DNA of 64,000 bases from assembly GCF_019336435.1 (NCBI RefSeq), contig NZ_JAHWXQ010000001.1:1426001-1490000 (forward strand), in the 5' to 3' direction. Source of the DNA: Pontibacter populi. GTDB lineage: Bacteria > Bacteroidota > Bacteroidia > Cytophagales > Hymenobacteraceae. Positions within the stretch are counted from its first letter, which is position 1. The number at the start of each line of letters is the position of its first letter. Both the position numbers and the translations under genes were made by a program. Of the stretch, positions 1 to 64,000 are shown one piece after another. The notes beneath the pieces are model-generated. The model saw only the letters and a program-made list of their open reading frames with translations, was not told where the DNA came from and did no database searches.

Positions 1-1031
1 TGGTTTATGACCAGAATGGCAAGCAACTGAACACGGTAGAGTTACCAACATTAGGTACTGTTAGCGGCTTCGGCGGCGACCAGAAAGACAAGGAGACGTT
101 CTTCACGTTTACATCCTTTACTTACCCGCCAACTATTTACCGTTACGATGTTGCTAACAACAAAGTAAGCCTGTTCCGCAAAACCGAAGTGAATGTAGAT
201 ACCGATGCCTTTGAAACGAAGCAGGTGTTCTATACTTCGAAAGACGGTACTAAGGTGCCAATGTTTATTGTGCACAAGAAAGGCCTGAAACTGGATGGCA
301 CCAACCCAACTTACCTGTACGCTTACGGTGGCTTTAACATCTCTATGACACCGAGCTTCAGCATTGCGAATATGCTTTGGTTAGAGAACGGTGGTGTGTA
401 TGCCATGCCTAACCTGCGTGGTGGCGGCGAGTACGGCGAAGACTGGCACAAGGCCGGTATGACGCCAAACAAGCAAAACGTATTCGATGACTTTATTGGT
501 GCTGCTGAATACCTGATCAACCAAAAGTATACGTCATCTGAAAGACTGGCTGTAGCTGGCGGTTCTAACGGTGGTTTGCTGGTTGGTGCTTTTATGACAC
601 AGCGCCCTGAGCTGGCTAAAGTTGCCCTGCCTGCAGTAGGTGTAATGGACATGCTGCGTTTCCATAAATTTACCATTGGTTGGGCATGGGTACCGGAGTA
701 TGGCACGTCAGATGATGCTGCTCAGTTCGAGAACCTGTACAAATTCTCGCCGTTGCACAACATTAAAGAAGGCGTAAAATACCCTGCAACTCTTGTTAAA
801 ACTGCTGACCACGACGACCGTGTAGTACCAGCGCACTCTTTCAAGTTCATCTCTGAACTACAGGCCAAAGGTGCTCCGGGCAATCCTTATTTAATCAGAG
901 TAGATGTGCGTGCTGGCCATGGTGCCGGTAAGCCGACTTCGCTGGTTATCCAGGAGTATGCTGATACTTATGCTTTCATCTACAAAAACATGGGCGTAAA
1001 CCCTTACGAAGGCGAAGCTCAGAACAAATAA
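1..1031 (+). CDS. Prolyl oligopeptidase, S9A family (5' end outside window)
   Basis: C-terminal part of a serine peptidase that cleaves short peptides after proline. The reading frame is open from base 3 without an in-frame start, so the gene begins upstream of the window; what is seen is the end of the beta-propeller and the whole alpha/beta-hydrolase domain. The catalytic serine lies in GGSNGG (codon at 564-566), the aspartate in DHDDRVVP (about 808-831) and the histidine in RAGHGAG (about 910-930), all in family order and spacing. The N-terminal signal peptide, common in this family in Bacteroidetes, cannot be checked. A strong hairpin terminator follows. Family assignment is secure; substrate is unknown. 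Confidence 0.95.
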   Translation, partial: VYDQNGKQLNTVELPTLGTVSGFGGDQKDKETFFTFTSFTYPPTIYRYDVANNKVSLFRKTEVNVDTDAFETKQVFYTSKDGTKVPMFIVHKKGLKLDGTNPTYLYAYGGFNISMTPSFSIANMLWLENGGVYAMPNLRGGGEYGEDWHKAGMTPNKQNVFDDFIGAAEYLINQKYTSSERLAVAGGSNGGLLVGAFMTQRPELAKVALPAVGVMDMLRFHKFTIGWAWVPEYGTSDDAAQFENLYKFSPLHNIKEGVKYPATLVKTADHDDRVVPAHSFKFISELQAKGAPGNPYLIRVDVRAGHGAGKPTSLVIQEYADTYAFIYKNMGVNPYEGEAQNK

Positions 1032-1060
1032 CACAAGTATAGATCTGCCATTTATACTTC

Positions 1061-1096
1061 AGCCGCGCTGCCTGCATCAGGTAGCGCGGCTTTTTT
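1061..1096 (+). terminator. Rho-independent terminator after the peptidase gene
   Basis: A perfect 9-bp stem (AGCCGCGCT at 1061-1069 with AGCGCGGCT at 1083-1091), a 13-nt loop and a run of T. It starts 30 bases after the stop codon. Confidence 0.85.
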
Positions 1097-1164
1097 GTTT
1101 TGGGTGGTTTGGCAACAGCAACGCATCTTCCGTACCTTAGTAACTATAAACCAGCTTCACCACT

Positions 1165-1905
1165 ATGAAATCATACCCCGGCAAAAGCACTTTTATAGTT
1201 CGTTCCAGCGAGATAGATTACAATGGCAATGCCACCATGCCGGCGTTGGTAAGTTACATGCAGGAAGCAGCCTGGGAGAATACACGGAACTTAGGTATCT
1301 CAATGTATGATTTGCTGGAGCGAGGATTGACATGGGTGCTGCAACGCATGCGCGTGGAGATGTTTCGTTACCCATCCCACGGCGAAACTATAGTTGTGGA
1401 AACCTGGGCGTCGGGGCGGGAACGTGTTTTTCTGCATCGCGATTTCAGAATCTATAGTTTGGAAGGCGAGCTGTTGGGGCAGGCGACAAGTGTGTGGCTG
1501 GTGATGGATGTGGTAAAACGGCAGATGGTGTCGGTGCCGGATTTCATAACAGATATAGAAGTAGTGCCCGACAAAGAACCGCTGCCTTTTGCCAAAGGAA
1601 AGCTACCGCAACCGGAACAGCCAACTTACACACAGCAAATGCCCGTACGCTGGCACGACATTGACCTGAACCGCCACGTCACCAACACCCGCTACCTGCA
1701 ATGGATACTCGATACACTGCCAACTGAAATTATGGAAAAGCAGCTTCGGGAAGTAGACATCATTTATAAAGCAGAAAGTATTTTAGGGGATACCGTTCTG
1801 TCGGAAGCTGGCAAAGGTGAAGCAGAAACTATACTTTTGCATAAACTTACCAGCCAGGAAACAGGCAAAGAACTGGTGCAAGCCAGGACGGAGTGGAGGA
1901 GTTAG
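1165..1905 (+). CDS. Acyl-ACP thioesterase-like protein (FatA/FatB type)
   Basis: Predicted cytosolic thioesterase releasing fatty acids from acyl carrier protein. The 246-residue length and two hotdog halves (about 1-130 and 150-246) fit the bacterial acyl-ACP thioesterase family. The second half carries DLNRHVTN with D167, N169 and H171, matching the Asp-x-Asn-x-His catalytic motif of plant FatB enzymes. ATG start at 1165 is the first Met before the conserved N-terminal strand. It stands alone behind a terminator. Several CTATAGTT-type words lie in the gene, one a full palindrome at about 1386-1395. Chain-length preference cannot be read from the sequence. Confidence 0.88.
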   Translation: MKSYPGKSTFIVRSSEIDYNGNATMPALVSYMQEAAWENTRNLGISMYDLLERGLTWVLQRMRVEMFRYPSHGETIVVETWASGRERVFLHRDFRIYSLEGELLGQATSVWLVMDVVKRQMVSVPDFITDIEVVPDKEPLPFAKGKLPQPEQPTYTQQMPVRWHDIDLNRHVTNTRYLQWILDTLPTEIMEKQLREVDIIYKAESILGDTVLSEAGKGEAETILLHKLTSQETGKELVQARTEWRS

Positions 1906-1950
1906 TGAGTTTAGGGAGTTAGAAGGTTAGAAAGTTTGGAAGTTAGAAAG
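1893..1950. repeat. Degenerate heptad repeat (GAGTTAG/GAGTTTA)
   Basis: Starts inside the thioesterase stop region and repeats units of the form GAGTTAG, GAGTTTA, GGAGTTA, AAGTTTGG. Related tracts occur at 46752-46872 and 53951-53984 and, in short form, at 34661-34682. Function unknown. Confidence 0.6.
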
Positions 1951-1956
1951 GTGTTT

Positions 1957-2003
1957 AAAATCCTGCTAATCCTTTAATCCTGAAAATCCTGATTCAGACA
2001 TAC
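1957..2003. repeat. Dispersed repeat with ATCCTTTAATCCTG...AATCCTGATTCAGACA
   Basis: Closely matches 10873-10920 and, less well, 60208-60246; a short piece is at 48364-48384. Each copy ends in a variant of AATCCTGATTCAGACA followed by A/T-rich DNA. It lies just upstream of the GNAT gene. Confidence 0.65.
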
Positions 2004-2027
2004 AGCAATTAACAATTAACAATACAA

Positions 2028-2498
2028 GTGATACAGATTAGAAAAGGTACGATAGAAGATTTGCCGCAGGTTCTGCAGCTGATACAGGAGCTGGCAGAAT
2101 ACGAGAAAGCGCCCAATGAAGTAACCAACACCCTGGAAGATATGCAGCGCGACGGTTTCGGGGAGCGCCCGATCTTTGAGTTTTTTGTGGCAGAAGATCA
2201 GGAAGCTATAGTTGGCATAGCACTGTACTATACAGCTTACTCAACCTGGAAAGGCAGAACTATTTACCTGGAAGACCTAGTGGTTACAGAACGCCTGCGC
2301 CGTAGCGGTATCGGTAAAAAGCTGTTTGATGTTGTTGCCGAGGAAGCGAAGCGTTTAGGAGCAAAACGTTTCAGATGGCAGGTGCTGGAGTGGAACGAGC
2401 CGGCGATTACTTTCTATAAAAAGATTGGTGCTGACCTGGATGGCGAATGGATGAACTGTACCATGACCGAGCAGCAGATACAGGACTACAACGCCTGA
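2028..2498 (+). CDS. GNAT-family N-acetyltransferase (spermidine/diamine acetyltransferase-like)
   Basis: Transfers an acetyl group from acetyl-CoA to an amine. 156 residues covering one GNAT fold. The N-terminal EYEKAPNEV and the central YLEDLVV followed by RRSGIGKKLF (acetyl-CoA pyrophosphate loop, Q/R-x-x-G-x-G/A) resemble the diamine acetyltransferase subgroup, and a late WNEPAITFYKKIGA is the usual fourth motif. The start is GTG at 2028; no ATG lies near the conserved N-terminus. Substrate is inferred from overall resemblance only. A bidirectional terminator separates it from the convergent DUF4286 gene. Confidence 0.88.
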   Translation: MIQIRKGTIEDLPQVLQLIQELAEYEKAPNEVTNTLEDMQRDGFGERPIFEFFVAEDQEAIVGIALYYTAYSTWKGRTIYLEDLVVTERLRRSGIGKKLFDVVAEEAKRLGAKRFRWQVLEWNEPAITFYKKIGADLDGEWMNCTMTEQQIQDYNA

Positions 2499-2516
2499 AC
2501 AGAACTATAGTTTAAA

Positions 2517-2565
2517 CAAAAGCCTTTAGCACTAACTATAAAGTGTGTTAAAGGCTTTTGTTTTT
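2517..2565. terminator. Bidirectional terminator with AACTATA in its loop
   Basis: Arms CAAAAGCCTTTA (2517-2528) and TAAAGGCTTTTG (2549-2560) pair perfectly, T-rich on both sides, between the convergent GNAT and DUF4286 genes. The loop contains AACTATA, the window-wide motif. Confidence 0.8.
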
Positions 2566-2584
2566 ATAATGGAGCTGTGCGTTT

Positions 2585-2911
2585 TTAGTCTTTACGCTCT
2601 ACGTTTACGCCAACAATTTCCAGCATCGTTCTGAAGGAAGCATATCGGCCGGCATAACGCTCGTTAACTTTTTGCTGTAAGGCCGGAGAGTGGTCGCGCT
2701 GGTATTCCTGCAGGTCTTCTACGCTGCGGCAGGTATATTGCACCGCGTATGTAGTTCCGCCTGTATCCTCATCCTCCATCACCCGGCAGATCTGGTTTGC
2801 CATAAAATAGCCTGTGCCCATCACTTCCGGAATATGTACTTCTTTCATCCACTGCAGCCACTCGTCGGCCACAGTATTATCTATGCTTACTGTTACGTTG
2901 TATAAGATCAT
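2585..2911 (-). CDS. DUF4286 family protein
   Basis: Small conserved Bacteroidetes protein of unknown role, about 108 residues, probably a ferredoxin-like alpha/beta (ABM-like) fold. It begins MILYNVTVSID, the usual start of the family, and has the DEWLQWMKEVHIPEVM and QYTCRSVEDLQEYQ segments. The ATG at 2909-2911 is preferred over an in-frame TTG two codons upstream. A TAATTTTG (-7 like) lies just upstream of the ATG, so the transcript may be nearly leaderless; this is inference. No signal peptide; cytosolic. Confidence 0.85.
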   Translation of the reverse strand: MILYNVTVSIDNTVADEWLQWMKEVHIPEVMGTGYFMANQICRVMEDEDTGGTTYAVQYTCRSVEDLQEYQRDHSPALQQKVNERYAGRYASFRTMLEIVGVNVERKD

Positions 2912-3070
2912 GCTCAAAATTACAAAATAGCTGCTGCTTTACAGAAACATACGATTAAAATTGCGCAATTGACTATAAGGGGCAAACTATAGTGGTAAGT
3001 TACACGGCATCATTCTCAGTCACCAAATGTTTTTGTTATCGTATAAATCATATTAAAAATTAGTTTAAGT

Positions 3071-3565
3071 ATGAAATGTGTCTTTATCTCTTGTCTCCTG
3101 AGTGCTGGTCTGTGCTTTGGGCTATTGCAGGCAGTTGCTGCTGCACCTTTTCCGGTAACTACAACTATAGCAGGGCTGGAAGTGCATCCTGCCGAAGCTA
3201 AATATGATAAGCTGATGGGAAACTATGCTAATGGCCTCAAAGCTGCTTTTGCCGAGAAAGATGATAAAAAGACCATTGCCATGGTTAATAAGTTAAATGA
3301 CGAACTCTATACAGAACTGGAAAAGATAAAACCTGAGCTGGAAAGATGGGTGAAAGGCATGACGGAAGCAGACAAGGAGGCATTTAAACAAAGAGCCGAA
3401 AGTAAGCCTTACCTTAAAACCATCTTCGAGATTATGTTTAACCCTGAAATTGGCAAGCGCGTTGAAAATAATCCGGAACTGAAAGCCGCCATGGACGCCG
3501 GTAACAAACGAGTGGAGTCACTGGGCTTTGAAGACGAGGGCTCTAATGAAGGAGACTATAAATAG
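3071..3565 (+). CDS. Secreted alpha-helical protein of unknown function
   Basis: 164 residues. An N-terminal signal peptide (hydrophobic residues about 4-24, cleavage likely near AVAAAP) is followed by a mature part rich in Lys and Glu, predicted mainly helical (PAEAKYDKLMGNYANGLKAA, then KPELERWVKGMTEADKEAFK). No Cys lipobox, no recognised motif, no membrane segment beyond the signal. It ends 3 bases before the stop of the convergent gene at 3569. I do not recognise the family. Confidence 0.7.
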   Translation: MKCVFISCLLSAGLCFGLLQAVAAAPFPVTTTIAGLEVHPAEAKYDKLMGNYANGLKAAFAEKDDKKTIAMVNKLNDELYTELEKIKPELERWVKGMTEADKEAFKQRAESKPYLKTIFEIMFNPEIGKRVENNPELKAAMDAGNKRVESLGFEDEGSNEGDYK

Positions 3566-3568
3566 CGC

Positions 3569-4093
3569 TTACTCACAGATCCAGTTGCCGGCACCTTTGT
3601 CGTAAATAGCTTCGGGTAAGGTGCGCTGGTAAGCTACCACTATAGGTGCATCGCCCGAAGTGGGCTGTAATTGCATAGGCCCTTCCTGTAGTTGCAAAAA
3701 TACCCTGCCGTTCTTATCATCAATCGCTTTCAGTGTGCCATAGTTATTGCGGAGCTTATAGCTGTTGTAAGTACTTAATCCAGTGGCCGTTAAATCTTTA
3801 ACTGCGAATTGCCTGTGCACCTTTTTGGTTTTAGGGTTATTGCCGGCAGGTACACATTCTATTTTCCCTCCGATCCAGAGGTTCTCTCCCAAACACTCCG
3901 ACGTTTCTACGATCAGGTCGAAATAAGCCTCGTTGGAGGGTACGGTTAAAGCTGCAATAGTGACAGGTGTCTGAACTTCGGGTGGAGCTATAGTTGCGGG
4001 CGGCTGCTTATCGGGCTGCGATGTATAGAGTACAACAGCCAGCAGTGTGAGAGAAGATATGTCCGCAATTCGGGAAGTAAACGGTATCTTCAT
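3569..4093 (-). CDS. Hypothetical membrane-anchored or exported protein
   Basis: 174 residues from ATG at 4091-4093 (an in-frame TTG lies two codons upstream). An N-terminal hydrophobic stretch (about residues 10-24) is followed by a Pro/Thr/Ala linker and then a domain with two Cys (ECLGEN, KIECVPAG) and a late GAGNWICE, suggesting disulfides in the periplasm. No family recognised. It converges on the secreted protein at 3071 with only three bases between them and has a long noncoding stretch upstream. Confidence 0.6.
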   Translation of the reverse strand: MKIPFTSRIADISSLTLLAVVLYTSQPDKQPPATIAPPEVQTPVTIAALTVPSNEAYFDLIVETSECLGENLWIGGKIECVPAGNNPKTKKVHRQFAVKDLTATGLSTYNSYKLRNNYGTLKAIDDKNGRVFLQLQEGPMQLQPTSGDAPIVVAYQRTLPEAIYDKGAGNWICE

Positions 4094-4444
4094 AAGCAAG
4101 TAAAATTATAACCGGAACTATAAATTTATACTCGTAATTTTCTGATTTAGTTGTACTGGTTCCACGCTTTTAAGGGAAAGTATACAAGTGCAATTCGCTA
4201 AGTATCAGTGGTGTTGTGTGGTTTGTTTTTGCAGCGTAACTCCAGGGTGTTTGATAAAATTATAGCTGGGGAGTTGCTTCAGGTTAATAGCCTTAACCAG
4301 ACTTGAGGGCCAGACTTATAGTTGGAATTAGAAGCTGCAAACGATAGCTATAGTTCAGACCTATAGTTTATAAAATGGGTATATGGTTTTTGCTGATTTT
4401 GAACTAGCTTACGGCATCAATTTAAACCAACTATAGATTTACGT
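4094..4444. other. Divergent intergenic region with a cluster of CTATAGTT-type words
   Basis: 351 bases without a gene. Five TATAGTT/AACTATA words lie here, one near 4113 and four between about 4318 and 4439. No RNA gene or convincing hairpin seen. It must hold the promoters of both flanking genes, but I cannot place them. Confidence 0.6.
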
Positions 4445-5071
4445 ATGCCCTCTGTTAGCCAGAAACTCCAGCTTAAAGCGCCTTATAGTTTACTGCTCCT
4501 GAATGCTCCTGATCATTTAAAAGGCGAGTTTGAGCAGGAAGGCGGAAAGATAACAGCAGTAACTACTATAAATACTGAAAACCAGTTTGATGTAGTGCAG
4601 CTGTTTGTTACCACCAAAGCAGAACTGGATACGCTAGGTCCGCAGGCTGTTCGTGCACTAAAGCCCGGTGGCATGCTATGGATTGCCTATCCTAAGAAAT
4701 CATCAGGCATAAAATCAGACCTTACCCGCGACCATGGCTGGGCAACTATAAAAGGGCTGGGCTACGAAGGCGTACGGCAGATTGCTATTGACGAAACATG
4801 GTCGTCGCTTCGGTTTAAGCATGTAGCGGAGCGTATTGCGCCATCTAAAATGGGTGTAGATTACCCGGGGATAGACAGGGTAAACCGGACAGTAACGATA
4901 CCCGAAGACCTGCAGCAGGCCATGGAACAGGTCAACGTACAGGAGCTGTTCGCTAAATTATCGTTTACAGACAGGAAAGAGCATGTAATTGCTGTGCTGG
5001 AAGCCAAACGCCCGGAAACACGACAGGCCCGCATCAGCAAAATTGTCGCAAAGCTTCAGGCAAAGGCTTAA
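4445..5071 (+). CDS. DUF3052 protein with C-terminal YdeI/OmpD-associated domain
   Basis: 208-residue cytosolic protein of unknown biochemical role. Residues 1-125 have the DUF3052 pattern (LLLNAPDHLKGEF, ALKPGGMLWIAYPKKSSGI, WSSLRFKHV). The last 60 residues (VPEDLQQAM-like, LSFTDRKEHVIAVLEAKRPETRQARI) are the helical domain of YdeI/OmpD-associated proteins, linked in other bacteria to peptide-stress resistance. Two-domain fusion is known in Bacteroidetes. The start follows an AACTATAG word. Ends at a bidirectional terminator. Confidence 0.82.
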   Translation: MPSVSQKLQLKAPYSLLLLNAPDHLKGEFEQEGGKITAVTTINTENQFDVVQLFVTTKAELDTLGPQAVRALKPGGMLWIAYPKKSSGIKSDLTRDHGWATIKGLGYEGVRQIAIDETWSSLRFKHVAERIAPSKMGVDYPGIDRVNRTVTIPEDLQQAMEQVNVQELFAKLSFTDRKEHVIAVLEAKRPETRQARISKIVAKLQAKA

Positions 5072-5094
5072 CTATAAAACAACTATCGCTTAAA

Positions 5095-5134
5095 ACAGAA
5101 AAGGCGCTCCTAAAGGGCGCCTTTTCTGTTTTTC
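5095..5134. terminator. Bidirectional terminator between convergent genes
   Basis: Perfect 13-bp stem, ACAGAAAAGGCGC (5095-5107) with its complement at 5117-5129, 9-nt loop, A-run on one side and T-run on the other. Confidence 0.9.
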
Positions 5135-5144
5135 TGTAAGTATG

Positions 5145-5687
5145 TTATTGCTGAACCACTACATTAAATGTAGCATCAACATCGGTTTCGCCAGCAGTAG
5201 CGCTGCCTTTGGTACCAGGCTGGTGCTTTAATACTACTTTAAGTGTACCTGTTCCGGCATTGCCAGTAAGTATAGTTGATGTTAAACCTAACGGACGGTT
5301 CTGGCTGTCTTTATCGGTTACAGTTACAGTCATAAGGCTTGTTGGCGTTGAAGTATAGTATACCTGATGATCATTAGCCTCTGCGATGATCTCGCTGTTA
5401 AGACTTGTTGTTTTATTTAGTATAGTAAGCGTTGCATTGTATGTTACGCCCGCCTTAAGTGTCATTTGAGGTATTACAGGAGCATTGCCACCCGGGCCAT
5501 CAAGATCTTCATAAGATGCAGTAACTGCGGTGCCCACTTTGCCCTGAGGCTCTAAAGTAAGTTTTGCAGTTGTGATAGTTTCACGATCAACTACCGGTGC
5601 AGGATCGTCGTCGCCTCCACAGCTGGTTGTTGTAATCAGGGAACCCATTAGTAATACGGCAAGGTATGGTCTCAAAAGCTTCTTCAT
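5145..5687 (-). CDS. Lipoprotein accompanying the TonB-dependent receptor
   Basis: 180 residues. Signal peptide with lipobox ending TTSC (Cys at about 23) followed by GGDDDPAP, the acidic spacer typical of outer-membrane or surface lipoproteins in Bacteroidetes. The mature part is Thr/Val-rich and likely all-beta. It lies 64 bases downstream of the TonB receptor gene on the same strand, so it is probably co-transcribed and may capture or present the ligand. I know no defined function; many genomes place such a lipoprotein beside a similar receptor. Confidence 0.75.
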   Translation of the reverse strand: MKKLLRPYLAVLLMGSLITTTSCGGDDDPAPVVDRETITTAKLTLEPQGKVGTAVTASYEDLDGPGGNAPVIPQMTLKAGVTYNATLTILNKTTSLNSEIIAEANDHQVYYTSTPTSLMTVTVTDKDSQNRPLGLTSTILTGNAGTGTLKVVLKHQPGTKGSATAGETDVDATFNVVVQQ

Positions 5688-5751
5688 AAATGATACTTTA
5701 CGTTAGGATGAAATACTATTTTGGTGATTAAATCTGATGATACTGACTATT

Positions 5752-8124
5752 TTATGATCTTGTTTTAAAAAGTAGCGGTAAGTTAACACGAATCAGCAAC
5801 ATTCGGGCAGTTTCGGTAGCAAAAAAACGCAATCTATTTTGATAATCCCGATAAACTGTGTTTAACAAATTGTTACCGGATATACTTAGCTCAACCGGCT
5901 GTCTGCCAATGTGTAATTTTGTACCGGCCTCGGCCTGCAACAGGAAGTAAGCTTCCGGTGCTTTCATGTGTGGATCGGTCTGCTCATCAGATCGGTTCTG
6001 CCTTGCAACAGCTAACCCTCCTATGGCAACAAAGCTATCCGAAAAATTACCTTTCCCCAATTCTCCCAGCTCATACTGCAACTCAGCGTTAATACGGTCA
6101 GCCGGGATGTTAGGCAGGTACTGGTCTTCTTCGAAATTATAAGCCCGAACTATACTTGCCTTTGTGTCTAACGTAAGCTTGTCGGTAAACGCATAGGATA
6201 GGTTCAGGTCTGCCCCATAAAACCGCGAATCAGCCTGTTTGTAAAAATAAGAAAGATAAGATCCGCTTATAGTTAGTTCCGGTACGGTGTCGGGTTGCAG
6301 GTAAATAAAGTTGGATATGGTATTGTAAAAGAAACTTATACCACCGTTCAGTTTTGGGTTGGTATGGTAATTTATAGTTGCACTCACATTTACGGCATGT
6401 TCTGAAACCATAGTATGATCCCCTCTTTCGTAGGCTGCTGTACCGTGGTGTATGCCATTCGCAAATAGTTCGTTCGCGTGCGGGGCTCGTGATGCATAAC
6501 TTATATTGGCTCCAAAAGTAAAGTGGTAACCGGCATCAACCAACGCGCCTGCACTTCCCGACAGGTTATGGAAACGAAAAGATGGCTTTTGTACACTATT
6601 TAAGCTGTCGCGCCTTTTTACGTCCATGTTCTTAAAGTCATAGCGAAGCCCGGCCTCGAGCTGTACATTATCTTTGCGCCACTTTTCCTCTGCAAAAGCG
6701 CCGGCCGTAAAGCTCCGGTAAAACGGCACAAACATGCGTCCCTCATAGGTATTATCCTGCCAGAGCGTACTCACGCCCATGCTTCCCGAAATAGCCGATG
6801 GCAGCTCATGTTCCCACACCAGCTCTGTCGTATGTGTCATCAGGTCAAGGTGCAGTTCAGGAGCATTCGGGTTTACCTTAGAAACGTCTTTGTCATATTC
6901 GTCTCGGATGTTCTGCTGAAAAGCATAAGTGAAAAGCAGCTTCCCTAAGTCGCCGGTGGTATGGTAACCTTTTAGTTTTAGTAACTGGTGGCTTACGTCC
7001 TGATAAGGCCGGGCTATCTTGTAACTAAACTCTCCTGTCTTTTCAGGTCTACCGCGATCAATAGCATTCAGCAGGTCTGTTGTGTTACCAATATGTGCCG
7101 ATGTAAGTAAACCGATCTTGGTATGGAATAAACTATAATATGCTTCGGCGCCAAAGTTCTCTTTGTTATAACCCAGCGTGGCAGCAAGGTTCTGTTCCTC
7201 GAAACCGGTATTCTTCAGGTTATAGTCCGGTGTGTGCGAGTCACCAGCCTTTTTCAGAGAACTGTGTAGTCGCCAGCTGATCGGTTGTTGCTTTAATCTG
7301 CCTTGTAGCAAGCCAGCTATTGTTCCCATCCGGCCATTGGTGTTACCAATCAGGCCTATGTTGCCACTTATGCCAGCAGAGTCTGGCATCGGACTGGGGT
7401 TTACAAGTATAGTTCCGGCAATGGCATCAGAGCCGTAACGCACACCGGCAGCTCCTTTTACTACTTTCAGTTCCGTAGCAGCCAGTGCATCAATTTCAGG
7501 AGCATGTTCATCGCCCCATTGCTGCGCCTCATGCCGTACACCGTTGTTTAAGATAAGCACTCTGCTGCCCGACATGCCATGTATGACAGGTTTCGATACA
7601 TTGGGGCCGGTCTGAAACGAGCTGACTCCGGGTAATTCTTTCAGCGATTCTCCCAATGATAAGCCTCTTGTTTGTTCCAGTTCGCGGCCGGATAATACCT
7701 CTGTAGCCTGAGATTCACTAAGCAAACGGGTACTTACCACCTCTACGGAGCGAAGCATGGCTGCATCGGAGTGCAGTTGCAGATCTCTTACAGATGATGT
7801 GGTGATCCTGTAACTATAAGACTCGGTTGTATAACCAATAAAACTAACCTTTAAGGTATAAGTGCCCTGGCAAACGTGGTGGAAATGATAATTGCCATAC
7901 GCATCAGCGATGGCAGCACGGTCTAGTTGCGGAATATAAATGGTTGCCCCGGGCAGCACGGCACGTGTGTCGTGGTCCAGCACTTTGCCCGAAATGGTAA
8001 GGCCGCAATCCTGTACGGCGCCGGCGGTGCCCTCGTGTGGCAGCATGCTTTGCGCCACTACAGGTATCACAGTCAGGAACAGCGGCAGCAAAAGCAGCTT
8101 TCGCAAAATTTTATCTTTAAGCAC
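5752..8124 (-). CDS. TonB-dependent outer-membrane receptor, putative metal uptake
   Basis: 790 residues. Signal peptide (1-25), a carboxypeptidase-regulatory-like beta-sandwich (about 45-125, SGKVLDHDTRAVLPGATIYI), a plug domain (about 135-245, ending GVRYGSDAIAGTILVNP) and a 22-strand barrel. It imports a ligand using energy from TonB. In the plug, LNNGVRHEAQQWGDEHAPEI carries several acidic and His residues, and the barrel has a RAPHANELFANGIHHGTAAYERG segment, features shared with zinc-type (ZnuD-like) receptors. Start is GTG at 8122-8124. With the His-rich protein upstream and the lipoprotein downstream it forms a likely operon. Zinc specificity is inference; copper or another metal is possible. 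Confidence 0.9.
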   Translation of the reverse strand: MLKDKILRKLLLLPLFLTVIPVVAQSMLPHEGTAGAVQDCGLTISGKVLDHDTRAVLPGATIYIPQLDRAAIADAYGNYHFHHVCQGTYTLKVSFIGYTTESYSYRITTSSVRDLQLHSDAAMLRSVEVVSTRLLSESQATEVLSGRELEQTRGLSLGESLKELPGVSSFQTGPNVSKPVIHGMSGSRVLILNNGVRHEAQQWGDEHAPEIDALAATELKVVKGAAGVRYGSDAIAGTILVNPSPMPDSAGISGNIGLIGNTNGRMGTIAGLLQGRLKQQPISWRLHSSLKKAGDSHTPDYNLKNTGFEEQNLAATLGYNKENFGAEAYYSLFHTKIGLLTSAHIGNTTDLLNAIDRGRPEKTGEFSYKIARPYQDVSHQLLKLKGYHTTGDLGKLLFTYAFQQNIRDEYDKDVSKVNPNAPELHLDLMTHTTELVWEHELPSAISGSMGVSTLWQDNTYEGRMFVPFYRSFTAGAFAEEKWRKDNVQLEAGLRYDFKNMDVKRRDSLNSVQKPSFRFHNLSGSAGALVDAGYHFTFGANISYASRAPHANELFANGIHHGTAAYERGDHTMVSEHAVNVSATINYHTNPKLNGGISFFYNTISNFIYLQPDTVPELTISGSYLSYFYKQADSRFYGADLNLSYAFTDKLTLDTKASIVRAYNFEEDQYLPNIPADRINAELQYELGELGKGNFSDSFVAIGGLAVARQNRSDEQTDPHMKAPEAYFLLQAEAGTKLHIGRQPVELSISGNNLLNTVYRDYQNRLRFFATETARMLLIRVNLPLLFKTRS

Positions 8125-8275
8125 GGTAATTAGTTAAAATAAGAACAACAGCTGAAACACAGCCATGATAGGCTTAAAAGCAACTATAGTTAACCTATAA
8201 CTGCCACGTCACTATCACGAAACTATAATATGCCGGACGGTTGAAGTATTGTTGATCCGGACTTTCGCTAAGAAG

Positions 8276-8599
8276 TTATACTACAGGCGGGCCCCGTAAA
8301 TAAAGAGATTGGCTGTTGTTGTTTTGCCAGTTGCTATAGTTATAGTTGGCGTAAACGGTATGGTGTTGTGCCGGCGTTAAGTCTATAGTTGTTATAGTTC
8401 CCTGGAACGGAACATCAAAAATATCCTCTACGGGGCAATGTTTGTGCTTCTGCCCTACCTGCGCCTTGTGGCTGTCAGTGTAGTCGGCGTGTACGGTATG
8501 GGTGTGCGGGTGCAGTTCCAGTAAAAGCGCATCGGGCACCATGGCTCTGGTAAAGAGCAGCAGTAGCAGAACGGCGATATAGCTGGTAAAACGATGCAT
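8276..8599 (-). CDS. Small His-rich exported protein, putative metal-binding
   Basis: 107 residues. N-terminal hydrophobic segment (about 7-24) is followed by a His-rich stretch, LELHPHTHTVHADYTDSHKA and QKHKHCP, with about eight His and a Cys within 40 residues. The C-terminus is Asn/Tyr-rich. It is the first gene of the minus-strand cluster leading into the TonB receptor (151 bases between). Small proteins with this layout are common next to putative zinc receptors in Bacteroidetes. Periplasmic metal binding is inferred. Confidence 0.72.
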   Translation of the reverse strand: MHRFTSYIAVLLLLLFTRAMVPDALLLELHPHTHTVHADYTDSHKAQVGQKHKHCPVEDIFDVPFQGTITTIDLTPAQHHTVYANYNYSNWQNNNSQSLYLRGPPVV

Positions 8600-8848
8600 T
8601 TAAAACAGTTGGGCTTTTACAAATATAGCAATATCCGGCACATGGTTATGTTTATCGGTTTGCTTTTGACTGATCTGCATCCTGAAGGTTTAATATGTCA
8701 GAAATAACACAACTATAACGTGCTTTTATACTTAAATGGTCTGTTCGCTGACAACTTGTCGTAATTAGGATGGTATAGTTACAATGGAACACCTTTTGAA
8801 AGCGGAACCGCAGAAGCAAATCAAATAACGATATAGCAAACTATAAAC

Positions 8849-10672
8849 ATGGAAGAAAGAGGTAGTATTTCGATCCACACCGAAAACATTTTCCCGATCA
8901 TCAAGAAGTTCCTGTACTCTGATCACGAGATTTTCCTGAGAGAGTTGGTGAGTAACGCCGTTGATGCTACGCAGAAAATAAAGCGACTGGCAGCAATAGG
9001 TGAGTACAAAGGTGATCTTGGCGAGCCTAAGGTAACTGTATCGGTTGATAAGGATGCCCGCACTATAACTATAGCCGACCAGGGTATCGGTATGACAGCC
9101 GAAGAGATCAAGAAATATATTAACCAGATCGCTTTTTCGGGTGCAGAGGAGTTTGTAGAGCGTTTTAAAGAAGCCGGCGATAGAAGCCAGATCATTGGTC
9201 AGTTCGGTCTTGGTTTCTACTCTGCATTTATGGTGGCCGACCGCGTTGAGATCATAACTAAGTCTTACCAGGAAGGTACTGAAGCTGCACGCTGGTCTTG
9301 CGATGGCAGTACCGAGTTTGCCATTACAAGTGCCGAAAAAGAAACACGTGGGTCAAATGTTATCCTGCACATAGCGTCAGATTCGGAAGAGTTTTTAGAA
9401 ACTTCCCGCATCAAAACTATCCTTGATAAGTATTGCAAGTTCCTGCCTGTTCCGGTTGAGTTTGAAGGCGAAATCATAAATAACCCAAACCCGATCTGGA
9501 CAAAACAGCCGAACGAGCTGACAGACGAAGACTATAAGAACTTCTACAAAGAACTATACCCGTTCTCTGAAGCACCGCTTTTCTGGATCCACCTGAATGT
9601 AGACTATCCGTTTAACCTGACAGGTATTCTGTATTTCCCTAAGATCAAGAACGACTTTGAGCTGCAGCGCAACAAAATACAACTATACTCGCGCCAGGTG
9701 TTCATTACCGACGAGGTAAAAGATGTGGTGCCTGAGTTCCTAATGCTGCTGCACGGTGTTATCGATTCTCCGGATATTCCGCTTAACGTGAGCCGCTCTT
9801 TCCTGCAGGCTGACTCGAGCGTGAAGAAGATCAACACTTATATCACTAAGAAAGTAGCTGATAAACTGTCGGAGATCTTTAAGAAAGACCGCGAAACGTT
9901 TGAGAAGAACTGGAACGACATCAACGTGTTTGTAAAGTACGGCATGCTGAGCGACGACAAGTTCTATGAAAAAGCGAAGGACTTTGTGCTGCTGGAAAGC
10001 ATCGATAACAAATACTATACGATAGAAGAGTACAAGGCCTTAACGCAGGCTAACCAGACTGACAAAAATGGCAACCTGGTGCTGCTTTACACGACCGATG
10101 CCGACAAACAGCACGCCTTTATAGAAGCCGCACAAAACCGCAGCTACGATGTGCTGAAACTTGACTCGCTCATAGACAGCCACTTTATTGGTATGCTGGA
10201 GCAGAAGCTAGAGAAGACCACGCTGAAGCGCGTTGACTCTGACACGACTGATAAGCTGATCGAGAAAGACGAAACCAAGGAAAGCGTACTGAACGATAAA
10301 GAAAAAGAATCGCTGAAAGGCATTTACGAAACGGCTATCGACAATAAGAATATGACGGTGGAAGTAGCTGCCATGTCGCCGGACGATGCACCGCTGGTAA
10401 TAACGTTGCCTGAGTTTATGCGCCGTATGAAAGATATGAGTAAAGCCGGTGGCGGCGGTATGATGTTTATGGGCGATATGCCGGATATGTATAACGTAAC
10501 TATAAACGCCAACCATAGCCTGAATCAGCGCATCCTGAATGCCAAAGAAGATAACAAGGCGCGCATTGCCCGACAGGCATTCGACCTAGCCTTATTGTCG
10601 CAAAACATGCTATCAGGGGCAGCTCTTACAAGCTTCGTAAAACGCAGCTTCGAGCTGATCGACAAAGAATAG
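8849..10672 (+). CDS. htpG: Molecular chaperone HtpG (Hsp90)
   Basis: ATP-dependent cytosolic chaperone acting as a dimer. 607 residues, typical of bacterial HtpG. N-terminal GHKL ATPase: ELVSNAVDAT (catalytic Glu and Mg-binding Asn), DQGIGMT, and GQFGLGFYSAFMVAD (lid/ATP-binding). The middle domain contains the conserved LNVSRSFLQAD with the catalytic arginine, and the C-terminal dimerisation domain ends in NMLSGAALTSFVKRSFELI. Monocistronic: own upstream region and a terminator after it. No heat-shock operator (CIRCE) is visible upstream. Confidence 0.97.
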   Translation: MEERGSISIHTENIFPIIKKFLYSDHEIFLRELVSNAVDATQKIKRLAAIGEYKGDLGEPKVTVSVDKDARTITIADQGIGMTAEEIKKYINQIAFSGAEEFVERFKEAGDRSQIIGQFGLGFYSAFMVADRVEIITKSYQEGTEAARWSCDGSTEFAITSAEKETRGSNVILHIASDSEEFLETSRIKTILDKYCKFLPVPVEFEGEIINNPNPIWTKQPNELTDEDYKNFYKELYPFSEAPLFWIHLNVDYPFNLTGILYFPKIKNDFELQRNKIQLYSRQVFITDEVKDVVPEFLMLLHGVIDSPDIPLNVSRSFLQADSSVKKINTYITKKVADKLSEIFKKDRETFEKNWNDINVFVKYGMLSDDKFYEKAKDFVLLESIDNKYYTIEEYKALTQANQTDKNGNLVLLYTTDADKQHAFIEAAQNRSYDVLKLDSLIDSHFIGMLEQKLEKTTLKRVDSDTTDKLIEKDETKESVLNDKEKESLKGIYETAIDNKNMTVEVAAMSPDDAPLVITLPEFMRRMKDMSKAGGGGMMFMGDMPDMYNVTINANHSLNQRILNAKEDNKARIARQAFDLALLSQNMLSGAALTSFVKRSFELIDKE

Positions 10673-10703
10673 TGAACGATTAGTATTATACCTACAGTTT
10701 AAG

Positions 10704-10730
10704 GGCGGTGCCATTTGGTGCCGCCTTTTT
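10704..10730 (+). terminator. Terminator after htpG
   Basis: GGCGGTGCCA/TGGTGCCGCC stem with two G-U pairs (10704-10725) and a T run. Confidence 0.8.
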
Positions 10731-10872
10731 AATTTTCATGAAACTTACAGGCCATAGCTATAGTTATAGGCGAGTTGGCTGATATATGATTTATCCGCAT
10801 CTTTACGTTAGGTAATTAATTGTTTAAATTGTTGGATTGCTAACTGATTGATGAAAGATTAAATGAGATTTT

Positions 10873-10920
10873 GGATCCTGTTCATCCTTTAATCCTGGAA
10901 ATCCTGATTCAGACAAATAT
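10873..10920. repeat. Dispersed ATCCTGATTCAGACA repeat, second copy
   Basis: Nearly the same as 1957-2003, again shortly upstream of a plus-strand gene. Confidence 0.65.
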
Positions 10921-10953
10921 TCACTCAATCACTCATTCTCACATTCTAGATTA

Positions 10954-11862
10954 ATGCAAAAGCCCGCAGCGCATATAGTTTATAGTTTGGTAATAGGTTT
11001 GCTACTGACCTTGGCAGGCTGTGGTGAGCCTAAATGGAATAGCGACTATAATCTGAGCCAGGCCATGCAGAAGGGCAGCGGTAAACAAGATTCTACTGCG
11101 CTTGCTTCTGCTGATACCACACAACCCGATATTTCGTCGTCGCTGGTAAAGGATGAGGTGGAGAAGAAAGAGAAAAAGAAGAAAAAGCGCAGCCGTTATT
11201 TTCTGGGACATAAAGTTAAAAAAGGCTACACCCGTACCGGCCGCGATGAGCGCGAAACACTGGAGTTGTTCAGTTACCTACCAAACTATGAAGAGCCACG
11301 TGAATATGCCCAGGAAAAGTTTGTGTATGATGTAAAGCGCAAAAAGATAGGCAAAGTGCGTGGTGAGATTGATCCTGAAAAGTACAAGCTGCTGCATGGG
11401 CCTTACAAAAAAATGTATGGCGATGTGGTGATCGAAGAAGGCTTCTTTTACATTGGTACCAAGCACCTGCGCTGGGAGAAATATAAGCGTGACGGCACCT
11501 TGGCCGACAAAGCACACTATGACCAGGGATTTTTAAGAGATGCTATTATTACCTACTATGGCGGTAACACAAACAAAATAAAGGAGATCATCCCTTACGC
11601 TTATGGTGAAGTGCAGGGTACATACTATAAGTTTTACGAGAATGGCCAGCTGGAATGGACAGGCAACTATGACAAAGGCCGTAAGATCGGGAAATGGATT
11701 CAGCACTACGACTTTAAGAACCGTCGCCATTACGAGTTCCAGTACCCTGAAACAGCCTATGAGCCACAAACAAAGCCGGAATTAATTAGAGAATACGATC
11801 GCCACGGCACTATCATTTTTGAAAAAGGCAAGATAGATAAGCGCCCGGCACAGCATCAGTGA
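10954..11862 (+). CDS. Lipoprotein with MORN-like repeats
   Basis: 302 residues. Lipobox LAGC (Cys about 23) then a low-complexity Ser/Lys-rich linker, including a run of Lys and Glu around residues 67-80. The C-terminal half has MORN-type repeats such as GEVQGTYYKFYENGQLEWTGNYDKGRKIGKW and an earlier KLLHGPYKKMYG... unit, as in YwqK-like proteins. Likely anchored in the outer or inner membrane facing the periplasm. Role unknown. Its last 7 bases overlap the end of convergent yraN. Confidence 0.78.
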   Translation: MQKPAAHIVYSLVIGLLLTLAGCGEPKWNSDYNLSQAMQKGSGKQDSTALASADTTQPDISSSLVKDEVEKKEKKKKKRSRYFLGHKVKKGYTRTGRDERETLELFSYLPNYEEPREYAQEKFVYDVKRKKIGKVRGEIDPEKYKLLHGPYKKMYGDVVIEEGFFYIGTKHLRWEKYKRDGTLADKAHYDQGFLRDAIITYYGGNTNKIKEIIPYAYGEVQGTYYKFYENGQLEWTGNYDKGRKIGKWIQHYDFKNRRHYEFQYPETAYEPQTKPELIREYDRHGTIIFEKGKIDKRPAQHQ

Positions 11863-12218
11863 AAAGCATCTTCGAAATGAACTATAGCCGGTGGCGTAGT
11901 TAAGGTTACGGAGATAATATCAAAGCGGACATCCTGCTCCCAGCCTGTGACAACTATAAATTCCTCAGCGGCATTTACCAGTAGCTTTTCTTTTTTGCTG
12001 CCAACCGCTTCTTCCGGAAAACCAAACGTGTCGGTCGTCCGTGTTTTCACTTCTACAAACACCAGCAAGGTACCTTTACGGGCAATTATGTCGATCTCGG
12101 CACGTTTATACCTATAGTTTTTTTCGAGTATAGTATAGCCTTGCTCCTGCATGTATAGTTGCGCCATACTTTCGCCCAACTGGCCCGTCCGGATGTGGTT
12201 GTTTATTGGTGAAGCCAT
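11856..12218 (-). CDS. YraN / UPF0102 family nuclease-like protein
   Basis: 120 residues, the family's normal size. It has the restriction-endonuclease-like core: GESMAQLYMQEQGYTILEKNYR, then RAEIDIIARKGTLLVFVEVKTR, where Glu/Asp of EIDII and the EVK are the expected PD-(D/E)XK residues. Members are thought to act in DNA processing, with no firm role. Start ATG 12216-12218. Convergent with the lipoprotein gene. Confidence 0.9.
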   Translation of the reverse strand: MASPINNHIRTGQLGESMAQLYMQEQGYTILEKNYRYKRAEIDIIARKGTLLVFVEVKTRTTDTFGFPEEAVGSKKEKLLVNAAEEFIVVTGWEQDVRFDIISVTLTTPPAIVHFEDAFH

Positions 12219-12342
12219 GTAAAACTTGTAATTTGCAGCAGGTTACGTTAGCCAAACTATAAACTTCGTGCTAAAGTTGCGTTTAAGATAGCTGAATACA
12301 AACCCGACGTAACCTGTTCCCAACTATAAAGCTTCCCGAAAG

Positions 12343-13101
12343 GTGGCTTCTAAAGAATATACTGCCGTGTCAGAAAATAAAGAGATATTATTTGAAAACC
12401 TTGGCCTGATAGATTACCAGGAAGCATGGGATTACCAGGCCAGGCTTTTTAACGAAATACTGGAGCTTAAAAGCCAGAACCGCAATGCGCCGGAAGGTGA
12501 ACAGAAACCAACACCAAATTACCTGTTGTTCTGCTCGCATCCCCATGTATATACCCTCGGAAAAAGTGGCCACGAAGAAAACCTGCTGATAGACGAAGAA
12601 GGCCTGAAAGCGAAAGGCGCTACATTCTACAAAATCAACCGTGGCGGCGATATCACTTACCATGGTCCGGGTCAGATCGTAGGCTATCCTATTCTAGACC
12701 TCGATAACTACTTTACCGATATCCATAAATACCTGCGTTTTCTAGAGGAAGCAGTAATACTTACGCTGGAGGAGTACGGCATTAGGGCTGGACGCATCCC
12801 GGGCCTGACCGGTGTCTGGCTGGATCACGAAGCGCAGCTAAACCCGCGTAAGATCTGTGCGATGGGTGTAAAATGCAGCCGTTGGGTTACCATGCACGGT
12901 TTTGCCTTCAATATAAATACAGACCTGAATTATTTTAGTAATATTGTGCCTTGTGGCATCAGCGATAAGAAAGTAACATCGCTGGCTCAGGAGCTTGGGC
13001 GTGAAATACCTTTGGCAGAAGTAGAAGAAAAGCTACTGATGCATATCGCTCACCTGTTTGATGCTACCATTATTACAGCTACGCATGAAAAAAGACATTG
13101 A
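12343..13101 (+). CDS. lipB: Lipoyl(octanoyl) transferase LipB
   Basis: Transfers octanoate from acyl carrier protein to lipoate-dependent enzyme subunits, first step of lipoate synthesis. 252 residues. RGGDITYHGPGQ (Arg100-His107 region) is the family signature; the catalytic Cys is C204 in PCGISDKKVTSL, and KICAMGVK supplies the lysine. Start is GTG at 12343; a second GTG eight codons later (12367) is possible, and no ATG precedes the conserved region. The next gene overlaps its 3' end by 17 bases, which suggests co-translation. Confidence 0.95.
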   Translation: MASKEYTAVSENKEILFENLGLIDYQEAWDYQARLFNEILELKSQNRNAPEGEQKPTPNYLLFCSHPHVYTLGKSGHEENLLIDEEGLKAKGATFYKINRGGDITYHGPGQIVGYPILDLDNYFTDIHKYLRFLEEAVILTLEEYGIRAGRIPGLTGVWLDHEAQLNPRKICAMGVKCSRWVTMHGFAFNINTDLNYFSNIVPCGISDKKVTSLAQELGREIPLAEVEEKLLMHIAHLFDATIITATHEKRH

Positions 13102-13489
13102 TTTCGGAACGGTAGAAGGGATTTCGGTGGCGGTGGCAACTACGCCAAACGAGTCTGGGGTGGATGCCTGGAATGTATACCTGATCAATAATAATCCCTT
13201 TCCTATAGAAAATGTGCTGGTATCTTCTAAAGGCTATGGCATCCTGGACGGCGAAGAAGTAAAGACTTCGATGCTGCGCCATATGTTTGAGCTTATAGAG
13301 GCCAAAAGCTATGTACAGATAGAGCCCATTGATCCGGCTATATTTCATATAAACAATGAGTACTGGGTAAGCTATTACATCGACCGCCAGATATATGATA
13401 AGAAATTTATCTTCGTTCCGGACTCCATTACACAAGATAACCTGATCGAGATAGGTATGCTGAACATGCAGGGCGTGCTACATTCCTGA
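13085..13489 (+). CDS. Conserved hypothetical protein overlapping lipB
   Basis: 134 residues from ATG 13085 (MKKDIDFGTVEGI); an upstream in-frame TTG-ATG at 13058 is less likely because it extends further into lipB. No signal or membrane segment; alternating strands suggest a compact cytosolic beta-rich fold. It includes NVYLINNNPFPIENVLVSSKGYG and ends IEIGMLNMQGVLHS. Homologues are, as I recall, unnamed proteins of Cytophagales. Function unknown; the overlap ties it to lipB expression. Confidence 0.75.
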   Translation: MKKDIDFGTVEGISVAVATTPNESGVDAWNVYLINNNPFPIENVLVSSKGYGILDGEEVKTSMLRHMFELIEAKSYVQIEPIDPAIFHINNEYWVSYYIDRQIYDKKFIFVPDSITQDNLIEIGMLNMQGVLHS

Positions 13490-13585
13490 TTTTAACTATA
13501 TTTATACCTTAGTTTACTAGTAATAGTGCCGAATCGGTGAATTAATGCTGCTATAGCTCATATCCTTACCTGTACACCCTCTTAT

Positions 13586-14635
13586 ATGGAGCAAAAAATT
13601 ATACATCTGGTACTGTCTTTTACGTGGGCTTTCCTGATAGCTATATTTGCTGTTCCTTCTATTATAAGGGTTGCGCACCTTAAAAACATTCTCGATCAGC
13701 CTAACTTCAGAACCGTACATGCAGAGCTTACTCCCCGGCTGGGTGGTCTAGCTATGTTTGCCGGGTTCATGTCTGCTCTCACTATTTTTGCTGATCTTGA
13801 TAATGGTGTGCAGCAATTACTGGCCGGTTGTGTTATCCTTTTCTTTATAGGCTTAAAAGACGACTTGATCGCTATCTCTGCCATGAAGAAGTTTGCCGTG
13901 CAGTTATTGGCCACGGGTATAGTTATGTTTATTGCTGATATCCGGATTACAAGTTTCCAGGGCATATTTGGTATTGGCGAACTACAGATTGGCGTGAGCT
14001 ATATGTTTACCTTCCTAGTAATAATAGGCATAACAAACTCCATAAACCTGATAGATGGTCTGGATGGCTTGGCGGGTACCTTAGTACTCATAGCTACAGT
14101 TACCTTTGGGGTTTACTTTTACCTTTTCGGCGGATTAGATTACGGGAACTATGCAGCTGTTGCTTTCTGTCTGGTAGGTGGTGTGGTTGGTTTCCTGAGG
14201 TATAATTTTCATAAGGCCACTATTTTTATGGGCGATACCGGCTCATTACTCTGCGGGTTTATTATTTCGGTACTTGCCATCCAGTTCATTGAAATGCGGC
14301 ATGTGCCTGCCTCTCCTTCAGTAGCCCTGGGAATATTGTTCATCCCGGTTTTTGATACCATCCGTGTTTTCTCCATCAGGATATTTAGTGGCAAGTCTCC
14401 TTTTATACCAGACAAGAACCATGTGCATCACCGCTTGCTGGCACTCGGCTTTAACCAGATCGGTACCGTGCTGATATTGGCCATGATAAACCTGTTAGTG
14501 ATTTTGTTTGTTGTTAGCTTCGAGGATTGGGGTAATCTTTACCTCCTGCTGAGCTTACTGATCTTTTCATTGGTGTTTAGTATTTTTCTCGGGGTATATA
14601 AATCCAGGAATGCACAGCGTGTTTCAAAAGCCTAA
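13586..14635 (+). CDS. MraY/WecA-like glycosyl-1-phosphate transferase
   Basis: Integral membrane enzyme that transfers a sugar-1-phosphate from a UDP-sugar to undecaprenyl phosphate, starting polysaccharide or glycan assembly. 349 residues with about ten membrane helices. Signature motifs are GLKDDL (Mg-binding Asp pair), NSINLIDGLDGLAGT, FMGDTGSLLCGF and the cytosolic DKNHVHHRLLALG, which places it with WecA/TagO rather than MraY. Its 3' end overlaps the DUF4271 gene by 26 bases. No other polysaccharide genes nearby. Confidence 0.88.
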   Translation: MEQKIIHLVLSFTWAFLIAIFAVPSIIRVAHLKNILDQPNFRTVHAELTPRLGGLAMFAGFMSALTIFADLDNGVQQLLAGCVILFFIGLKDDLIAISAMKKFAVQLLATGIVMFIADIRITSFQGIFGIGELQIGVSYMFTFLVIIGITNSINLIDGLDGLAGTLVLIATVTFGVYFYLFGGLDYGNYAAVAFCLVGGVVGFLRYNFHKATIFMGDTGSLLCGFIISVLAIQFIEMRHVPASPSVALGILFIPVFDTIRVFSIRIFSGKSPFIPDKNHVHHRLLALGFNQIGTVLILAMINLLVILFVVSFEDWGNLYLLLSLLIFSLVFSIFLGVYKSRNAQRVSKA

Positions 14636-15791
14636 ATTTCTTTCCCCGCTGTTGTGGGTTCTGCTGCTTTGGTGTGGTTTTGTGCTCCCTTCTGGTGCGC
14701 AGGTGTTACCTATAGAGCAGGAAAATTCAATTACTACAAACTGGCTGGTATACAAAAGTGGTACGAACGAACTGGTACCATACGTAGAAGGCGCAAATAC
14801 AGAAAACCATGCTCTGCATCAGTGGCTTCAGATAATTCCTGATAATACGTTTCCTGTTTCTTTTGTAGCCCCGAAGGGGTTGTGCCTGTTCCTTAACAAT
14901 CAATTGATATTTGTTGCCAATGCTACGGAGGTATATAAACTAAATCTGGCACCCTATGCACGTAACATTAAACCGAAACAGGGAAAATACCTGTTAACAG
15001 TATGGCACCCAAACCAGCAACCTGTTGTAAACTCTTTTAAAAATGTAGAAGTGTTGCAGCAGGGAGAAGTTAAGCAGGCGGGAGATTCAACTTTTGTAGT
15101 ACGGGCACGGGAGTACGTAAACCTGAACGCATTTATCATCTTCACGCTATTGCTGGGCTTGCTGTATGGCGCACTTAAGAGCAATTACCCCGCTGACTTT
15201 AGCAGTCTGTATAATATCAACTCCTTTATGCGGGTGAGCTCGCTGCAGGAGGGGTTCCTCTCAAAGCCGATAAGTTCATGGTCCAGTATCTTGTTTGTGT
15301 TGGTGTTCTCGCTTTCGCTTGCCTTACTAATTGCGGCCATACATACCGAAGTGATGCATATCCGCCTGCTGAACCAGTTTATTCCGGCATCGGCTTCGGG
15401 TATAAGTTCCAAGGTTATCCTCTATACCGTTCTCATATTTTTATTTATCCTGCTAAAATACCTTTTCCTGAAAACGATGAGTTTTATTTTCGGGTTAGAG
15501 GAGGTAGTGCACTTACAATACCGGGAGTTTTTAAGAACTATACTTTTTCTTGGTATATTTCTGCCTGTTGTAGTTTTATTTTACTTGGCTTTTAATGCCA
15601 GTATGCCACAGATTATACTGATAATATCGAACCTGGCTGTTGCATTCATGTTGATAATCACAATAGTGCGTGTGTTTGCAACTGTAAATACCAAGGTTTC
15701 AGTACTAAATTTGCATTTATTTTCATACCTTTGCGCCACAGAAGTTATACCGCTGGCTATCATACTGAAACTAATCGTGTTTAACTTCTAA
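14610..15791 (+). CDS. DUF4271 membrane protein
   Basis: 393 residues. Signal peptide (about 10-31, ending SGAQ), a periplasmic region (32-170) and then a C-terminal membrane domain of about seven helices that is DUF4271. Found next to hemD in many Bacteroidetes, as here (59 bases). Function unknown; the conserved link to hemD hints at haem biosynthesis or a membrane process near it. Start ATG 14610 lies inside the upstream gene. Confidence 0.85.
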   Translation: MHSVFQKPKFLSPLLWVLLLWCGFVLPSGAQVLPIEQENSITTNWLVYKSGTNELVPYVEGANTENHALHQWLQIIPDNTFPVSFVAPKGLCLFLNNQLIFVANATEVYKLNLAPYARNIKPKQGKYLLTVWHPNQQPVVNSFKNVEVLQQGEVKQAGDSTFVVRAREYVNLNAFIIFTLLLGLLYGALKSNYPADFSSLYNINSFMRVSSLQEGFLSKPISSWSSILFVLVFSLSLALLIAAIHTEVMHIRLLNQFIPASASGISSKVILYTVLIFLFILLKYLFLKTMSFIFGLEEVVHLQYREFLRTILFLGIFLPVVVLFYLAFNASMPQIILIISNLAVAFMLIITIVRVFATVNTKVSVLNLHLFSYLCATEVIPLAIILKLIVFNF

Positions 15792-15850
15792 AAACACAAT
15801 TAAATATAGTTGCCGCAGAAACTGAAGGTGTTAAATTAAGAGCCGCATAT

Positions 15851-16645
15851 ATGGTTGAGAGCAAAGCAAAAGGAAGTGCCAATCCTGAAAGACACAAAGT
15901 ACCGATCAAGAGCATACTGGTAACGCAACCGCAGCCTACAACTGATAATTCACCTTATGTAACTATAGCCGAAAAATACGGCATCAAAGTAGATTTCAGG
16001 GCGTTTATTGAAGTTGAGCCTGTACCCTACAAGGAATTCAGAAAGGATAAGGTTGATATTCTGTCCCATACAGCTGTGATATTCACCAGCCGTAACGCTG
16101 TTGACCATTTTTTCAGAATCTGCCAGGAGAATAAAATAGAAATGCCGGCAGACATGAAGTACTTCTGTATTTCTGATCAAACGGCTTATTACCTGCAAAA
16201 GTATATTGTACTGCGTAAGCGCAAGCTATTTGTAGGTGAGAAAACGGCAAAAGATCTTTTTGAGGTTATTAAAAAGCATAAGAACGAAAAGTTTCTGTTC
16301 CCTTGCTCTAACATCCGCAAAGATGATATTCCGGCATTTATGGCTGCAAATAAGATCAAGTTTACGGAAGCCATTATTTACAAAACAGTGCCTGCTGATT
16401 TGTCGGACCTGGATGATGTAACGTACGACTGCCTGGCTTTCTTCAGTCCTTCAGGGATAACATCATTGTTTATGAACTTCCCGGATTTTAAGCAGAACAA
16501 TACGCGTATTGCTGCATTTGGCCCAACTACAGCTAAAGCTGTACGTGATGCAGGTCTGGAACTTGACATTGAAGCGCCTATGCCTAATGCCCCATCAATG
16601 ACGGGTGCCATCGAAGTTTACATCCAAAATCAGAAACAAAAGTAA
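15851..16645 (+). CDS. hemD: Uroporphyrinogen-III synthase
   Basis: Cyclises hydroxymethylbilane to uroporphyrinogen III in haem synthesis. 264 residues, two-domain family. Diagnostic segments are KSILVTQPQPTTDN near the start, VIFTSRNAVDHFF (about 75-88) and CLAFFSPSGITSLFMNFP (about 194-211), then FGPTTAKAVRDAGLELDIEAPMPNAPSM. The first 20 residues before KSILVT are an extra charged tail. Other hem genes are not in the window. Confidence 0.92.
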   Translation: MVESKAKGSANPERHKVPIKSILVTQPQPTTDNSPYVTIAEKYGIKVDFRAFIEVEPVPYKEFRKDKVDILSHTAVIFTSRNAVDHFFRICQENKIEMPADMKYFCISDQTAYYLQKYIVLRKRKLFVGEKTAKDLFEVIKKHKNEKFLFPCSNIRKDDIPAFMAANKIKFTEAIIYKTVPADLSDLDDVTYDCLAFFSPSGITSLFMNFPDFKQNNTRIAAFGPTTAKAVRDAGLELDIEAPMPNAPSMTGAIEVYIQNQKQK

Positions 16646-16692
16646 AAAAGGCGTTACCGCTGCAACTTTTATCTCTGAAATACATACTATCT

Positions 16693-16739
16693 AAAACGCA
16701 AAGATGAGAAAGTGTCAAACTATCTTGTTTTTGCGTTTT
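16693..16739 (+). terminator. Probable terminator after hemD
   Basis: AAAACGCAAA (16693-16702) pairs with TTTGCGTTTT (16730-16739); long loop. T-rich right arm. Confidence 0.55.
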
Positions 16740-16815
16740 ACCGTTTAAGTAGTATATTTAAATCTCTATACTTCCTGATATTTTCAATACTGTTCTTGCT
16801 TTGCTGCAATAGCCT

Positions 16816-17787
16816 ATGAGAAAGCTGTTACCCGTACTAGTGTTGATCCTGTTATGCGCCCGGAACCTGGCTGCACAGCAGCAGCCGCAGTTCACCCACT
16901 ACAGCTTTAACGGCATGCAGTTAAGTCCTGCTTATGCGGGTATAACTAACCGTCCGGAAATATTGTCGATATACAGATACCAGTGGTTAGGCTATGATGC
17001 CACATTTGATGATGGCGGATCACCTCAGACGCTTTTACTTACAGCACATACCCCTGTTAGGCTATTTCATGGCGGTGTAGGTATAAACCTGATGAGGGAT
17101 AAGATTGCAAACACGACCTATACAACAGCGGCACTTTCGTACTCCTTTCATATAGCTGTGGGCGAAGGAAAATTGGGGCTGGGTATACAGGGAAATGTGA
17201 ACAATATCAAGAAAGGCAGCTACAGGCCTAACGATGAGAACGATCCGAGTGTGCCTAACAACAGTTCGGATTCAAAATATGACCTAGGAGCAGGGATCTG
17301 GTACGAATCAAGCACTTTTTATGCGGGTGGAGGTGTAACCAATCTGCTAAAAGCACAGTATGAGTTTGCGAATACAGAGGATGGGATAGATGATGAAAAG
17401 AAAGGCAGCCTGCTAAGTGAAAATCATATTTACGCTACTGCCGGATATCACCTGCCGGTTTCGAGTTTATTTATACTTACACCGATGGCGCTCCTCAAGC
17501 ACGACACCGAGACTTTTTCGTTTGACGCAGGCGCAAAAATTACCTACGACGAAAAATATTGGGCCGGAGTGAACTACAGACATAAAGAAGCTGTTGGAGC
17601 GCTAATTGGGTTAGGGTTATTTACAGATAATTCATTAAGAGTAGGATACGCATTTGACTTAACAATATTCGATAAAGTTGCCAAGGCGCCAACATCACAC
17701 GAAGTGATGATTTCTTACAGGCTTCCCGAGCCTACAGTGCGATTTAAACCGCCGGTAAGAACACCAAGGTATAACTTCACTAAATAA
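16816..17787 (+). CDS. PorP/SprF family type IX secretion outer-membrane protein
   Basis: 323 residues: signal peptide (1-20, ending NLAAQQ) then a beta-barrel of the PorP/SprF family, starting PQFTHYSFNGMQLSPAYAGIT, the family's signature. PorP-type proteins bind the secretion apparatus and help deliver surface adhesins or link cargo to the cell wall. It directly precedes gldK-gldL-gldM-gldN, the usual gene order. A separate promoter lies after it, so the core genes need not depend on its transcription. Confidence 0.9.
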   Translation: MRKLLPVLVLILLCARNLAAQQQPQFTHYSFNGMQLSPAYAGITNRPEILSIYRYQWLGYDATFDDGGSPQTLLLTAHTPVRLFHGGVGINLMRDKIANTTYTTAALSYSFHIAVGEGKLGLGIQGNVNNIKKGSYRPNDENDPSVPNNSSDSKYDLGAGIWYESSTFYAGGGVTNLLKAQYEFANTEDGIDDEKKGSLLSENHIYATAGYHLPVSSLFILTPMALLKHDTETFSFDAGAKITYDEKYWAGVNYRHKEAVGALIGLGLFTDNSLRVGYAFDLTIFDKVAKAPTSHEVMISYRLPEPTVRFKPPVRTPRYNFTK

Positions 17788-17925
17788 AAAGCGAATACAT
17801 AAATAAGCTGATATTGGTGTAAAGTGCAATTCTTGAAAAAATACAGAAAAAAATAGTGGTTAATCTGTAAAATATTCCCCTAATTGTACCGTTAAAAAAT
17901 AATAAATGCGTGTAACAAGTAAATG

Positions 17926-17958
17926 TTTGTTTATTTGATTCAAAACAATATATATTTG
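17926..17958 (+). promoter_or_regulatory. Bacteroidetes-type promoter for gldKLMN
   Basis: TTTG at 17926-17929 and TATATTTG at 17951-17958, 21-base spacer, matching the -33 TTTG / -7 TAnnTTTG consensus. It sits about 64 bases before the gldK ATG. Confidence 0.6.
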
Positions 17959-18021
17959 CTACACCAGTAAAAATGTGCTAAGAATACATTGCTAAGAATT
18001 TTACCTTTTTTAAGAGTCATC

Positions 18022-19041
18022 ATGAACAAACTATTTAAGCTGTCTTCCTTCGCTTTGGCGGTGTTGCTGCTTGCAGGTTGCGGATTGAGAAACAGACCGC
18101 AGGGAGACCTGGTCGGGTCAGACGACCGTCCTGATTATAATGCACAGCAAATACCTTACGGTATGGTGGCATGCCCGGGCGGAACTTTCCATATGGGGCA
18201 GGCAGATCAGGACATTGCCGCAACAATGGCTAACCTGAATAAACAAGTGACGATTGGTGCCTTCTATATGGATGAAACTGAGATCACGAATAATGAATAC
18301 CGCCAGTTTATGGATGTTATCATGCAGGACTCGCTTGAAGTACTGGGTGAAGACTGGGTAATGGCAGAACTTTATCCGGATACAACTGTGTGGGTGAAAG
18401 ATTTCTCTTACCACATGGGAGATCCGTTAATGGAGTATTACTATTCGCATCCTGCTTTTGACGATTATCCGGTAGTAGGTGTTGATTATTTTGCTGCCAA
18501 GTATTTCTCTAAGTGGCGCTCAAACTTTAAAAACCAGGCAAATGCTGATAACGGCATGGCTCCTATGCCAAGCTTCAGACTTCCTTCTGAAGCAGAGTGG
18601 GAATATGCCTCACGCGGTGGTCGCGACATGACGGTTTACCCTTGGGGTGGTCCGTACCTGCGTAACGCTAAAGGATGCTTGCTTGCAAACTTTAAACCAG
18701 GTCGTGGCGACTATTATAGCGATGGTTTCTCTTACACAGCTCCTGTAGCACAGTACTTCCCGAACGATTATGGTCTGTATGATATGGCAGGTAACGTAGC
18801 CGAGTGGTGCGAAGATGCTTATGCAGATGCTTACGTTCCGATTACGTGGGACCTGAACCCGGTTTATTATGATGACAACGAGCCTCGCAAAGTAGTTAGA
18901 GGTGGTTCATGGAAAGATATTGCTTACTTCCTGGAAACAGGTACGCGTAATTTCGAATACCAGGACTCTGCTCGTTCTTATATTGGCTTCCGTAACGCGA
19001 TGGTGTACTTAGGTAGATCATCAGGAAGAGAATTCAGATAG
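18022..19041 (+). CDS. gldK: Type IX secretion lipoprotein GldK/PorK
   Basis: Ring-forming lipoprotein of the type IX secretion trans-envelope complex, acting with GldN under the outer membrane. 339 residues from ATG 18022 (an upstream in-frame TTG at 17989 would spoil the signal peptide). Lipobox LAGC; then a formylglycine-generating-enzyme (SUMF1)-like domain: CPGGTFHMGQAD, YMDETEITNNEYRQF, FRLPSEAEWEYASRGG and GNVAEWCEDAY, with RGGSW near the end. Position before gldL and gldM identifies it as GldK rather than GldJ. Confidence 0.94.
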   Translation: MNKLFKLSSFALAVLLLAGCGLRNRPQGDLVGSDDRPDYNAQQIPYGMVACPGGTFHMGQADQDIAATMANLNKQVTIGAFYMDETEITNNEYRQFMDVIMQDSLEVLGEDWVMAELYPDTTVWVKDFSYHMGDPLMEYYYSHPAFDDYPVVGVDYFAAKYFSKWRSNFKNQANADNGMAPMPSFRLPSEAEWEYASRGGRDMTVYPWGGPYLRNAKGCLLANFKPGRGDYYSDGFSYTAPVAQYFPNDYGLYDMAGNVAEWCEDAYADAYVPITWDLNPVYYDDNEPRKVVRGGSWKDIAYFLETGTRNFEYQDSARSYIGFRNAMVYLGRSSGREFR

Positions 19042-19106
19042 AAACATCCCAAACAATCAAATACAAAACCCAAACACTATCGTTCACAAATTAATTAGAA
19101 AACAAA

Positions 19107-19910
19107 ATGAGTAACGCTAAACAACGCAGCTTTGTATACGACGTTCTGATGCCAAAAGTATATGGTATTGGTGCCGCAGTCGTTATCGTTGGAGCACTTT
19201 TCAAGATCATGCACTGGCCTCTTGCAGACGTGATGCTGATTGCAGGTCTTAGTACTGAGGCTATCATTTTCTTCCTGAGTGCTTTCCAGCCGCAGCCACA
19301 CGATCCGGATTGGGCAAAGGTGTATCCACAGCTTGCTGATGACTATACCGGCGACGCACTTGTACCTGCAACAGCAGGCGTATCAGGTGGAAACGGTTTA
19401 ACCCGTAAACTGGATGATATGCTGCTTGATGCAAACATTACTCCGGAAACAATTAACTCTTTAGGTTTAGGCCTGAACAGACTGAGCGAAACTGCAGCAC
19501 AGATGGCGGATGTTAGCCAGGCAGCTTCAGCTACATCAGACTATACGCTAAGAATCAGAGAAGCATCAGGTTCATTAGATAAAATGAATGTTGCTTATGC
19601 TACTACTGCTGAAGCCCTGGCCCAGATGGCAGGCTCAACTGTAGATGCAAAAGAATATCACCAGCAGATACAAGGCATGACCAGAAACCTTGGTGCACTA
19701 AACGCAGTGTACGAAATGGAACTACAAGACGCTAACAACCACCTGAAGGCGATGAACAAGTTCTATGGTAACCTGAGCATGGCTATGGAAAATTTAACTG
19801 ATGCCAGCAAAGATACAGAGCAATTCAAGCAGGAAGTTTCTAAGCTTACGCAGAACCTACACTCACTTAACAATGTGTATGGTAACATGCTGACAGCTAT
19901 GAGAGGTTAA
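19107..19910 (+). CDS. gldL: Type IX secretion motor protein GldL/PorL
   Basis: Inner-membrane ion-conducting stator partner of GldM, powering secretion and gliding. 267 residues; two membrane helices near the N-terminus (about 18-35 and 43-62), including the KIMHWP motif between them and GLSTEAIIFF, where the conserved glutamate in helix 2 is the proposed proton carrier. The rest is helical, coiled-coil-like and cytosolic. 65 bases after gldK and 55 before gldM. Confidence 0.95.
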   Translation: MSNAKQRSFVYDVLMPKVYGIGAAVVIVGALFKIMHWPLADVMLIAGLSTEAIIFFLSAFQPQPHDPDWAKVYPQLADDYTGDALVPATAGVSGGNGLTRKLDDMLLDANITPETINSLGLGLNRLSETAAQMADVSQAASATSDYTLRIREASGSLDKMNVAYATTAEALAQMAGSTVDAKEYHQQIQGMTRNLGALNAVYEMELQDANNHLKAMNKFYGNLSMAMENLTDASKDTEQFKQEVSKLTQNLHSLNNVYGNMLTAMRG

Positions 19911-19965
19911 TCCTGGCTAATTGTAATTGTTCTAAATCATAAGAAAACAGTTAATATAGTATAAC

Positions 19966-21567
19966 ATGGCTGGAGGAAAAGAGACACCACGGCAGAAGAT
20001 GATCGGTATGATGTACCTGGTACTTACCGCACTTCTCGCCCTACAAGTGAACTCTGCTATCCTGTTGAAATTTCAGTTCCTGGACGAAAGTTTACTGGAA
20101 GTGAATAGTAAGACAGTGAATGACAATGCAGGAGTTCTAACAAATATAAAGTCTGCCGTTAACGAAGGTGGTAACAGATCATCAGATGCCCGTGTATTAA
20201 ATAATGCACAGGAGATACGTAAGCAAACATCAGATATGGTAAACTATATCCGTGGCTTGCGTGAGAAGCTGGTAAAAGTAACTGGCGGTATGAACGAGGA
20301 AATAGCAAATCAGTATGCCAACCCAAGCGCAGAAGATAAAGTTGCTATGACCATGATCGGGGCAGCTAACAAAAAGAATGGGTCTGCTTATGAGTTAAAG
20401 GACAAACTTAACACGTATGCTAAATTCTTAAAGCAGTACAACCCGAATATGCCGGCACAATTGGCAAACGACGGTAAAGAAGACCCTGTTGCTAAAAACG
20501 ATAAGTCGCAGCGCAACAAAGACTTTGCTGAACTAAACTTCGAAAACACTCCGCTTGTAGCAGCATTAGCAGTTCTTTCTCAGAAAGAAAACGAAGTGCT
20601 GAAGTACGAAGCTGATGCATTACAGAAGTTAGCTACACAGGTTGGTGCCGATATCATCAAGTTTGAGAAGATATTTGCCATGGCCCGCGCTGAATCTAAG
20701 ACAGTAGCTGCTGGTACTAAGTATAAAGCAGATATGTTTATTGCTGCTTCTTCTGATGCGATCACCCCAACTATGACTTTCCAGGGTAAGCCTGTAAAAG
20801 TTGTTGATGGTAAAGGTATAGTTGAGTTTACTGCTGCTGCTTCTAACTATGATGCAGAAGGTAACTCAAAGCAAACCTGGAAAGGACAGATCAAGATAAA
20901 CCAGAATGGTCGTGATACTGTGTTTACAGTAGAAGAAGACTATGTGGTAGCTAAGCCGGTTATTCAGGTACAGTCTGCCGCAGTACAAGCGCTGTACTTC
21001 CAGTGTGCCAATGAACTGAACATTCAGGTTCCTGCTTTAGGAGCTACGTATGATCCGAGCTTTAGCGCTTCAGGTGGTTCAGCTATTAAAGGAGCTAAAA
21101 AAGGCTTAGTAACTGTAATACCATCGGCTGCAGAAGTTAGACTTTCAGTAAGCAGCGGCGGAAATGCCATTGGTTCTGAAACTTTTAAGGTTCGTCCGAT
21201 ACCTAAACCAGAAGTAGTAGCGTTAGTAAATGGCAGACCAGTTGATATGAAGCGTGGTGTTCCGGCATCATCTTTCAGACAGGTTACACTGGATGCTGTA
21301 GCTGACGAAGGCTTTAAACAATTATTACCGAACGAGGCACGCTTTAGAGTAACAAAATGGAGAGCGTTCCTGGTTAGAAATAACCGCCCGATAGACCAGG
21401 CAGAGTTTAACAGCCCAACTGCAAACCTAACAAACTTTGCGTCTAAAGCGACCAAAGGAGATGTGGTTTACATTGAAGTGGTAGATGTTAAGCGATTAAA
21501 CTATAAAGGTCAGGCAGTAGATGCCAAGACCGGAAGAGATTTAAGCTGGAATATCCCATTAAACTAA
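19966..21567 (+). CDS. gldM: Type IX secretion motor protein GldM/PorM
   Basis: Links the inner-membrane motor to the GldK/N ring across the periplasm. 533 residues; one N-terminal membrane helix (MMYLVLTALLALQVNSAILL, about 11-32), a helical periplasmic stretch (to about 215) and then three to four beta domains ending RDLSWNIPLN. Length and domain order match GldM. The signature MAGGKETPRQKMIGMMYLVLT start is typical. 22 bases before gldN, same operon. Confidence 0.96.
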   Translation: MAGGKETPRQKMIGMMYLVLTALLALQVNSAILLKFQFLDESLLEVNSKTVNDNAGVLTNIKSAVNEGGNRSSDARVLNNAQEIRKQTSDMVNYIRGLREKLVKVTGGMNEEIANQYANPSAEDKVAMTMIGAANKKNGSAYELKDKLNTYAKFLKQYNPNMPAQLANDGKEDPVAKNDKSQRNKDFAELNFENTPLVAALAVLSQKENEVLKYEADALQKLATQVGADIIKFEKIFAMARAESKTVAAGTKYKADMFIAASSDAITPTMTFQGKPVKVVDGKGIVEFTAAASNYDAEGNSKQTWKGQIKINQNGRDTVFTVEEDYVVAKPVIQVQSAAVQALYFQCANELNIQVPALGATYDPSFSASGGSAIKGAKKGLVTVIPSAAEVRLSVSSGGNAIGSETFKVRPIPKPEVVALVNGRPVDMKRGVPASSFRQVTLDAVADEGFKQLLPNEARFRVTKWRAFLVRNNRPIDQAEFNSPTANLTNFASKATKGDVVYIEVVDVKRLNYKGQAVDAKTGRDLSWNIPLN

Positions 21568-21589
21568 AATACTTAAGCTTAAAAGGAAT

Positions 21590-22447
21590 ATGAAATTAGT
21601 AAAAGCATTTGGTGTAGCAGCAGGAGTACTCCTGTCAGTAGGTGCCATGGCACAACAGGTATCAACAACTGCTACAAGCAGTGCATCTGCAAGACCAATT
21701 CCTGAGCATGATATTCTCTTCAAGAAAACAGTTTGGCGTAAAATTGACCTGCGTGAAAAGCAGAATCAGCCAATGTTCTCGCAGAACAGACAGATTACGA
21801 AGATCATAATTGATGCTGTAAAAAGCGGAGAATTAACACCTTACAAAACTGACTCGGTAAACACACCAATTACAAGAGAAGAATTTGTAGGCAACATGAC
21901 TCCTCAGGCAGGTGGAAGCGAGTACAGTGAGGAAGAGATTGCAGCTGGTTTAGATAAAAAAGCAGAAGAAGCAGATCCTTGGGCAAATGTTGCTGGCGTT
22001 GAAACAGCAGAAGCTGCTGGACCAATAAGCAACGAGTTTTTCCCTAAAGATCTGTATTTGCTGGAAATCAAAGAAGATGTAGTGTTTGATAAAAAACGCT
22101 CCAGAATGTATCATGATATCCAGACTGTTTCGCTAATTGTTCCTTCAACTTTAAGCTCACGTGGTTTTGAAGAACCAATCGCAACATTTAAAATGAGCGA
22201 TCTGGTACGTGTGTTCCGTAACAACCCGGAAACGGCCATCTGGTACAACGCACAGAACACAGCACAACATAAGAACTTAGCTGATGCATTTGACCTGTGG
22301 TTATTCAGTTCTTATATCACCAAAATCTCTAATGCTGGCGACAGATCGTTAGCAGACCAGTTCGGTGGTGGACAGAAAGGTTTATTAGCCGCTCAGGATG
22401 CTGCAGAAGCACTTATAGAGTACGAATATAGCCTTTGGAGCTACTAA
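21590..22447 (+). CDS. gldN: Type IX secretion protein GldN/PorN
   Basis: Periplasmic partner of GldK, completes the ring complex. 285 residues with a signal peptide (1-21, ending GAMAQQ) and the conserved VWRKIDLREKQNQPMF and YLLEIKEDVVFDKKRSRMYHDIQTVSLIVP segments. An acidic, Ala-rich insert (about 105-145) is more variable. Last gene of the operon, followed by a strong bidirectional terminator. Confidence 0.95.
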   Translation: MKLVKAFGVAAGVLLSVGAMAQQVSTTATSSASARPIPEHDILFKKTVWRKIDLREKQNQPMFSQNRQITKIIIDAVKSGELTPYKTDSVNTPITREEFVGNMTPQAGGSEYSEEEIAAGLDKKAEEADPWANVAGVETAEAAGPISNEFFPKDLYLLEIKEDVVFDKKRSRMYHDIQTVSLIVPSTLSSRGFEEPIATFKMSDLVRVFRNNPETAIWYNAQNTAQHKNLADAFDLWLFSSYITKISNAGDRSLADQFGGGQKGLLAAQDAAEALIEYEYSLWSY

Positions 22448-22465
22448 GCTTTAAAGCACATAAAT

Positions 22466-22499
22466 AAAAAAGGAGGCCCAGTAATGAGCCTCCTTTTTT
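22466..22499. terminator. Bidirectional terminator between gldN and uvrC
   Basis: Perfect 12-bp stem AAAAAAGGAGGC (22466-22477) with GCCTCCTTTTTT (22488-22499), 10-nt loop; T runs either way. Confidence 0.93.
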
Positions 22500-22518
22500 A
22501 TTTATAGTTACCCATTAA

Positions 22519-24333
22519 CTATAGTTTCTCGGATGTATGGAGGTAATTATAAAGTATAGTTGCTTTTGCTTTCCCTATTTCTATAGTTAACTCTTCGAGG
22601 GTAAGTTCACGCAGTTTCTTAACGGACCTGTATTTGTTTAAGAGTTGGTCTGAAATAACTGGACCTATTCCTTTTATATCCGTCAGTTCGGTTTTTAAAG
22701 TACCGGCATCTCGTTTACTACGGTGGAAGGTAATAGCAAAACGGTGAGCTTCATCGCGGATGCGCTGGATAAGCCTAAGCGATTCAGATTTTTTATCAAT
22801 GTACAATGGAAGGTTATCACCCGGATAAAAAATTTCCTCCAGGCGTTTAGCGATACCAACTATAGCTACTTTACCCCAGATGTCCAGATCTTTCAACGCC
22901 TTAACAGCAAAGCTAAGCTGCCCTTTACCACCATCTATAATGATAAGTTGCGGTAAAGGCTGGGTCTCATCTAATAATCTCCTGTAGCGCCGCGTAACAA
23001 TCTCGTACATCGACTCGAAGTCGTTAGGGCCAACCACCGTTTTGATGTTGAAATGCCTGTAATCTTTCTTGCTTGGTCTGCCATTCTTAAAACAAACCAT
23101 AGAGGCTACCGGGTTATCGCCCTGAAAGTTAGAGTTATCGAAGCATTCGATATGGCGGGGAAGCTCTGTAAGGCGTAAATCCTTTTTCATTATTTCCAGC
23201 ACTCTTATTTCGCGCTGGTCGCTAAGCTCGCGGTTCTTTTCCTGCCGGCCTTCGCGCTCTCTGCGCAGGTACATGGCATTCTTCAGGGAAAGGTTAAGCA
23301 ACTTACGCTTGTCTCCTATCTGAGGGTAAGTAACTGTAATATTATCCAGCGGAAGAGCAACTTCAATGTTCGTGATGACTTCACGGGAAGTACTTTCGAA
23401 TTCCTGACGCAACTGAACTATAACAGAAGCTAAAATATCTTCATCGGCCTCATCCAGCTTCTTTTGTATCTCCAGCGATTGTGTAAGAATAATAGAGCCG
23501 TTCATTACCTTCAGGTAATTAAGAAAAGCACATTGCTCGTTAGAAGTGATGGTAAAAACATCAATGTTAGTAAGCGTATTGCTGACAACTGTCGACTTTA
23601 CCTGAAAGTCTTCAAGCATATCCAGCTTTTGCTTGTATTGGTGCGCTAATTCAAACTGAAACTCAGCCGCCGCCGCTGCCATATGCTCTTTAAAGTAGTT
23701 CTTCGCTATAGTTAAGTTACCAGAAAGTATGCTTCTGATTTGTGAGATGTAATGATTATAGGTTGTCTCATCTACTAGCGCTTCACAAGGGCCTTTACAG
23801 TTGCCAATATGATACTCCAGACAAACCTTAAACTTCCCGGCAGCAATGTTTTCAGGCGACAGGTTGTAAGTACAAGTACGTAACGGGTAAAGGGTACGGA
23901 TCAGGTCCAGCACCACGTGCATGGTGGTACCGCTAGGGTAGGGACCAAAATAGCGGGAGCCGTCATTTATCTTATTACGGGTACTGATGACACGCGGAAA
24001 GCGCTCATTAACTATACAGATATAAGGATAGGTCTTTCCATCCTTTAATAGGATGTTATACTTGGGTTGATACTGCTTGATCAGGTTGTTCTCTAGCAGG
24101 AAGGCATCGGCTTCGGTATCAACTATAGTAAACTCAATATCTTTGATCTGGGAGACAAGTTTCAGCGTTTTTTTATTGTGCTGGGCCGAGCGATTGAAAT
24201 AAGAGCTTACACGCTTTCTTATATCAACCGCTTTACCAACATAGATAATGCCTTTCTCGTCAAAGAACTTGTAGATGCCGGGCTTGTGCGGCAGGTGCGA
24301 TATAGTTTCTTTCAGCTTCTCGTTAGCGGGCAT
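22519..24333 (-). CDS. uvrC: Excinuclease ABC subunit C
   Basis: Makes the two incisions in nucleotide excision repair. 604 residues. N-terminal GIY-YIG nuclease (GIYKFFDEKGIIYVGKAVDIRKR), a CLEYHIGNCKGPC cysteine motif, a UVR helix region (about 195-235), the RNase H-like second nuclease (IECFDNSNFQGDNPVASMV) and a C-terminal helix-hairpin-helix (TDIKGIGPVISDQLLNKY). All catalytic regions are intact. It lies 11 bases downstream of the penicillin-binding protein gene on the same strand. Confidence 0.97.
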   Translation of the reverse strand: MPANEKLKETISHLPHKPGIYKFFDEKGIIYVGKAVDIRKRVSSYFNRSAQHNKKTLKLVSQIKDIEFTIVDTEADAFLLENNLIKQYQPKYNILLKDGKTYPYICIVNERFPRVISTRNKINDGSRYFGPYPSGTTMHVVLDLIRTLYPLRTCTYNLSPENIAAGKFKVCLEYHIGNCKGPCEALVDETTYNHYISQIRSILSGNLTIAKNYFKEHMAAAAAEFQFELAHQYKQKLDMLEDFQVKSTVVSNTLTNIDVFTITSNEQCAFLNYLKVMNGSIILTQSLEIQKKLDEADEDILASVIVQLRQEFESTSREVITNIEVALPLDNITVTYPQIGDKRKLLNLSLKNAMYLRREREGRQEKNRELSDQREIRVLEIMKKDLRLTELPRHIECFDNSNFQGDNPVASMVCFKNGRPSKKDYRHFNIKTVVGPNDFESMYEIVTRRYRRLLDETQPLPQLIIIDGGKGQLSFAVKALKDLDIWGKVAIVGIAKRLEEIFYPGDNLPLYIDKKSESLRLIQRIRDEAHRFAITFHRSKRDAGTLKTELTDIKGIGPVISDQLLNKYRSVKKLRELTLEELTIEIGKAKATILYNYLHTSEKL

Positions 24334-24344
24334 TTTTGTTCAAA

Positions 24345-26663
24345 TTAGATCTCAGCGTCCAGGTCAATTTCAGTTGGCATTAGCAGGAACTCGTCCTGCT
24401 GCGCCGAATCCATCGGCATACCGCTGCTATTGTACTTGGCACAGTCTAATTCTACAGATAAAGGCGTTAAAGGTTTAGGGAAAGGCCCTTTTGAAACATC
24501 CAACGTTTTATCAGCATATACCCGCTGCATGAAATCACCATAGATCGGCATGGCCGTTTTGTTACCCTGTCCCAAGGCTATAGTTCTGAAGTGGATTGAC
24601 CGATCTTCGCCACCAACCCAAGTACCTGTTACAAGGTTTGGAGTAAGGCCCATGAACCAACCATCCGACTGGTTCTGAGTGGTACCGGTTTTAGCAGCTA
24701 TTTCGTTCTTCAGGCCATTGCGGTGACGTAAGCCATAGTAGGCAGTACCACCCGGTTCGGCAGCAGCTTTCAGCATATATACCATCATATAGGCTGTCTC
24801 TTCACTCAGGGCTTCTACCGTTTTTGGAGCAAATACTTTCAGAACGTTGCCATGCTTGTCTTCGATCCTTGTGATATAGTTTGGCTCCACCCAGGTTCCA
24901 CCGTTCACAAATGTGCCGTACGCGCCAACCATATCAAATAAGGTAACATCGCTGGTGCCGAGTGCTAACGAAGGAGTAGGATCTAAAGGAGTGGAGATAC
25001 CCATGCGCTTGGCTGTTTTAACCAGTGTTTCGGCTCCCAGTTTATTTACCAGGAAAGCAGAAATAGCGTTTACAGACTCAGCAAGAGCTTTGCGTAAGGT
25101 AAATTTCTCACCGGAGAATTTATTGTCAGCATTGTTCGGGCACCACATATTACCATCTGGCAGTGGTATACATACCTGCGCATCTATCACTTCATAGCAC
25201 GGATAATAGCCATTTTCGATAGCTGCTGTGTATAGGAACGGCTTAAACGTAGAACCCGGTTGGCGCGCACCCTGTTTTACGTGGTCGTATTTAAAGTGCT
25301 TATAGTTGATACCGCCCACCCAGGCTTTAATGTGGCCGGTTTGTGGTTCCATAGCCATAAAACCAGTCTGCAGGAAGTGTTTATAGTACTTCAGTGAGTC
25401 CATTGGGCTCATCATACGCTCTTCTTCACCATTCCAGGTAAACACCTTCATCGGTATTTTCTTGTTCAGGTAATAGTTGATAGAGTCCTGATTGCCGTCG
25501 AAGCGCTCATTTAGCTTACGGTAGCGGTCGCTGCGTTTAATAGCTTGTTCAGCAAAGCCTTTAATTTCCTTGTTACTTCGGTCTACCCAAGGGTTGCGGC
25601 CTTTCCAGTGCTCAAAGAAAAGTTTTTGCTGAGCCGCCATATGTTTTGAAACTGCCTGCTCCGCATACTCCTGCATGCGCGAATCTATAGTTGTGTAGAT
25701 TTTTAAACCATCGGCATACAGGTCATAGCCATTTTCACGGGCCCACTGCAATAAAAACTTAGCAGCTTCGGTACGGAAATAAGGTGCCAGGCCAATATTC
25801 TGGTTCTCTACACGGTAATCCAGCTTAATGTCTTTTTCCTTCAGCTTGTTATATTCTTCCTCCGGTAGGTAGCCATACTTCACCATTTGCGAGAGTACCA
25901 CATTCCGGCGACGCTTCGAATTTTCGGGGTTAAATTTAGGGCTGAAGGCAGAGGGAGCTTTAAGCAAACCCACCAGCACAGCCGACTCCTGCACCTGCAG
26001 GTCTTCCGGCTTCTTATTAAAGAATGTTCTGGCTGCTACTTTAATACCGAACGCATTCGATCCGAAATCGACTGTATTCAGGTACATGGTCATGATCTCG
26101 CGCTTGGTATAGTTGCGCTCCAGCTTCACAGCCATTATCCACTCTTTTGTTTTCAGGATGAGCATGCCAAGACCCGGCACATCGTTAAGCACGCCGTTAT
26201 TAAGCTCGTCGCTACGCGTGTCGAACAGGTTTTTGGCTACCTGTTGCGTTAACGTACTACCACCACCCTTTCGGTTACCTGTTAAGATACCTGCTGCCAC
26301 GCGGGCCATGGCTTCGGCATCTATACCGGAGTGTTCTTCAAAACGGATATCCTCTGTTGCGACAAGGGCATTAACAAGGTTTTCAGGCAGGTCTTCGTAG
26401 TCTACCGGCGAGCGGTTCTCGCGGAAATATTTACCCAGCAGTTTATTATCGGCAGAATATAGTTCCGATGCCAGTTCGCTCTTAGGGTTTTCGAGGGTGC
26501 GCAGGTTGGGCAACTCACCAAAAAGGTTCAGGAAGTTAGCGCTAACCGCATAAACGTAAAGTATAAACACAACAAAGCCGCCGGCAAACAGCAGCCAAAG
26601 GGTGGTTATTACTTTCGGGAAAACCGGATTTTGTGGTGCAATGGTCTTTTGACGCGTAGTCAT
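24345..26663 (-). CDS. Class A penicillin-binding protein (PBP1A-like)
   Basis: Bifunctional peptidoglycan synthase in the inner membrane. 772 residues: one N-terminal membrane helix (about 18-45), GT51 glycosyltransferase (VATEDIRFEEHSGID, GGGSTLTQQVAKNLF), linker, and a transpeptidase with SxxK in QPGSTFKPF, SxN in AESVNAI and KTGTT. All active-site motifs are present. Between porW and uvrC in a close-packed minus-strand run (5 and 11 bases apart), so likely co-transcribed. Confidence 0.95.
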   Translation of the reverse strand: MTTRQKTIAPQNPVFPKVITTLWLLFAGGFVVFILYVYAVSANFLNLFGELPNLRTLENPKSELASELYSADNKLLGKYFRENRSPVDYEDLPENLVNALVATEDIRFEEHSGIDAEAMARVAAGILTGNRKGGGSTLTQQVAKNLFDTRSDELNNGVLNDVPGLGMLILKTKEWIMAVKLERNYTKREIMTMYLNTVDFGSNAFGIKVAARTFFNKKPEDLQVQESAVLVGLLKAPSAFSPKFNPENSKRRRNVVLSQMVKYGYLPEEEYNKLKEKDIKLDYRVENQNIGLAPYFRTEAAKFLLQWARENGYDLYADGLKIYTTIDSRMQEYAEQAVSKHMAAQQKLFFEHWKGRNPWVDRSNKEIKGFAEQAIKRSDRYRKLNERFDGNQDSINYYLNKKIPMKVFTWNGEEERMMSPMDSLKYYKHFLQTGFMAMEPQTGHIKAWVGGINYKHFKYDHVKQGARQPGSTFKPFLYTAAIENGYYPCYEVIDAQVCIPLPDGNMWCPNNADNKFSGEKFTLRKALAESVNAISAFLVNKLGAETLVKTAKRMGISTPLDPTPSLALGTSDVTLFDMVGAYGTFVNGGTWVEPNYITRIEDKHGNVLKVFAPKTVEALSEETAYMMVYMLKAAAEPGGTAYYGLRHRNGLKNEIAAKTGTTQNQSDGWFMGLTPNLVTGTWVGGEDRSIHFRTIALGQGNKTAMPIYGDFMQRVYADKTLDVSKGPFPKPLTPLSVELDCAKYNSSGMPMDSAQQDEFLLMPTEIDLDAEI

Positions 26664-26668
26664 CTACT

Positions 26669-29521
26669 TTAATAATTGTTTTTGAAGAAAGTCTGGTATG
26701 CTTCTACATCTTTCTTCTGCATAAATTTACTATAGTTGGCAGAAGATATGACAAAGGTAACGAATTCTATGCCTCTAATTGTACCAACCGGAGCCTGCGG
26801 CCCTTTTTGTTTAATATTATAAGACTTGGCAGTTTTCAGATCGTTAATAGAGCGGCCTACTAGCATTGTTTTACCAGTTGCAAAAGGCTCTTCCGTTATA
26901 GTTAAGTTCTCAGCCTTAAAGAACCTGTTATTGTACTGCTGATACTTGGCAACTATATCTTTAAAAGAAGCATGCCCTGTCGGATAGATCAACACAAAAT
27001 AATAAGCACTGTCGGGTTCCGAACTATAGGCCATCGGGTCAGGAGCTGGTAAGCTGGCTGCTACTGCTGCGGAATCCGGCAGGTCTGATGTATCAGGCAT
27101 CGTGGAAGCTGGCTGCGCTATAGTTGCGGTGTCTTTAACAGCTGTCGTATCGGCTATAGTTGGCTGTGTAGTGTCAGGTTGCTGCTTAGCTATAGTTGTT
27201 GGCTGCGCTGATGCTGTAGATGCAATAATTGTGCTAACTTTCTCTTCCGGCGTAAGCGATGACGTTGCATCTTTATCCTTAGGGGTTGTTACAGCAGGTG
27301 CTTCTTTGCGCAACTGGTTCTTTTGCTCCAGCGAACTATAGGTTGCCAGCAGTTTGGTTACGTTCGTCTGCAACGAGCTAGCAGGGTAAGTTTTCTGAAA
27401 TCTTTCCAGTTGCTGCTTTAACTCCTGTGGCTCTTTGGTTCGGGCCGTAATTAATATTTCCAGGTAAGCTGTTTTGTCCTGTATATCGCTGTGCGGATAC
27501 TGGCTTACCAGTTGATTCACGATCTGCTGCGCCATTTTATAGTCAGCATCCTCATAGTAAGTGTAAGCAGAGTCATAGAGCGTGTGCGCTTTCAGGTTCT
27601 CAGCAGCATTTTTGCTCATAAAGTCAGCATCATCTACCAGCTGCGCAAATGAGGATTTCGGGAACTGCTGCTTTATTTTGTTATAGTATACCTGTTTCTG
27701 TGCTTCATTATTTGCCTTGCTATAGATCAGGTACAGTGCATAGTAAGTTTCAGCGGCATGCTCGGTGTTCGGGAAACGCTTTAGTAGCTGCTCGTATGTT
27801 TCGGTAGCCTTTTCAGAGTTTTTCAGGTTCTGGTTATAGATGTTGCCCAGTGTAAACAAGGCCTCCTCCACCATCTTCTCAGATCGCTGAATGGCGGCTG
27901 TAGTAAGCGGAATATCCTGTAAATAGGTCTGGATCTGGGCCTCGGCTCTTGCTTCCGGGCTTATAGTTGAATCGGCTGCGGCTATAGTTTGATCTGGTGT
28001 TTGTTGCGCTACCTGCTGCTGGCCACCGCTTTCCCCACGGCTTCTGATTCGCCAGAAATCCTGTAATGGCCGGTCGCCCCAAATGCGTATAAACTCTGAA
28101 CGCGCACTTGCCATCGCAGCAGGGTTATCGAAATACCAAACTCCCGCCGAGTTTGTGGTCGGATTAAAAGCTACGGCATCGTTGGAGTTAATGCCGGATC
28201 GGCGCTGTTCTTTCTGGGTTTGGGATTGCTGCTGCTGGCGTGCCAGTACCTGCTGTCGGTCTTCTTCCTCGCGCTGTACCAACTGCTGCAGAAAAGTCAT
28301 CCTGTCTGATTCGCTCATGCGCGCAATGCGTTGCAAACTGTCCTGTGTCTGGATCGTGTTATACTGCGTGGCAAAGGCTGTAAGCACATCACGGCGTTCA
28401 GCTACAGCTTCGTACTCTGGGGCAGTTTTAGGGTACACCTGTACGGCGCTGTCGTAATAAGCCTGTGCCATGTTGTACTTGCCCAGGTGGTCAAAGTAGA
28501 TTTTTCCGGCCAGCAGGTAACTATAGGCTTTCTGGTTTGGCAATGAGCCCCGCTCTTTAATAGATCGCTGCAGGTAAGTAAGGGCTTTCTCGAAATTCTC
28601 TTTCCGGAGCTCGAACTGCGCCATTTCGTACAGGATCTTGTCCTTGTACTCCACATTCTTCTCATCCTTCAGCATCTTCTCATAAAAGCCGGCAATGCGT
28701 TCCTGGTCCTGCTCATCGCTCAGTTCCGAAACCTGGCCAATGTACAGCCTGCTGAAAAAGCCCAAGTCGTAAGGCGGGTTGCGCTTTAAGATCCTGCTAT
28801 ATTGTTTGTATGCTTCTTTGTCCTGGTCAGTGGACTGGTATAGTTGCGCCAGCACAAACCTTACGCGCGACTGGGCATCTTTTTCTTCAAAGTTCGGGAT
28901 AGATAAGGCCAGGTTTTCGATTACGGCAGCGGTATCGCCCAGCATGCGGTGGTATTGCGCACGGGCCAGGTATAGTTCGCGGGCATTATCTTTATTAAGC
29001 CGTTCGCGGCGCAGCAGTTCCGACACCTGATTAGCGTTATCTTCCTCGCCCATCTGCAGATACGTACGCATCAGCCAGACCAAGGCCTCGTGCCGGGCGT
29101 CTTTATCCTTACTTATGGTATTGGCATATTTAAACGTACGGGCTGCATCAGCAAAATCGAGCTGGTAGTAGCGCGCTCTGCCTATCAATATGTAGCTGTC
29201 ATCAATCCACTTGCTGTTTTTATGGTATTGGATCGGGAACGAAGCTTTTTTTACGATATCTTCCAGGTCGGCGGCAGCAGCTTTGGCGGTAGTAGAATCT
29301 ATAGTTGGGTAAAGGGGAATAACCTGATTATAGTCGTATTGCATTTGTGCCTGTAGCGCTTCTTCTACGGCACGTAGTTTTTCCCGGGCCAGAAAATAGC
29401 CGTTATACCTGGCTGTAGTGTTGTGGTAGGTTTTGCTCAGCGGATTCGAACGTTCCACGGAGCACCCAACAGACAGCAGGGCAATGAACAGGACAAAAAG
29501 GTATAAAGTGTTTTGCTTCAA
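26669..29521 (-). CDS. porW: Type IX secretion lipoprotein PorW/SprE (TPR protein)
   Basis: Tetratricopeptide-repeat lipoprotein needed for type IX secretion, thought to link the PorK/N ring to the outer-membrane translocon. About 950 residues. Start appears to be TTG (29519-29521): no in-frame ATG is near, yet the signal peptide and lipobox (LLSVGCS) begin at once. After Cys comes SVERSNPLSKTYHNTTARYNGYFLAREKL, the family signature, then many TPR units (about 60-380 and 560-760). A Thr/Pro/Gln linker (about 765-840) is partly built from repeated T-I-A encoded by AACTATAG words. A second low-complexity region near 455-520 has poly-Gln character. Confidence 0.88.
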   Translation of the reverse strand: MKQNTLYLFVLFIALLSVGCSVERSNPLSKTYHNTTARYNGYFLAREKLRAVEEALQAQMQYDYNQVIPLYPTIDSTTAKAAAADLEDIVKKASFPIQYHKNSKWIDDSYILIGRARYYQLDFADAARTFKYANTISKDKDARHEALVWLMRTYLQMGEEDNANQVSELLRRERLNKDNARELYLARAQYHRMLGDTAAVIENLALSIPNFEEKDAQSRVRFVLAQLYQSTDQDKEAYKQYSRILKRNPPYDLGFFSRLYIGQVSELSDEQDQERIAGFYEKMLKDEKNVEYKDKILYEMAQFELRKENFEKALTYLQRSIKERGSLPNQKAYSYLLAGKIYFDHLGKYNMAQAYYDSAVQVYPKTAPEYEAVAERRDVLTAFATQYNTIQTQDSLQRIARMSESDRMTFLQQLVQREEEDRQQVLARQQQQSQTQKEQRRSGINSNDAVAFNPTTNSAGVWYFDNPAAMASARSEFIRIWGDRPLQDFWRIRSRGESGGQQQVAQQTPDQTIAAADSTISPEARAEAQIQTYLQDIPLTTAAIQRSEKMVEEALFTLGNIYNQNLKNSEKATETYEQLLKRFPNTEHAAETYYALYLIYSKANNEAQKQVYYNKIKQQFPKSSFAQLVDDADFMSKNAAENLKAHTLYDSAYTYYEDADYKMAQQIVNQLVSQYPHSDIQDKTAYLEILITARTKEPQELKQQLERFQKTYPASSLQTNVTKLLATYSSLEQKNQLRKEAPAVTTPKDKDATSSLTPEEKVSTIIASTASAQPTTIAKQQPDTTQPTIADTTAVKDTATIAQPASTMPDTSDLPDSAAVAASLPAPDPMAYSSEPDSAYYFVLIYPTGHASFKDIVAKYQQYNNRFFKAENLTITEEPFATGKTMLVGRSINDLKTAKSYNIKQKGPQAPVGTIRGIEFVTFVISSANYSKFMQKKDVEAYQTFFKNNY

Positions 29522-29835
29522 GTTATCTCGTGATGCGGATATTTATGGCCAGGTAATAAAAATAACGTTGCGGCTGGTTTGTAAAGTATAAGGTGTTGCA
29601 CAACAAAACCGCATACGCACCCGCCTGTAACTGGTTTAGCCAACCCATCTCCTACAAAAATACACTAATATATAATATAAGGAACAGCTTAAGGTGCCAG
29701 TATATGAACTATATGGAAAAGCTTTTGGTTTCAGGCGGGGTTAATGAACTATAAATACAGGCAACTCAATTGCTTATTTATCAGTTACAGCAGTTTACAT
29801 CAAAAAAAGACGTAATTTTGCACAAAATTTAATCT
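29522..29835. other. Intergenic region upstream of the atp operon
   Basis: 314 bases between divergent porW and atpZ. No RNA gene seen. One AACTATA at about 29747 and a promoter-like TAATTTTG near the end are the only recognisable elements. Confidence 0.5.
29813..29820 (+). promoter_or_regulatory. Putative -7 element for the atp operon
   Basis: TAATTTTG, matching TAnnTTTG, 15 bases before the atpZ ATG. No good -33 TTTG at the standard spacing, so only moderate support. Confidence 0.45.
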
Positions 29836-30063
29836 ATGGCAGCTACTCCCGAAGATGAAAAGAACGATGGCGGTATAAAACCATACCTGAAATACTCAGG
29901 ACTGGCTTTTCAGATGATCGGGGTAATGGTGCTGGCAGCCTGGGGCGGTATGAAACTGGACGAGCATTTTGCCACCAAGAATCCGTGGTTCACAATCAGT
30001 TTGCTGCTGATAGCTGTTGTAACCTCTATTGTTTTGGTTATACTTTCCTTAAATAAAAAATAA
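29836..30063 (+). CDS. AtpZ/AtpI family F0 assembly protein
   Basis: 75-residue membrane protein heading the operon. Two helices (about 25-43, AFQMIGVMVLAAWGGMKLD, and 53-71). The GVMVLAAWGGMKLDEHF pattern is typical of AtpZ/AtpI proteins that help assemble the c-ring or import Mg for it. Six bases before the next gene. Confidence 0.85.
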   Translation: MAATPEDEKNDGGIKPYLKYSGLAFQMIGVMVLAAWGGMKLDEHFATKNPWFTISLLLIAVVTSIVLVILSLNKK

Positions 30064-30069
30064 GTACCT

Positions 30070-30459
30070 GTGAATTTTCTTAAAAAGCTTGCGTTGTATT
30101 CGCTGATTATTGGGTTGCTGATTGGGGGACTGCAGTTTTATACTGGTAACCAGTTGGTCCATAACCACGTGTGGTGGCTGTTCGGGTTTATGGTTATAGT
30201 TACGGCACTTACCTTTTATGTTTCCCGCCTGGGCGTAAGCTACGACAGCGATAACTTTCAGCTCTATTATTTTGGCTCTATGGGCTTCCGGATGATTCTG
30301 AGCATTGCTCTTATATTTATATATGTGTTTATGTTCTCAGAGAACGAGCTGCAGTTTGTGCTCAACTTCTTTGTGTTATATTTTCTATTTACCGGGTTTG
30401 AAATTTACAGCTTATTGGCTAACTTCGCACCGCAATTGAAAAAGCAAGACGAAGTATAA
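30070..30459 (+). CDS. AtpI-like membrane protein of the atp operon
   Basis: 129 residues, four membrane helices (about 8-25, 35-52, 73-92, 98-118). Start is GTG at 30070. Small four-helix proteins in this slot of the Bacteroidetes atp operon are treated as ATP synthase subunit I-like. No catalytic motif. Between atpZ (6 bases) and atpB (38 bases). Confidence 0.75.
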   Translation: MNFLKKLALYSLIIGLLIGGLQFYTGNQLVHNHVWWLFGFMVIVTALTFYVSRLGVSYDSDNFQLYYFGSMGFRMILSIALIFIYVFMFSENELQFVLNFFVLYFLFTGFEIYSLLANFAPQLKKQDEV

Positions 30460-30497
30460 ATTGTTTCTTTACAACCATTGCTTCTAACTATCTCTTA

Positions 30498-31529
30498 ATG
30501 AAGAAGTTATTTATTTTACTGTTTTCCTTCTTAACGATAACGGCTCAGGCTGCATCTTCGGAGGGTGAAGAATTCAAGCCAGGTGAGATGATTACACATC
30601 ACATCGCAGATGATTATACCTGGTATTTTGCTGACGGCGTAGTGCTTTACTTGCCTGTTATTCTGATAGATAACGGTCAGGTGAATGTGTTTTCGTCAAG
30701 TAACTTCTATAACGAAGCGCATGAGGTAGTGCCTTACAAAGGATATGTAATGGAGCACGGGCATATTTACAGAGCAAATGCTGCCGGCGAGGCTTCAGAG
30801 GATAAAGCAGGTCTGTATGACTTCTCTATCACGAAGAACGTGGCTTCTATGTTTGTAAGTGTTGCCCTGATGTTCTTTGTATTCTTCTCTATTTCAGGTA
30901 GCTACAAGAAAAACGCAGGCAGAGCGCCTCGCGGTATGCAGTCGTTCTTTGAGCCGATCGTCATCTTTATTCGTGATGAAATAGCGAAAGCGAACATTGG
31001 TCCGAAGTATGAGCGCTATATGCCATACCTGCTGACGGTCTTCTTCTTTATCTGGTTTAACAACCTGCTGGGCTTAATGCCGGGTGGTGCCAACTTAACC
31101 GGTAACATCGCTGTGACACTGGTTCTGGCAGCTATGACGCTTCTTATCACCGTGTTTAGCGGTAACAAAAGCTACTGGGGCCACATCTTCGCAACACCTG
31201 GTGTTCCGAAATGGCTTGCTCCTATCATGATCCCGGTTGAATTGATCGGTATCTTTACAAAGCCTTTTTCCCTGATGGTGCGACTTTTTGCTAACATCAC
31301 GGCAGGTCACATTATCATTCTTTCCCTGTTCAGCTTGATCTTTATTTTCAAGAGCGTTGCCGTTGGTCCGTTGAGCGTGGCGTTTGCTGTCTTCATGAAC
31401 TTCCTGGAGTTGTTCGTGGCGCTGTTACAGGCTTATATCTTTACCTTGCTTTCTGCCATGTATTTTGGCGGAGCTGTTGAAGAACACGACCATGTGGATG
31501 ACATGGGACATGGCGACGGCGGTCATTAA
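30498..31529 (+). CDS. atpB: ATP synthase F0 subunit a
   Basis: Forms the proton half-channels against the c-ring. 343 residues, about 90 longer than the E. coli protein because of an N-terminal signal-like helix (1-18, ending TAQA) and an approximately 95-residue periplasmic part with many acidic and His residues (EGEEFKPGEMITHHIADDYT). The membrane domain includes FSLMVRLFANITAGH, whose Arg faces the c-ring carboxylate. Ends in a His/Asp-rich tail (EEHDHVDDMGHGDGGH), possibly metal-binding. Extended forms are known in Bacteroidetes. Confidence 0.96.
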   Translation: MKKLFILLFSFLTITAQAASSEGEEFKPGEMITHHIADDYTWYFADGVVLYLPVILIDNGQVNVFSSSNFYNEAHEVVPYKGYVMEHGHIYRANAAGEASEDKAGLYDFSITKNVASMFVSVALMFFVFFSISGSYKKNAGRAPRGMQSFFEPIVIFIRDEIAKANIGPKYERYMPYLLTVFFFIWFNNLLGLMPGGANLTGNIAVTLVLAAMTLLITVFSGNKSYWGHIFATPGVPKWLAPIMIPVELIGIFTKPFSLMVRLFANITAGHIIILSLFSLIFIFKSVAVGPLSVAFAVFMNFLELFVALLQAYIFTLLSAMYFGGAVEEHDHVDDMGHGDGGH

Positions 31530-31547
31530 TTTGAATTCTTTTTTTAA

Positions 31548-31823
<276 letters not shown>

Positions 31824-31836
31824 TAATAGCTTTTGC

Positions 31837-31876
31837 AGATCTCACGTCCGGACGAATGGTCCGGACGATGAGGTCT
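31837..31876 (+). promoter_or_regulatory. Intra-operon stem-loop between atpE and atpF
   Basis: A 17-bp stem: AGATCTCA+CGTCCGGAC (31837-31853) pairs with GTCCGGACG-A-TGAGGTCT (31859-31876), one bulged A and one G-U pair, loop GAATG. No T-run follows, so it looks like an RNA-stability or attenuation element rather than a terminator. It would favour extra atpE, which is needed in many copies. Confidence 0.8.
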
Positions 31877-31959
31877 AAAGTAGTAAAATAGTTAAAGAAC
31901 CTGTATTGCAGTAGCAAACAGGAAGCTAAATAAAATCATAAAAGAAAGTTTCTAAAACA

Positions 31960-32454
31960 ATGGAATTAGTAACCCCTGGATTTGGTCTGATTTTCTGGCA
32001 GTTAGTGACGTTCCTGATCGTTCTGTTCCTGCTTACAAAATTTGCCTGGAAGCCAATCATGAACGCACTACGCGAGCGTGAGACTTCTATCGAAAACGCA
32101 TTGAGCGCTGCAGAAAAGGCAAAACTTGAAATGCAAGGCTTAAAAACTGAGAACGAGAAACTGTTGGCTGAAGCACGTTTAGAGCGTGACAAGATTCTGA
32201 AAGAAGCATCGGATGCTGGTAACGCACTGGTAGAAAATGCAAGAAACAAAGCTAACGAAGAAGGTTCTCGCATGATTGCACAGGCCCGTGAAGCAATTGA
32301 GAATGAAAAGCGTGCCGCTATCACAGAAGTGAAGAATATGGCTGCTGCTCTTTCAGTTGATATCGCAGAGCGCATCCTGAGAAAAGAGCTGAACGATCCG
32401 CAGGCACAGCAAGCCCTGGCACAGGATTATATTCGTGAAGTAACGCTTAACTAA
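31960..32454 (+). CDS. atpF: ATP synthase F0 subunit b
   Basis: Peripheral stalk of the synthase. 164 residues: one N-terminal membrane helix (about 8-28) and a long charged helix, coiled-coil-like, with EKAKLEMQGLKTENEKLLAEA. Family-typical length. 136 bases separate it from atpE, holding the stem-loop. Confidence 0.95.
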   Translation: MELVTPGFGLIFWQLVTFLIVLFLLTKFAWKPIMNALRERETSIENALSAAEKAKLEMQGLKTENEKLLAEARLERDKILKEASDAGNALVENARNKANEEGSRMIAQAREAIENEKRAAITEVKNMAAALSVDIAERILRKELNDPQAQQALAQDYIREVTLN

Positions 32455-32508
32455 AAATAAAACGGATGGTGCTGTAAAAGGCGCCGGCCATACTTTATAA
32501 AAAGCAAT

Positions 32509-33066
32509 ATGTCAGAATTAAGAGTTGCTTCCAGATACGCGAAGTCGCTGATTGAGCTGGCTGCGGAGAAAGGAGTTTTAGAGCAGGTGCATGATGACAT
32601 GAAACTGTTTACAAGCGTAGTTTCCCAGAACAGAGGCTTTCAGATGCTGTTGCACAACCCGATTGTGAAGTCAGATAAAAAACTGGCGGTTATCAATGGC
32701 GTGTTTAAAGGAAAAGTGAATGAATTGACACTTTCTTTCTTTAACATAGTAGCCCGCAAAAGCCGTGAGTCTATACTGGAGTTTGTAGCAACAGAGTTTG
32801 AGAAGCAGTACAACGTAATGAAAGGGATACAGCGTGCCAGCGTAACATCGGCAGCACCACTCTCTCCTGCATTGCGTCAGCAGCTTGGTGAAAAACTGGC
32901 TAACGAAACTGGTAAAACTATACAGTTAGAAGAAATGATCGATCCAAGCCTTATTGGCGGCTTTGTACTGAAAGTAGGCGACAAACAGATCGATAGCTCT
33001 GTGAAATACAGCCTTCGCAAGCTTAGAAATAATTTTAAAGACAACTCCTATATTAATAAACTATAA
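32509..33066 (+). CDS. atpH: ATP synthase F1 subunit delta
   Basis: Connects the peripheral stalk to F1. 185 residues; starts [23 protein letters not shown] and ends [29 protein letters not shown], both signature regions. Two bases before atpA. Confidence 0.95.
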
Positions 33067-33068
33067 TC

Positions 33069-34649
33069 ATGGCAGAAGTAAGACCTGATGAAGTATCAGC
33101 CATACTAAGAGAGCAGCTTTCCGGCTTCCGTTCTGAGGCAGAACTGGAAGAGGTAGGTACAGTACTGCAAGTGGGTGACGGTGTCGCTCGTATCTATGGC
33201 CTTTCCAGAGCACAGTCTGGTGAACTTTTAGAGTTTGAGAACGGACTTCAGGCGCTTGTTCTGAACCTGGAAGAAGACAATGTAGGTGCCGTAATGCTTG
33301 GCGACTACAGCGAAATTAAAGAAGGCGCGACAGTAAGAAGAACAAACCGCATCGCTTCAGTTAAAGTAGGTGATGGTATCATTGGCCGTGTGGTTAACAC
33401 ACTTGGTCAGCCTATAGATGGTCGCGGACCGATTGCTGGTGATTTATATGAGATGCCACTGGAGCGTAAAGCACCAGGTGTTATCTTCCGTCAGCCGGTA
33501 AACGAGCCAATGCAGACTGGTATCAAAGCGATCGACTCTATGATTCCGATCGGCCGTGGTCAGCGTGAGCTTATCATCGGTGACCGCCAGACTGGTAAAT
33601 CAGCTGTTGCGATCGATACAATCCTGAACCAGCGCGAGTTCTTTGAAAAAGGAAAGCCTGTATTCTGTATTTATGTAGCAGTTGGCCAGAAAGCATCTAC
33701 AGTAGCACAGGTTGTTAAAGCCTTGACTGAAGGTGGTGCTATGGACTACACTGTAGTTGTTGCAGCTTCAGCTTCTGATCCGGCTCCAATGCAGTTTTTT
33801 GCTCCATTTACAGGTGCTGCAATCGGTGAGTTCTTCCGTGATACTGGTCGTCCTGCACTGGTTGTTTATGATGACCTTTCTAAGCAGGCGGTAGCTTACC
33901 GTGAAGTGTCTCTTCTTCTAAGAAGACCTCCGGGACGTGAAGCTTATCCAGGTGACGTATTCTATCTGCACTCTCGTTTATTAGAGCGTGCTGCTAAGAT
34001 CAACGCATCTGATGAGATCGCAAGCAACATGAACGACTTACCAGAGTCTATCCGTCATTTAGTGAAAGGTGGTGGTTCTTTAACTGCACTTCCTATCATC
34101 GAGACGCAGGCTGGTGACGTTTCTGCTTATATCCCAACTAACGTAATTTCGATTACAGATGGTCAGATCTTCCTTGAGACGAACCTTTTCAACTCAGGTA
34201 TCCGTCCGGCGATCAACGTAGGTATTTCGGTATCGCGTGTGGGTGGTAACGCTCAGATCAAGGCGATGAAGAAAGTATCTGGTACACTGAAGCTTGATCA
34301 GGCGCAGTTCCGTGAACTGGAAGCGTTTGCTAAATTCGGTTCTGACCTGGATGCTGCTACCAAGCTTACAATTGAGCGTGGTCGTCGTAACCTGGAAATC
34401 CTGAAGCAGCCACAGTTCTCTCCGGTATCGGTTGAAGAGCAGGTAGCGATTATTTACTGCGCTACAAATGGTTTGCTGGATGATGTTCCGGTGAATGAAG
34501 TGAGAACTTTTGAGAAAGATTTCCTGCGTACCATGCGTGCTCAGCACGAAGGAACCCTGAATGCATTGTTAGCCGGTAAACTGGATGACGAAACAACAGG
34601 TGTTATCCGTCAGGTAGCAAGAGAGCTTTCATCTAAATACAAGAAGTAA
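33069..34649 (+). CDS. atpA: ATP synthase F1 subunit alpha
   Basis: Non-catalytic nucleotide-binding subunit of F1. 526 residues. P-loop GDRQTGKSA (about 170-178), the [33 protein letters not shown] segment, and [14 protein letters not shown] with the arginine finger. No CTATAGTT/AACTATA word occurs in its 1.58 kb, in contrast to most neighbours, probably because its codons are under strong selection. Confidence 0.98.
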
Positions 34650-34668
34650 TTTTTAAGTTATGCGTTAG

Positions 34669-34696
34669 GGGTTAGGAAGTTTAAAACTTCTTAGCC
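34669..34696 (+). promoter_or_regulatory. Hairpin between atpA and atpG
   Basis: GGTTAGGAAGTTTT (34669-34682) faces AAAACTTCTTAGCC (34683-34696): 14 pairs counting two G-U, of which the innermost open into a TTAA loop. No T run follows, so read-through is expected. The left arm resembles the heptad repeats elsewhere. Confidence 0.6.
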
Positions 34697-34724
34697 TTTA
34701 ACTTTTGCTCATAACAAAAACTAT

Positions 34725-35615
34725 ATGGCAAGTTTAAAAGAGGTTAGAAGCCGCATTACATCGGTATCGTCGACACAGCAGATCACAAAAGCCATGAAAA
34801 TGGTGGCGGCTGCCAAGCTAAGACGTGCGCAGGATAATATCATGCGTATGCGCCCTTACGCGCAACGCTTAAGCGGTATACTTGCTAACCTGTCTTCGCT
34901 TACCGAAGGATCAGTAGAAAATAGATATTCTGTAAAACGTGATGTGAACAGAGTGCTTATCATCGCTGTAACTTCTGACCGTGGTCTGGCAGGTGCTTTT
35001 AACTCCAACATTATCAAAGCTGTTACCACACTGGCTACTGGCAAGTATAGCAGCCAGCTGGAAGCCGGTAATGTTACCTTCTTAACGATAGGTAAAAAAG
35101 GTTATGAGGCCCTTACCAAGCGTGGATACAATGTGATCGGCGATTACAATACGATCTTTACAAACCTTTCTTTTGATTCTGTTCGTGAAGCTGCAGAACG
35201 CGCCATGGATGGTTTCGTAGACGGTGAGTATGATCAGGTAGAGCTTGTTTACAATGAGTTCAAGAACGTGGCTACGCAGGTTGTTCGTACAGAGCAGTTC
35301 CTTCCAATCGAAGAGCAGCCTGTAGACGATAGCAAAGCAGCAACGCTTGTGGCTGACTATACTTTTGAGCCATCTAAAGAAGAGATCATTCAGGAGCTGA
35401 TACCTAAGTCGCTTAAGATTCAGGTGTACAAAGCTGTGCTTGAATCGAATGCATCTGAGCATGGTGCCCGAATGACAGCCATGGACAAGGCAACTGAAAA
35501 TGCCGGCGAACTGCTGAAGGAGTTAAAGCTTACTTACAACAGGACGCGCCAGGCGGCCATCACGACGGAGATTCTCGAGATCGTGGGTGGTGCAGAGGCC
35601 CTTGCTTCAAAATAA
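34725..35615 (+). CDS. atpG: ATP synthase F1 subunit gamma
   Basis: Central rotor shaft. 296 residues. N-terminal LKEVRSRITSVSSTQQITKAMKMVAAAKLRRAQ and C-terminal MDKATENAGELLKELKLTYNRTRQAAITTEILEIVGGAEAL are the two coiled-coil helices. Last atp gene here: beta (atpD) and epsilon (atpC) are absent, as in many Bacteroidetes where they form a separate locus. Confidence 0.97.
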   Translation: MASLKEVRSRITSVSSTQQITKAMKMVAAAKLRRAQDNIMRMRPYAQRLSGILANLSSLTEGSVENRYSVKRDVNRVLIIAVTSDRGLAGAFNSNIIKAVTTLATGKYSSQLEAGNVTFLTIGKKGYEALTKRGYNVIGDYNTIFTNLSFDSVREAAERAMDGFVDGEYDQVELVYNEFKNVATQVVRTEQFLPIEEQPVDDSKAATLVADYTFEPSKEEIIQELIPKSLKIQVYKAVLESNASEHGARMTAMDKATENAGELLKELKLTYNRTRQAAITTEILEIVGGAEALASK

Positions 35616-35638
35616 CGAAGAAAGAAATACCGATAAAG

Positions 35639-35674
35639 CAGCGCCCATCTCTAAGGTGGGCGCTGTTATTTTGT
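35639..35674 (+). terminator. Terminator of the atp operon
   Basis: CAGCGCCCA (35639-35647 region) pairs with TGGGCGCTG (35657-35665), 9 bp, then a modest T-rich stretch. Confidence 0.75.
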
Positions 35675-35784
35675 ACCAATACCGCCGCGCATTAAATTAC
35701 TGTTAACGTTATTATTTAACTGCAGAAGCGGGCTTAAAACCAGAATGTGTGTTGTAACTTTAACGCAATCACATAAAGGAATAC

Positions 35785-37443
35785 ATGAGAACTATAAGCG
35801 CCAAAGTTATACTTGTATGTATGTTGCTGCTCTCAGCGTGTGCAACTAAAACAGGTACCATCAGTCAGAAAAAGAATGCCGTAACTATAGACCGCCCAAA
35901 GCTGGTGGTAGGTATAGTGGTGGACCAGATGCGTTACGATTTTTTGTACCGTTACTGGGATAAGTACGGCAATGATGGCTTTAAAAAGCTGGTGCAGCAG
36001 GGCTTTAATTTTAAAAACACCAACTATAGTTATGTGCCCACTTACACGGCTCCGGGCCATGCCAGCATTTATACAGGCAGTGTACCGGCAGTGAACGGTA
36101 TAGTTGCAAACAGCTGGTATAACCGCGAAACAGGCAAGACAATGTATTGCGTGGAAGACAAAACGGTGAAAACAGTTGGCAGCACATCCAAGGCCGGAGA
36201 AATGTCACCTAAAAACCTGCTTTCTACAACTATAACCGATCAGCTGAAACTGGCAACCAATAAAAGATCGAAGGTGATAGCAGTAGCGCTTAAAGATCGT
36301 GGAGCAGTTATTCCGGGTGGTTACATGGCCGATGGTGCGTACTGGTTCGACTCTCAGTCGGGTAATTTTATAACGAGCACTTTTTACAGAGAAAAGCTTC
36401 CGGATTGGGTAAATGAGTTTAACGGGCAGAAGCTGGCTGATAAATACCTGAACCAGACCTGGAACACACTTTTACCTATAGAGCAGTATACCAACAGCAC
36501 TGCCGACGACATGCCTTACGAAGAGGGTTTGCTGGGTAAGGATAAGCCTGTTTTCCCATATGACCTGGCTGCATTAAGAGCAAAAGATTACGAGCTCATC
36601 CGTACGACTCCTTTTGGAAATACGTTAACTAAGGATATCGCTTTAAAAGCATTACAAGCAGAACAGCTTGGCAAAGGCGACGCAACAGATTTTCTGTCAG
36701 TTAGCTTTTCCTCTACAGATTATATAGGCCACGATTTCGGACCAAATTCGATAGAAGTAGAAGATACATACATTCGCCTGGACCGTGAGATAGCAGAATT
36801 GCTGAACGAACTGGAAAAGACGGTTGGGACAGATAACCTGCTAGTATTCCTGACAGCTGACCATGGTGTGGCAAACGTACCGGCTTATATGCTGGCAGAG
36901 CGCGTTACCTCAGGGGCTATAAACTATAATGTGGTAGGTGATTCTGTTAAAAAGCACATGGGCCGCACATATGGCGAAGGCAAGTGGCTGGAGAAATATA
37001 CCAACCAGCAGGTGTACCTGAACCATAACCTGATAAAAGAAAAGAAACTGAACCTGACAGAGGTGCAGCAAAATGTTGCGCAGTATCTGATGACCCTGGA
37101 GGGCGTAGCCAGAACGATAACCGCAGATGCGCTGCAGCGTACCAGTTGGAACAACGGGCAGATGCGACTGGTTGAGAATGGGTATAATGCCAGACGATCA
37201 GGGGATGTGATTGTGCAGCTGGAGCCCAACTGGCAGAAGCATGGACCAAAAGGTACTGCACATGGCTCTTACTCTACCCACGACACCCACGTGCCGCTGT
37301 TATGGTACGGCTGGAAAGTGAAACCGGGCGAAAGCGCCACAACAACAGAAGTAGCAGACATTGCGCCAACTATAGCTACCTGGTTAAATATACAGGAGCC
37401 AACTGGCAGCGTAGGAAAAGCATTACAAGAATATATGAAATAA
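35785..37443 (+). CDS. PafA-type alkaline phosphatase
   Basis: Periplasmic, zinc-dependent phosphate monoesterase of the alkaline phosphatase superfamily. 552 residues with a lipobox-like LLLSACA near residue 19. Metal and catalytic residues fit PafA: Asp47 (VVDQMR), nucleophile Thr88 in [14 protein letters not shown], Asn109 (VNGIVANSW), and Lys170/Arg172 (LKDRGAV), the pair that distinguishes PafA-like monoesterases. DHGV and [14 protein letters not shown] supply later metal ligands. Releases phosphate from phosphomonoesters; no Pho box recognised. Confidence 0.9.
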
Positions 37444-37481
37444 CAGCGCTCAAAGGGAGTGCTACAAGTACATTTACATTT

Positions 37482-38048
37482 ATGAATAATTTAGACAAAA
37501 ACAATCCATGGCATAGCGTAAGCTACGGAGAGGAAGCACCTGGGGTGGTTACGGCCATTATTGAAATACCAAAAGGCTCTAAGGCGAAATACGAGTTGGA
37601 TAAAGAAAGCGGAATGCTGAAGCTGGATCGCGTACTTTTCTCATCCATACATTACCCGGCCAATTATGGCTTTATCCCTAAAACCTATTGCGACGATAAA
37701 GACCCGTTGGATATCCTGGTGATCTGCTCGGTAGATGTGCAGCCAATGTGCCTGATAGATGCAAAAGTGATCGGGGTGATGCAGATGATCGACAACAACG
37801 AAGAAGATGACAAGATCATAGCCGTAGCAAACCACGATATGTCGGTGCGCCACATCAATGATATCTCTGAATTGCCACCACACACGTTGCTGGAAGTGCG
37901 TCGTTTCTTTGAAGACTATAAGAAGCTGGAGATGAAAGAAGTTATTGTGGAGCAGTTCTTAGGCCGCGAAGCAGCATACGAGATCATTCAGCAGAGCATC
38001 GATCTGTATAACACTACCTTTACAGAAGAGAAGCAGAACGTACTGTAA
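37482..38048 (+). CDS. ppa: Inorganic pyrophosphatase, family I
   Basis: Hydrolyses pyrophosphate in the cytosol, pulling biosynthetic reactions. 188 residues from ATG 37482, 38 bases after the phosphatase stop; the open frame continues upstream into pafA but without homology. Active-site signature [10 protein letters not shown] and the early [14 protein letters not shown] with [13 protein letters not shown] are all present. Followed by a terminator. Pairing with a phosphatase may be coincidental. Confidence 0.95.
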
Positions 38049-38067
38049 GAATATATTTTCCTGTTTT

Positions 38068-38103
38068 AGCCTGGCGTGGGATTTCCTGTGTCAGGCTTTT
38101 TGT
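38068..38103 (+). terminator. Terminator after ppa
   Basis: AGCCTGGCG / TGTCAGGCT stem (38068-38097) with G-U pairs and a T run. Confidence 0.75.
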
Positions 38104-38253
38104 TTGTAGGGAGAAGTTAAGTTGATGCCATGTGTAGGGCTGCAGGTTTCTGCTATTAGAATCACATGCCAGTCTCTTCCAACTTATAATATCACCATAG
38201 CTTCTTATAGTTGGTTTGATAAAAGCCCAATAGTTTCGAACTTGCAGAGATAG

Positions 38254-39153
38254 ATGAAGCGAAACGACACAGAAATGAACCTGAACTATAGCGAGAGCCC
38301 CGTTTATAGTTTGCTGGCAAGGGTGCTGAATGGCATGCTTTACAGCAGTGTGTTTATTTCAATTTGTGCGTTTGCCCTAACTATAGAAACCTACCTGCTT
38401 GCTGACCTTCCGGTATCTGTGCCGATGGCGGTATTTATTTTTCTGGCCACACTCTTTACCTATAACCTGAGCAGCATACAAAGCGTGTTACAGCGCAGGC
38501 AGCCTACTTATTATCCGGAGTCATGGTGGCACCGGCACCGGAAAGCGATGGCTATAGTTGGTTTGCTGAGTATAGTGCTGGCAACTATAGTTTACTTCTA
38601 TTTTAGTCTGCGCCTCAATTTCTGGTTTGTGCTGCACCTGGCCATTATATCCATTGGGTATACCATTCCCATTATGTACCGCAAAAAAAGCGTGCAACCA
38701 CTGCGCCGGGTCCCGCTGCTAAAAGTTTTCCTCATCGCGTATGTATGGGCTGTTGTTACGGCTATTTTCCCGCTGATAGATGCAGGTGTAGATATCATGG
38801 ACTTCTCCGGCGTACAGTTACTGCTGCGAAGGTTCCTGTTTATCCTGGCGCTGGCGCTGCTTTTCGATATCCGGGATTATAGTTACGACAAGCACACACG
38901 AACCTTAACTGTGCCCGGACTTATTGGCGTGAACTATACAAAACTGCTGTCGCTGGGGCTGCTGCTGAGCTATGCAGTAGTAGTGAGCATCTCGGAGAGC
39001 GGAACTATACAAACAGCCCTTATTGCTGCGGCTTTGGCTGCTGCCTTGGTAGTCTGGTTCTCTTCAGAGCTAAAGCCGCGCGTTTATTTTTTGCTGTTGG
39101 CAGACGGAGCTATGCTGCTGCATGCTACGCTGGTCTGGTTGGTAAAAGTCTAG
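38254..39153 (+). CDS. UbiA-like prenyltransferase family membrane protein
   Basis: 299 residues, eight or nine membrane helices. The second aspartate motif of the UbiA family is recognisable as DIRDYSYDKHT (about 208-218), but the first, N/DxxxD, is poor: FTYNLSSIQSV lacks the usual acidic residues. So it may be a divergent or non-catalytic member; Bacteroidetes carry many such copies of unknown role. Start ATG 38254; an internal Met at 38275 is possible. Its end overlaps convergent nnr gene by 4 bases. Rich in CTATAGTT words. Confidence 0.72.
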   Translation: MKRNDTEMNLNYSESPVYSLLARVLNGMLYSSVFISICAFALTIETYLLADLPVSVPMAVFIFLATLFTYNLSSIQSVLQRRQPTYYPESWWHRHRKAMAIVGLLSIVLATIVYFYFSLRLNFWFVLHLAIISIGYTIPIMYRKKSVQPLRRVPLLKVFLIAYVWAVVTAIFPLIDAGVDIMDFSGVQLLLRRFLFILALALLFDIRDYSYDKHTRTLTVPGLIGVNYTKLLSLGLLLSYAVVVSISESGTIQTALIAAALAAALVVWFSSELKPRVYFLLLADGAMLLHATLVWLVKV

Positions 39154-40661
39154 TTGTTGGTAAGCGTCATAAAGGCCTGCGGCAGATGGTCGGTCAGGTC
39201 GGAAGCTATCATTCCTGTTTCTCCTACTTTTTGTAATGCCAGGTCTCCGGCAAGGCCATGTAAATACACACCCAGCAAACAGGCTTCTTCCAAACTATAG
39301 CCCTGCGCTACTAAAGCCGTAAGCACGCCTGTCAGCACATCGCCGGTGCCGCCTGTTGCCATGCCCGCATTGCCTGTTGTGTTAAAATAGACTTTCCCTT
39401 CCGGCGTGCAGATAGCCGTATGCGATCCTTTAAGGCAAATATAGCAACTATACTCCCGGCAAAACTCTTTCATATCCTGCAGGCGGTCGTAGTTATTTTT
39501 TGATGCTCCAACTAAGCGCTCAAATTCTTTAGGGTGTGGTGTAAAGATGATCCTGTTTTTTGGGAGTTGAGCTTTAAGCTTATCGCTGCTGGCAATAATA
39601 TTGATGGCATCAGCATCAATCACCATCGGAAGGGTACAGGTTGCCAGCAGTTGGCCAATGGCGGTTTTGGTAACTTTCTCTTTGCCCATTCCTGGACCCA
39701 AGCCAACAACACTATAGTTGTCCATATTTTCCGGCAGTTCCGAAATATGCTTCCGGTTGTTATCTGTCAGCGTCATGGCTTCGGGCACGGCTGTTTGCAA
39801 TATGGTGTAACCAGAAGAAGGTACCTGCATGGTTAGTAAACCAACACCGCTTCGCAAACAGGCCCTTGCCGCTAACACTGCAGCACCCATTTTACCATAA
39901 CCGCCACACAGCAGCAGCGCATGACCATACAAACCTTTGTGTGAGAACTTCCTTCGCGGTTTTATCAGCTTCCGAACATCATCTATAGTTACAGAACAGT
40001 AATCAGAGGGAGCATCATTAACAAAAGCCGGGTTTAAGCCAATGGGAACTACATGCCATTCGCCCACAAAAGCTTCATGCTGCGGCAGAAAGAAAGCCAG
40101 CTTAGGCAATTCAAAACTTACTGTATAGTGGGCTGTAACTATAGTTGCTTCGTCAGGCGTCTGAGAGTCAGTGTAAAGCCCGGATGGCATGTCGATAGCA
40201 GTAATACAGGCACCGCTGTAATTCAGACAGTCAATTACTTCAGCAAATAAACCCGTTACAGGTCGGTTAAGGCCGGTCCCGAAAAGCGCATCTATCACAC
40301 AATGGTTTTTATGAAGCGGCGGGAGCTCAGCTACAGATCTTATAGTTTGCGGAACTATAGTTTGGGGGAGGCGCTGCAGGTTTACTTTATGGTCGGGTGA
40401 TGGATTCTGGTTATCGCCAACTACAAATACTTTTACATGATACTGCTTTTGGGAGAGTAACCGTGCTACTGCCAGTCCATCGCCGCCGTTGTTACCTGGA
40501 CCACAGAAAATATAAACAGGTTCCTGGGGTGTAAACTTATTCTCGAACCAACAAGCAAAGGCTTTAGCTGCCCGCTCCATCAATTCCAGCGAGTCAATTT
40601 CTTCATACTGTAGGGTAGCAGCATCGGCTTCGCGGGTCTGGACTGCAGAAAGTATTTTCAT
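39150..40661 (-). CDS. Bifunctional NAD(P)H-hydrate epimerase / dehydratase
   Basis: Repairs damaged hydrated NAD(P)H. 503 residues. The N-terminal YjeF_N (epimerase) half has FCGPGNNGGDGLAVARLL and ALFGTGLNRPV; the C-terminal ribokinase-like half (dehydratase) has GLGPGMG, IIFTPHPKEFERLVG and NAGMATGGTGDVLTG. The two domains are fused, as in E. coli NnrDE (YjeF). Start ATG 40659-40661. No linked gene seems related. Confidence 0.94.
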   Translation of the reverse strand: MKILSAVQTREADAATLQYEEIDSLELMERAAKAFACWFENKFTPQEPVYIFCGPGNNGGDGLAVARLLSQKQYHVKVFVVGDNQNPSPDHKVNLQRLPQTIVPQTIRSVAELPPLHKNHCVIDALFGTGLNRPVTGLFAEVIDCLNYSGACITAIDMPSGLYTDSQTPDEATIVTAHYTVSFELPKLAFFLPQHEAFVGEWHVVPIGLNPAFVNDAPSDYCSVTIDDVRKLIKPRRKFSHKGLYGHALLLCGGYGKMGAAVLAARACLRSGVGLLTMQVPSSGYTILQTAVPEAMTLTDNNRKHISELPENMDNYSVVGLGPGMGKEKVTKTAIGQLLATCTLPMVIDADAINIIASSDKLKAQLPKNRIIFTPHPKEFERLVGASKNNYDRLQDMKEFCREYSCYICLKGSHTAICTPEGKVYFNTTGNAGMATGGTGDVLTGVLTALVAQGYSLEEACLLGVYLHGLAGDLALQKVGETGMIASDLTDHLPQAFMTLTNN

Positions 40662-40770
40662 GTGGAACAGCGGCTAGTGGTTCTGCCTACATATACTATA
40701 GATTTAGATTCAGGTTGAAATTAGTGTTTGACCACTGCCTTCGCTCGGAAGTATTATTTATAGCCGGATG

Positions 40771-43176
40771 TTAAAAGGCTATAGTTGCCGTCAGTTTAAA
40801 CTTCAGGTTGTCTTTGCGTTTGGGCAGCTCGTAAGCGCCGTAGCGGTAAAATACACCCACCCCGATCCCGGAGAAAGCAGAGCTTATTACATTATTCAGC
40901 ATCAACCCGGATTCAAAAAAGCCTTTCTCCATTGTTTTAACTTGCGGAAGTATAAGCTCAGGCAATTCCTGTTTCAGGTTTCCGTAGCCGATGTTGGTAA
41001 CCAGAACCACATCCGGTTTAAAAAACTTTGTGCGCAGCAGCCGCTTGCCTAGGTCCTGTTGCAGAAAAAGGGCAGTAAATTTATCTGAAAAGAACTCATA
41101 CGGAGCCATCGTTTCGAAGCCTTCGCCGGAGTAAACCTCATACTCATCGGAGTAGCTGCCATAGCCGTTATACAGGTTCACGAAGGGTACATCGCCGGTA
41201 ACCAGACCTGCGGCAAGCGTGAAGTTGCTTTTGCCAAAAGTGCGGTGTAGCAGGCTGCCTTCTAAACGCAGGTCGTATTTGTTGTAACTATAGTTGCCGT
41301 TCAGAACACCATCCAGTCCGCGGGTATATTGCAGCCACAACACAGGATATTTGCCGGGCGTAGCCATTGTCTGGTTAAAAAGCTGCATCAGTTGCTCACC
41401 ATAGGCAAAACGTAAACCCGCTTTTGCCTCTGTAATGGTATAAATTGCCTGTGGCTGATCAAATGCTGCGAACAGGGTTGGCCTGCGTTCTTCCTGCTGT
41501 AGTTGGGTGTGTAATTGCAGATAACGCCCTAACCTGCCAGAAAGGCTGACGTGCTGGTGTGTCGTATAATCCAGGTAAGGAAGCAACGGTTGCCGGAGAT
41601 CAGAGAACAGGTTGGTTTCCCGGAAAGGAAGTCTGCGGCCGCCTGGTTCCAGTACATCTTCCCAGTAAGCAGCCTGGAGCTTTAAATTTGAGGGCTTGTG
41701 TAACGTGAATATAGCATCGGCACCATACTTCTGTTCGTCATCCTTAAAACCATACCCCCAATAACCTCCAATGCTGAACCAGTCCAAGAGCTGCTCGTTG
41801 GTATGGGCACCAATTCCTAGCCGTACACCTTCAAAATCGCTGACGTGCAATAGCCGGTTTAAATCTAAACTGATGGGGCCAATAGGTAACTTTTTGGTGA
41901 TCAGATACTCCATGATCCGGATGGAACGGTCGAGGTTCTGGGCTTTGCCTACACTGTCTATAACCGTATAAGTGCGTTGCTCAAAAGTATCCAGGCTATC
42001 GTGGCGGTACTGTTGCCAGATGTATTCCGGTTGTTTGTTGGCCAGCGGAGATTGCGATAAAGCGATAGCACCAAAATCACTTTTTTTCAGGTCAGGGCTT
42101 AAGTTAATGTTGGTAATATAGGTGCGGATGCGGCCGTACGGTTGATGGCCTTTCATTTCGATCTGCGGAATCGTTATCTCTACATCCAGCTCGGTAGGGA
42201 ACCAGCGACCCTGCACTTTACTGAATTGTTGCTGCAGTTTTATACCGCTCTTAGCATCGCTGGCCGATTCGGCAATGATGTTCTGTACAGCCCAGCCATC
42301 CGAGTTAATGTAAAGCAAACCTTTCAACCCGTTAAAATTGCGCCCTTTCAGCGGGGCAAACGAGATAATAAAAACGGAATCCTGGCCGCTAACAACAGTT
42401 TCCTGCAATATAAAATCGTATTTGCGCGTACTGCCCGGGCTGAGCGGACTCAGGTAATTCTTCCCGAAAAAGATGGGCATATCGGCGTAAACAGAAAAGT
42501 CGCGGGCTTCGGCGGCAACTATACCAAAACTGGGCTGCTGCAACCCCGATACGCGTGTAGCAACTATAGTTTCCTGGGTGTGGTTGGGTTTCAGGTAAGC
42601 AAAGTTGGTCACGCTCTCCATCAGGAACAGGTGTTGCTTTTCCAGTATCTTCTTCATTTTATAATAAGAAGAATCTTTGGCCTCAACTATAAAAGTAGTG
42701 TCGCTCAGGTTCAGGTTGCGTGGATCGGTGGCGGTGAGTATAAACTTGTTGTAGGTGCGATAGGTGTAGGCCGGGATATTTTCGGGGCGGTTACGTTCGC
42801 GGTTCCGGGTGGCAAGCTCTATAATGCGGTGTGCCGGATTTACTCCTGCCCGAACTATAACTTCGTGTAGCTGCGCTGCCGACGGCTGTAAATACACATC
42901 AATTTTACCTGTAGAATCAGGCTGGATAAGCTGCGGCATATAACCCACATAACTGAACCGCAGACTGGTAATGGGCCTGGTGTGGCGCAATCGGAACTGC
43001 CCTTCTAAGTTAGTGGTAGTGCCGGTTTCGCCTTGGTTGGCAGCTATGCTTACAAAAGGAAGTTTTTCCCGGGTTTCAGCATCGCGTACTGTGCCGTGCA
43101 CTTCCTGCACCTGTGCTATAGTTGGTATAGTGGCAAGGCAAAAAAGTAGCAGAAAAAACACGCGTAGTTGTAGCAT
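40771..43176 (-). CDS. DUF5686 protein with carboxypeptidase-regulatory-like domain
   Basis: Predicted outer-membrane protein, 801 residues. Signal peptide (1-21, ATIPTIAQ), a beta-sandwich (about 25-110, VHGTVRDAETREKLPFVSIAA), an inner region and then a large beta-barrel-like DUF5686 domain ending KRKDNLKFKLTATIAF. Typical of Bacteroidetes; proposed to act in envelope or nutrient functions but not characterised. It differs from TonB receptors by lacking a plug. No partner gene visible. Confidence 0.88.
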   Translation of the reverse strand: MLQLRVFFLLLFCLATIPTIAQVQEVHGTVRDAETREKLPFVSIAANQGETGTTTNLEGQFRLRHTRPITSLRFSYVGYMPQLIQPDSTGKIDVYLQPSAAQLHEVIVRAGVNPAHRIIELATRNRERNRPENIPAYTYRTYNKFILTATDPRNLNLSDTTFIVEAKDSSYYKMKKILEKQHLFLMESVTNFAYLKPNHTQETIVATRVSGLQQPSFGIVAAEARDFSVYADMPIFFGKNYLSPLSPGSTRKYDFILQETVVSGQDSVFIISFAPLKGRNFNGLKGLLYINSDGWAVQNIIAESASDAKSGIKLQQQFSKVQGRWFPTELDVEITIPQIEMKGHQPYGRIRTYITNINLSPDLKKSDFGAIALSQSPLANKQPEYIWQQYRHDSLDTFEQRTYTVIDSVGKAQNLDRSIRIMEYLITKKLPIGPISLDLNRLLHVSDFEGVRLGIGAHTNEQLLDWFSIGGYWGYGFKDDEQKYGADAIFTLHKPSNLKLQAAYWEDVLEPGGRRLPFRETNLFSDLRQPLLPYLDYTTHQHVSLSGRLGRYLQLHTQLQQEERRPTLFAAFDQPQAIYTITEAKAGLRFAYGEQLMQLFNQTMATPGKYPVLWLQYTRGLDGVLNGNYSYNKYDLRLEGSLLHRTFGKSNFTLAAGLVTGDVPFVNLYNGYGSYSDEYEVYSGEGFETMAPYEFFSDKFTALFLQQDLGKRLLRTKFFKPDVVLVTNIGYGNLKQELPELILPQVKTMEKGFFESGLMLNNVISSAFSGIGVGVFYRYGAYELPKRKDNLKFKLTATIAF

Positions 43177-43294
43177 GCTATAAAGATAATTGTCTGAACC
43201 GCAGATTAAAGCTGATTTTTAAGATTAACAGGATCTTTCTGTCAAAAGCAGCCTATACAATCTGGTAAACCGCTGTTGATCTGCGATTCAGGCA

Positions 43295-44161
43295 CTAGAA
43301 CGTAAGCGACATGCCCATGCCCGGTTTCCCATTTGGCAGCACCGTTGGCGTTATGACAGGGTTGTTTAATCCTTCGTCTTTAAAGAACTTCTCATGTAGC
43401 CAGTAAACTGTATTTACGGAAAGTATGCCCACACCGGCACCGGCCAGCACATCAGCCATCCAGTGTTCGTTATTAAGTACGCGCATTACGCCGGTAGCAC
43501 TGGCTATGGTGTAACTGCCCACACTGATCCACGGGCTTTTATGGCGGAACTCCTTATCAACTATAGTGGCAATGGTAAAAGCGTAAGCCGTGTGGCCAGA
43601 CGGAAAAGCTGTAGGGTCGCCGTTGGGCCTGTCGATGTTGGTTAGCTTTTTTGTGGGCCAGACTATAGCGGAAGTAAGCGCCCCGGATGCTAAAAGTAAA
43701 CCTGTTTGCCGGCGGATGTCGTGGCGGTTCTGGGATGAAAAGGCGTTGAAACCATACATGTAAGCCACCGGCAGGAAGAACAGGTAATCATCTACCTTGG
43801 TGCTGAAATTTGGCGTGTGCTTATTGCGGCTATCGCGGGCATCGTGACTACTGAAAAAGCCATTGTCCTGTATGGTGTAAATACCTGCCCCGATAAGCGC
43901 AGCAGCGGGCAAAACAGCCCTTGTCAGGTAACGTCTGTTGCTGCCTTCGCGCAGCTGTGCTTCGGTAAAGGGCTTTTTCTGCCCGGGGTAAACGGTATCG
44001 GCAGGAATAGCGAGCGCAGAATCGGCAGAGAATTTATTTAATGTATCTAAAGCAACGGCCGGTGATTGGCGCTGCAGAATCGAGGCCTGTTGTGCTGCAA
44101 CCGGGTTTGCCAGCATACCCAGCCAAAGCAGGGGTAACGCAATTAACTTAGTTAGCTTCAA
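43295..44161 (-). CDS. PAP2-family phosphatase, exported
   Basis: Lipid-phosphate or undecaprenyl-pyrophosphate phosphatase type. About 288 residues. All three PAP2 motifs are visible: KKLTNIDRPNGDPT, PSGHTAYAF and GVMRVLNNEHWMADVLAGA. No ATG exists near the N-terminus; TTG at 44159-44161 begins an ideal signal peptide (KLTKLIALPLLWLGMLANPVAAQ), while a TTG at 44198-44200 would add 13 residues. Only one or two membrane segments in the core, so an outer-membrane or periplasmic form is likely. Confidence 0.88.
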   Translation of the reverse strand: MKLTKLIALPLLWLGMLANPVAAQQASILQRQSPAVALDTLNKFSADSALAIPADTVYPGQKKPFTEAQLREGSNRRYLTRAVLPAAALIGAGIYTIQDNGFFSSHDARDSRNKHTPNFSTKVDDYLFFLPVAYMYGFNAFSSQNRHDIRRQTGLLLASGALTSAIVWPTKKLTNIDRPNGDPTAFPSGHTAYAFTIATIVDKEFRHKSPWISVGSYTIASATGVMRVLNNEHWMADVLAGAGVGILSVNTVYWLHEKFFKDEGLNNPVITPTVLPNGKPGMGMSLTF

Positions 44162-44571
44162 AGTATAAGGTGTTTTTGTAGTAAGAGTATAGTTTCGCAA
44201 ATTATAGAAATTCTTAAACCTGTCTAGTTACTATAGTTTTTTGAGTTTGGTTTCGGGGAATGTTTATGCCAATAAGTTGGAATCCCGGTATACGTTAGTA
44301 ACAGAGCAGGCCAGGCAAGTCGTGAACTGACCTTACGAAATTACCCTGTAGCTAAAAACTATCAACCCGGAAGGTGGCAGAAGGTGCACACGTTACCACG
44401 TCAATCAACCCTATACTATAGGTGCTGCTTCAGGCAAGTTCTTGCAGCCAATTAAACCATAGCAACCTATACACGTCTAAGAAACCATACCTATACTATA
44501 GCAAAACCGTATTTTTCGATTAGATTTACCTTTACGACTTTACGCTTTTCGAAAAGCGCTTACCTATACCT
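44162..44571. other. Intergenic region before ispF
   Basis: 410 bases between divergent genes. No gene, tRNA or clear hairpin seen. Contains short direct repeats CCTATACTATAG (about 44410 and 44489) and several variants of the ACTATA word. Confidence 0.45.
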
Positions 44572-45057
44572 ATGAAATTAAAGATCAGAACCGGCTTCGG
44601 CTACGATGTGCATCAACTGCAGGAAGGGCTTGACTTTTGGTTGGGCGGCATTAAAATACCACATACGCACGGCGCGCTGGGCCACTCCGATGCCGACGTA
44701 TTAGTTCATGTTATCTGCGATGCCTTGCTGGGTGCCGCCAACATGCGCGACATCGGCTTCCATTTCTCCGACAAAGACCCGCAATACAAAGGCATCGACA
44801 GCAAAGTACTACTGAAAGAAGTGGTGCACCTGCTTTCCCGCGAAGGCTATGAGATCGGCAACATCGACTCTACCATTTGCCTGCAGGAGCCCAAAGTAAA
44901 TCCGCATATTCCGGAAATGAAAGCGTGCCTGGCTAAAGTAATGGGCATTCCGGAACACGATATTTCTATTAAGGCAACCACTACGGAGCATCTGGGCTTT
45001 GTGGGTAAAAAAGAAGGAGTTGCCGCTTTTGCTACTGTACTTATCATCAAACAATAA
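44572..45057 (+). CDS. ispF: 2-C-methyl-D-erythritol 2,4-cyclodiphosphate synthase
   Basis: Fifth step of the MEP isoprenoid pathway, cytosolic trimer. 161 residues. Metal ligands Asp12 and His14 (GYDVHQL) and His46 (GHSDADVLVHVICDALLGA), then IGFHFSDKDPQYKGIDS, and the C-terminal TTTEHLGFVGKKEGVAA. Length is standard. Not fused to ispD. The M28 peptidase gene follows by 33 bases. Confidence 0.97.
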   Translation: MKLKIRTGFGYDVHQLQEGLDFWLGGIKIPHTHGALGHSDADVLVHVICDALLGAANMRDIGFHFSDKDPQYKGIDSKVLLKEVVHLLSREGYEIGNIDSTICLQEPKVNPHIPEMKACLAKVMGIPEHDISIKATTTEHLGFVGKKEGVAAFATVLIIKQ

Positions 45058-45090
45058 CCTGACTAAACCTTAAACTTCACCTTAAAACAA

Positions 45091-46740
45091 ATGAAACACC
45101 TCCATACCTATGGTTTTGTGCTGGCTGCACTACTTGCTTCGGGTTGTGCATCTACCAACAATTCCGCGAAAAGCCCTGAGACCAATGCCGAAAAACTTCG
45201 CGCAGCTGCAACCACCTATGGCCAGACCATAACTGCTGCCGATCTCTCAAAGCACCTGAACATTATTGCTTCTGACGAATACGAAGGCCGTAATACCGGC
45301 GAGAAAGGTCAGAAAATGGCTGCTGCGTACATTGCCAAAGAGTTTAAAGAAGATGGCTTAACAGGCCCTGTAACTGCCGGCAGCAACCCATATTACCAGA
45401 CATTTGACCTGGAAAAAAGCCAGTGGGGTGAAGGCCACATTTTAATTGGTGATAAGAAGTTTCTGATGATGCAGGACTTCTTTGTACTTGGCAGCTCTCC
45501 TTATCAGACCGAGCAAACTACTGATGTGGTTTTTGCAGGTTATGGTATAGACGATGAAAAGTACTCTGATTATGCTAATGTTGATGTAACCGGCAAAATG
45601 GTTGTTGTGCTTGCCGGCGAGCCAAAAGGAAGTAACGGTAACTACCTGATCAGTGGAACTACCAAAGCATCTGACTGGGGCAACGACTATCGTTCCAAGC
45701 GTAATGCCGCTACCAAACGCGGTGCCAAAAGCGTGCTTATAGTTACCGGCACATCTGCCGACGAGTTTAACAGTCTTACACAGCGTTATAAGTCTTATGC
45801 TTCACGTCCGTCTTTAGGGCTGAAGAGCGAAGGCAAACAGGAAAACGCCGCTGTAATGTTTGTATCACCGGTAGCTGGTGCAGCTTTACTGAACACAACT
45901 CCTGAAAAACTACTTGCTTACAGCAGCAATGTGGCCAAAGCTGGCAAACCGGTAGCATCTGCTTTTACAGCGCCAAAAAACGTTAAAGTGGTGACTTCGC
46001 GCATTACTACGCCGGTGCCAACCGAAAACGTACTGGGCTTTATTGAAGGCTCTGATAAAAAAGACGAAGTAGTAGTTGTAACAGCGCACTATGACCACGT
46101 TGGCATAGAGCAGGATGCACCTGGCGATGACAAGATCTTTAACGGCGCGAACGACGATGGTTCTGGTACAGTAGCTGTAATCGAACTGGCCGAAGCATTT
46201 GCACAGGCGAAGAAAGAAGGCAAAGGCCCGCGCCGCAGCATTCTGTTTATGACCGTAACTGCCGAAGAAAAAGGCTTGCTAGGTTCTGAATACTACTCAG
46301 AAAACCCGATTTTCCCGCTGGCTAACACGGTGGCTAACGTAAACATCGACATGATCGGCCGCATGGACTTCGACCATGAAAAGCAGAACGACAGCAACTA
46401 TATTTATGTGATCGGGTCAGACAAGCTTTCTTCAGAGCTGCACTCCATTAACGAAGAGGCGAACCAGAAGTACGTGAACCTGAAGCTTGACTACAAGTTT
46501 AACGACGAGAACGATCCGAACCGTTTTTACTACCGTTCAGACCACTATAACTTCGCTAAGAACGGTATTCCGATCATTTTCTACTTTAACGGTGTGCACG
46601 CAGATTACCACAAAGCCAGCGACTCAGTAGATAAGATCTTATTCGACAGTGCTGAAAAAGTAGCTCGTTTAGCCTTCTATACTACTTGGGAACTTGCTAA
46701 CCGCGACAACCGCATTGTAGTAGACAGCAATAAAAAGTAA
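45091..46740 (+). CDS. M28-family zinc peptidase with PA domain, lipoprotein
   Basis: Exported aminopeptidase-like enzyme. 549 residues. Lipobox LLASGCAS (Cys about 19); M28 domain with an inserted PA domain (about 145-275). Zinc ligands are in VVTAHYDHVG, NGANDDGSGTVAV (bridging Asp), TAEEKGLLGS (catalytic and ligand Glu), NVNIDMIGR and RSDHYNFAKNGIPIIFYFNG. So active-site residues are complete. Possibly co-transcribed with ispF. Confidence 0.92.
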   Translation: MKHLHTYGFVLAALLASGCASTNNSAKSPETNAEKLRAAATTYGQTITAADLSKHLNIIASDEYEGRNTGEKGQKMAAAYIAKEFKEDGLTGPVTAGSNPYYQTFDLEKSQWGEGHILIGDKKFLMMQDFFVLGSSPYQTEQTTDVVFAGYGIDDEKYSDYANVDVTGKMVVVLAGEPKGSNGNYLISGTTKASDWGNDYRSKRNAATKRGAKSVLIVTGTSADEFNSLTQRYKSYASRPSLGLKSEGKQENAAVMFVSPVAGAALLNTTPEKLLAYSSNVAKAGKPVASAFTAPKNVKVVTSRITTPVPTENVLGFIEGSDKKDEVVVVTAHYDHVGIEQDAPGDDKIFNGANDDGSGTVAVIELAEAFAQAKKEGKGPRRSILFMTVTAEEKGLLGSEYYSENPIFPLANTVANVNIDMIGRMDFDHEKQNDSNYIYVIGSDKLSSELHSINEEANQKYVNLKLDYKFNDENDPNRFYYRSDHYNFAKNGIPIIFYFNGVHADYHKASDSVDKILFDSAEKVARLAFYTTWELANRDNRIVVDSNKK

Positions 46741-46751
46741 GCTTTTATAGT

Positions 46752-46872
46752 TAGAGAGTTTGGGAGTTTAAGAGTTAGAGAAGAATGAGTTAAAGAAGTA
46801 AGAATGACAAACAGTTTTCTTATTTCTTGCAAAACTCTTAAACTCACTAACTCCTAAACTCCCAAACTCTTT
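46752..46872. repeat. Large inverted repeat made of heptad units
   Basis: TTAGAGAGTTTGGGAGTTTA... (46751-46783) faces ...CTCCTAAACTCCCAAACTCT (46833-46870). Arms are about 33-38 bases with mismatches, 50-base spacer. May serve as a terminator for the peptidase gene, or be a mobile repeat. Confidence 0.65.
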
Positions 46873-46945
46873 ATACCTTTAAGGGGTTTTTCTTTTTTAT
46901 AGTTGCGGCAACTATAAATCAGCCAATATAGTAGGCGAAATAGTT

Positions 46946-48316
46946 ATGAGTAAATTAAAGCAGTTTCTGATCGATTCGGAAACAAAGTCATTCGACCAGA
47001 ACCACCGCGCCACCATCAGGTTTAACATCGGTAAGTACAATGCCGCTGTGCAGCGTGGCCTCACCCAATATTCTGATCACGAACTCGCGCGTGAGCGTGC
47101 CTCCTATATAAAAACCAATACCATTAAGGACCTGGACAAGTACCTGATGGAGTTTGAAGCCAATTTTACTGCCCGTGGCGGCAAAGTTATCTGGGCACGC
47201 GATGCGCAGGAAGCTTTAAAGGAGATTGGCGAGATCATGAAGCGCAAACGTGCCAAATCTGTTGTTAAATCCAAGTCGATGATAACAGAGGAAATACACA
47301 TGAACGAGTTCCTGGAAAAGAATGGCGTGGAAGTGGTGGAAACGGACCTTGGCGAATACATTGTGCAGCTGGCTGAGCAACGCCCCTACCATATTGTAAC
47401 ACCGGCTATGCACATGTCTAAAAAAGATATTGCTGAGCTGTTTGTGCGCAAACTTAACATAGCCCCTACCGACGATGCCCAAGAGTTAGTTGGCGTAGCC
47501 CGTCGCCTTCTGCGCGATAAATACACATCTGCCGAAATTGGTATAACCGGCGGTAACTTTCTGTTGGCCGATGTGGGCGGCGTAGCTGTAACCGAGAACG
47601 AAGGTAACGCCCGCTTATCAACCACCTTCCCCAAAACGCATATTGCTATAGTTGGTATCGAGAAAATGTTGCCGTCTATTATGGACCTGGACCTTTTCTG
47701 GCCACTGCTGAGCACCAGCGGAACAGGGCAGAATGTAACCGTTTACAACACCATATTTACCGGTCCGCGCCAGCCAAACGAAAAGGATGGTCCGGAAGAA
47801 ATGTATGTTATACTGCTGGATAACGGCCGAACGGAATTAATGTCTCACCCTGAGAAGCGTGAAGCCTTAAACTGTATTCGCTGTGGTGCCTGCCTTAACA
47901 TTTGCCCGGTATACAAAAACATTGGCGGCCATACGTACGAGAGTACTTACAGTGGCCCGATCGGTTCTGTGCTTACGCCGCACTTTAACGGCATGGCCGA
48001 GAACAAACACCTGAGCTTTGCCAGTTCGCTGTGCGGTGCCTGTACTTCTGTTTGCCCGGTTAAAATTAATATCCATAACCTGCTGCTGCTTAACCGCAAG
48101 CAAAGCGTGGACATGGGCCTTGCCGACAAGCAGGAAAAAACTGCCTTTAAGTTCTGGCTAAAAGCCATGAAGAGCCGCAAACTAATGAACATGGCTCCAT
48201 CCGGCATCAAGAACTATGTAGTAAAATACATTCTGAAAGATACCTGGAGCAAGCGCCGCGAACCAATGAAGATAGCGCCAAAATCATTTAACCAGCTCTG
48301 GAAGGAAAGATCTTAA
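46946..48316 (+). CDS. lutB: LutB-like iron-sulfur protein (lactate utilisation)
   Basis: Electron-transfer subunit of the LutABC L-lactate dehydrogenase. 456 residues: DUF162 domain (about 50-300) and two 4Fe-4S clusters, CIRCGACLNICP (about 312-323) and LCGACTSVCP (about 361-373). ETDLGEYIVQLA and GGNFLLADVGGVAVTENEGNARL are signature regions. lutA and lutC are not next to it in this window, unlike in Bacillus. Ends at a bidirectional terminator. Confidence 0.92.
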   Translation: MSKLKQFLIDSETKSFDQNHRATIRFNIGKYNAAVQRGLTQYSDHELARERASYIKTNTIKDLDKYLMEFEANFTARGGKVIWARDAQEALKEIGEIMKRKRAKSVVKSKSMITEEIHMNEFLEKNGVEVVETDLGEYIVQLAEQRPYHIVTPAMHMSKKDIAELFVRKLNIAPTDDAQELVGVARRLLRDKYTSAEIGITGGNFLLADVGGVAVTENEGNARLSTTFPKTHIAIVGIEKMLPSIMDLDLFWPLLSTSGTGQNVTVYNTIFTGPRQPNEKDGPEEMYVILLDNGRTELMSHPEKREALNCIRCGACLNICPVYKNIGGHTYESTYSGPIGSVLTPHFNGMAENKHLSFASSLCGACTSVCPVKINIHNLLLLNRKQSVDMGLADKQEKTAFKFWLKAMKSRKLMNMAPSGIKNYVVKYILKDTWSKRREPMKIAPKSFNQLWKERS

Positions 48317-48386
48317 TTGCAGATTGTTGATTTAGAGCTCTATAGTTCAGCACACTTTTCATTCTAATCCTGATTCAGATATAAAC

Positions 48387-48418
48387 AAAACGGCCTGCAA
48401 ACTATAGCAGGCCGTTTT
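48387..48418. terminator. Bidirectional terminator with AACTATAG in its loop
   Basis: Perfect 12-bp stem AAAACGGCCTGC (48387-48398) with GCAGGCCGTTTT (48407-48418); the loop AAACTATA is the window motif. Between convergent lutB and the asparagine synthetase gene. Confidence 0.9.
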
Positions 48419-48475
48419 ACTTTACATTATTATCCGGATTATCTCCATTATCAGGGTCGTTCATAAGGCTATAGT

Positions 48476-49432
48476 TTAAAACATGGAAGCGTGCCCAGGT
48501 TTGCGCGGGAACACTGTTACATCATCAATATCTTTGATCTTGCAGATAAAGCGGGTCATGCGCTCCACCCCAAATCCCGCACCGGCTGTTTTGGGTAATA
48601 GACCTCTTTTCGCCACTTCCAGGTAGTCCTCAAATATCTCTTTGTTAGCTCCCGTTTCAGCCATGCGTTTCAGTAGTTGCTTATAGTTGTTCTCGCGCTC
48701 TGCACCCGATAGGCCTTCTCCAAAACCATTCGGCCATACAAGGTCATAGTTAAAATAAGTGCCCGGTTTCATCTGGTCTTCTTTGTCATAAAACTCGCGC
48801 TTGTGGTTCAGTAGCCAGAACGGGGAATCAGACATCCGGGATTGCAGCATTTCATAATCAGGACCTAAGGCAGCTTCTAGCTTCTCGGTGCGGTAAACAG
48901 GCCATTTCTCGTATTGTGGCAATAGTTCTCCGCGTAATTTCAGCAGCAGCTCAGGCAATTCAGCGTTCAGGCGTGCAAACACAAAGTTTACCAGGTCCTC
49001 CATAAACTCCATCACATAAAAACGGTCCTTGTTCTTAAACTCAAAGTCTATCTGGGTAAACTCGAACAAATGGCGGCCTGTTCCGGCACGGTCTGCAAAC
49101 TCCAAGCGCACGTTCGGCGACACGATGTAAAGACTATCGAGAGCAGGGTTAAGCAGTGCCAGCTGTTTATGAAAGATCATGGATTTGGTAAGGCTCCAGC
49201 GCTTATCGGCATACGGTATGCTGGCATCTGCCACGCCATGGTTAAGCGGGTCTGTAATCGGAGACAGCATCAGCGGCATAAGCTGCGTTAGCCCTTTCCT
49301 GAACATAAACTCGTGCGTAGCCCGCACAATGCCCTGCTGCACCTGTAATATCCCTGGCAGGGCAGGCCGGCTCAGGCGGCCCAGCATCTGGTCGATAGCG
49401 GTGGGGGTTTCTAAAACTGGTGGTTCCATCAT
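48476..49432 (-). CDS. Archaeal-type asparagine synthetase (AsnRS paralogue)
   Basis: Predicted to make asparagine from aspartate, ammonia and ATP. 318 residues, corresponding to the catalytic core of class II asparaginyl/aspartyl-tRNA synthetases without the anticodon-binding OB domain. Motif 2 is in RAGTGRHLFEFTQIDFEF and motif 3 in GAGFGVERMTRF (Arg291). This is the layout of the Pyrococcus asparagine synthetase-related protein. It is divergently placed from an Lrp/AsnC regulator, like asnA and asnC of E. coli, which supports the metabolic assignment. True substrate is inferred. Two adjacent ATGs start it. Confidence 0.82.
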   Translation of the reverse strand: MMEPPVLETPTAIDQMLGRLSRPALPGILQVQQGIVRATHEFMFRKGLTQLMPLMLSPITDPLNHGVADASIPYADKRWSLTKSMIFHKQLALLNPALDSLYIVSPNVRLEFADRAGTGRHLFEFTQIDFEFKNKDRFYVMEFMEDLVNFVFARLNAELPELLLKLRGELLPQYEKWPVYRTEKLEAALGPDYEMLQSRMSDSPFWLLNHKREFYDKEDQMKPGTYFNYDLVWPNGFGEGLSGAERENNYKQLLKRMAETGANKEIFEDYLEVAKRGLLPKTAGAGFGVERMTRFICKIKDIDDVTVFPRKPGHASMF

Positions 49433-49463
49433 GTTAAACTGGTTTATTGGTTAATAATTTATA

Positions 49464-49488
49464 AGTGTGAAATGTTAATATTTACACT
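49464..49488. promoter_or_regulatory. Candidate operator of the AsnC-like regulator
   Basis: Inverted repeat AGTGTGAAAT (49464-49473), GTTAAT spacer, ATTTACACT (49480-49488): arms match apart from one extra G. It lies midway between the two divergent starts. AsnC/Lrp dimers bind such A/T-rich imperfect palindromes. Confidence 0.5.
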
Positions 49489-49546
49489 GCAATTTTAAAT
49501 AGTTTCCAAGAAACGGTTGATACCAGTGTTATAATTTTAATTTTTA

Positions 49547-49554
49547 TAGGTTTG
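49547..49554 (+). promoter_or_regulatory. Putative -7 element for the AsnC-like gene
   Basis: TAGGTTTG fits TAnnTTTG, 11 bases before the ATG at 49566. The -33 partner is not clear. Confidence 0.4.
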
Positions 49555-49565
49555 TATTAAAAATA

Positions 49566-50051
49566 ATGAAATTTAGTGCTGATATTGGCGATATGAATTA
49601 CCAAATTGATAATCTGGATAAGCAGATTCTGATTTTGCTGATGCAGGATGTGGTGCAGCCTTATACAGAAATTGCAAAGGAATTAGGCGTATCCGGCGGA
49701 ACGATACATGTGCGGATGCGCAAGCTAACTGAGATGGGTGTGGTAAAAGGTAGCCAGCTTATAGTTGACCCGGCCTCTTTAGGATATGATATCTGTGCGT
49801 TTATCGGTGTTTTCCTGGAGAAAGGCTCGGAGTACCGGGAGGCGGTAGAGCAAATGCGGCAGATCCCTGAGATTGTAGAGCTGCACTACACGACGGGCTC
49901 TTACAGTATGTTTGCAAAAATTATCTGCCGGGATACAAAACACCTGCGCGAAGTGCTGAACGAAAAACTGCAAACTATAGCCGGCGTGCAACGCACCGAA
50001 ACATTTATATCGCTGGAAGAAAGCATAAACCGCCAGATAACAATAGAATAA
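49566..50051 (+). CDS. Lrp/AsnC-family transcriptional regulator
   Basis: DNA-binding amino-acid-responsive regulator. 161 residues: helix-turn-helix (about 20-60, YTEIAKELGVSGGTIHVRMRKLTEMGVVKGS) and a C-terminal RAM ligand domain (about 75-150, ending QTIAGVQRTETFISLEES). A second Met at 49593 (MNYQIDNLDKQIL) is the more usual family start and may be the true one. Divergent from the asparagine synthetase gene, with a palindrome between; it probably regulates that gene and itself in response to asparagine or another amino acid (inference). Confidence 0.92.
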   Translation: MKFSADIGDMNYQIDNLDKQILILLMQDVVQPYTEIAKELGVSGGTIHVRMRKLTEMGVVKGSQLIVDPASLGYDICAFIGVFLEKGSEYREAVEQMRQIPEIVELHYTTGSYSMFAKIICRDTKHLREVLNEKLQTIAGVQRTETFISLEESINRQITIE

Positions 50052-50083
50052 AAAAGGCCTGCTATAGTTAGCAGGCCTTTTTT
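50050..50083. terminator. Bidirectional terminator with CTATAGTT around its loop
   Basis: AAAAAAGGCCTGCTA (50050-50064) with TAGCAGGCCTTTTTT (50069-50083), loop TAGT. The CTATAGTT word spans the apex. Confidence 0.92.
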
Positions 50084-50093
50084 ATAGTTATAT

Positions 50094-51353
50094 TTACTTT
50101 AGTTTCTCAAGTGCGGTACGTAATCTGCCAAGGGAATTTTCAATCTCTTCCAGCGAGGCACCACCAACCGATAAACGGAACCAGTTAAGATCAGGCGCTG
50201 ACCCGAAAGCTGAGAAAGGAACTATAGCCAGCTTTGCTTCTGACAAAATATAGAAGGTAATGTCTTTACTTGTTTGCAGCAGGTCGCCGTTCGGAGTTGT
50301 TTTACCGGCCAGGTCCATTTTTACTGATAGGTAAATGGCACCCATCGGCTCAATGGCATCTACAGCGAAACCCTGCTCTTTCAGGTCCTTAAAACCTTTA
50401 TAAAGCACGTTCAGGCTACGCTGAATTTTGTGCTTCAGTTCGTGCATAAAGCTATACACCTGCTCCGGTTGCTTTAAGTAACGGGCTGTAGCTATCTGTT
50501 CGGCTTTTGGAGCCCAGGCACCTACGTGACCAAGTATTGCTTTCATTTTATCCATTACTATAGTTGGGCCATATGCATAACCAACCCGCACGCCGGTAGC
50601 AGCAAAGCTCTTCGAAATGCCATCGATATACACCACATAATCGCGCAGCTCAGGGCGCAGGTTAACCGGGTCATAATGTTTGTGCTCGGGCCCGAAGGTC
50701 AGCATCCAGTAGATTTGGTCGTATAGTATATAAAGTGGTTTTTCGCCCTCTTTGCGGCTTTTGTTTTCTTCAATTACCAGGTCGCATATTTCCTGCAGGT
50801 CCTTTTTAGAGAACATGGTACCCGTCGGGTTAAGCGGGGAGCACAAAGCCAGCATCGTTGCGCCTTTCAGGTGCGGAGCCACATCAGCAGCCGTTGGCAT
50901 AAAGTTGTTTTCGGCACGGGTCTCTACCATTACCGGTGTTGCGCCCGACAAATGGCAATAGTGGTTATTGTTCCAGGATGGTGTCGGGAAAACTACTTTA
51001 TCGCCTGGGTCAACCAGGGCAAGGTAGGTGGCATAGATCAGCGGGCGTGAGCCACCAGCTACCAGAATATCGTTTTCCGGGTATTTCAGGCCCAGTTTAT
51101 CTTCTGTAAAAGCAACTACAGCCTGCCGCAATACAGCCACGCCGTTTGCGGGCGGATAGTTGGTGTGTCCTTCGTTATAAGCCTGGGTTATACCTTCTTT
51201 CAGTTCCTGCGGAATAGGATAAATACTTGGGTCAAAGTCCCCGATGGTAAGGTTACAGATCTGTTCTCCACGCGCTATCATGGAGTTTACCTCGCCAGCT
51301 ACCTTTATAATTTCGGAGCCGATCAGGTTTTGAGCCATTTTTGAAACGGTCAT
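50094..51353 (-). CDS. Class I/II pyridoxal-phosphate aminotransferase
   Basis: Transfers amino groups between amino and 2-oxo acids; aspartate-aminotransferase-like. About 419 residues from ATG 51351-51353 (MTVSKMAQNLIGSEI); an upstream in-frame start gives 18 more residues that look non-conserved. PLP-binding features: CSPLNPTGTMFSKKDL, the YDQIYWML Asp/Tyr, and the Schiff-base Lys in DGISKSFAATGVRVGY. Convergent with the AsnC regulator; an aspartate link to asparagine synthesis is plausible but not proven. Confidence 0.9.
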   Translation of the reverse strand: MTVSKMAQNLIGSEIIKVAGEVNSMIARGEQICNLTIGDFDPSIYPIPQELKEGITQAYNEGHTNYPPANGVAVLRQAVVAFTEDKLGLKYPENDILVAGGSRPLIYATYLALVDPGDKVVFPTPSWNNNHYCHLSGATPVMVETRAENNFMPTAADVAPHLKGATMLALCSPLNPTGTMFSKKDLQEICDLVIEENKSRKEGEKPLYILYDQIYWMLTFGPEHKHYDPVNLRPELRDYVVYIDGISKSFAATGVRVGYAYGPTIVMDKMKAILGHVGAWAPKAEQIATARYLKQPEQVYSFMHELKHKIQRSLNVLYKGFKDLKEQGFAVDAIEPMGAIYLSVKMDLAGKTTPNGDLLQTSKDITFYILSEAKLAIVPFSAFGSAPDLNWFRLSVGGASLEEIENSLGRLRTALEKLK

Positions 51354-51521
51354 GCTACGTTGGGTTTGGTTACTGCAAGTTACGATTTCCAGAAAAGTAT
51401 TGCCCACATTACCGGCAAAAAACCTGTAAAAGCCAACCGCCCGGACAAACTGTTTATAGTTTACCCGGGCGGTTAGTTATAGTTTAAGTATAGATAAGAT
51501 GCTTTTTATCTGCTTGTGTGG

Positions 51522-51625
51522 TCATCCCCCTGCCCCCTTCAAAGGGGGACTTTATCTGCATAAGTAATTCAACTATAGATTAACGCATTGCTGATTGTCC
51601 CCCTTTGAAGGGGGTAGGGGGATGA
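51522..51625. repeat. 29-base inverted repeat of the CCCCCTTTGAAGGGGG family
   Basis: Arms 51522-51550 and 51597-51625 are complementary with one G-T mismatch. Each arm also contains its own smaller palindrome (CCCCCTTTGAAGGGGG type). The 46-base middle holds an AACTATAG word. A degraded half lies near 57967-57993. May act as terminator for two convergent transcription units; looks like a REP or MITE-like element. Confidence 0.8.
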
Positions 51626-51641
51626 TTTTACGATACCAGAG

Positions 51642-52817
51642 TTACCACTTATAGTAACCATTCTCTTCGCCATCATTCAGTATTTCGGCGGCAGTGTTGG
51701 GGCTGCGGTTGATGTCGGCCATCTTGCGGTTTTTCCAGACAGCTGCCGACTCGCGTACAGTATCCAGGTGCGCATCTGATTTAAGCTTTTCTTCCTCGCG
51801 CTTGGCTTCTATTTCAAATTCCTGGCGGGCTGCAAACTTGGCTTCGGCTACGGCGTGGCGGGTATCAAACTGCTTCTGACGTTCGGCTACGCGCTGCATT
51901 TCCTGGGTGGTCCGCTCATGTTCTACACCTTTCAGGATATCATCGTAAGGGCCTTTGTTGGTGATCAGTTTTGTAAAGATCGGGGCTGTTTCGAGCATAA
52001 TGAACAGCAGCGTAATAAAGAATACCGGCAGCCAGGGCAGTTTATTCAGGGCATCAATACGCGCCATCAGTCCATCGTAGTTCGAGAAGCTTTCCTGTCC
52101 TTCGTTCACTGTGGCATCATACTGTTTCATCAGGTCGGCAATGCGCTTTTCTTTTACCAGTATCCTGTCGGCGGCGCTGGCTTGCAGCAGTTTCAGCTCT
52201 TCGTCTACTTTATCGTACTGGCGTTTTTTCTCTTCGTAAATGGGGCCTTTACCTATTTTACCAGTCCCGCCAGTGCCATCAGACTCGGCAGCTACCAGTT
52301 CGTATAGTTTGTTGCGCTCCTTTATTTTAGCTTCTATCTCCGTTCGGATGGCAGTAATCTCACTTTTTACAGAGTCCACTTCGGCAAACTGCTTACCAAC
52401 CAACGCTTTGTGCTGTATGGCGAGCTCGGCTTGCTTTTCCTTAAGAATTGCCTGTATCTCCTTATCAAATATCTTCAGCTCCAGCGGCTTGGAGATAACC
52501 ACAGCCAGCACCAAAGCCAGAAAAATACGTGGCGTAACCATCAGCAGCTCTTTCCAGAAGCGGCCTTCTTTACGGATGGTAGAAACTATAAAACGGTCGA
52601 GGTTAAAGATAACGGCACCCCACAGCAGACCAAAAGCCACGGCCATTGGTACCGAATCGAAAACAGTGTAAAGGGCATAACCGCCCGAAATGCTGGCCAG
52701 CACACCCGTAAACAAAACGGTTGCGCCTACGCCGGCATATTTAATATGCTCCGATTTAGAGCATTTTTCAAGGATGGTGTCGTCGGCGCCGGCGCACCAC
52801 CAAAAGAAATTTTTCAT
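51642..52817 (-). CDS. DUF4407 membrane protein
   Basis: 391 residues. Begins MKNFFWWCAGADDTILEKCSKSEHIKY, the family hallmark. Three membrane helices near the N-terminus (about 28-50, 58-75, 90-110), a long periplasmic or cytosolic coiled coil (about 120-245), another membrane helix (about 263-283) and a second charged coiled coil to the end. Function unknown; present singly in many Bacteroidetes. Ends next to the inverted repeat. Confidence 0.85.
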   Translation of the reverse strand: MKNFFWWCAGADDTILEKCSKSEHIKYAGVGATVLFTGVLASISGGYALYTVFDSVPMAVAFGLLWGAVIFNLDRFIVSTIRKEGRFWKELLMVTPRIFLALVLAVVISKPLELKIFDKEIQAILKEKQAELAIQHKALVGKQFAEVDSVKSEITAIRTEIEAKIKERNKLYELVAAESDGTGGTGKIGKGPIYEEKKRQYDKVDEELKLLQASAADRILVKEKRIADLMKQYDATVNEGQESFSNYDGLMARIDALNKLPWLPVFFITLLFIMLETAPIFTKLITNKGPYDDILKGVEHERTTQEMQRVAERQKQFDTRHAVAEAKFAARQEFEIEAKREEEKLKSDAHLDTVRESAAVWKNRKMADINRSPNTAAEILNDGEENGYYKW

Positions 52818-52976
52818 GTAAATAAGTACCTGTACAGATTAGGACTGACGACAAAACAGCGCCAGTTGTGTTAACGGCCGCAAGTTACTGACTTTTATGC
52901 TTTTGAAGCCGTAAATGTGACGAACATCCTGCAAAATGTGATGAAAATGCAGTTAAATCCGCAACAGCAGTCCTGC

Positions 52977-53708
52977 TTAGTTAAGTTCACCGTTCTCTAC
53001 CGTTTCGTTCAGCTTTTCGTACAGCAGCAACGAAGCCATAGCACTGGCCAGCACCATACGTGTATCCGGTGTTAATTCGGGCTTCATCCATACTTTCGCA
53101 CCATTCAACACCTGCACTGCAGCCTGCGCTTCGTTTTCCAATAAGAATTCGTAACCGATAATTTCAGACACGGGCAAATTACTACCTTCAAAATTATAGA
53201 CCGGTTTCACCGTAAAGGTTGTTTCGCCATTAGATAGTTGTCCCATAAAATCTTCGCGATCCATAGGGTGGCCCGGGTCGGCGGTAATGAAGCGCCAGGC
53301 ATGGCTTTCAGGGGATGTAAAATAGCTGGCATAATATTCCAGGTTAGGAGCTAATTTGAATTTCCAGCCATCAACATTCAGTGATTTTTTTTGTAAGTCT
53401 GCCGCTGCGTAAATGTACCATTTCTGCCCTGCGCTATCCTGCACACTCAACTGGTATCGTTGACTGGCCTCTACATTTTCGTATATGAAGAGCGAAGACC
53501 TGGAACTATTACGCCAGCCGCGTTTTACATCCGCTACCTGGTAAGAGCCAATTGAGAATTTGCCATTCGGTTTATAAAACTTTCGACCTTCTATCGGCAG
53601 TTCTTCTGCTTCCTGCTGAAAAGAAGACTCAAGCGCCATACGTGGCAAGGTACAGGCAGTAATTGAGAATACTCCGGCAATTGCAGTAAAAAGTAAATAT
53701 TTCTTCAT
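52977..53708 (-). CDS. Lipoprotein of unknown function
   Basis: 243 residues. Signal peptide with lipobox SITAC (Cys about 19). The mature part is mixed beta with VADVKRGWRNSSRSS and a late NGAKVWMKPELTPDTRMVLASAMASLLLYEKL helix. No family recognised. Located alone, with its own upstream region. Fair confidence that it is real because of the signal and codon usage. Confidence 0.7.
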   Translation of the reverse strand: MKKYLLFTAIAGVFSITACTLPRMALESSFQQEAEELPIEGRKFYKPNGKFSIGSYQVADVKRGWRNSSRSSLFIYENVEASQRYQLSVQDSAGQKWYIYAAADLQKKSLNVDGWKFKLAPNLEYYASYFTSPESHAWRFITADPGHPMDREDFMGQLSNGETTFTVKPVYNFEGSNLPVSEIIGYEFLLENEAQAAVQVLNGAKVWMKPELTPDTRMVLASAMASLLLYEKLNETVENGELN

Positions 53709-53950
53709 AACAAGGATTGAATTTGAGAAGGTTATACATAAACTCCAGATAGCTTAACAGCTTCAAATCCTATGCCTTAAAATCTATATTATAACCCCTT
53801 AAAGTTTAATCCTTGAAAGTTTATATATTAAATTACAATATTTGCCCCTGGATGAATCTTCCTGATAAAAGTTTATAAAAAAGGGCAGAGAACCATGCGG
53901 CTCACTACCCTTTCTAACTTTCAGACGCAAAATATTGTGTCTCTACATAA

Positions 53951-53984
53951 TTCTTAAACTCTCTAACTCTTAAACTCCCAAACT
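53951..53984. repeat. Heptad repeat tract at the sdaAA stop codon
   Basis: TTCTTAAACTCTCTAACTC... on the plus strand; same type as 1893-1950 and 46752-46872 (complement). It begins directly at the stop codon. Confidence 0.55.
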
Positions 53985-54888
53985 ACACCGCGTCTTCGTC
54001 AGGCAATATTTCCACATCCTGCACCAGTACAAAGTTTTCGATTTCGCGTGCTCTTGGGGTGTTGGCCAGTCCGCCTTCGGCAGTTTCCTTGTATTTGCGT
54101 TCCATGCTTTCGCCTACTTCGCCGAGAGCTGCCACGCATTGGTCTACAGGTATAACAGGGTCTACGCCGGCAATGGCCAGCTGCGACGATGAATACGCAA
54201 TAGCAGCCGCGCTGGCGTTACGAACAATGCAAGGTACTTCTACCAGTCCGGCTACTGGGTCGCACACCAGGCCAAGCATACATTGTATGGTTATAGCAAC
54301 GGCATTAAAAACCTGATCTACGTTACCGCCGAGGCAGTAAACAATACCTCCGGCAGCCATAGCAGCAGCACTTCCGGTTTCGGCCTGGCAACCGCCTACG
54401 GCACCGGCCAGTGAAGCGTTCTGCTCAATAATAAGCGCAATGCCGGCTGCCACCAGCAGGGCTTCGTGTATCTTTCTGTCCTCCAGGCCATGCAGGTCCT
54501 GCAGGGTGGTAAAGGTGCCAGGCAAAATACCCGACGCACCCGCCGTAGGAGCAGCCACCACGCGGCCCATGCACGAGTTTACTTCTTTAGCGCCGAGAGC
54601 CCGCGACACCAGCATCTGAAACTCTGGCGACAATACGGTTACCGGCGAGTTGGCTACTTTTTTAGCGCTGTTATTCACCATGCCCGAGCGTGAGGTCATG
54701 TTTTCGGTGAGGCCGGTCTTAACGGCATCCTTCATCACTTCGTACGCTTTGGCAATATTTTCCCAGATAAATTCTTCGGTTCGGCCCTTCTGCTCAATTT
54801 CGTATTCGAGTACAGCCTGATATAGTGGTTCGCCGGTTTCAGCGCAATGCTTTTGCCAGCTCTTAAAATCGTTGAATAATAATGACAT
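53983..54888 (-). CDS. sdaAA: L-serine dehydratase, iron-sulfur type, alpha subunit
   Basis: Deaminates L-serine to pyruvate using a 4Fe-4S cluster. 301 residues, the length of stand-alone alpha subunits. SGMVNNSAKKV, SCMGRVVAAPTAGASGILPGT, GGCQAETGSAAAMAAGG and LVCDPVAGLVEVPCIVRNA provide the substrate and Cys cluster residues. The beta subunit (sdaAB) is not in the window. The C-terminus carries an acidic tail (LPDEDAV). Confidence 0.94.
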   Translation of the reverse strand: MSLLFNDFKSWQKHCAETGEPLYQAVLEYEIEQKGRTEEFIWENIAKAYEVMKDAVKTGLTENMTSRSGMVNNSAKKVANSPVTVLSPEFQMLVSRALGAKEVNSCMGRVVAAPTAGASGILPGTFTTLQDLHGLEDRKIHEALLVAAGIALIIEQNASLAGAVGGCQAETGSAAAMAAGGIVYCLGGNVDQVFNAVAITIQCMLGLVCDPVAGLVEVPCIVRNASAAAIAYSSSQLAIAGVDPVIPVDQCVAALGEVGESMERKYKETAEGGLANTPRAREIENFVLVQDVEILPDEDAV

Positions 54889-55090
54889 ACGTATTTCCTT
54901 TTATGTATCTGCCACCTTAACAGCAGGGCGTTAAAGATAATTTAAATTTCAGGAACGCCCTATAGTTTGCGCCCATACTATAACAACAGCGAGGGGCTGT
55001 TTTGTTCTGAGCAGCACTTGGTATTGTTTACGCAAACCAGCGGTTTGTTCCTGCGTTACTCATCAGGTACACCAGGCGCAACTATAAACT

Positions 55091-55375
55091 ATGAGCAGCA
55101 ACTATAAACATGTATCCATGAAGATCTTCGGAAAAGTACAGGGCGTGTTTTTCAGGGCCAGCACCCAGGAGAAAGCCGAAGAGTTAGGCCTGACCGGTTT
55201 TGTGCAGAACGAACCTGATGGTACCGTTTACTTAGAAGCCGAAGGCAATCCCGAAACTATAAAACAACTGGAAGCCTGGGCGCATAAAGGCCCAAGCCGT
55301 GCGAGAGTTGAGAAAGTGGAAGTGAAGGAGTTAGGTGAGTTGGAAGGTTTTGAGAAGTTTGAGCAGCGGAGGTGA
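55091..55375 (+). CDS. Acylphosphatase
   Basis: Hydrolyses acyl phosphates such as carbamoyl or acetyl phosphate. 94 residues, normal size. Catalytic Arg in GKVQGVFFRASTQEKAEELGLTGFVQN and the Asn at the end of that stretch are intact; PDGTVYLEAEGNPE completes the signature. Preceded by AACTATAAAC words. The AT-rich two-gene cassette follows. Confidence 0.95.
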   Translation: MSSNYKHVSMKIFGKVQGVFFRASTQEKAEELGLTGFVQNEPDGTVYLEAEGNPETIKQLEAWAHKGPSRARVEKVEVKELGELEGFEKFEQRR

Positions 55376-55457
55376 AAACATATAAAATATTCTATATTAG
55401 TTTTAAACGAATAATTTATATTTCTTCACGTATTGGACGTTAATATTTGAAGGCAAA

Positions 55458-55982
55458 ATGACAGAGCAAGATATTATGGAGGAGCTATCTAAAGGTTATC
55501 TTGAAATGATAGCTAATAGGAGTGGCTACTTCAATTCTTGTGGTAGAGATTATGGTACTGACCTTACAATTCGTAAGGCAAGAGTATGTCCTACAAGGAA
55601 AAGATATTTAACTCAGGGTAAGGCTATAGATATTCAAATCAAAGCTACCTTAGAGCATAATGTTAGACACCTTACTGATTCATCCAAACCGTTCATAAAG
55701 TTTGATTTAGAATCAAAAAACTACAATGATTTAGTTGAGAGGAGTAGAGAAAATGGAGCATTTATCCCTTTATATTTAGTTGTTTTTATTCTCCCACAGG
55801 AAAGAGAGACTTGGTTAAAGTTAACTTCAGAAGAACTTGTAATAAAGAAATGTGCCTATTGGTATCAAATTCAAAGTGATGCTGAACTAAGTAGTAATAC
55901 AAGCACTGTTACTATAGCTGTACCTAAAACTAATATCGTCTGTACTAACTTCTATGATACACTTTTTACTCAATTGAACTGA
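55458..55982 (+). CDS. DUF4365 protein, predicted PD-(D/E)XK-like nuclease
   Basis: 174 residues. GRDYGTDLTI (Asp35) and GKAIDIQIKAT (Gln60, Lys62) fit the D...(E/Q)xK active site of restriction-like folds, and E8/E16 lie in an N-terminal helix; DUF4365 is proposed to be such a nuclease. The gene is visibly more AT-rich than its neighbours and has no CTATAGTT word, so it was probably acquired. Its stop overlaps the next start (TGATG), pointing to translational coupling. Function of the pair is unknown; defence against phage or plasmids is a reasonable guess. Confidence 0.8.
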   Translation: MTEQDIMEELSKGYLEMIANRSGYFNSCGRDYGTDLTIRKARVCPTRKRYLTQGKAIDIQIKATLEHNVRHLTDSSKPFIKFDLESKNYNDLVERSRENGAFIPLYLVVFILPQERETWLKLTSEELVIKKCAYWYQIQSDAELSSNTSTVTIAVPKTNIVCTNFYDTLFTQLN

Positions 55983-57073
55983 TGGAGTATAAAAGCAAAT
56001 ATATTATTGATTTCTTTGAATCAAGAGGCTGGGAGCAGAATAATGAAGGTAACTTATTTTTATCCCTCACCCCTCCACACTACCTAGGCCTTCCTCAAGA
56101 CTATTTATTAGAAGTTCCTAAAGATGACCAGAAGCCAGGGTTCGCTAAATATATTGATAATATTCTTCCATTATTAAATGATATACACAATGATCATTTA
56201 AATGAGGATGATCTTAAAACCATCTTCTCTACACAGGATTCTATTGTAAACTTTAGGATTATAGATACCGATACTGAAGATGGAAGTATTCAATTTCAAC
56301 GTTTCATCGATTCTTTAGAATCAATAAAGAAAATATTCTCACAGGTAGTTACTTATGTAGCCTCTAATAAACTGATTTTTGGACAAGCGAAGCAAGAAGT
56401 TGGAGCATTCCTTAAAAGCTGTAGAGCTCTACAGACTCAAAAGGGTAGTTTTGTCACAAAGTTTGAAATACCTAACGTAGAATTATTTACAACAATCAAT
56501 AAAATTAATACAGGAGAAATTAATGTTAAACTTTTTGACACAATTGACTTCATTAAACATGAGATTTTTATAAGTAAAAATATACCAGAGATCACTGATA
56601 GTTATTTGGTTGATAATCTGCAGAATATAAACGTTGAATTATTCCAGTCTATAAGAGACTTTTACAAAAAATCACACATTAACAACGCAGAGTTTCAATT
56701 AAATTCTAACTACCAATATAGAGAGATATTAACTGAGAGAGTGCAACCTCGCATTAAGTATCTTGATCACTACATTAAGTCCTTAAAACAATACCTCTTA
56801 ACGAGACAACCATTAGAAGCTGTCGGCTATGTAAGAAAGTTGTCATCACTCTCTCCTCTCCATTCTAATAGAAATGAAGTCTTTATTGAAGCAGAAATTG
56901 CTAACAACAAAGAAACTATAAAAGTAACGCTGGATAGTGAAAATTATGCACAAGCTTTAGAAGCTCACAGAAATGAATGGCCAATTAAGGTCGTAGGTAT
57001 GGCCCAGCAAACTAAAAAGATGTATTTTATTTCAGATTTAGAATCTTTTGTAATTTACAGCTCGAACGAATAG
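55982..57073 (+). CDS. Unknown partner protein of the DUF4365 cassette
   Basis: 363 residues, no family recognised. No signal peptide or membrane segment. Residues about 1-50 look alpha/beta, about 60-270 mainly helical with repeated Asn/Ile/Phe-rich segments (LFTTINKINTGEINVKLF; NINVELFQSIRDFYKK), and about 275-360 strand-rich (EVFIEAEIANNKETIKVTL ... KKMYFISDLESFVIY), possibly a small barrel. AT-rich like the gene before it; a single AACTATA at 56914. Coupled to the DUF4365 gene by a TGATG overlap, so the two likely act together. Confidence 0.8.
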   Translation: MEYKSKYIIDFFESRGWEQNNEGNLFLSLTPPHYLGLPQDYLLEVPKDDQKPGFAKYIDNILPLLNDIHNDHLNEDDLKTIFSTQDSIVNFRIIDTDTEDGSIQFQRFIDSLESIKKIFSQVVTYVASNKLIFGQAKQEVGAFLKSCRALQTQKGSFVTKFEIPNVELFTTINKINTGEINVKLFDTIDFIKHEIFISKNIPEITDSYLVDNLQNINVELFQSIRDFYKKSHINNAEFQLNSNYQYREILTERVQPRIKYLDHYIKSLKQYLLTRQPLEAVGYVRKLSSLSPLHSNRNEVFIEAEIANNKETIKVTLDSENYAQALEAHRNEWPIKVVGMAQQTKKMYFISDLESFVIYSSNE

Positions 57074-57216
57074 TCCTCTTTTAAAGCTCCGACCCCTTCT
57101 CGAGCAAAGCCCAGAAAAAAATACCGCTTTGTACCTGCGCTTGTCGCCTGAAACACTGAGCTGCGGTAAAGTATAGTATTTGATTCCGGTCAAGGATTAG
57201 CACTTATAACCTGCTG

Positions 57217-57224
57217 TACCTTTG
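57217..57224 (+). promoter_or_regulatory. Putative -7 element for the DinB gene
   Basis: TACCTTTG matches TAnnTTTG, 26 bases before the ATG at 57251. Confidence 0.4.
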
Positions 57225-57250
57225 TAGTGTAAACTATAAAACCATAACGC

Positions 57251-57829
57251 ATGACTACTTTAGAGCAACTTTCGCAAACCAATAGCCAGCTGCAGCAAAC
57301 TATAGTAAATGAGTTTTCGGCACTGGATCTTGCTGCTCTGAACTATAAGCCTACCCCCGAAAGCTGGAGCATACTGGAGTGCCTGGAGCACCTTAACCGC
57401 TACAGCCAATACTATAACCCAGCCCTTGCCAGGGCTATTGCCGATAACTCCGATGGCAGCAATGTAACTAGCATTACCTATAGTTGGTTAGGTAAGAAGT
57501 CGCTGGACATAGTGCGCCCGCAGAATGGCAAAAAGCACAAAACAGTAAAGCACATGAATCCTGCTAACAGTACTTTAGGCCTGGCAACTATAGAAGCATT
57601 TCTAAAGCATCAGCAGGAACTACAAAGTCTGCTGCAAGCCGCTAAAAACTCCAACCTGAACAAAAAAGCCATCCCTGTCGAATTCTTTAAGCTACTTAAA
57701 ATGCGTATCGGCGAAACGCTGGAATTTATAGTTATGCACCAGGAACGCCACGTACAGCAGGCTTTAAGAGTGAAACAGCAGGCAGTCTATAGTGAAGGCA
57801 GCAGCCTGAGTTTGATTGCTGGTTGTTAA
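57251..57829 (+). CDS. DinB-family protein
   Basis: 192 residues, four-helix bundle of the DinB/YfiT superfamily, which includes metal-dependent thiol transferases. The three-His set is visible: ECLEHLNRYSQYY (first His) and IVMHQERHVQQAL (two His). N-terminal QLSQTNSQLQQTIVNEF is typical. Cytosolic. Substrate unknown. Rich in CTATAGTT words, in contrast to the cassette before it. Confidence 0.88.
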   Translation: MTTLEQLSQTNSQLQQTIVNEFSALDLAALNYKPTPESWSILECLEHLNRYSQYYNPALARAIADNSDGSNVTSITYSWLGKKSLDIVRPQNGKKHKTVKHMNPANSTLGLATIEAFLKHQQELQSLLQAAKNSNLNKKAIPVEFFKLLKMRIGETLEFIVMHQERHVQQALRVKQQAVYSEGSSLSLIAGC

Positions 57830-57871
57830 TTGTTGATTGTTAGTCATTAATGCTTACAGCACTATTACACC

Positions 57872-57942
57872 TGTCATTTCGAGCCAAAGCGAGAAATCTA
57901 TTTAGAATTTAAGATAGATCTCTCATTACATTCGAGATGACA
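57872..57942. repeat. Palindromic TGTCATTTCGA...TTCGAGATGACA repeat
   Basis: Ends are complementary (TGTCATTTCGAG/ATTCGAGATGACA) and internal GAGAAATCTA/TAGATCTCTC also pair. A related partial copy is at 59550-59580. This repeat type is common between genes in Bacteroidetes. Confidence 0.75.
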
Positions 57943-58022
57943 AGGTAAGCTATAGCAGATCAAGTCACTCTTTGAAGGGGGTTTGGAGGATGACAACGTT
58001 GCAGGATAACAATCAATAATTA

Positions 58023-59435
58023 TCAACCAACTATAACTTCTTCCTTTTCGCCGGTATTCAGGTCTATTTTAAAGAGCTGGTGGCTGTTGGTGCTGGTTAC
58101 CCATAGTTTGCCGTTCAGGAAGATGAGGTCGTTGGGTTCGTGGAGACCTTTGGCTAAGGTGTGGATGCGTTTACGACTCAGGTCGAGCACTTTTACTTTA
58201 CCATTGTAGGTATCGGCAATGTACACGTCGCTGTCTATTATCTCTACGCCCACGCAATGCTGCAGCAGCGCATCATCCACGTCACCATCCACATCCCCGA
58301 AATCGAACAAGCCTCTGCCAAGCGGTGTGCGAACTATACCGGTACTTAAATTTATAGATCGGATAGCGCTGGCTTCGGCGTCAGCTACAAATAATACATC
58401 CCCGCTTATAGCCAATCCGCTGGGCTGGTTAAAAGCCGCTTCGAGCAGATGTCCGTCTGTAAGGGCTTCGCGGCCGGAGCCAGCAAAGCGATATATTTTA
58501 CCGGTTTCGAGGTCCATGCGCAGTACCTGGTGGTTGCCGGCGCTGGCAATAAACATATTTTGCCCGTGAATAAGCAGGTCCCAGGGGCTGTTCGAATTTA
58601 CAGGTTCGCTATCCTTCTCATCCAGAAAATAATACTCCAGTTCGCCGGTACCTGCTGCAGTTGTTACCATTCTATGTTTCAGGTCTACCTTCCGGATAGC
58701 GTTGTTTTTGGCATCGGCAATGTAAAGTGTATCGTCAAGCAGGACCAGTCCGTGAGGCTCGTAAAAAGTCGAATCGGCATAGCCGCCGTTGTTAAAGCCC
58801 TGCTCTCCACTGCCAATTATCTCCAGTATTTTACCCTGTTGGTTTAGCTTTAAAACCCGATTGTGCCCGCTGTCAGAAAGGTAAATATTGCCCTCGTTGT
58901 CGCTGATGAGTTTGGATGGAAAGGATAAAATAGTGCTTTCGCTATGCTCCACGTGGAAACGGACAGGCTCATAGTTCAGCGATTCTTTAAATTCACCTTT
59001 CAGTCGCTGGATGTACGGGTGCACCGTATCGTAAACACTTTCGCCGGCATGTTGCCCTACCACTTTGCCGTTCGGGTCTATCAAGACTATAGTTGGCCAG
59101 GCTTTTATCCCGTACTGGTCCCATAGTTTATAGTCTGCATCGTTCACGACCGGGTGCTCAATCCCGAATTTCCGGATAGCCTGCTTTATAGTTTCGCTTT
59201 GCTTTTCGGCGTCAAACTTAGCTGAGTGCACACCAATCACCACCAGCACATCTGCAAATTCTTCCTCCAGGCGTTTCAGGTCGGGCACAATATGCTGGCA
59301 GTTAATACAGCCGAATGTCCAGAAATCCAGCAGCACAATTTTGCCTCGTAAGTCTTTAATTGACCAGTCACGGTCAGTATTCAGCCAGCCGTAGGCTGTA
59401 GTTAAATCCGGAGCATTTACGCGGCCTGTCAGCAT
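58023..59435 (-). CDS. NHLRC2-like protein: thioredoxin-like domain plus NHL propeller
   Basis: 470 residues. N-terminal thioredoxin fold (about 1-150) with LLDFWTFGCINCQHIVPDL, redox pair CINC, and AWPTIVLIDPNGKVVGQH; then six NHL repeats (about 170-470, e.g. LISDNEGNIYLSDSGHNRVLKL) forming a propeller. Same order as in NHLRC2. No signal peptide, so cytosolic. Function unknown; the propeller probably binds a partner. Confidence 0.9.
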   Translation of the reverse strand: MLTGRVNAPDLTTAYGWLNTDRDWSIKDLRGKIVLLDFWTFGCINCQHIVPDLKRLEEEFADVLVVIGVHSAKFDAEKQSETIKQAIRKFGIEHPVVNDADYKLWDQYGIKAWPTIVLIDPNGKVVGQHAGESVYDTVHPYIQRLKGEFKESLNYEPVRFHVEHSESTILSFPSKLISDNEGNIYLSDSGHNRVLKLNQQGKILEIIGSGEQGFNNGGYADSTFYEPHGLVLLDDTLYIADAKNNAIRKVDLKHRMVTTAAGTGELEYYFLDEKDSEPVNSNSPWDLLIHGQNMFIASAGNHQVLRMDLETGKIYRFAGSGREALTDGHLLEAAFNQPSGLAISGDVLFVADAEASAIRSINLSTGIVRTPLGRGLFDFGDVDGDVDDALLQHCVGVEIIDSDVYIADTYNGKVKVLDLSRKRIHTLAKGLHEPNDLIFLNGKLWVTSTNSHQLFKIDLNTGEKEEVIVG

Positions 59436-59549
59436 GGTTTATAGTTTGATCTTTGAGTTTATAATTACCGGGTTAGAAGTTTAAAGGTTATTATTGATTT
59501 AGGAGTGGGTGGAGTCCTTGCTAGCAGTTTATTACAGTTTCCTTTCTTC

Positions 59550-59580
59550 TGTCATTTCGACCGCAGTGAGAAATCTATCC
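59550..59580. repeat. Partial TGTCATTTCGA repeat
   Basis: Matches the left half of 57872-57942; right half decayed. Confidence 0.6.
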
Positions 59581-60207
59581 CAGCTTTAAGTCGAAGTCAG
59601 TCACAAATGGAATGAAGCTATCCTTTCAAACTTTCTTTCATCCTGGGAGCTCTAGGTACCTATAGTTGTCATAGCTGGCTTTGGTGCCCTCATGGCCGGG
59701 AGGCCTCGTCTTCGGGCATCGCGCTGCGCGAATCTCTTTTGCTCGTGCCTCGCAATGCCCTACAGGCACCAGATATTCACAAGGCGCTCAACCCAAAGAC
59801 TGAAATCAGTTCGATAGCTATCTTTATAGTTTGATTTGAATAGTTATAGTTGCATCGCTTGATCTTGGCTATACTTTCGAGGAGACAGGTAAACCTGTCC
59901 TACCTTGAGTTGTAACTATAGCACTATAGTTTAGAAATTGGTAAAATCAGAATTGTCCCCTTGAGTGGACTACAGGGGTGTTAAAACAGCAACTACAGAA
60001 CTATAAAGTAAACTATAGCAATGTCTTAAAAGCTCCACGCCTTAGGCAAGGAGGGGATAAAGGGGTGGTTGAACCACGCTAACTATAGAACATCATCCTA
60101 AACTATAACTATAGCCAAAATCCCCTCTCCTGAGAGGGGCTTGGATTTTTACTTCCTACCCGAGACACTAGCAAGAACTTCACACGCCGCCAGATCTTAA
60201 GCCTGAC

Positions 60208-60246
60208 AATCTTAAAATCCTGTAAATCCTGATCCGGACAAATACC
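60208..60246. repeat. Dispersed AATCCTGAT(C/T)C(G/A)GACA repeat, third copy
   Basis: AAAATCCTGTAAATCCTGAT... resembles 1957-2003 and 10873-10920. Confidence 0.55.
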
Positions 60247-60295
60247 TCTCTCCTGTGAATTTAAACCAGCGCGGGCGGGATAATTTATTTTATCG

Positions 60296-60303
60296 TAAAT
60301 TTG
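60296..60303 (+). promoter_or_regulatory. Putative -7 element for nuoA
   Basis: TAAATTTG matches TAnnTTTG, 17 bases before the nuoA ATG. No clear -33 TTTG. Confidence 0.45.
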
Positions 60304-60320
60304 TGTAAACACGGCTAACT

Positions 60321-60833
60321 ATGGCGGAAACCTATGCTTCAGATTTCGGAACGATCCTGCTTTTCCTGGTAGGTGGGGCCATTTTTGTGGTTATCGGCCT
60401 GCTTACAGCAAAGATGATTCGCCCGAACCGGCCAAATGCTGAGAAGCTGACGACCTACGAATCGGGGGAAGAACCTATTGGCAACTCGTGGGTGCAGTTT
60501 AACCCGCGCTTTTACGTAGTGGCGCTGATCTTCATTATTTTCGATGTAGAGCTGGCCTTCCTGTTTCCGTGGGCAACGGTGTTTGGGCGCAGAGACCTGA
60601 TAGAGGCCACTGATGGCATGTGGGGTTGGTTCTCGCTGATCGAGATGTTTATTTTTATCGGTATACTGGTATTAGGCTTAGCGTATGCCTGGGCAAAGGG
60701 CCACCTCGACTGGATAAAACCTGCCCCGATTATCCCGAAGAGCCGCTCAAAAATACCTGCCGAACTATACCAGCGCGTAAACGAGCGGAAATATAACAGT
60801 AGCAAAGCAGATAAGGCACCAACGACCGACTAA
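60321..60833 (+). CDS. nuoA: NADH-quinone oxidoreductase subunit A
   Basis: Membrane subunit of complex I. 170 residues with three helices (about 10-32, 70-92, 100-125); [39 protein letters not shown] is the family signature. The C-terminus carries an extra charged tail beyond the usual length. Heads nuoA-nuoB-nuoC; 45 bases to nuoB. Confidence 0.95.
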
Positions 60834-60878
60834 CTATAGTTTATTCATTACTAATTCATCATTACTCATTTAAAACCT

Positions 60879-61391
60879 GTGGATAAAACCGGAGAAGGCG
60901 GCATTGTAATTACCAAGCTGGACGACCTGCTGAACTGGGCGCGACTAACCTCGCTGTTCCCGATGGGTTTTGGCCTGGCTTGCTGTGCTATTGAAATGAT
61001 GGGTGCCTACGCGTCGGGTTATGACCTGGACCGTTTCGGCATTATACCGCGAGCTTCTCCGAGGCAATCTGATGTAATGATTGTGGCTGGTACTGTTACT
61101 TTTAAAATGGCTGACCGCGTTCGTCGCCTGTACGAGCAGATGCCGGAGCCACGTTACGTAATCTCGATGGGAAGTTGCTCTAATTGCGGTGGCCCATACT
61201 GGGAGCACGGTTACCATGTAGTTAAAGGCGTAGACCGTATTATACCAGTGGATGTATATGTGCCTGGTTGCCCGCCTCGCCCTGAAGCATTGATCGGCGG
61301 TTTCCTGAAACTACAGGAGATCATCCGCCAGGAAACAATACGTGCTCCAAGAGCCGTGCAGCAGATTATGGCAAAACGAATGAGTGTATAA
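60879..61391 (+). CDS. nuoB: NADH-quinone oxidoreductase subunit B
   Basis: Holds the terminal 4Fe-4S cluster N2 near the quinone site. 170 residues; [20 protein letters not shown] and [13 protein letters not shown] supply the four Cys. Start is GTG at 60879 ([22 protein letters not shown]); no ATG fits. All catalytic features intact. Confidence 0.96.
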
Positions 61392-61463
61392 TGGTGGATG
61401 TGTAATTAGAATTCTTACTTTACGGTTATTACTCATTAATCATTCCTGATTAATAATTAAGAT

Positions 61464-62060
61464 ATGGAGTTTGCGGAATTACAGGATTTTATAGTTGCGA
61501 AGTTTGGTGCTGAGGTTATAGTTGCCGAAAAGGCCGATGGGCTGCAGCCTTACCTGGTGCTGCAAACTGAGCGCCTTGCTGATGTATGCCTGGAGCTACA
61601 CGACAACGAACAAACCTACTTCGATTTTCTTTCCTGCATTACTGGCATAGATAACGGCCCCGAAGCCGGAACTATGGAAGTTGCCTATAACCTGTATTCC
61701 ATTCCTTATGATCATCGCCTTACGCTAAAAGTACAGGTGCCGCGTAATATCGAAAACGAACCTATACCTGCTGTACCAACTATAAGCCACATCTGGCGCA
61801 CCGCCGACTGGCAGGAACGTGAAATATTTGACCTGCTGGGCATCTACTTTACCAACCACCCTGACATGCGCCGCATCCTTTGCGCCGCCGACTGGGAAGG
61901 CCACCCGCTCCGCAAAGACTATAAACTGCAGGATTACTACCACGGCATAAAAGTACCCTACGACGACCATAATGAGAACAGTGGCTTCCGTGGTGAACCA
62001 ATCAAGCTTACCAACCACCCACACGAGCAATTCCCGGACATGCGGGAAAAACCGGAGTAG
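61464..62060 (+). CDS. nuoC: NADH-quinone oxidoreductase subunit C
   Basis: Peripheral-arm subunit supporting subunit D. 198 residues; PTISHIWRTADWQEREIFDLLGIYFTNHPDMRRIL is the family signature and HPLRKDYKL follows. Not fused to nuoD, and nuoD does not follow: 611 noncoding bases and an opposite-strand gene come next. Confidence 0.95.
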   Translation: MEFAELQDFIVAKFGAEVIVAEKADGLQPYLVLQTERLADVCLELHDNEQTYFDFLSCITGIDNGPEAGTMEVAYNLYSIPYDHRLTLKVQVPRNIENEPIPAVPTISHIWRTADWQEREIFDLLGIYFTNHPDMRRILCAADWEGHPLRKDYKLQDYYHGIKVPYDDHNENSGFRGEPIKLTNHPHEQFPDMREKPE

Positions 62061-62346
62061 GTTTGTAGTTTACCCATTTCTGCCATAGATAGCCTTTGCT
62101 ATAGTTGTGCCTATAGTTTTATAGTTAGCCTATTCTACCGCAAGTTTTCAACTTGTGGTTTTATTTTGGTGTTGAGTTTGTAACTCAACTGGCCCAGTAG
62201 GGACAGAAACTGTGCTGGCTATAGTTTACGTGTTCTAACCACCTCAACCCCTACTTGTCTAAGGCGGGGAGCTTTAGGGCTAGTGCTATAGTTAGCGCTT
62301 TAAACCCTGTAGTTTCCTGAAGGTTAGAGTCTTTATTCTACTCTTT

Positions 62347-62507
62347 GCCCTCGCTCGCGTCTCGCGAGTGTGTGTTACCTGCGGACTCTGGCCGCTTTAA
62401 CTATAGCTTATAGTTGCCTGAAGGTATATTTTGCCATTAGCAATAGTTTTAACTAACGTGGCGGGACGCCACCAAATACCTCACACTCGCGGGACGCGAG
62501 CGAGGGC
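62347..62507. repeat. GC-rich inverted repeat, 26-base arms
   Basis: 62347-62372 and 62482-62507 are complementary with one mismatch (GCCCTCGCTCGCG... and its complement). The 109-base middle is ordinary in composition. It looks like a small non-autonomous mobile element or remnant. Confidence 0.75.
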
Positions 62508-62624
62508 GCTATTTGAAATTGAGATGAACAGAATGAAACAATCCTGCCCTCAAAAAGCAGTTGCTGTCTTTGCTATAGTTCAGGCTATTATATTGTGCTT
62601 GGGATGCTATCAAACTATAAGAAA

Positions 62625-62649
62625 AAAGGCTACCAATCTGGCAGCCTTT
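62625..62649 (-). terminator. Terminator of the SPFH gene
   Basis: AAAGGCTACCA (62625-62635) with TGGCAGCCTTT (62639-62649), one mismatch; on the minus strand it is followed by six T. Confidence 0.75.
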
Positions 62650-62671
62650 CTGATATCACAGCAACTATGAA

Positions 62672-63466
62672 TTACTGTACATTCTTGAAAAACGTAGGCG
62701 AATTACCATAGAGCGGCGTGCTGCCATTCCACTTTTCTATAAACTGCTGTTGTATTAGCAACGGAGTTAGTGTACGCTGGCGTAACTCGTTAGCGCGGGC
62801 TTCTGCTTCGGCTTCCACAATCTTCTTACGGGCTTGGGCCTCGGCAACTTTCAGTTCGTTTTCTACCTGCATGGCTTGCTGTACGGCTTTGTTTTTCAGG
62901 TTCACGGCCTGCACAATCACTTCCGGGTACTGTAAACCGCTGGTCATCTGCTCCAGGTCGAAACCTTCTTTGCGTAAGGCATCGCCAAGCGCTAACTGTA
63001 CCTTATCTTCGAAAGACTGCCGGTTAGAAATGATGCTATCAGTAGAGTATTTGTTGAACTGAATACGGAAGGCGTCGCGCGTGTAGTTATAGAGCGTGGT
63101 TTCGGTAATCTGGCCAATCTCTTTGCGGTACTTGCTGAAAATGCGTGGACTCTCGCCCGGCAATACCCGGAACGAAATAGTAGGATCCACGGTGAAAACA
63201 GAGCCGTCTTTGGCATTAACTGTAAAAGGGCTATAGTCTACGGTCTGCACGAAAGTCGGGAACTGGTATACTTCTTCGGTGAACGGGTTGTACCAAACAC
63301 GCCCTGTTACCAGGCTCACGTCCTGTACGCCTTTATCGGTACCATATAATTTAACCAGTATGCCCTCGTGCCCGGCATCTATGCGTGTGCAGGAGGTCAT
63401 GGCGGTAACAGAAAATACAAGTATAAGCACAGAGGCTATAGCCCAGGTAATTAATTGGCGGTTCAT
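62672..63466 (-). CDS. SPFH/prohibitin-family membrane protein
   Basis: 264 residues. N-terminal membrane helix or lipoprotein signal (about 5-26, TAMTSCT), SPFH domain (about 30-190, IDAGHEGILVKLYG) and a charged helix with AEAQARKKIVEAEAEARANELRQRT (about 208-235). Forms membrane-associated ring assemblies or chaperones proteases, by family. Its start overlaps the stop of the small gene upstream (TAATG). Confidence 0.9.
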   Translation of the reverse strand: MNRQLITWAIASVLILVFSVTAMTSCTRIDAGHEGILVKLYGTDKGVQDVSLVTGRVWYNPFTEEVYQFPTFVQTVDYSPFTVNAKDGSVFTVDPTISFRVLPGESPRIFSKYRKEIGQITETTLYNYTRDAFRIQFNKYSTDSIISNRQSFEDKVQLALGDALRKEGFDLEQMTSGLQYPEVIVQAVNLKNKAVQQAMQVENELKVAEAQARKKIVEAEAEARANELRQRTLTPLLIQQQFIEKWNGSTPLYGNSPTFFKNVQ

Positions 63467-63654
63467 TAAGCTTTGAATTTGGAAAGGGTGTAACGGATAA
63501 CTATAAAATTAACGACTATAAGTAAGACCAGCAGTAACAGGCCAACTATAACTGATGCATCCGAAGGCAGCCGGATCAGGGCCACCACTTCGGTATAAGC
63601 AAAAATGTCAGCGACTAGCAGCAGGATAAGCAGAAACAGATATTGAAATTTCAT
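63466..63654 (-). CDS. Small two-helix membrane protein
   Basis: 62 residues, two hydrophobic helices (about 4-24 and 34-55) with a short charged end. One-base overlap with the SPFH gene suggests coupling, so it may be an accessory of the SPFH complex. No family recognised. Confidence 0.65.
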   Translation of the reverse strand: MKFQYLFLLILLLVADIFAYTEVVALIRLPSDASVIVGLLLLVLLIVVNFIVIRYTLSKFKA

Positions 63655-63684
63655 GAGCGAGAGGTAGTCGTATTATCTGGCAGA

Positions 63685-64000
63685 TTAATTTTTATGGAGC
63701 AGAAAAATAAGATGTTCAAACCCTGTAGCGGAAGGCACAGGAGCATAGTATTTAACCTGTTGTTCAGACTCTTCTGCTACCATATATTTCTTACCGCCAA
63801 TTATCAGCTCTTTTGTGGTCCTGTTATAAGTGTAAGGCAGGCTTACAATTGTGGGCTCATCGCTGTTGCACTTATTGGCTCCCTGATTAATTGTTAAGGT
63901 CCCCTTCGCATCAAAGTGGTAAGTATCATCCTGCTGGCATGTCAACACAGCAAAATATCTTACATTTCCGGGAGGGTTGGTAGCCGGGTTTTTATCCTGC
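63685..64000 (-). CDS. Lipocalin-like protein (5' end outside window)
   Basis: C-terminal part; the frame is open to the window edge, so the internal GTG at 63946-63948 is not the start. The visible residues include NVRYFAVLTCQQDD, TYHFDAKGTLTINQG and NKC, a pattern like Bacteroidetes lipocalin-like domains with two Cys. Probably secreted or a lipoprotein, but the N-terminus is not seen. 30 bases before the small membrane gene. Confidence 0.6.
   Translation of the reverse strand, partial: QDKNPATNPPGNVRYFAVLTCQQDDTYHFDAKGTLTINQGANKCNSDEPTIVSLPYTYNRTTKELIIGGKKYMVAEESEQQVKYYAPVPSATGFEHLIFLLHKN

Follow-up and report, generated by a model that had tools for sequence, protein, structure and literature searches.

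The question raised by this locus is why a compact pair of AT-rich genes lies among housekeeping genes, and what the pair might do there. The initial annotation of the window, by which we mean the whole 64-kb stretch of DNA analyzed, described a nuclease-like DUF4365 gene and a partner of unrecognized kind, and it proposed that the two had been gained recently, perhaps as a defence or toxin system. Both open reading frames (A and B) were found where they had been placed, on the same strand and with the one-base overlap TGATG, in which the stop codon TGA of A occupies 55980-55982 and the start codon ATG of B begins at 55982 (Table 1). Their neighbors are as ordinary as had been claimed: Pfam identifies acylphosphatase, serine dehydratase, DinB_2, and thioredoxin/NHL genes. 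The host genome of 4.3 Mb carries a single copy of B and a single DUF4365 gene, and no RNA families were found in 54800-57400.

The AT-richness of the pair relative to its neighbors was borne out. The GC content is 33.3% in A, 32.1% in B, and 32.5% in the cassette as a whole, compared to 45.2% in the 64-kb window, where the lowest 1.6 kb outside the cassette has 39.5%. Only 2 of 624 windows were as low in GC as the cassette, and both lie on the cassette itself. GC3 is 0.25 for A and 0.29 for B, against 0.50-0.55 in four neighbor genes. A second argument, the scarcity of a window word, held in part. The word ACTATA/TATAGT is strongly over-represented across the window (1-64000), with 255 copies on both strands. 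The cassette has two copies where the window average predicts 6.4, and AACTATA occurs once instead of 5.0 times, but the related word CTATAG is present at nearly its expected number (4 against 4.8). Since CTATAG is not scarce, the argument for foreign origin rests on composition rather than on the word, which is weak evidence when taken alone.

Table 1. Positions of the cassette, its predicted parts, and its flanks in the 64-kb window.
Feature	Positions	Strand	Details
Left anchor of the variable site: acylphosphatase gene	55091..55375	+	Pfam 3e-25
Left junction and 82-bp AT-rich leader	55376..55457	+	congener alignments end at 55373-55376
Gene A (DUF4365/PDC-M02A), predicted PD-(D/E)xK nuclease, predicted SPARDA DREN fold	55458..55982	+	174 aa
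Predicted catalytic codons of A	55560..55643	+	D35 55560-55562; Q60 55635-55637; K62 55641-55643
Gene B (PDC-M02B), predicted sensor/adaptor	55982..57073	+	363 aa
B, predicted N-terminal domain (residues ~1-100)	55982..56281	+	invariant W17, P46; edges approximate
B, predicted central domain (residues ~101-273)	56282..56800	+	QTxxGSF: T152, G155, S156, F157; edges approximate
B, predicted C-terminal OB fold (residues 274-363)	56801..57070	+	Foldseek/VIA
Right junction: 3'-end remnant of a Crp-like regulator gene	57084..57178	+	26-residue Crp C-terminus match
Right anchor: DinB_2-like gene	57251..57829	+	Pfam 2.5e-11

The edges of the cassette could be placed by comparison with other genomes of the genus. 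The foreign DNA starts at the stop codon of the acylphosphatase gene (55373-55375), where the DNA alignments of congeners end. On the other side, alignments resume at 57100-57116 in several congeners, inside the remnant of a Crp-like regulator gene. This remnant still encodes ...LYLRLSPETLSCGKV-stop, and the gene is intact at the same place in most congeners. Elsewhere in the host genome no close Crp orthologue was found (best 34%). The position of the right edge inside the remnant indicates that most of the Crp-like gene was lost with the arrival of the cassette or afterwards. The DinB-like right anchor is found in 46 of the 50 genus genomes. A mobile element with its own ends was considered and rejected, as the window has no tRNA and the cassette no integrase, and no terminal or flanking repeats were found at the cassette beyond chance-like 12-17-mers. 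Because no repeat, tRNA, or integrase marks the ends, the likely route of entry is replacement by homologous recombination in the flanks.

The gap between the acylphosphatase and DinB genes could be read in 26 congeners besides the window, giving 27 sites. Twenty of these, the window included, contain cargo genes, which belong to nine unrelated families, are mostly AT-rich, and mostly follow the acylphosphatase stop codon directly; several are defence-like. The A-B pair occupies the site in this genome only. The sister genome G174, whose DinB is 95% identical to that of the window, has a DUF3644/PDC-S19 gene broken after 238 aa (L008:350-1443). The other cargo consists of an SRA-HNH protein (two genomes), a DEDDh exonuclease-BRCT protein (two genomes), a 332-aa protein that matches a type II REase model over its C-terminal half (eight genomes), a 258-aa type with no family (three genomes), a 422-aa protein weakly matching DzbB, a 319-aa protein with no family, and a SIR2/ThsA-like protein (one genome each). 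The remaining seven genomes have no such gene, or a remnant, and one of them has only about 110 bp between the anchors. Three of the cargo types lack a Pfam family, namely the 258-aa type (L050:2920, L053:1199, and L063:7876), the 319-aa protein (L060:1213), and the 332-aa protein (L039:6820 and seven more), and these are candidates for defence genes of a new type.

Two neighboring gaps served as controls. The gap between the DinB and thioredoxin genes is below 1 kb throughout. Of 22 gaps between the serine dehydratase and acylphosphatase genes, 13 measure near 200-275 bp and the other nine exceed 900 bp. The acylphosphatase-DinB gap is the most variable of those compared, yet not the sole variable one, and the contrast in size is therefore partial and the whole stretch somewhat fluid. 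The pair was gained at a site rich in defence-like genes, and the proposal of a recent gain agrees with the comparison: B is absent from the other congeners searched, and the 26 congener sites hold other cargo or none. Conservation of both genes at the same place in all relatives, with normal composition, was not what we found. In this genus, the site gathers small cargo genes into a compact natural catalogue; these are good candidates for defence, and several of them have no known family.

Outside the genus, the distribution of the pair is wide and patchy. B was found in 6 of 204 genomes of the family, the window genome and five of another genus, and the copies outside the genus have 22-27% identity. 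The nearest relatives are in a Flavobacterium-like genome (G371; 52% identity for A and 41% for B), and a viral contig from IMG/VR (L098), 40% identical to B, is also among them. Within its own family the identity of B is only 23-25%, and that the nearest relatives lie elsewhere fits horizontal gain. Flavobacterium, Saprospiraceae, Bacteroides-labelled, and Hymenobacter genomes contain the pair, as do further genomes of the phylum and plasmids of Pusillibacter (Bacillota), Gluconobacter and Tistrella (Pseudomonadota), and Entomospira (Spirochaetota), so that it recurs in four phyla and also in prophage contigs. In two IMG/VR contigs (L099 and L100), genes judged by eye to be phage-like flank the pair on both sides. 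A tblastn search with B at E 0.01 found no match in the phage collection and one among plasmids.

The two genes also travel together. A was found in 15 of the 395 genomes of a phylum sample, and B is the next gene after 11 of its 12 intact copies there; the remaining copy lies at a locus that has a retron-type reverse transcriptase. The main clades are common to the A and B trees. At L116, L133, and L125, stops or frame changes interrupt A, and B is still open. Two Flavobacterium-type loci (L066:7468-9065 and L101:8389-10003) carry strongly diverged pairs in apparently matching positions, behind an RND efflux pair and close to a GIY-YIG gene. A housekeeping pair was ruled out by the patchy distribution and the swapping of cargo at the site, and the partner did not turn out to belong to a known housekeeping family.

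The annotation of A as a nuclease-like DUF4365 protein stands (Pfam E 1.7e-14), and it can be made more specific. A matches the PADLOC model PDC-M02A (PDLC04290) at 8.3e-38 over residues 1-169. Comparison with the PDB by sequence profile gave only chance matches to quinolinate synthase; thus, a fold search was needed to link A to a known structure. With an AlphaFold2 model (pLDDT 85.6, 12 sequences), all 13 Foldseek matches with E at or below 0.001 were SPARDA chains, the best at 3.1e-6, with moderate TM-scores of about 0.5 over the query. VIA-align placed the model on the SPARDA DREN domain with Z 12.8 over 136 residues (3.5 A), compared to Z 10.1 for Hjc resolvases and 8.5 for I-Ssp6803I. 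D31, D35, Q60, and K62 are kept in 21 of 21 relatives and E8 in 20. The NbaSPARDA report names D41, Q60, and K62 as the catalytic residues of DREN, which is there also called DUF4365, and states that D41A abolishes defence (PMC12205087). Motif and fold suggest that D35, Q60, and K62 of A correspond to these in order and motif, and A is predicted to be a DREN-type PD-(D/E)xK nuclease. In titles and abstracts, the literature that names DUF4365 deals with Argonaute systems or mentions it in passing only.

The partner had been thought to match nothing, which proved incorrect, since B matches PADLOC PDC-M02B (PDLC04307) at 6.3e-22 over residues 11-359, as a diverged member (best model 76 bits). The profile and structure searches that had been suggested for it were productive in part: a profile search of the PDB gave nothing meaningful for B, and the structural comparisons, with an AF2 model of pLDDT 85.5 and pTM 0.68, found a C-terminal OB fold. 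This matches the OB folds of SSB, PriB, RPA, and tRNA synthetases with Z 6-9.6 (Foldseek/VIA), values that are common for small barrels and so indicate an OB fold only; the domain could bind protein rather than nucleic acid. Over the whole length, the best structural match is Q6NE06 of Leptospira phage LE1 (7.9e-20, TM 0.6, 18% identity), followed by a predicted phage DUF6575 protein (Foldseek 2.9e-9, TM 0.41). No fold match was seen for the central QTxxGSF domain in structural lists that were filled by the OB fold and so bear little on the first 273 residues.

Conservation provides a second view of B. Across 21 relatives, the (nearly) invariant residues are W17, P46, T152, G155, S156, F157, G282, and L287, together with an OB-fold set of L317, Y322, A325, A328, H329, and G339. 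A Nostoc plasmid encodes a mini-B of 175 aa beside a DUF4365 gene (L095:5480-6007), in which the N-terminal and OB domains are present and the central domain is missing. B is therefore modular, and its N-terminal and OB parts seem to be enough for some function with A.

By its matches to both models, the pair belongs to PDC-M02, a phage-defence candidate of PADLOC. Such candidates were found inside defence operons, a logic termed 'guilt-by-embedding', and the PDC families are reported as unvalidated (PMC12988326; PMC10855318). Our literature search found no paper that names PDC-M02 and no account of its mechanism. The surroundings of relatives, which the initial annotation had recommended inspecting for known defence genes, include type I, type IIG, and Hma-like operons. 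At L067, the pair is followed 35 bp downstream by hsdM and then by hsdS, an EcoR124_C-like gene, and hsdR of a type I system. At L070, a type IIG enzyme begins 6 bp downstream. At L105, a weakly DUF499-like gene and a PglZ-like gene precede the pair, and an HmaB/DUF1156-like methylase follows 2 bp after it. The pair also adjoins DUF262 genes on one plasmid. Together, the model matches, the embedding in defence operons, and the recurrence across unrelated phyla as well as plasmids and prophage contigs uphold the proposal of a candidate two-gene defence system. The family itself is already listed, and this pair is a further member; the present analysis contributes the predicted effector fold that A shares with SPARDA, a modular reading for B, and the swap site.

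Our preferred reading, to which we give a probability of about 0.55, is that the genome acquired the pair horizontally, as a member of PDC-M02, and that B detects nucleic acid from an invader and then activates A, a DREN-type nuclease. A would be inert alone. B would bind A, probably through its N-terminal domain, and would sense an invader-derived nucleic acid or nucleoprotein intermediate through the OB fold and the QTxxGSF domain. Ligand-bound B would then gather several A molecules, and oligomerized A would cut DNA or RNA indiscriminately, which would halt an infection, presumably by phage, probably with the loss of the cell. In the same NbaSPARDA report, isolated DREN is a monomer that shows no detectable activity until tetramerization activates it (PMC12205087). 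B would take the role for A that a guide-loaded short Argonaute with APAZ fills for DREN. Another activator would be needed here because Piwi (PF02171) is absent from the whole host genome; should A depend on a trigger like DREN, its constant partner B is the natural one.

An unlikely but serious alternative is direct immunity, in which A and B form a heteromeric endonuclease and the host is left unharmed. B would recognize a DNA feature, which might conceivably be a modification, a single-stranded end, or a replication intermediate, and A would cut that same DNA. The resemblance of A to Hjc resolvases and I-Ssp6803I speaks for such an enzyme, and A could cut specific DNA rather than act indiscriminately. 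Relatives lie inside type I and IIG restriction-modification operons, OB folds often bind single-stranded DNA, and in the work of Vassallo et al. (PMC9519451) direct immunity was seen for 7 of the 11 systems that have domains for binding or cleaving DNA. However, the cassette has no methyltransferase or other self-marking gene, and DREN, the closest structural relative of A, is a collateral nuclease. The same relative bears on a toxin-antitoxin pair, with A as nuclease toxin and B as antitoxin serving mainly the upkeep of plasmids and prophages. We consider this improbable since DREN alone is inactive in NbaSPARDA, and B, the longer protein and the less conserved one (41% identity to the nearest relative, compared to 52% for A), is unlike a small antitoxin. 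In its favor, the two genes overlap, several plasmids as well as prophage contigs carry them, and A is damaged beside an intact B at L116/L133 and L125, as if the enzyme were the costly part, but both the site and the surrounding operons are typical of defence genes.

Two further explanations place the pair outside defence or outside function. A nuclease and an SSB-like protein acting in DNA repair or recombination would agree with an OB fold like that of SSB, PriB, and RecO and a nuclease fold like that of Hjc. It is nevertheless very improbable given the patchy presence (6 of 204 family genomes and 15 of 395 in the phylum), the exchange with defence-like cargo at the same site, and the embedding in defence operons. 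Decay of the cassette into a non-functional remnant is suggested by the remnant Crp-like gene next to it and by the broken cargo of the sister genome, but we regard it as extremely improbable, as both frames are open and full length and all catalytic and family-invariant residues are present.

The link of A to the structurally solved DREN of SPARDA, with the same three predicted catalytic residues, makes PDC-M02, so far a defence candidate only by virtue of the genes around it, a testable two-part device, with a known effector and what would be a new kind of trigger. More tentatively, and with somewhat less than even odds, PDC-M02 could represent Argonaute-free immunity, in which an OB-fold sensor replaces the guide-loaded Argonaute and the DREN module works with at least two unrelated sensors and perhaps a third, the retron-type reverse transcriptase of locus L131. 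DREN would then be a shared effector that is plugged into different sensors, like the SIR2 and TIR domains.

Locus L131 itself (L131:7192-9409, G462:C1) has three genes in a row, encoding a DUF4365 protein (PDC-M02A 6e-29), a 122-aa protein with no family, and a retron reverse transcriptase of type III-A-like kind (5e-132), but no B. It had no Rfam RNA match, and it may be a retron whose effector is of the DREN type. The N-terminal domain of B was compared with the 122-aa protein, and kinship between them gained no support.

Among known systems, restriction-modification is set apart by the lack of a cognate methyltransferase among the open reading frames from 53.9 to 59.4 kb. DUF6575 is part of a defence system that was discovered by experiment in E. 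coli (PMC9519451, Vassallo et al. 2022), and the predicted phage DUF6575 protein resembles B in structure and, at about 370 aa, in length. However, comparison with one Bacteroidota DUF6575 protein showed no profile similarity (hhalign probability 0.4%) and so gave membership of B no support, and B has no Pfam match to the family. The uncharacterized LE1 phage protein Q6NE06 resembles B over its whole length. With SPARDA, in which a short prokaryotic Argonaute is paired with a DREN(DUF4365)-APAZ protein, the pair shares the predicted DREN fold of A and its D...QxK active site, and activation by a partner would be a further likeness. In contrast to SPARDA, the window genome has no Piwi protein, and A is DREN alone, with no room for an APAZ domain because residues 1-174 are all covered by the DREN match. 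B has a predicted OB fold but no Piwi match, and its best structural matches, filled by the OB fold, include no SPARDA, APAZ, or Argonaute chain. With neither an Argonaute gene in the genome nor an APAZ half fused to A, the pair is not a SPARDA. With PDC-M02, it has in common the near full-length matches of A and B to the models, the two-gene arrangement on one strand, and relatives in restriction-modification and Hma-like operons, and it differs in that the B of the window is a diverged member.
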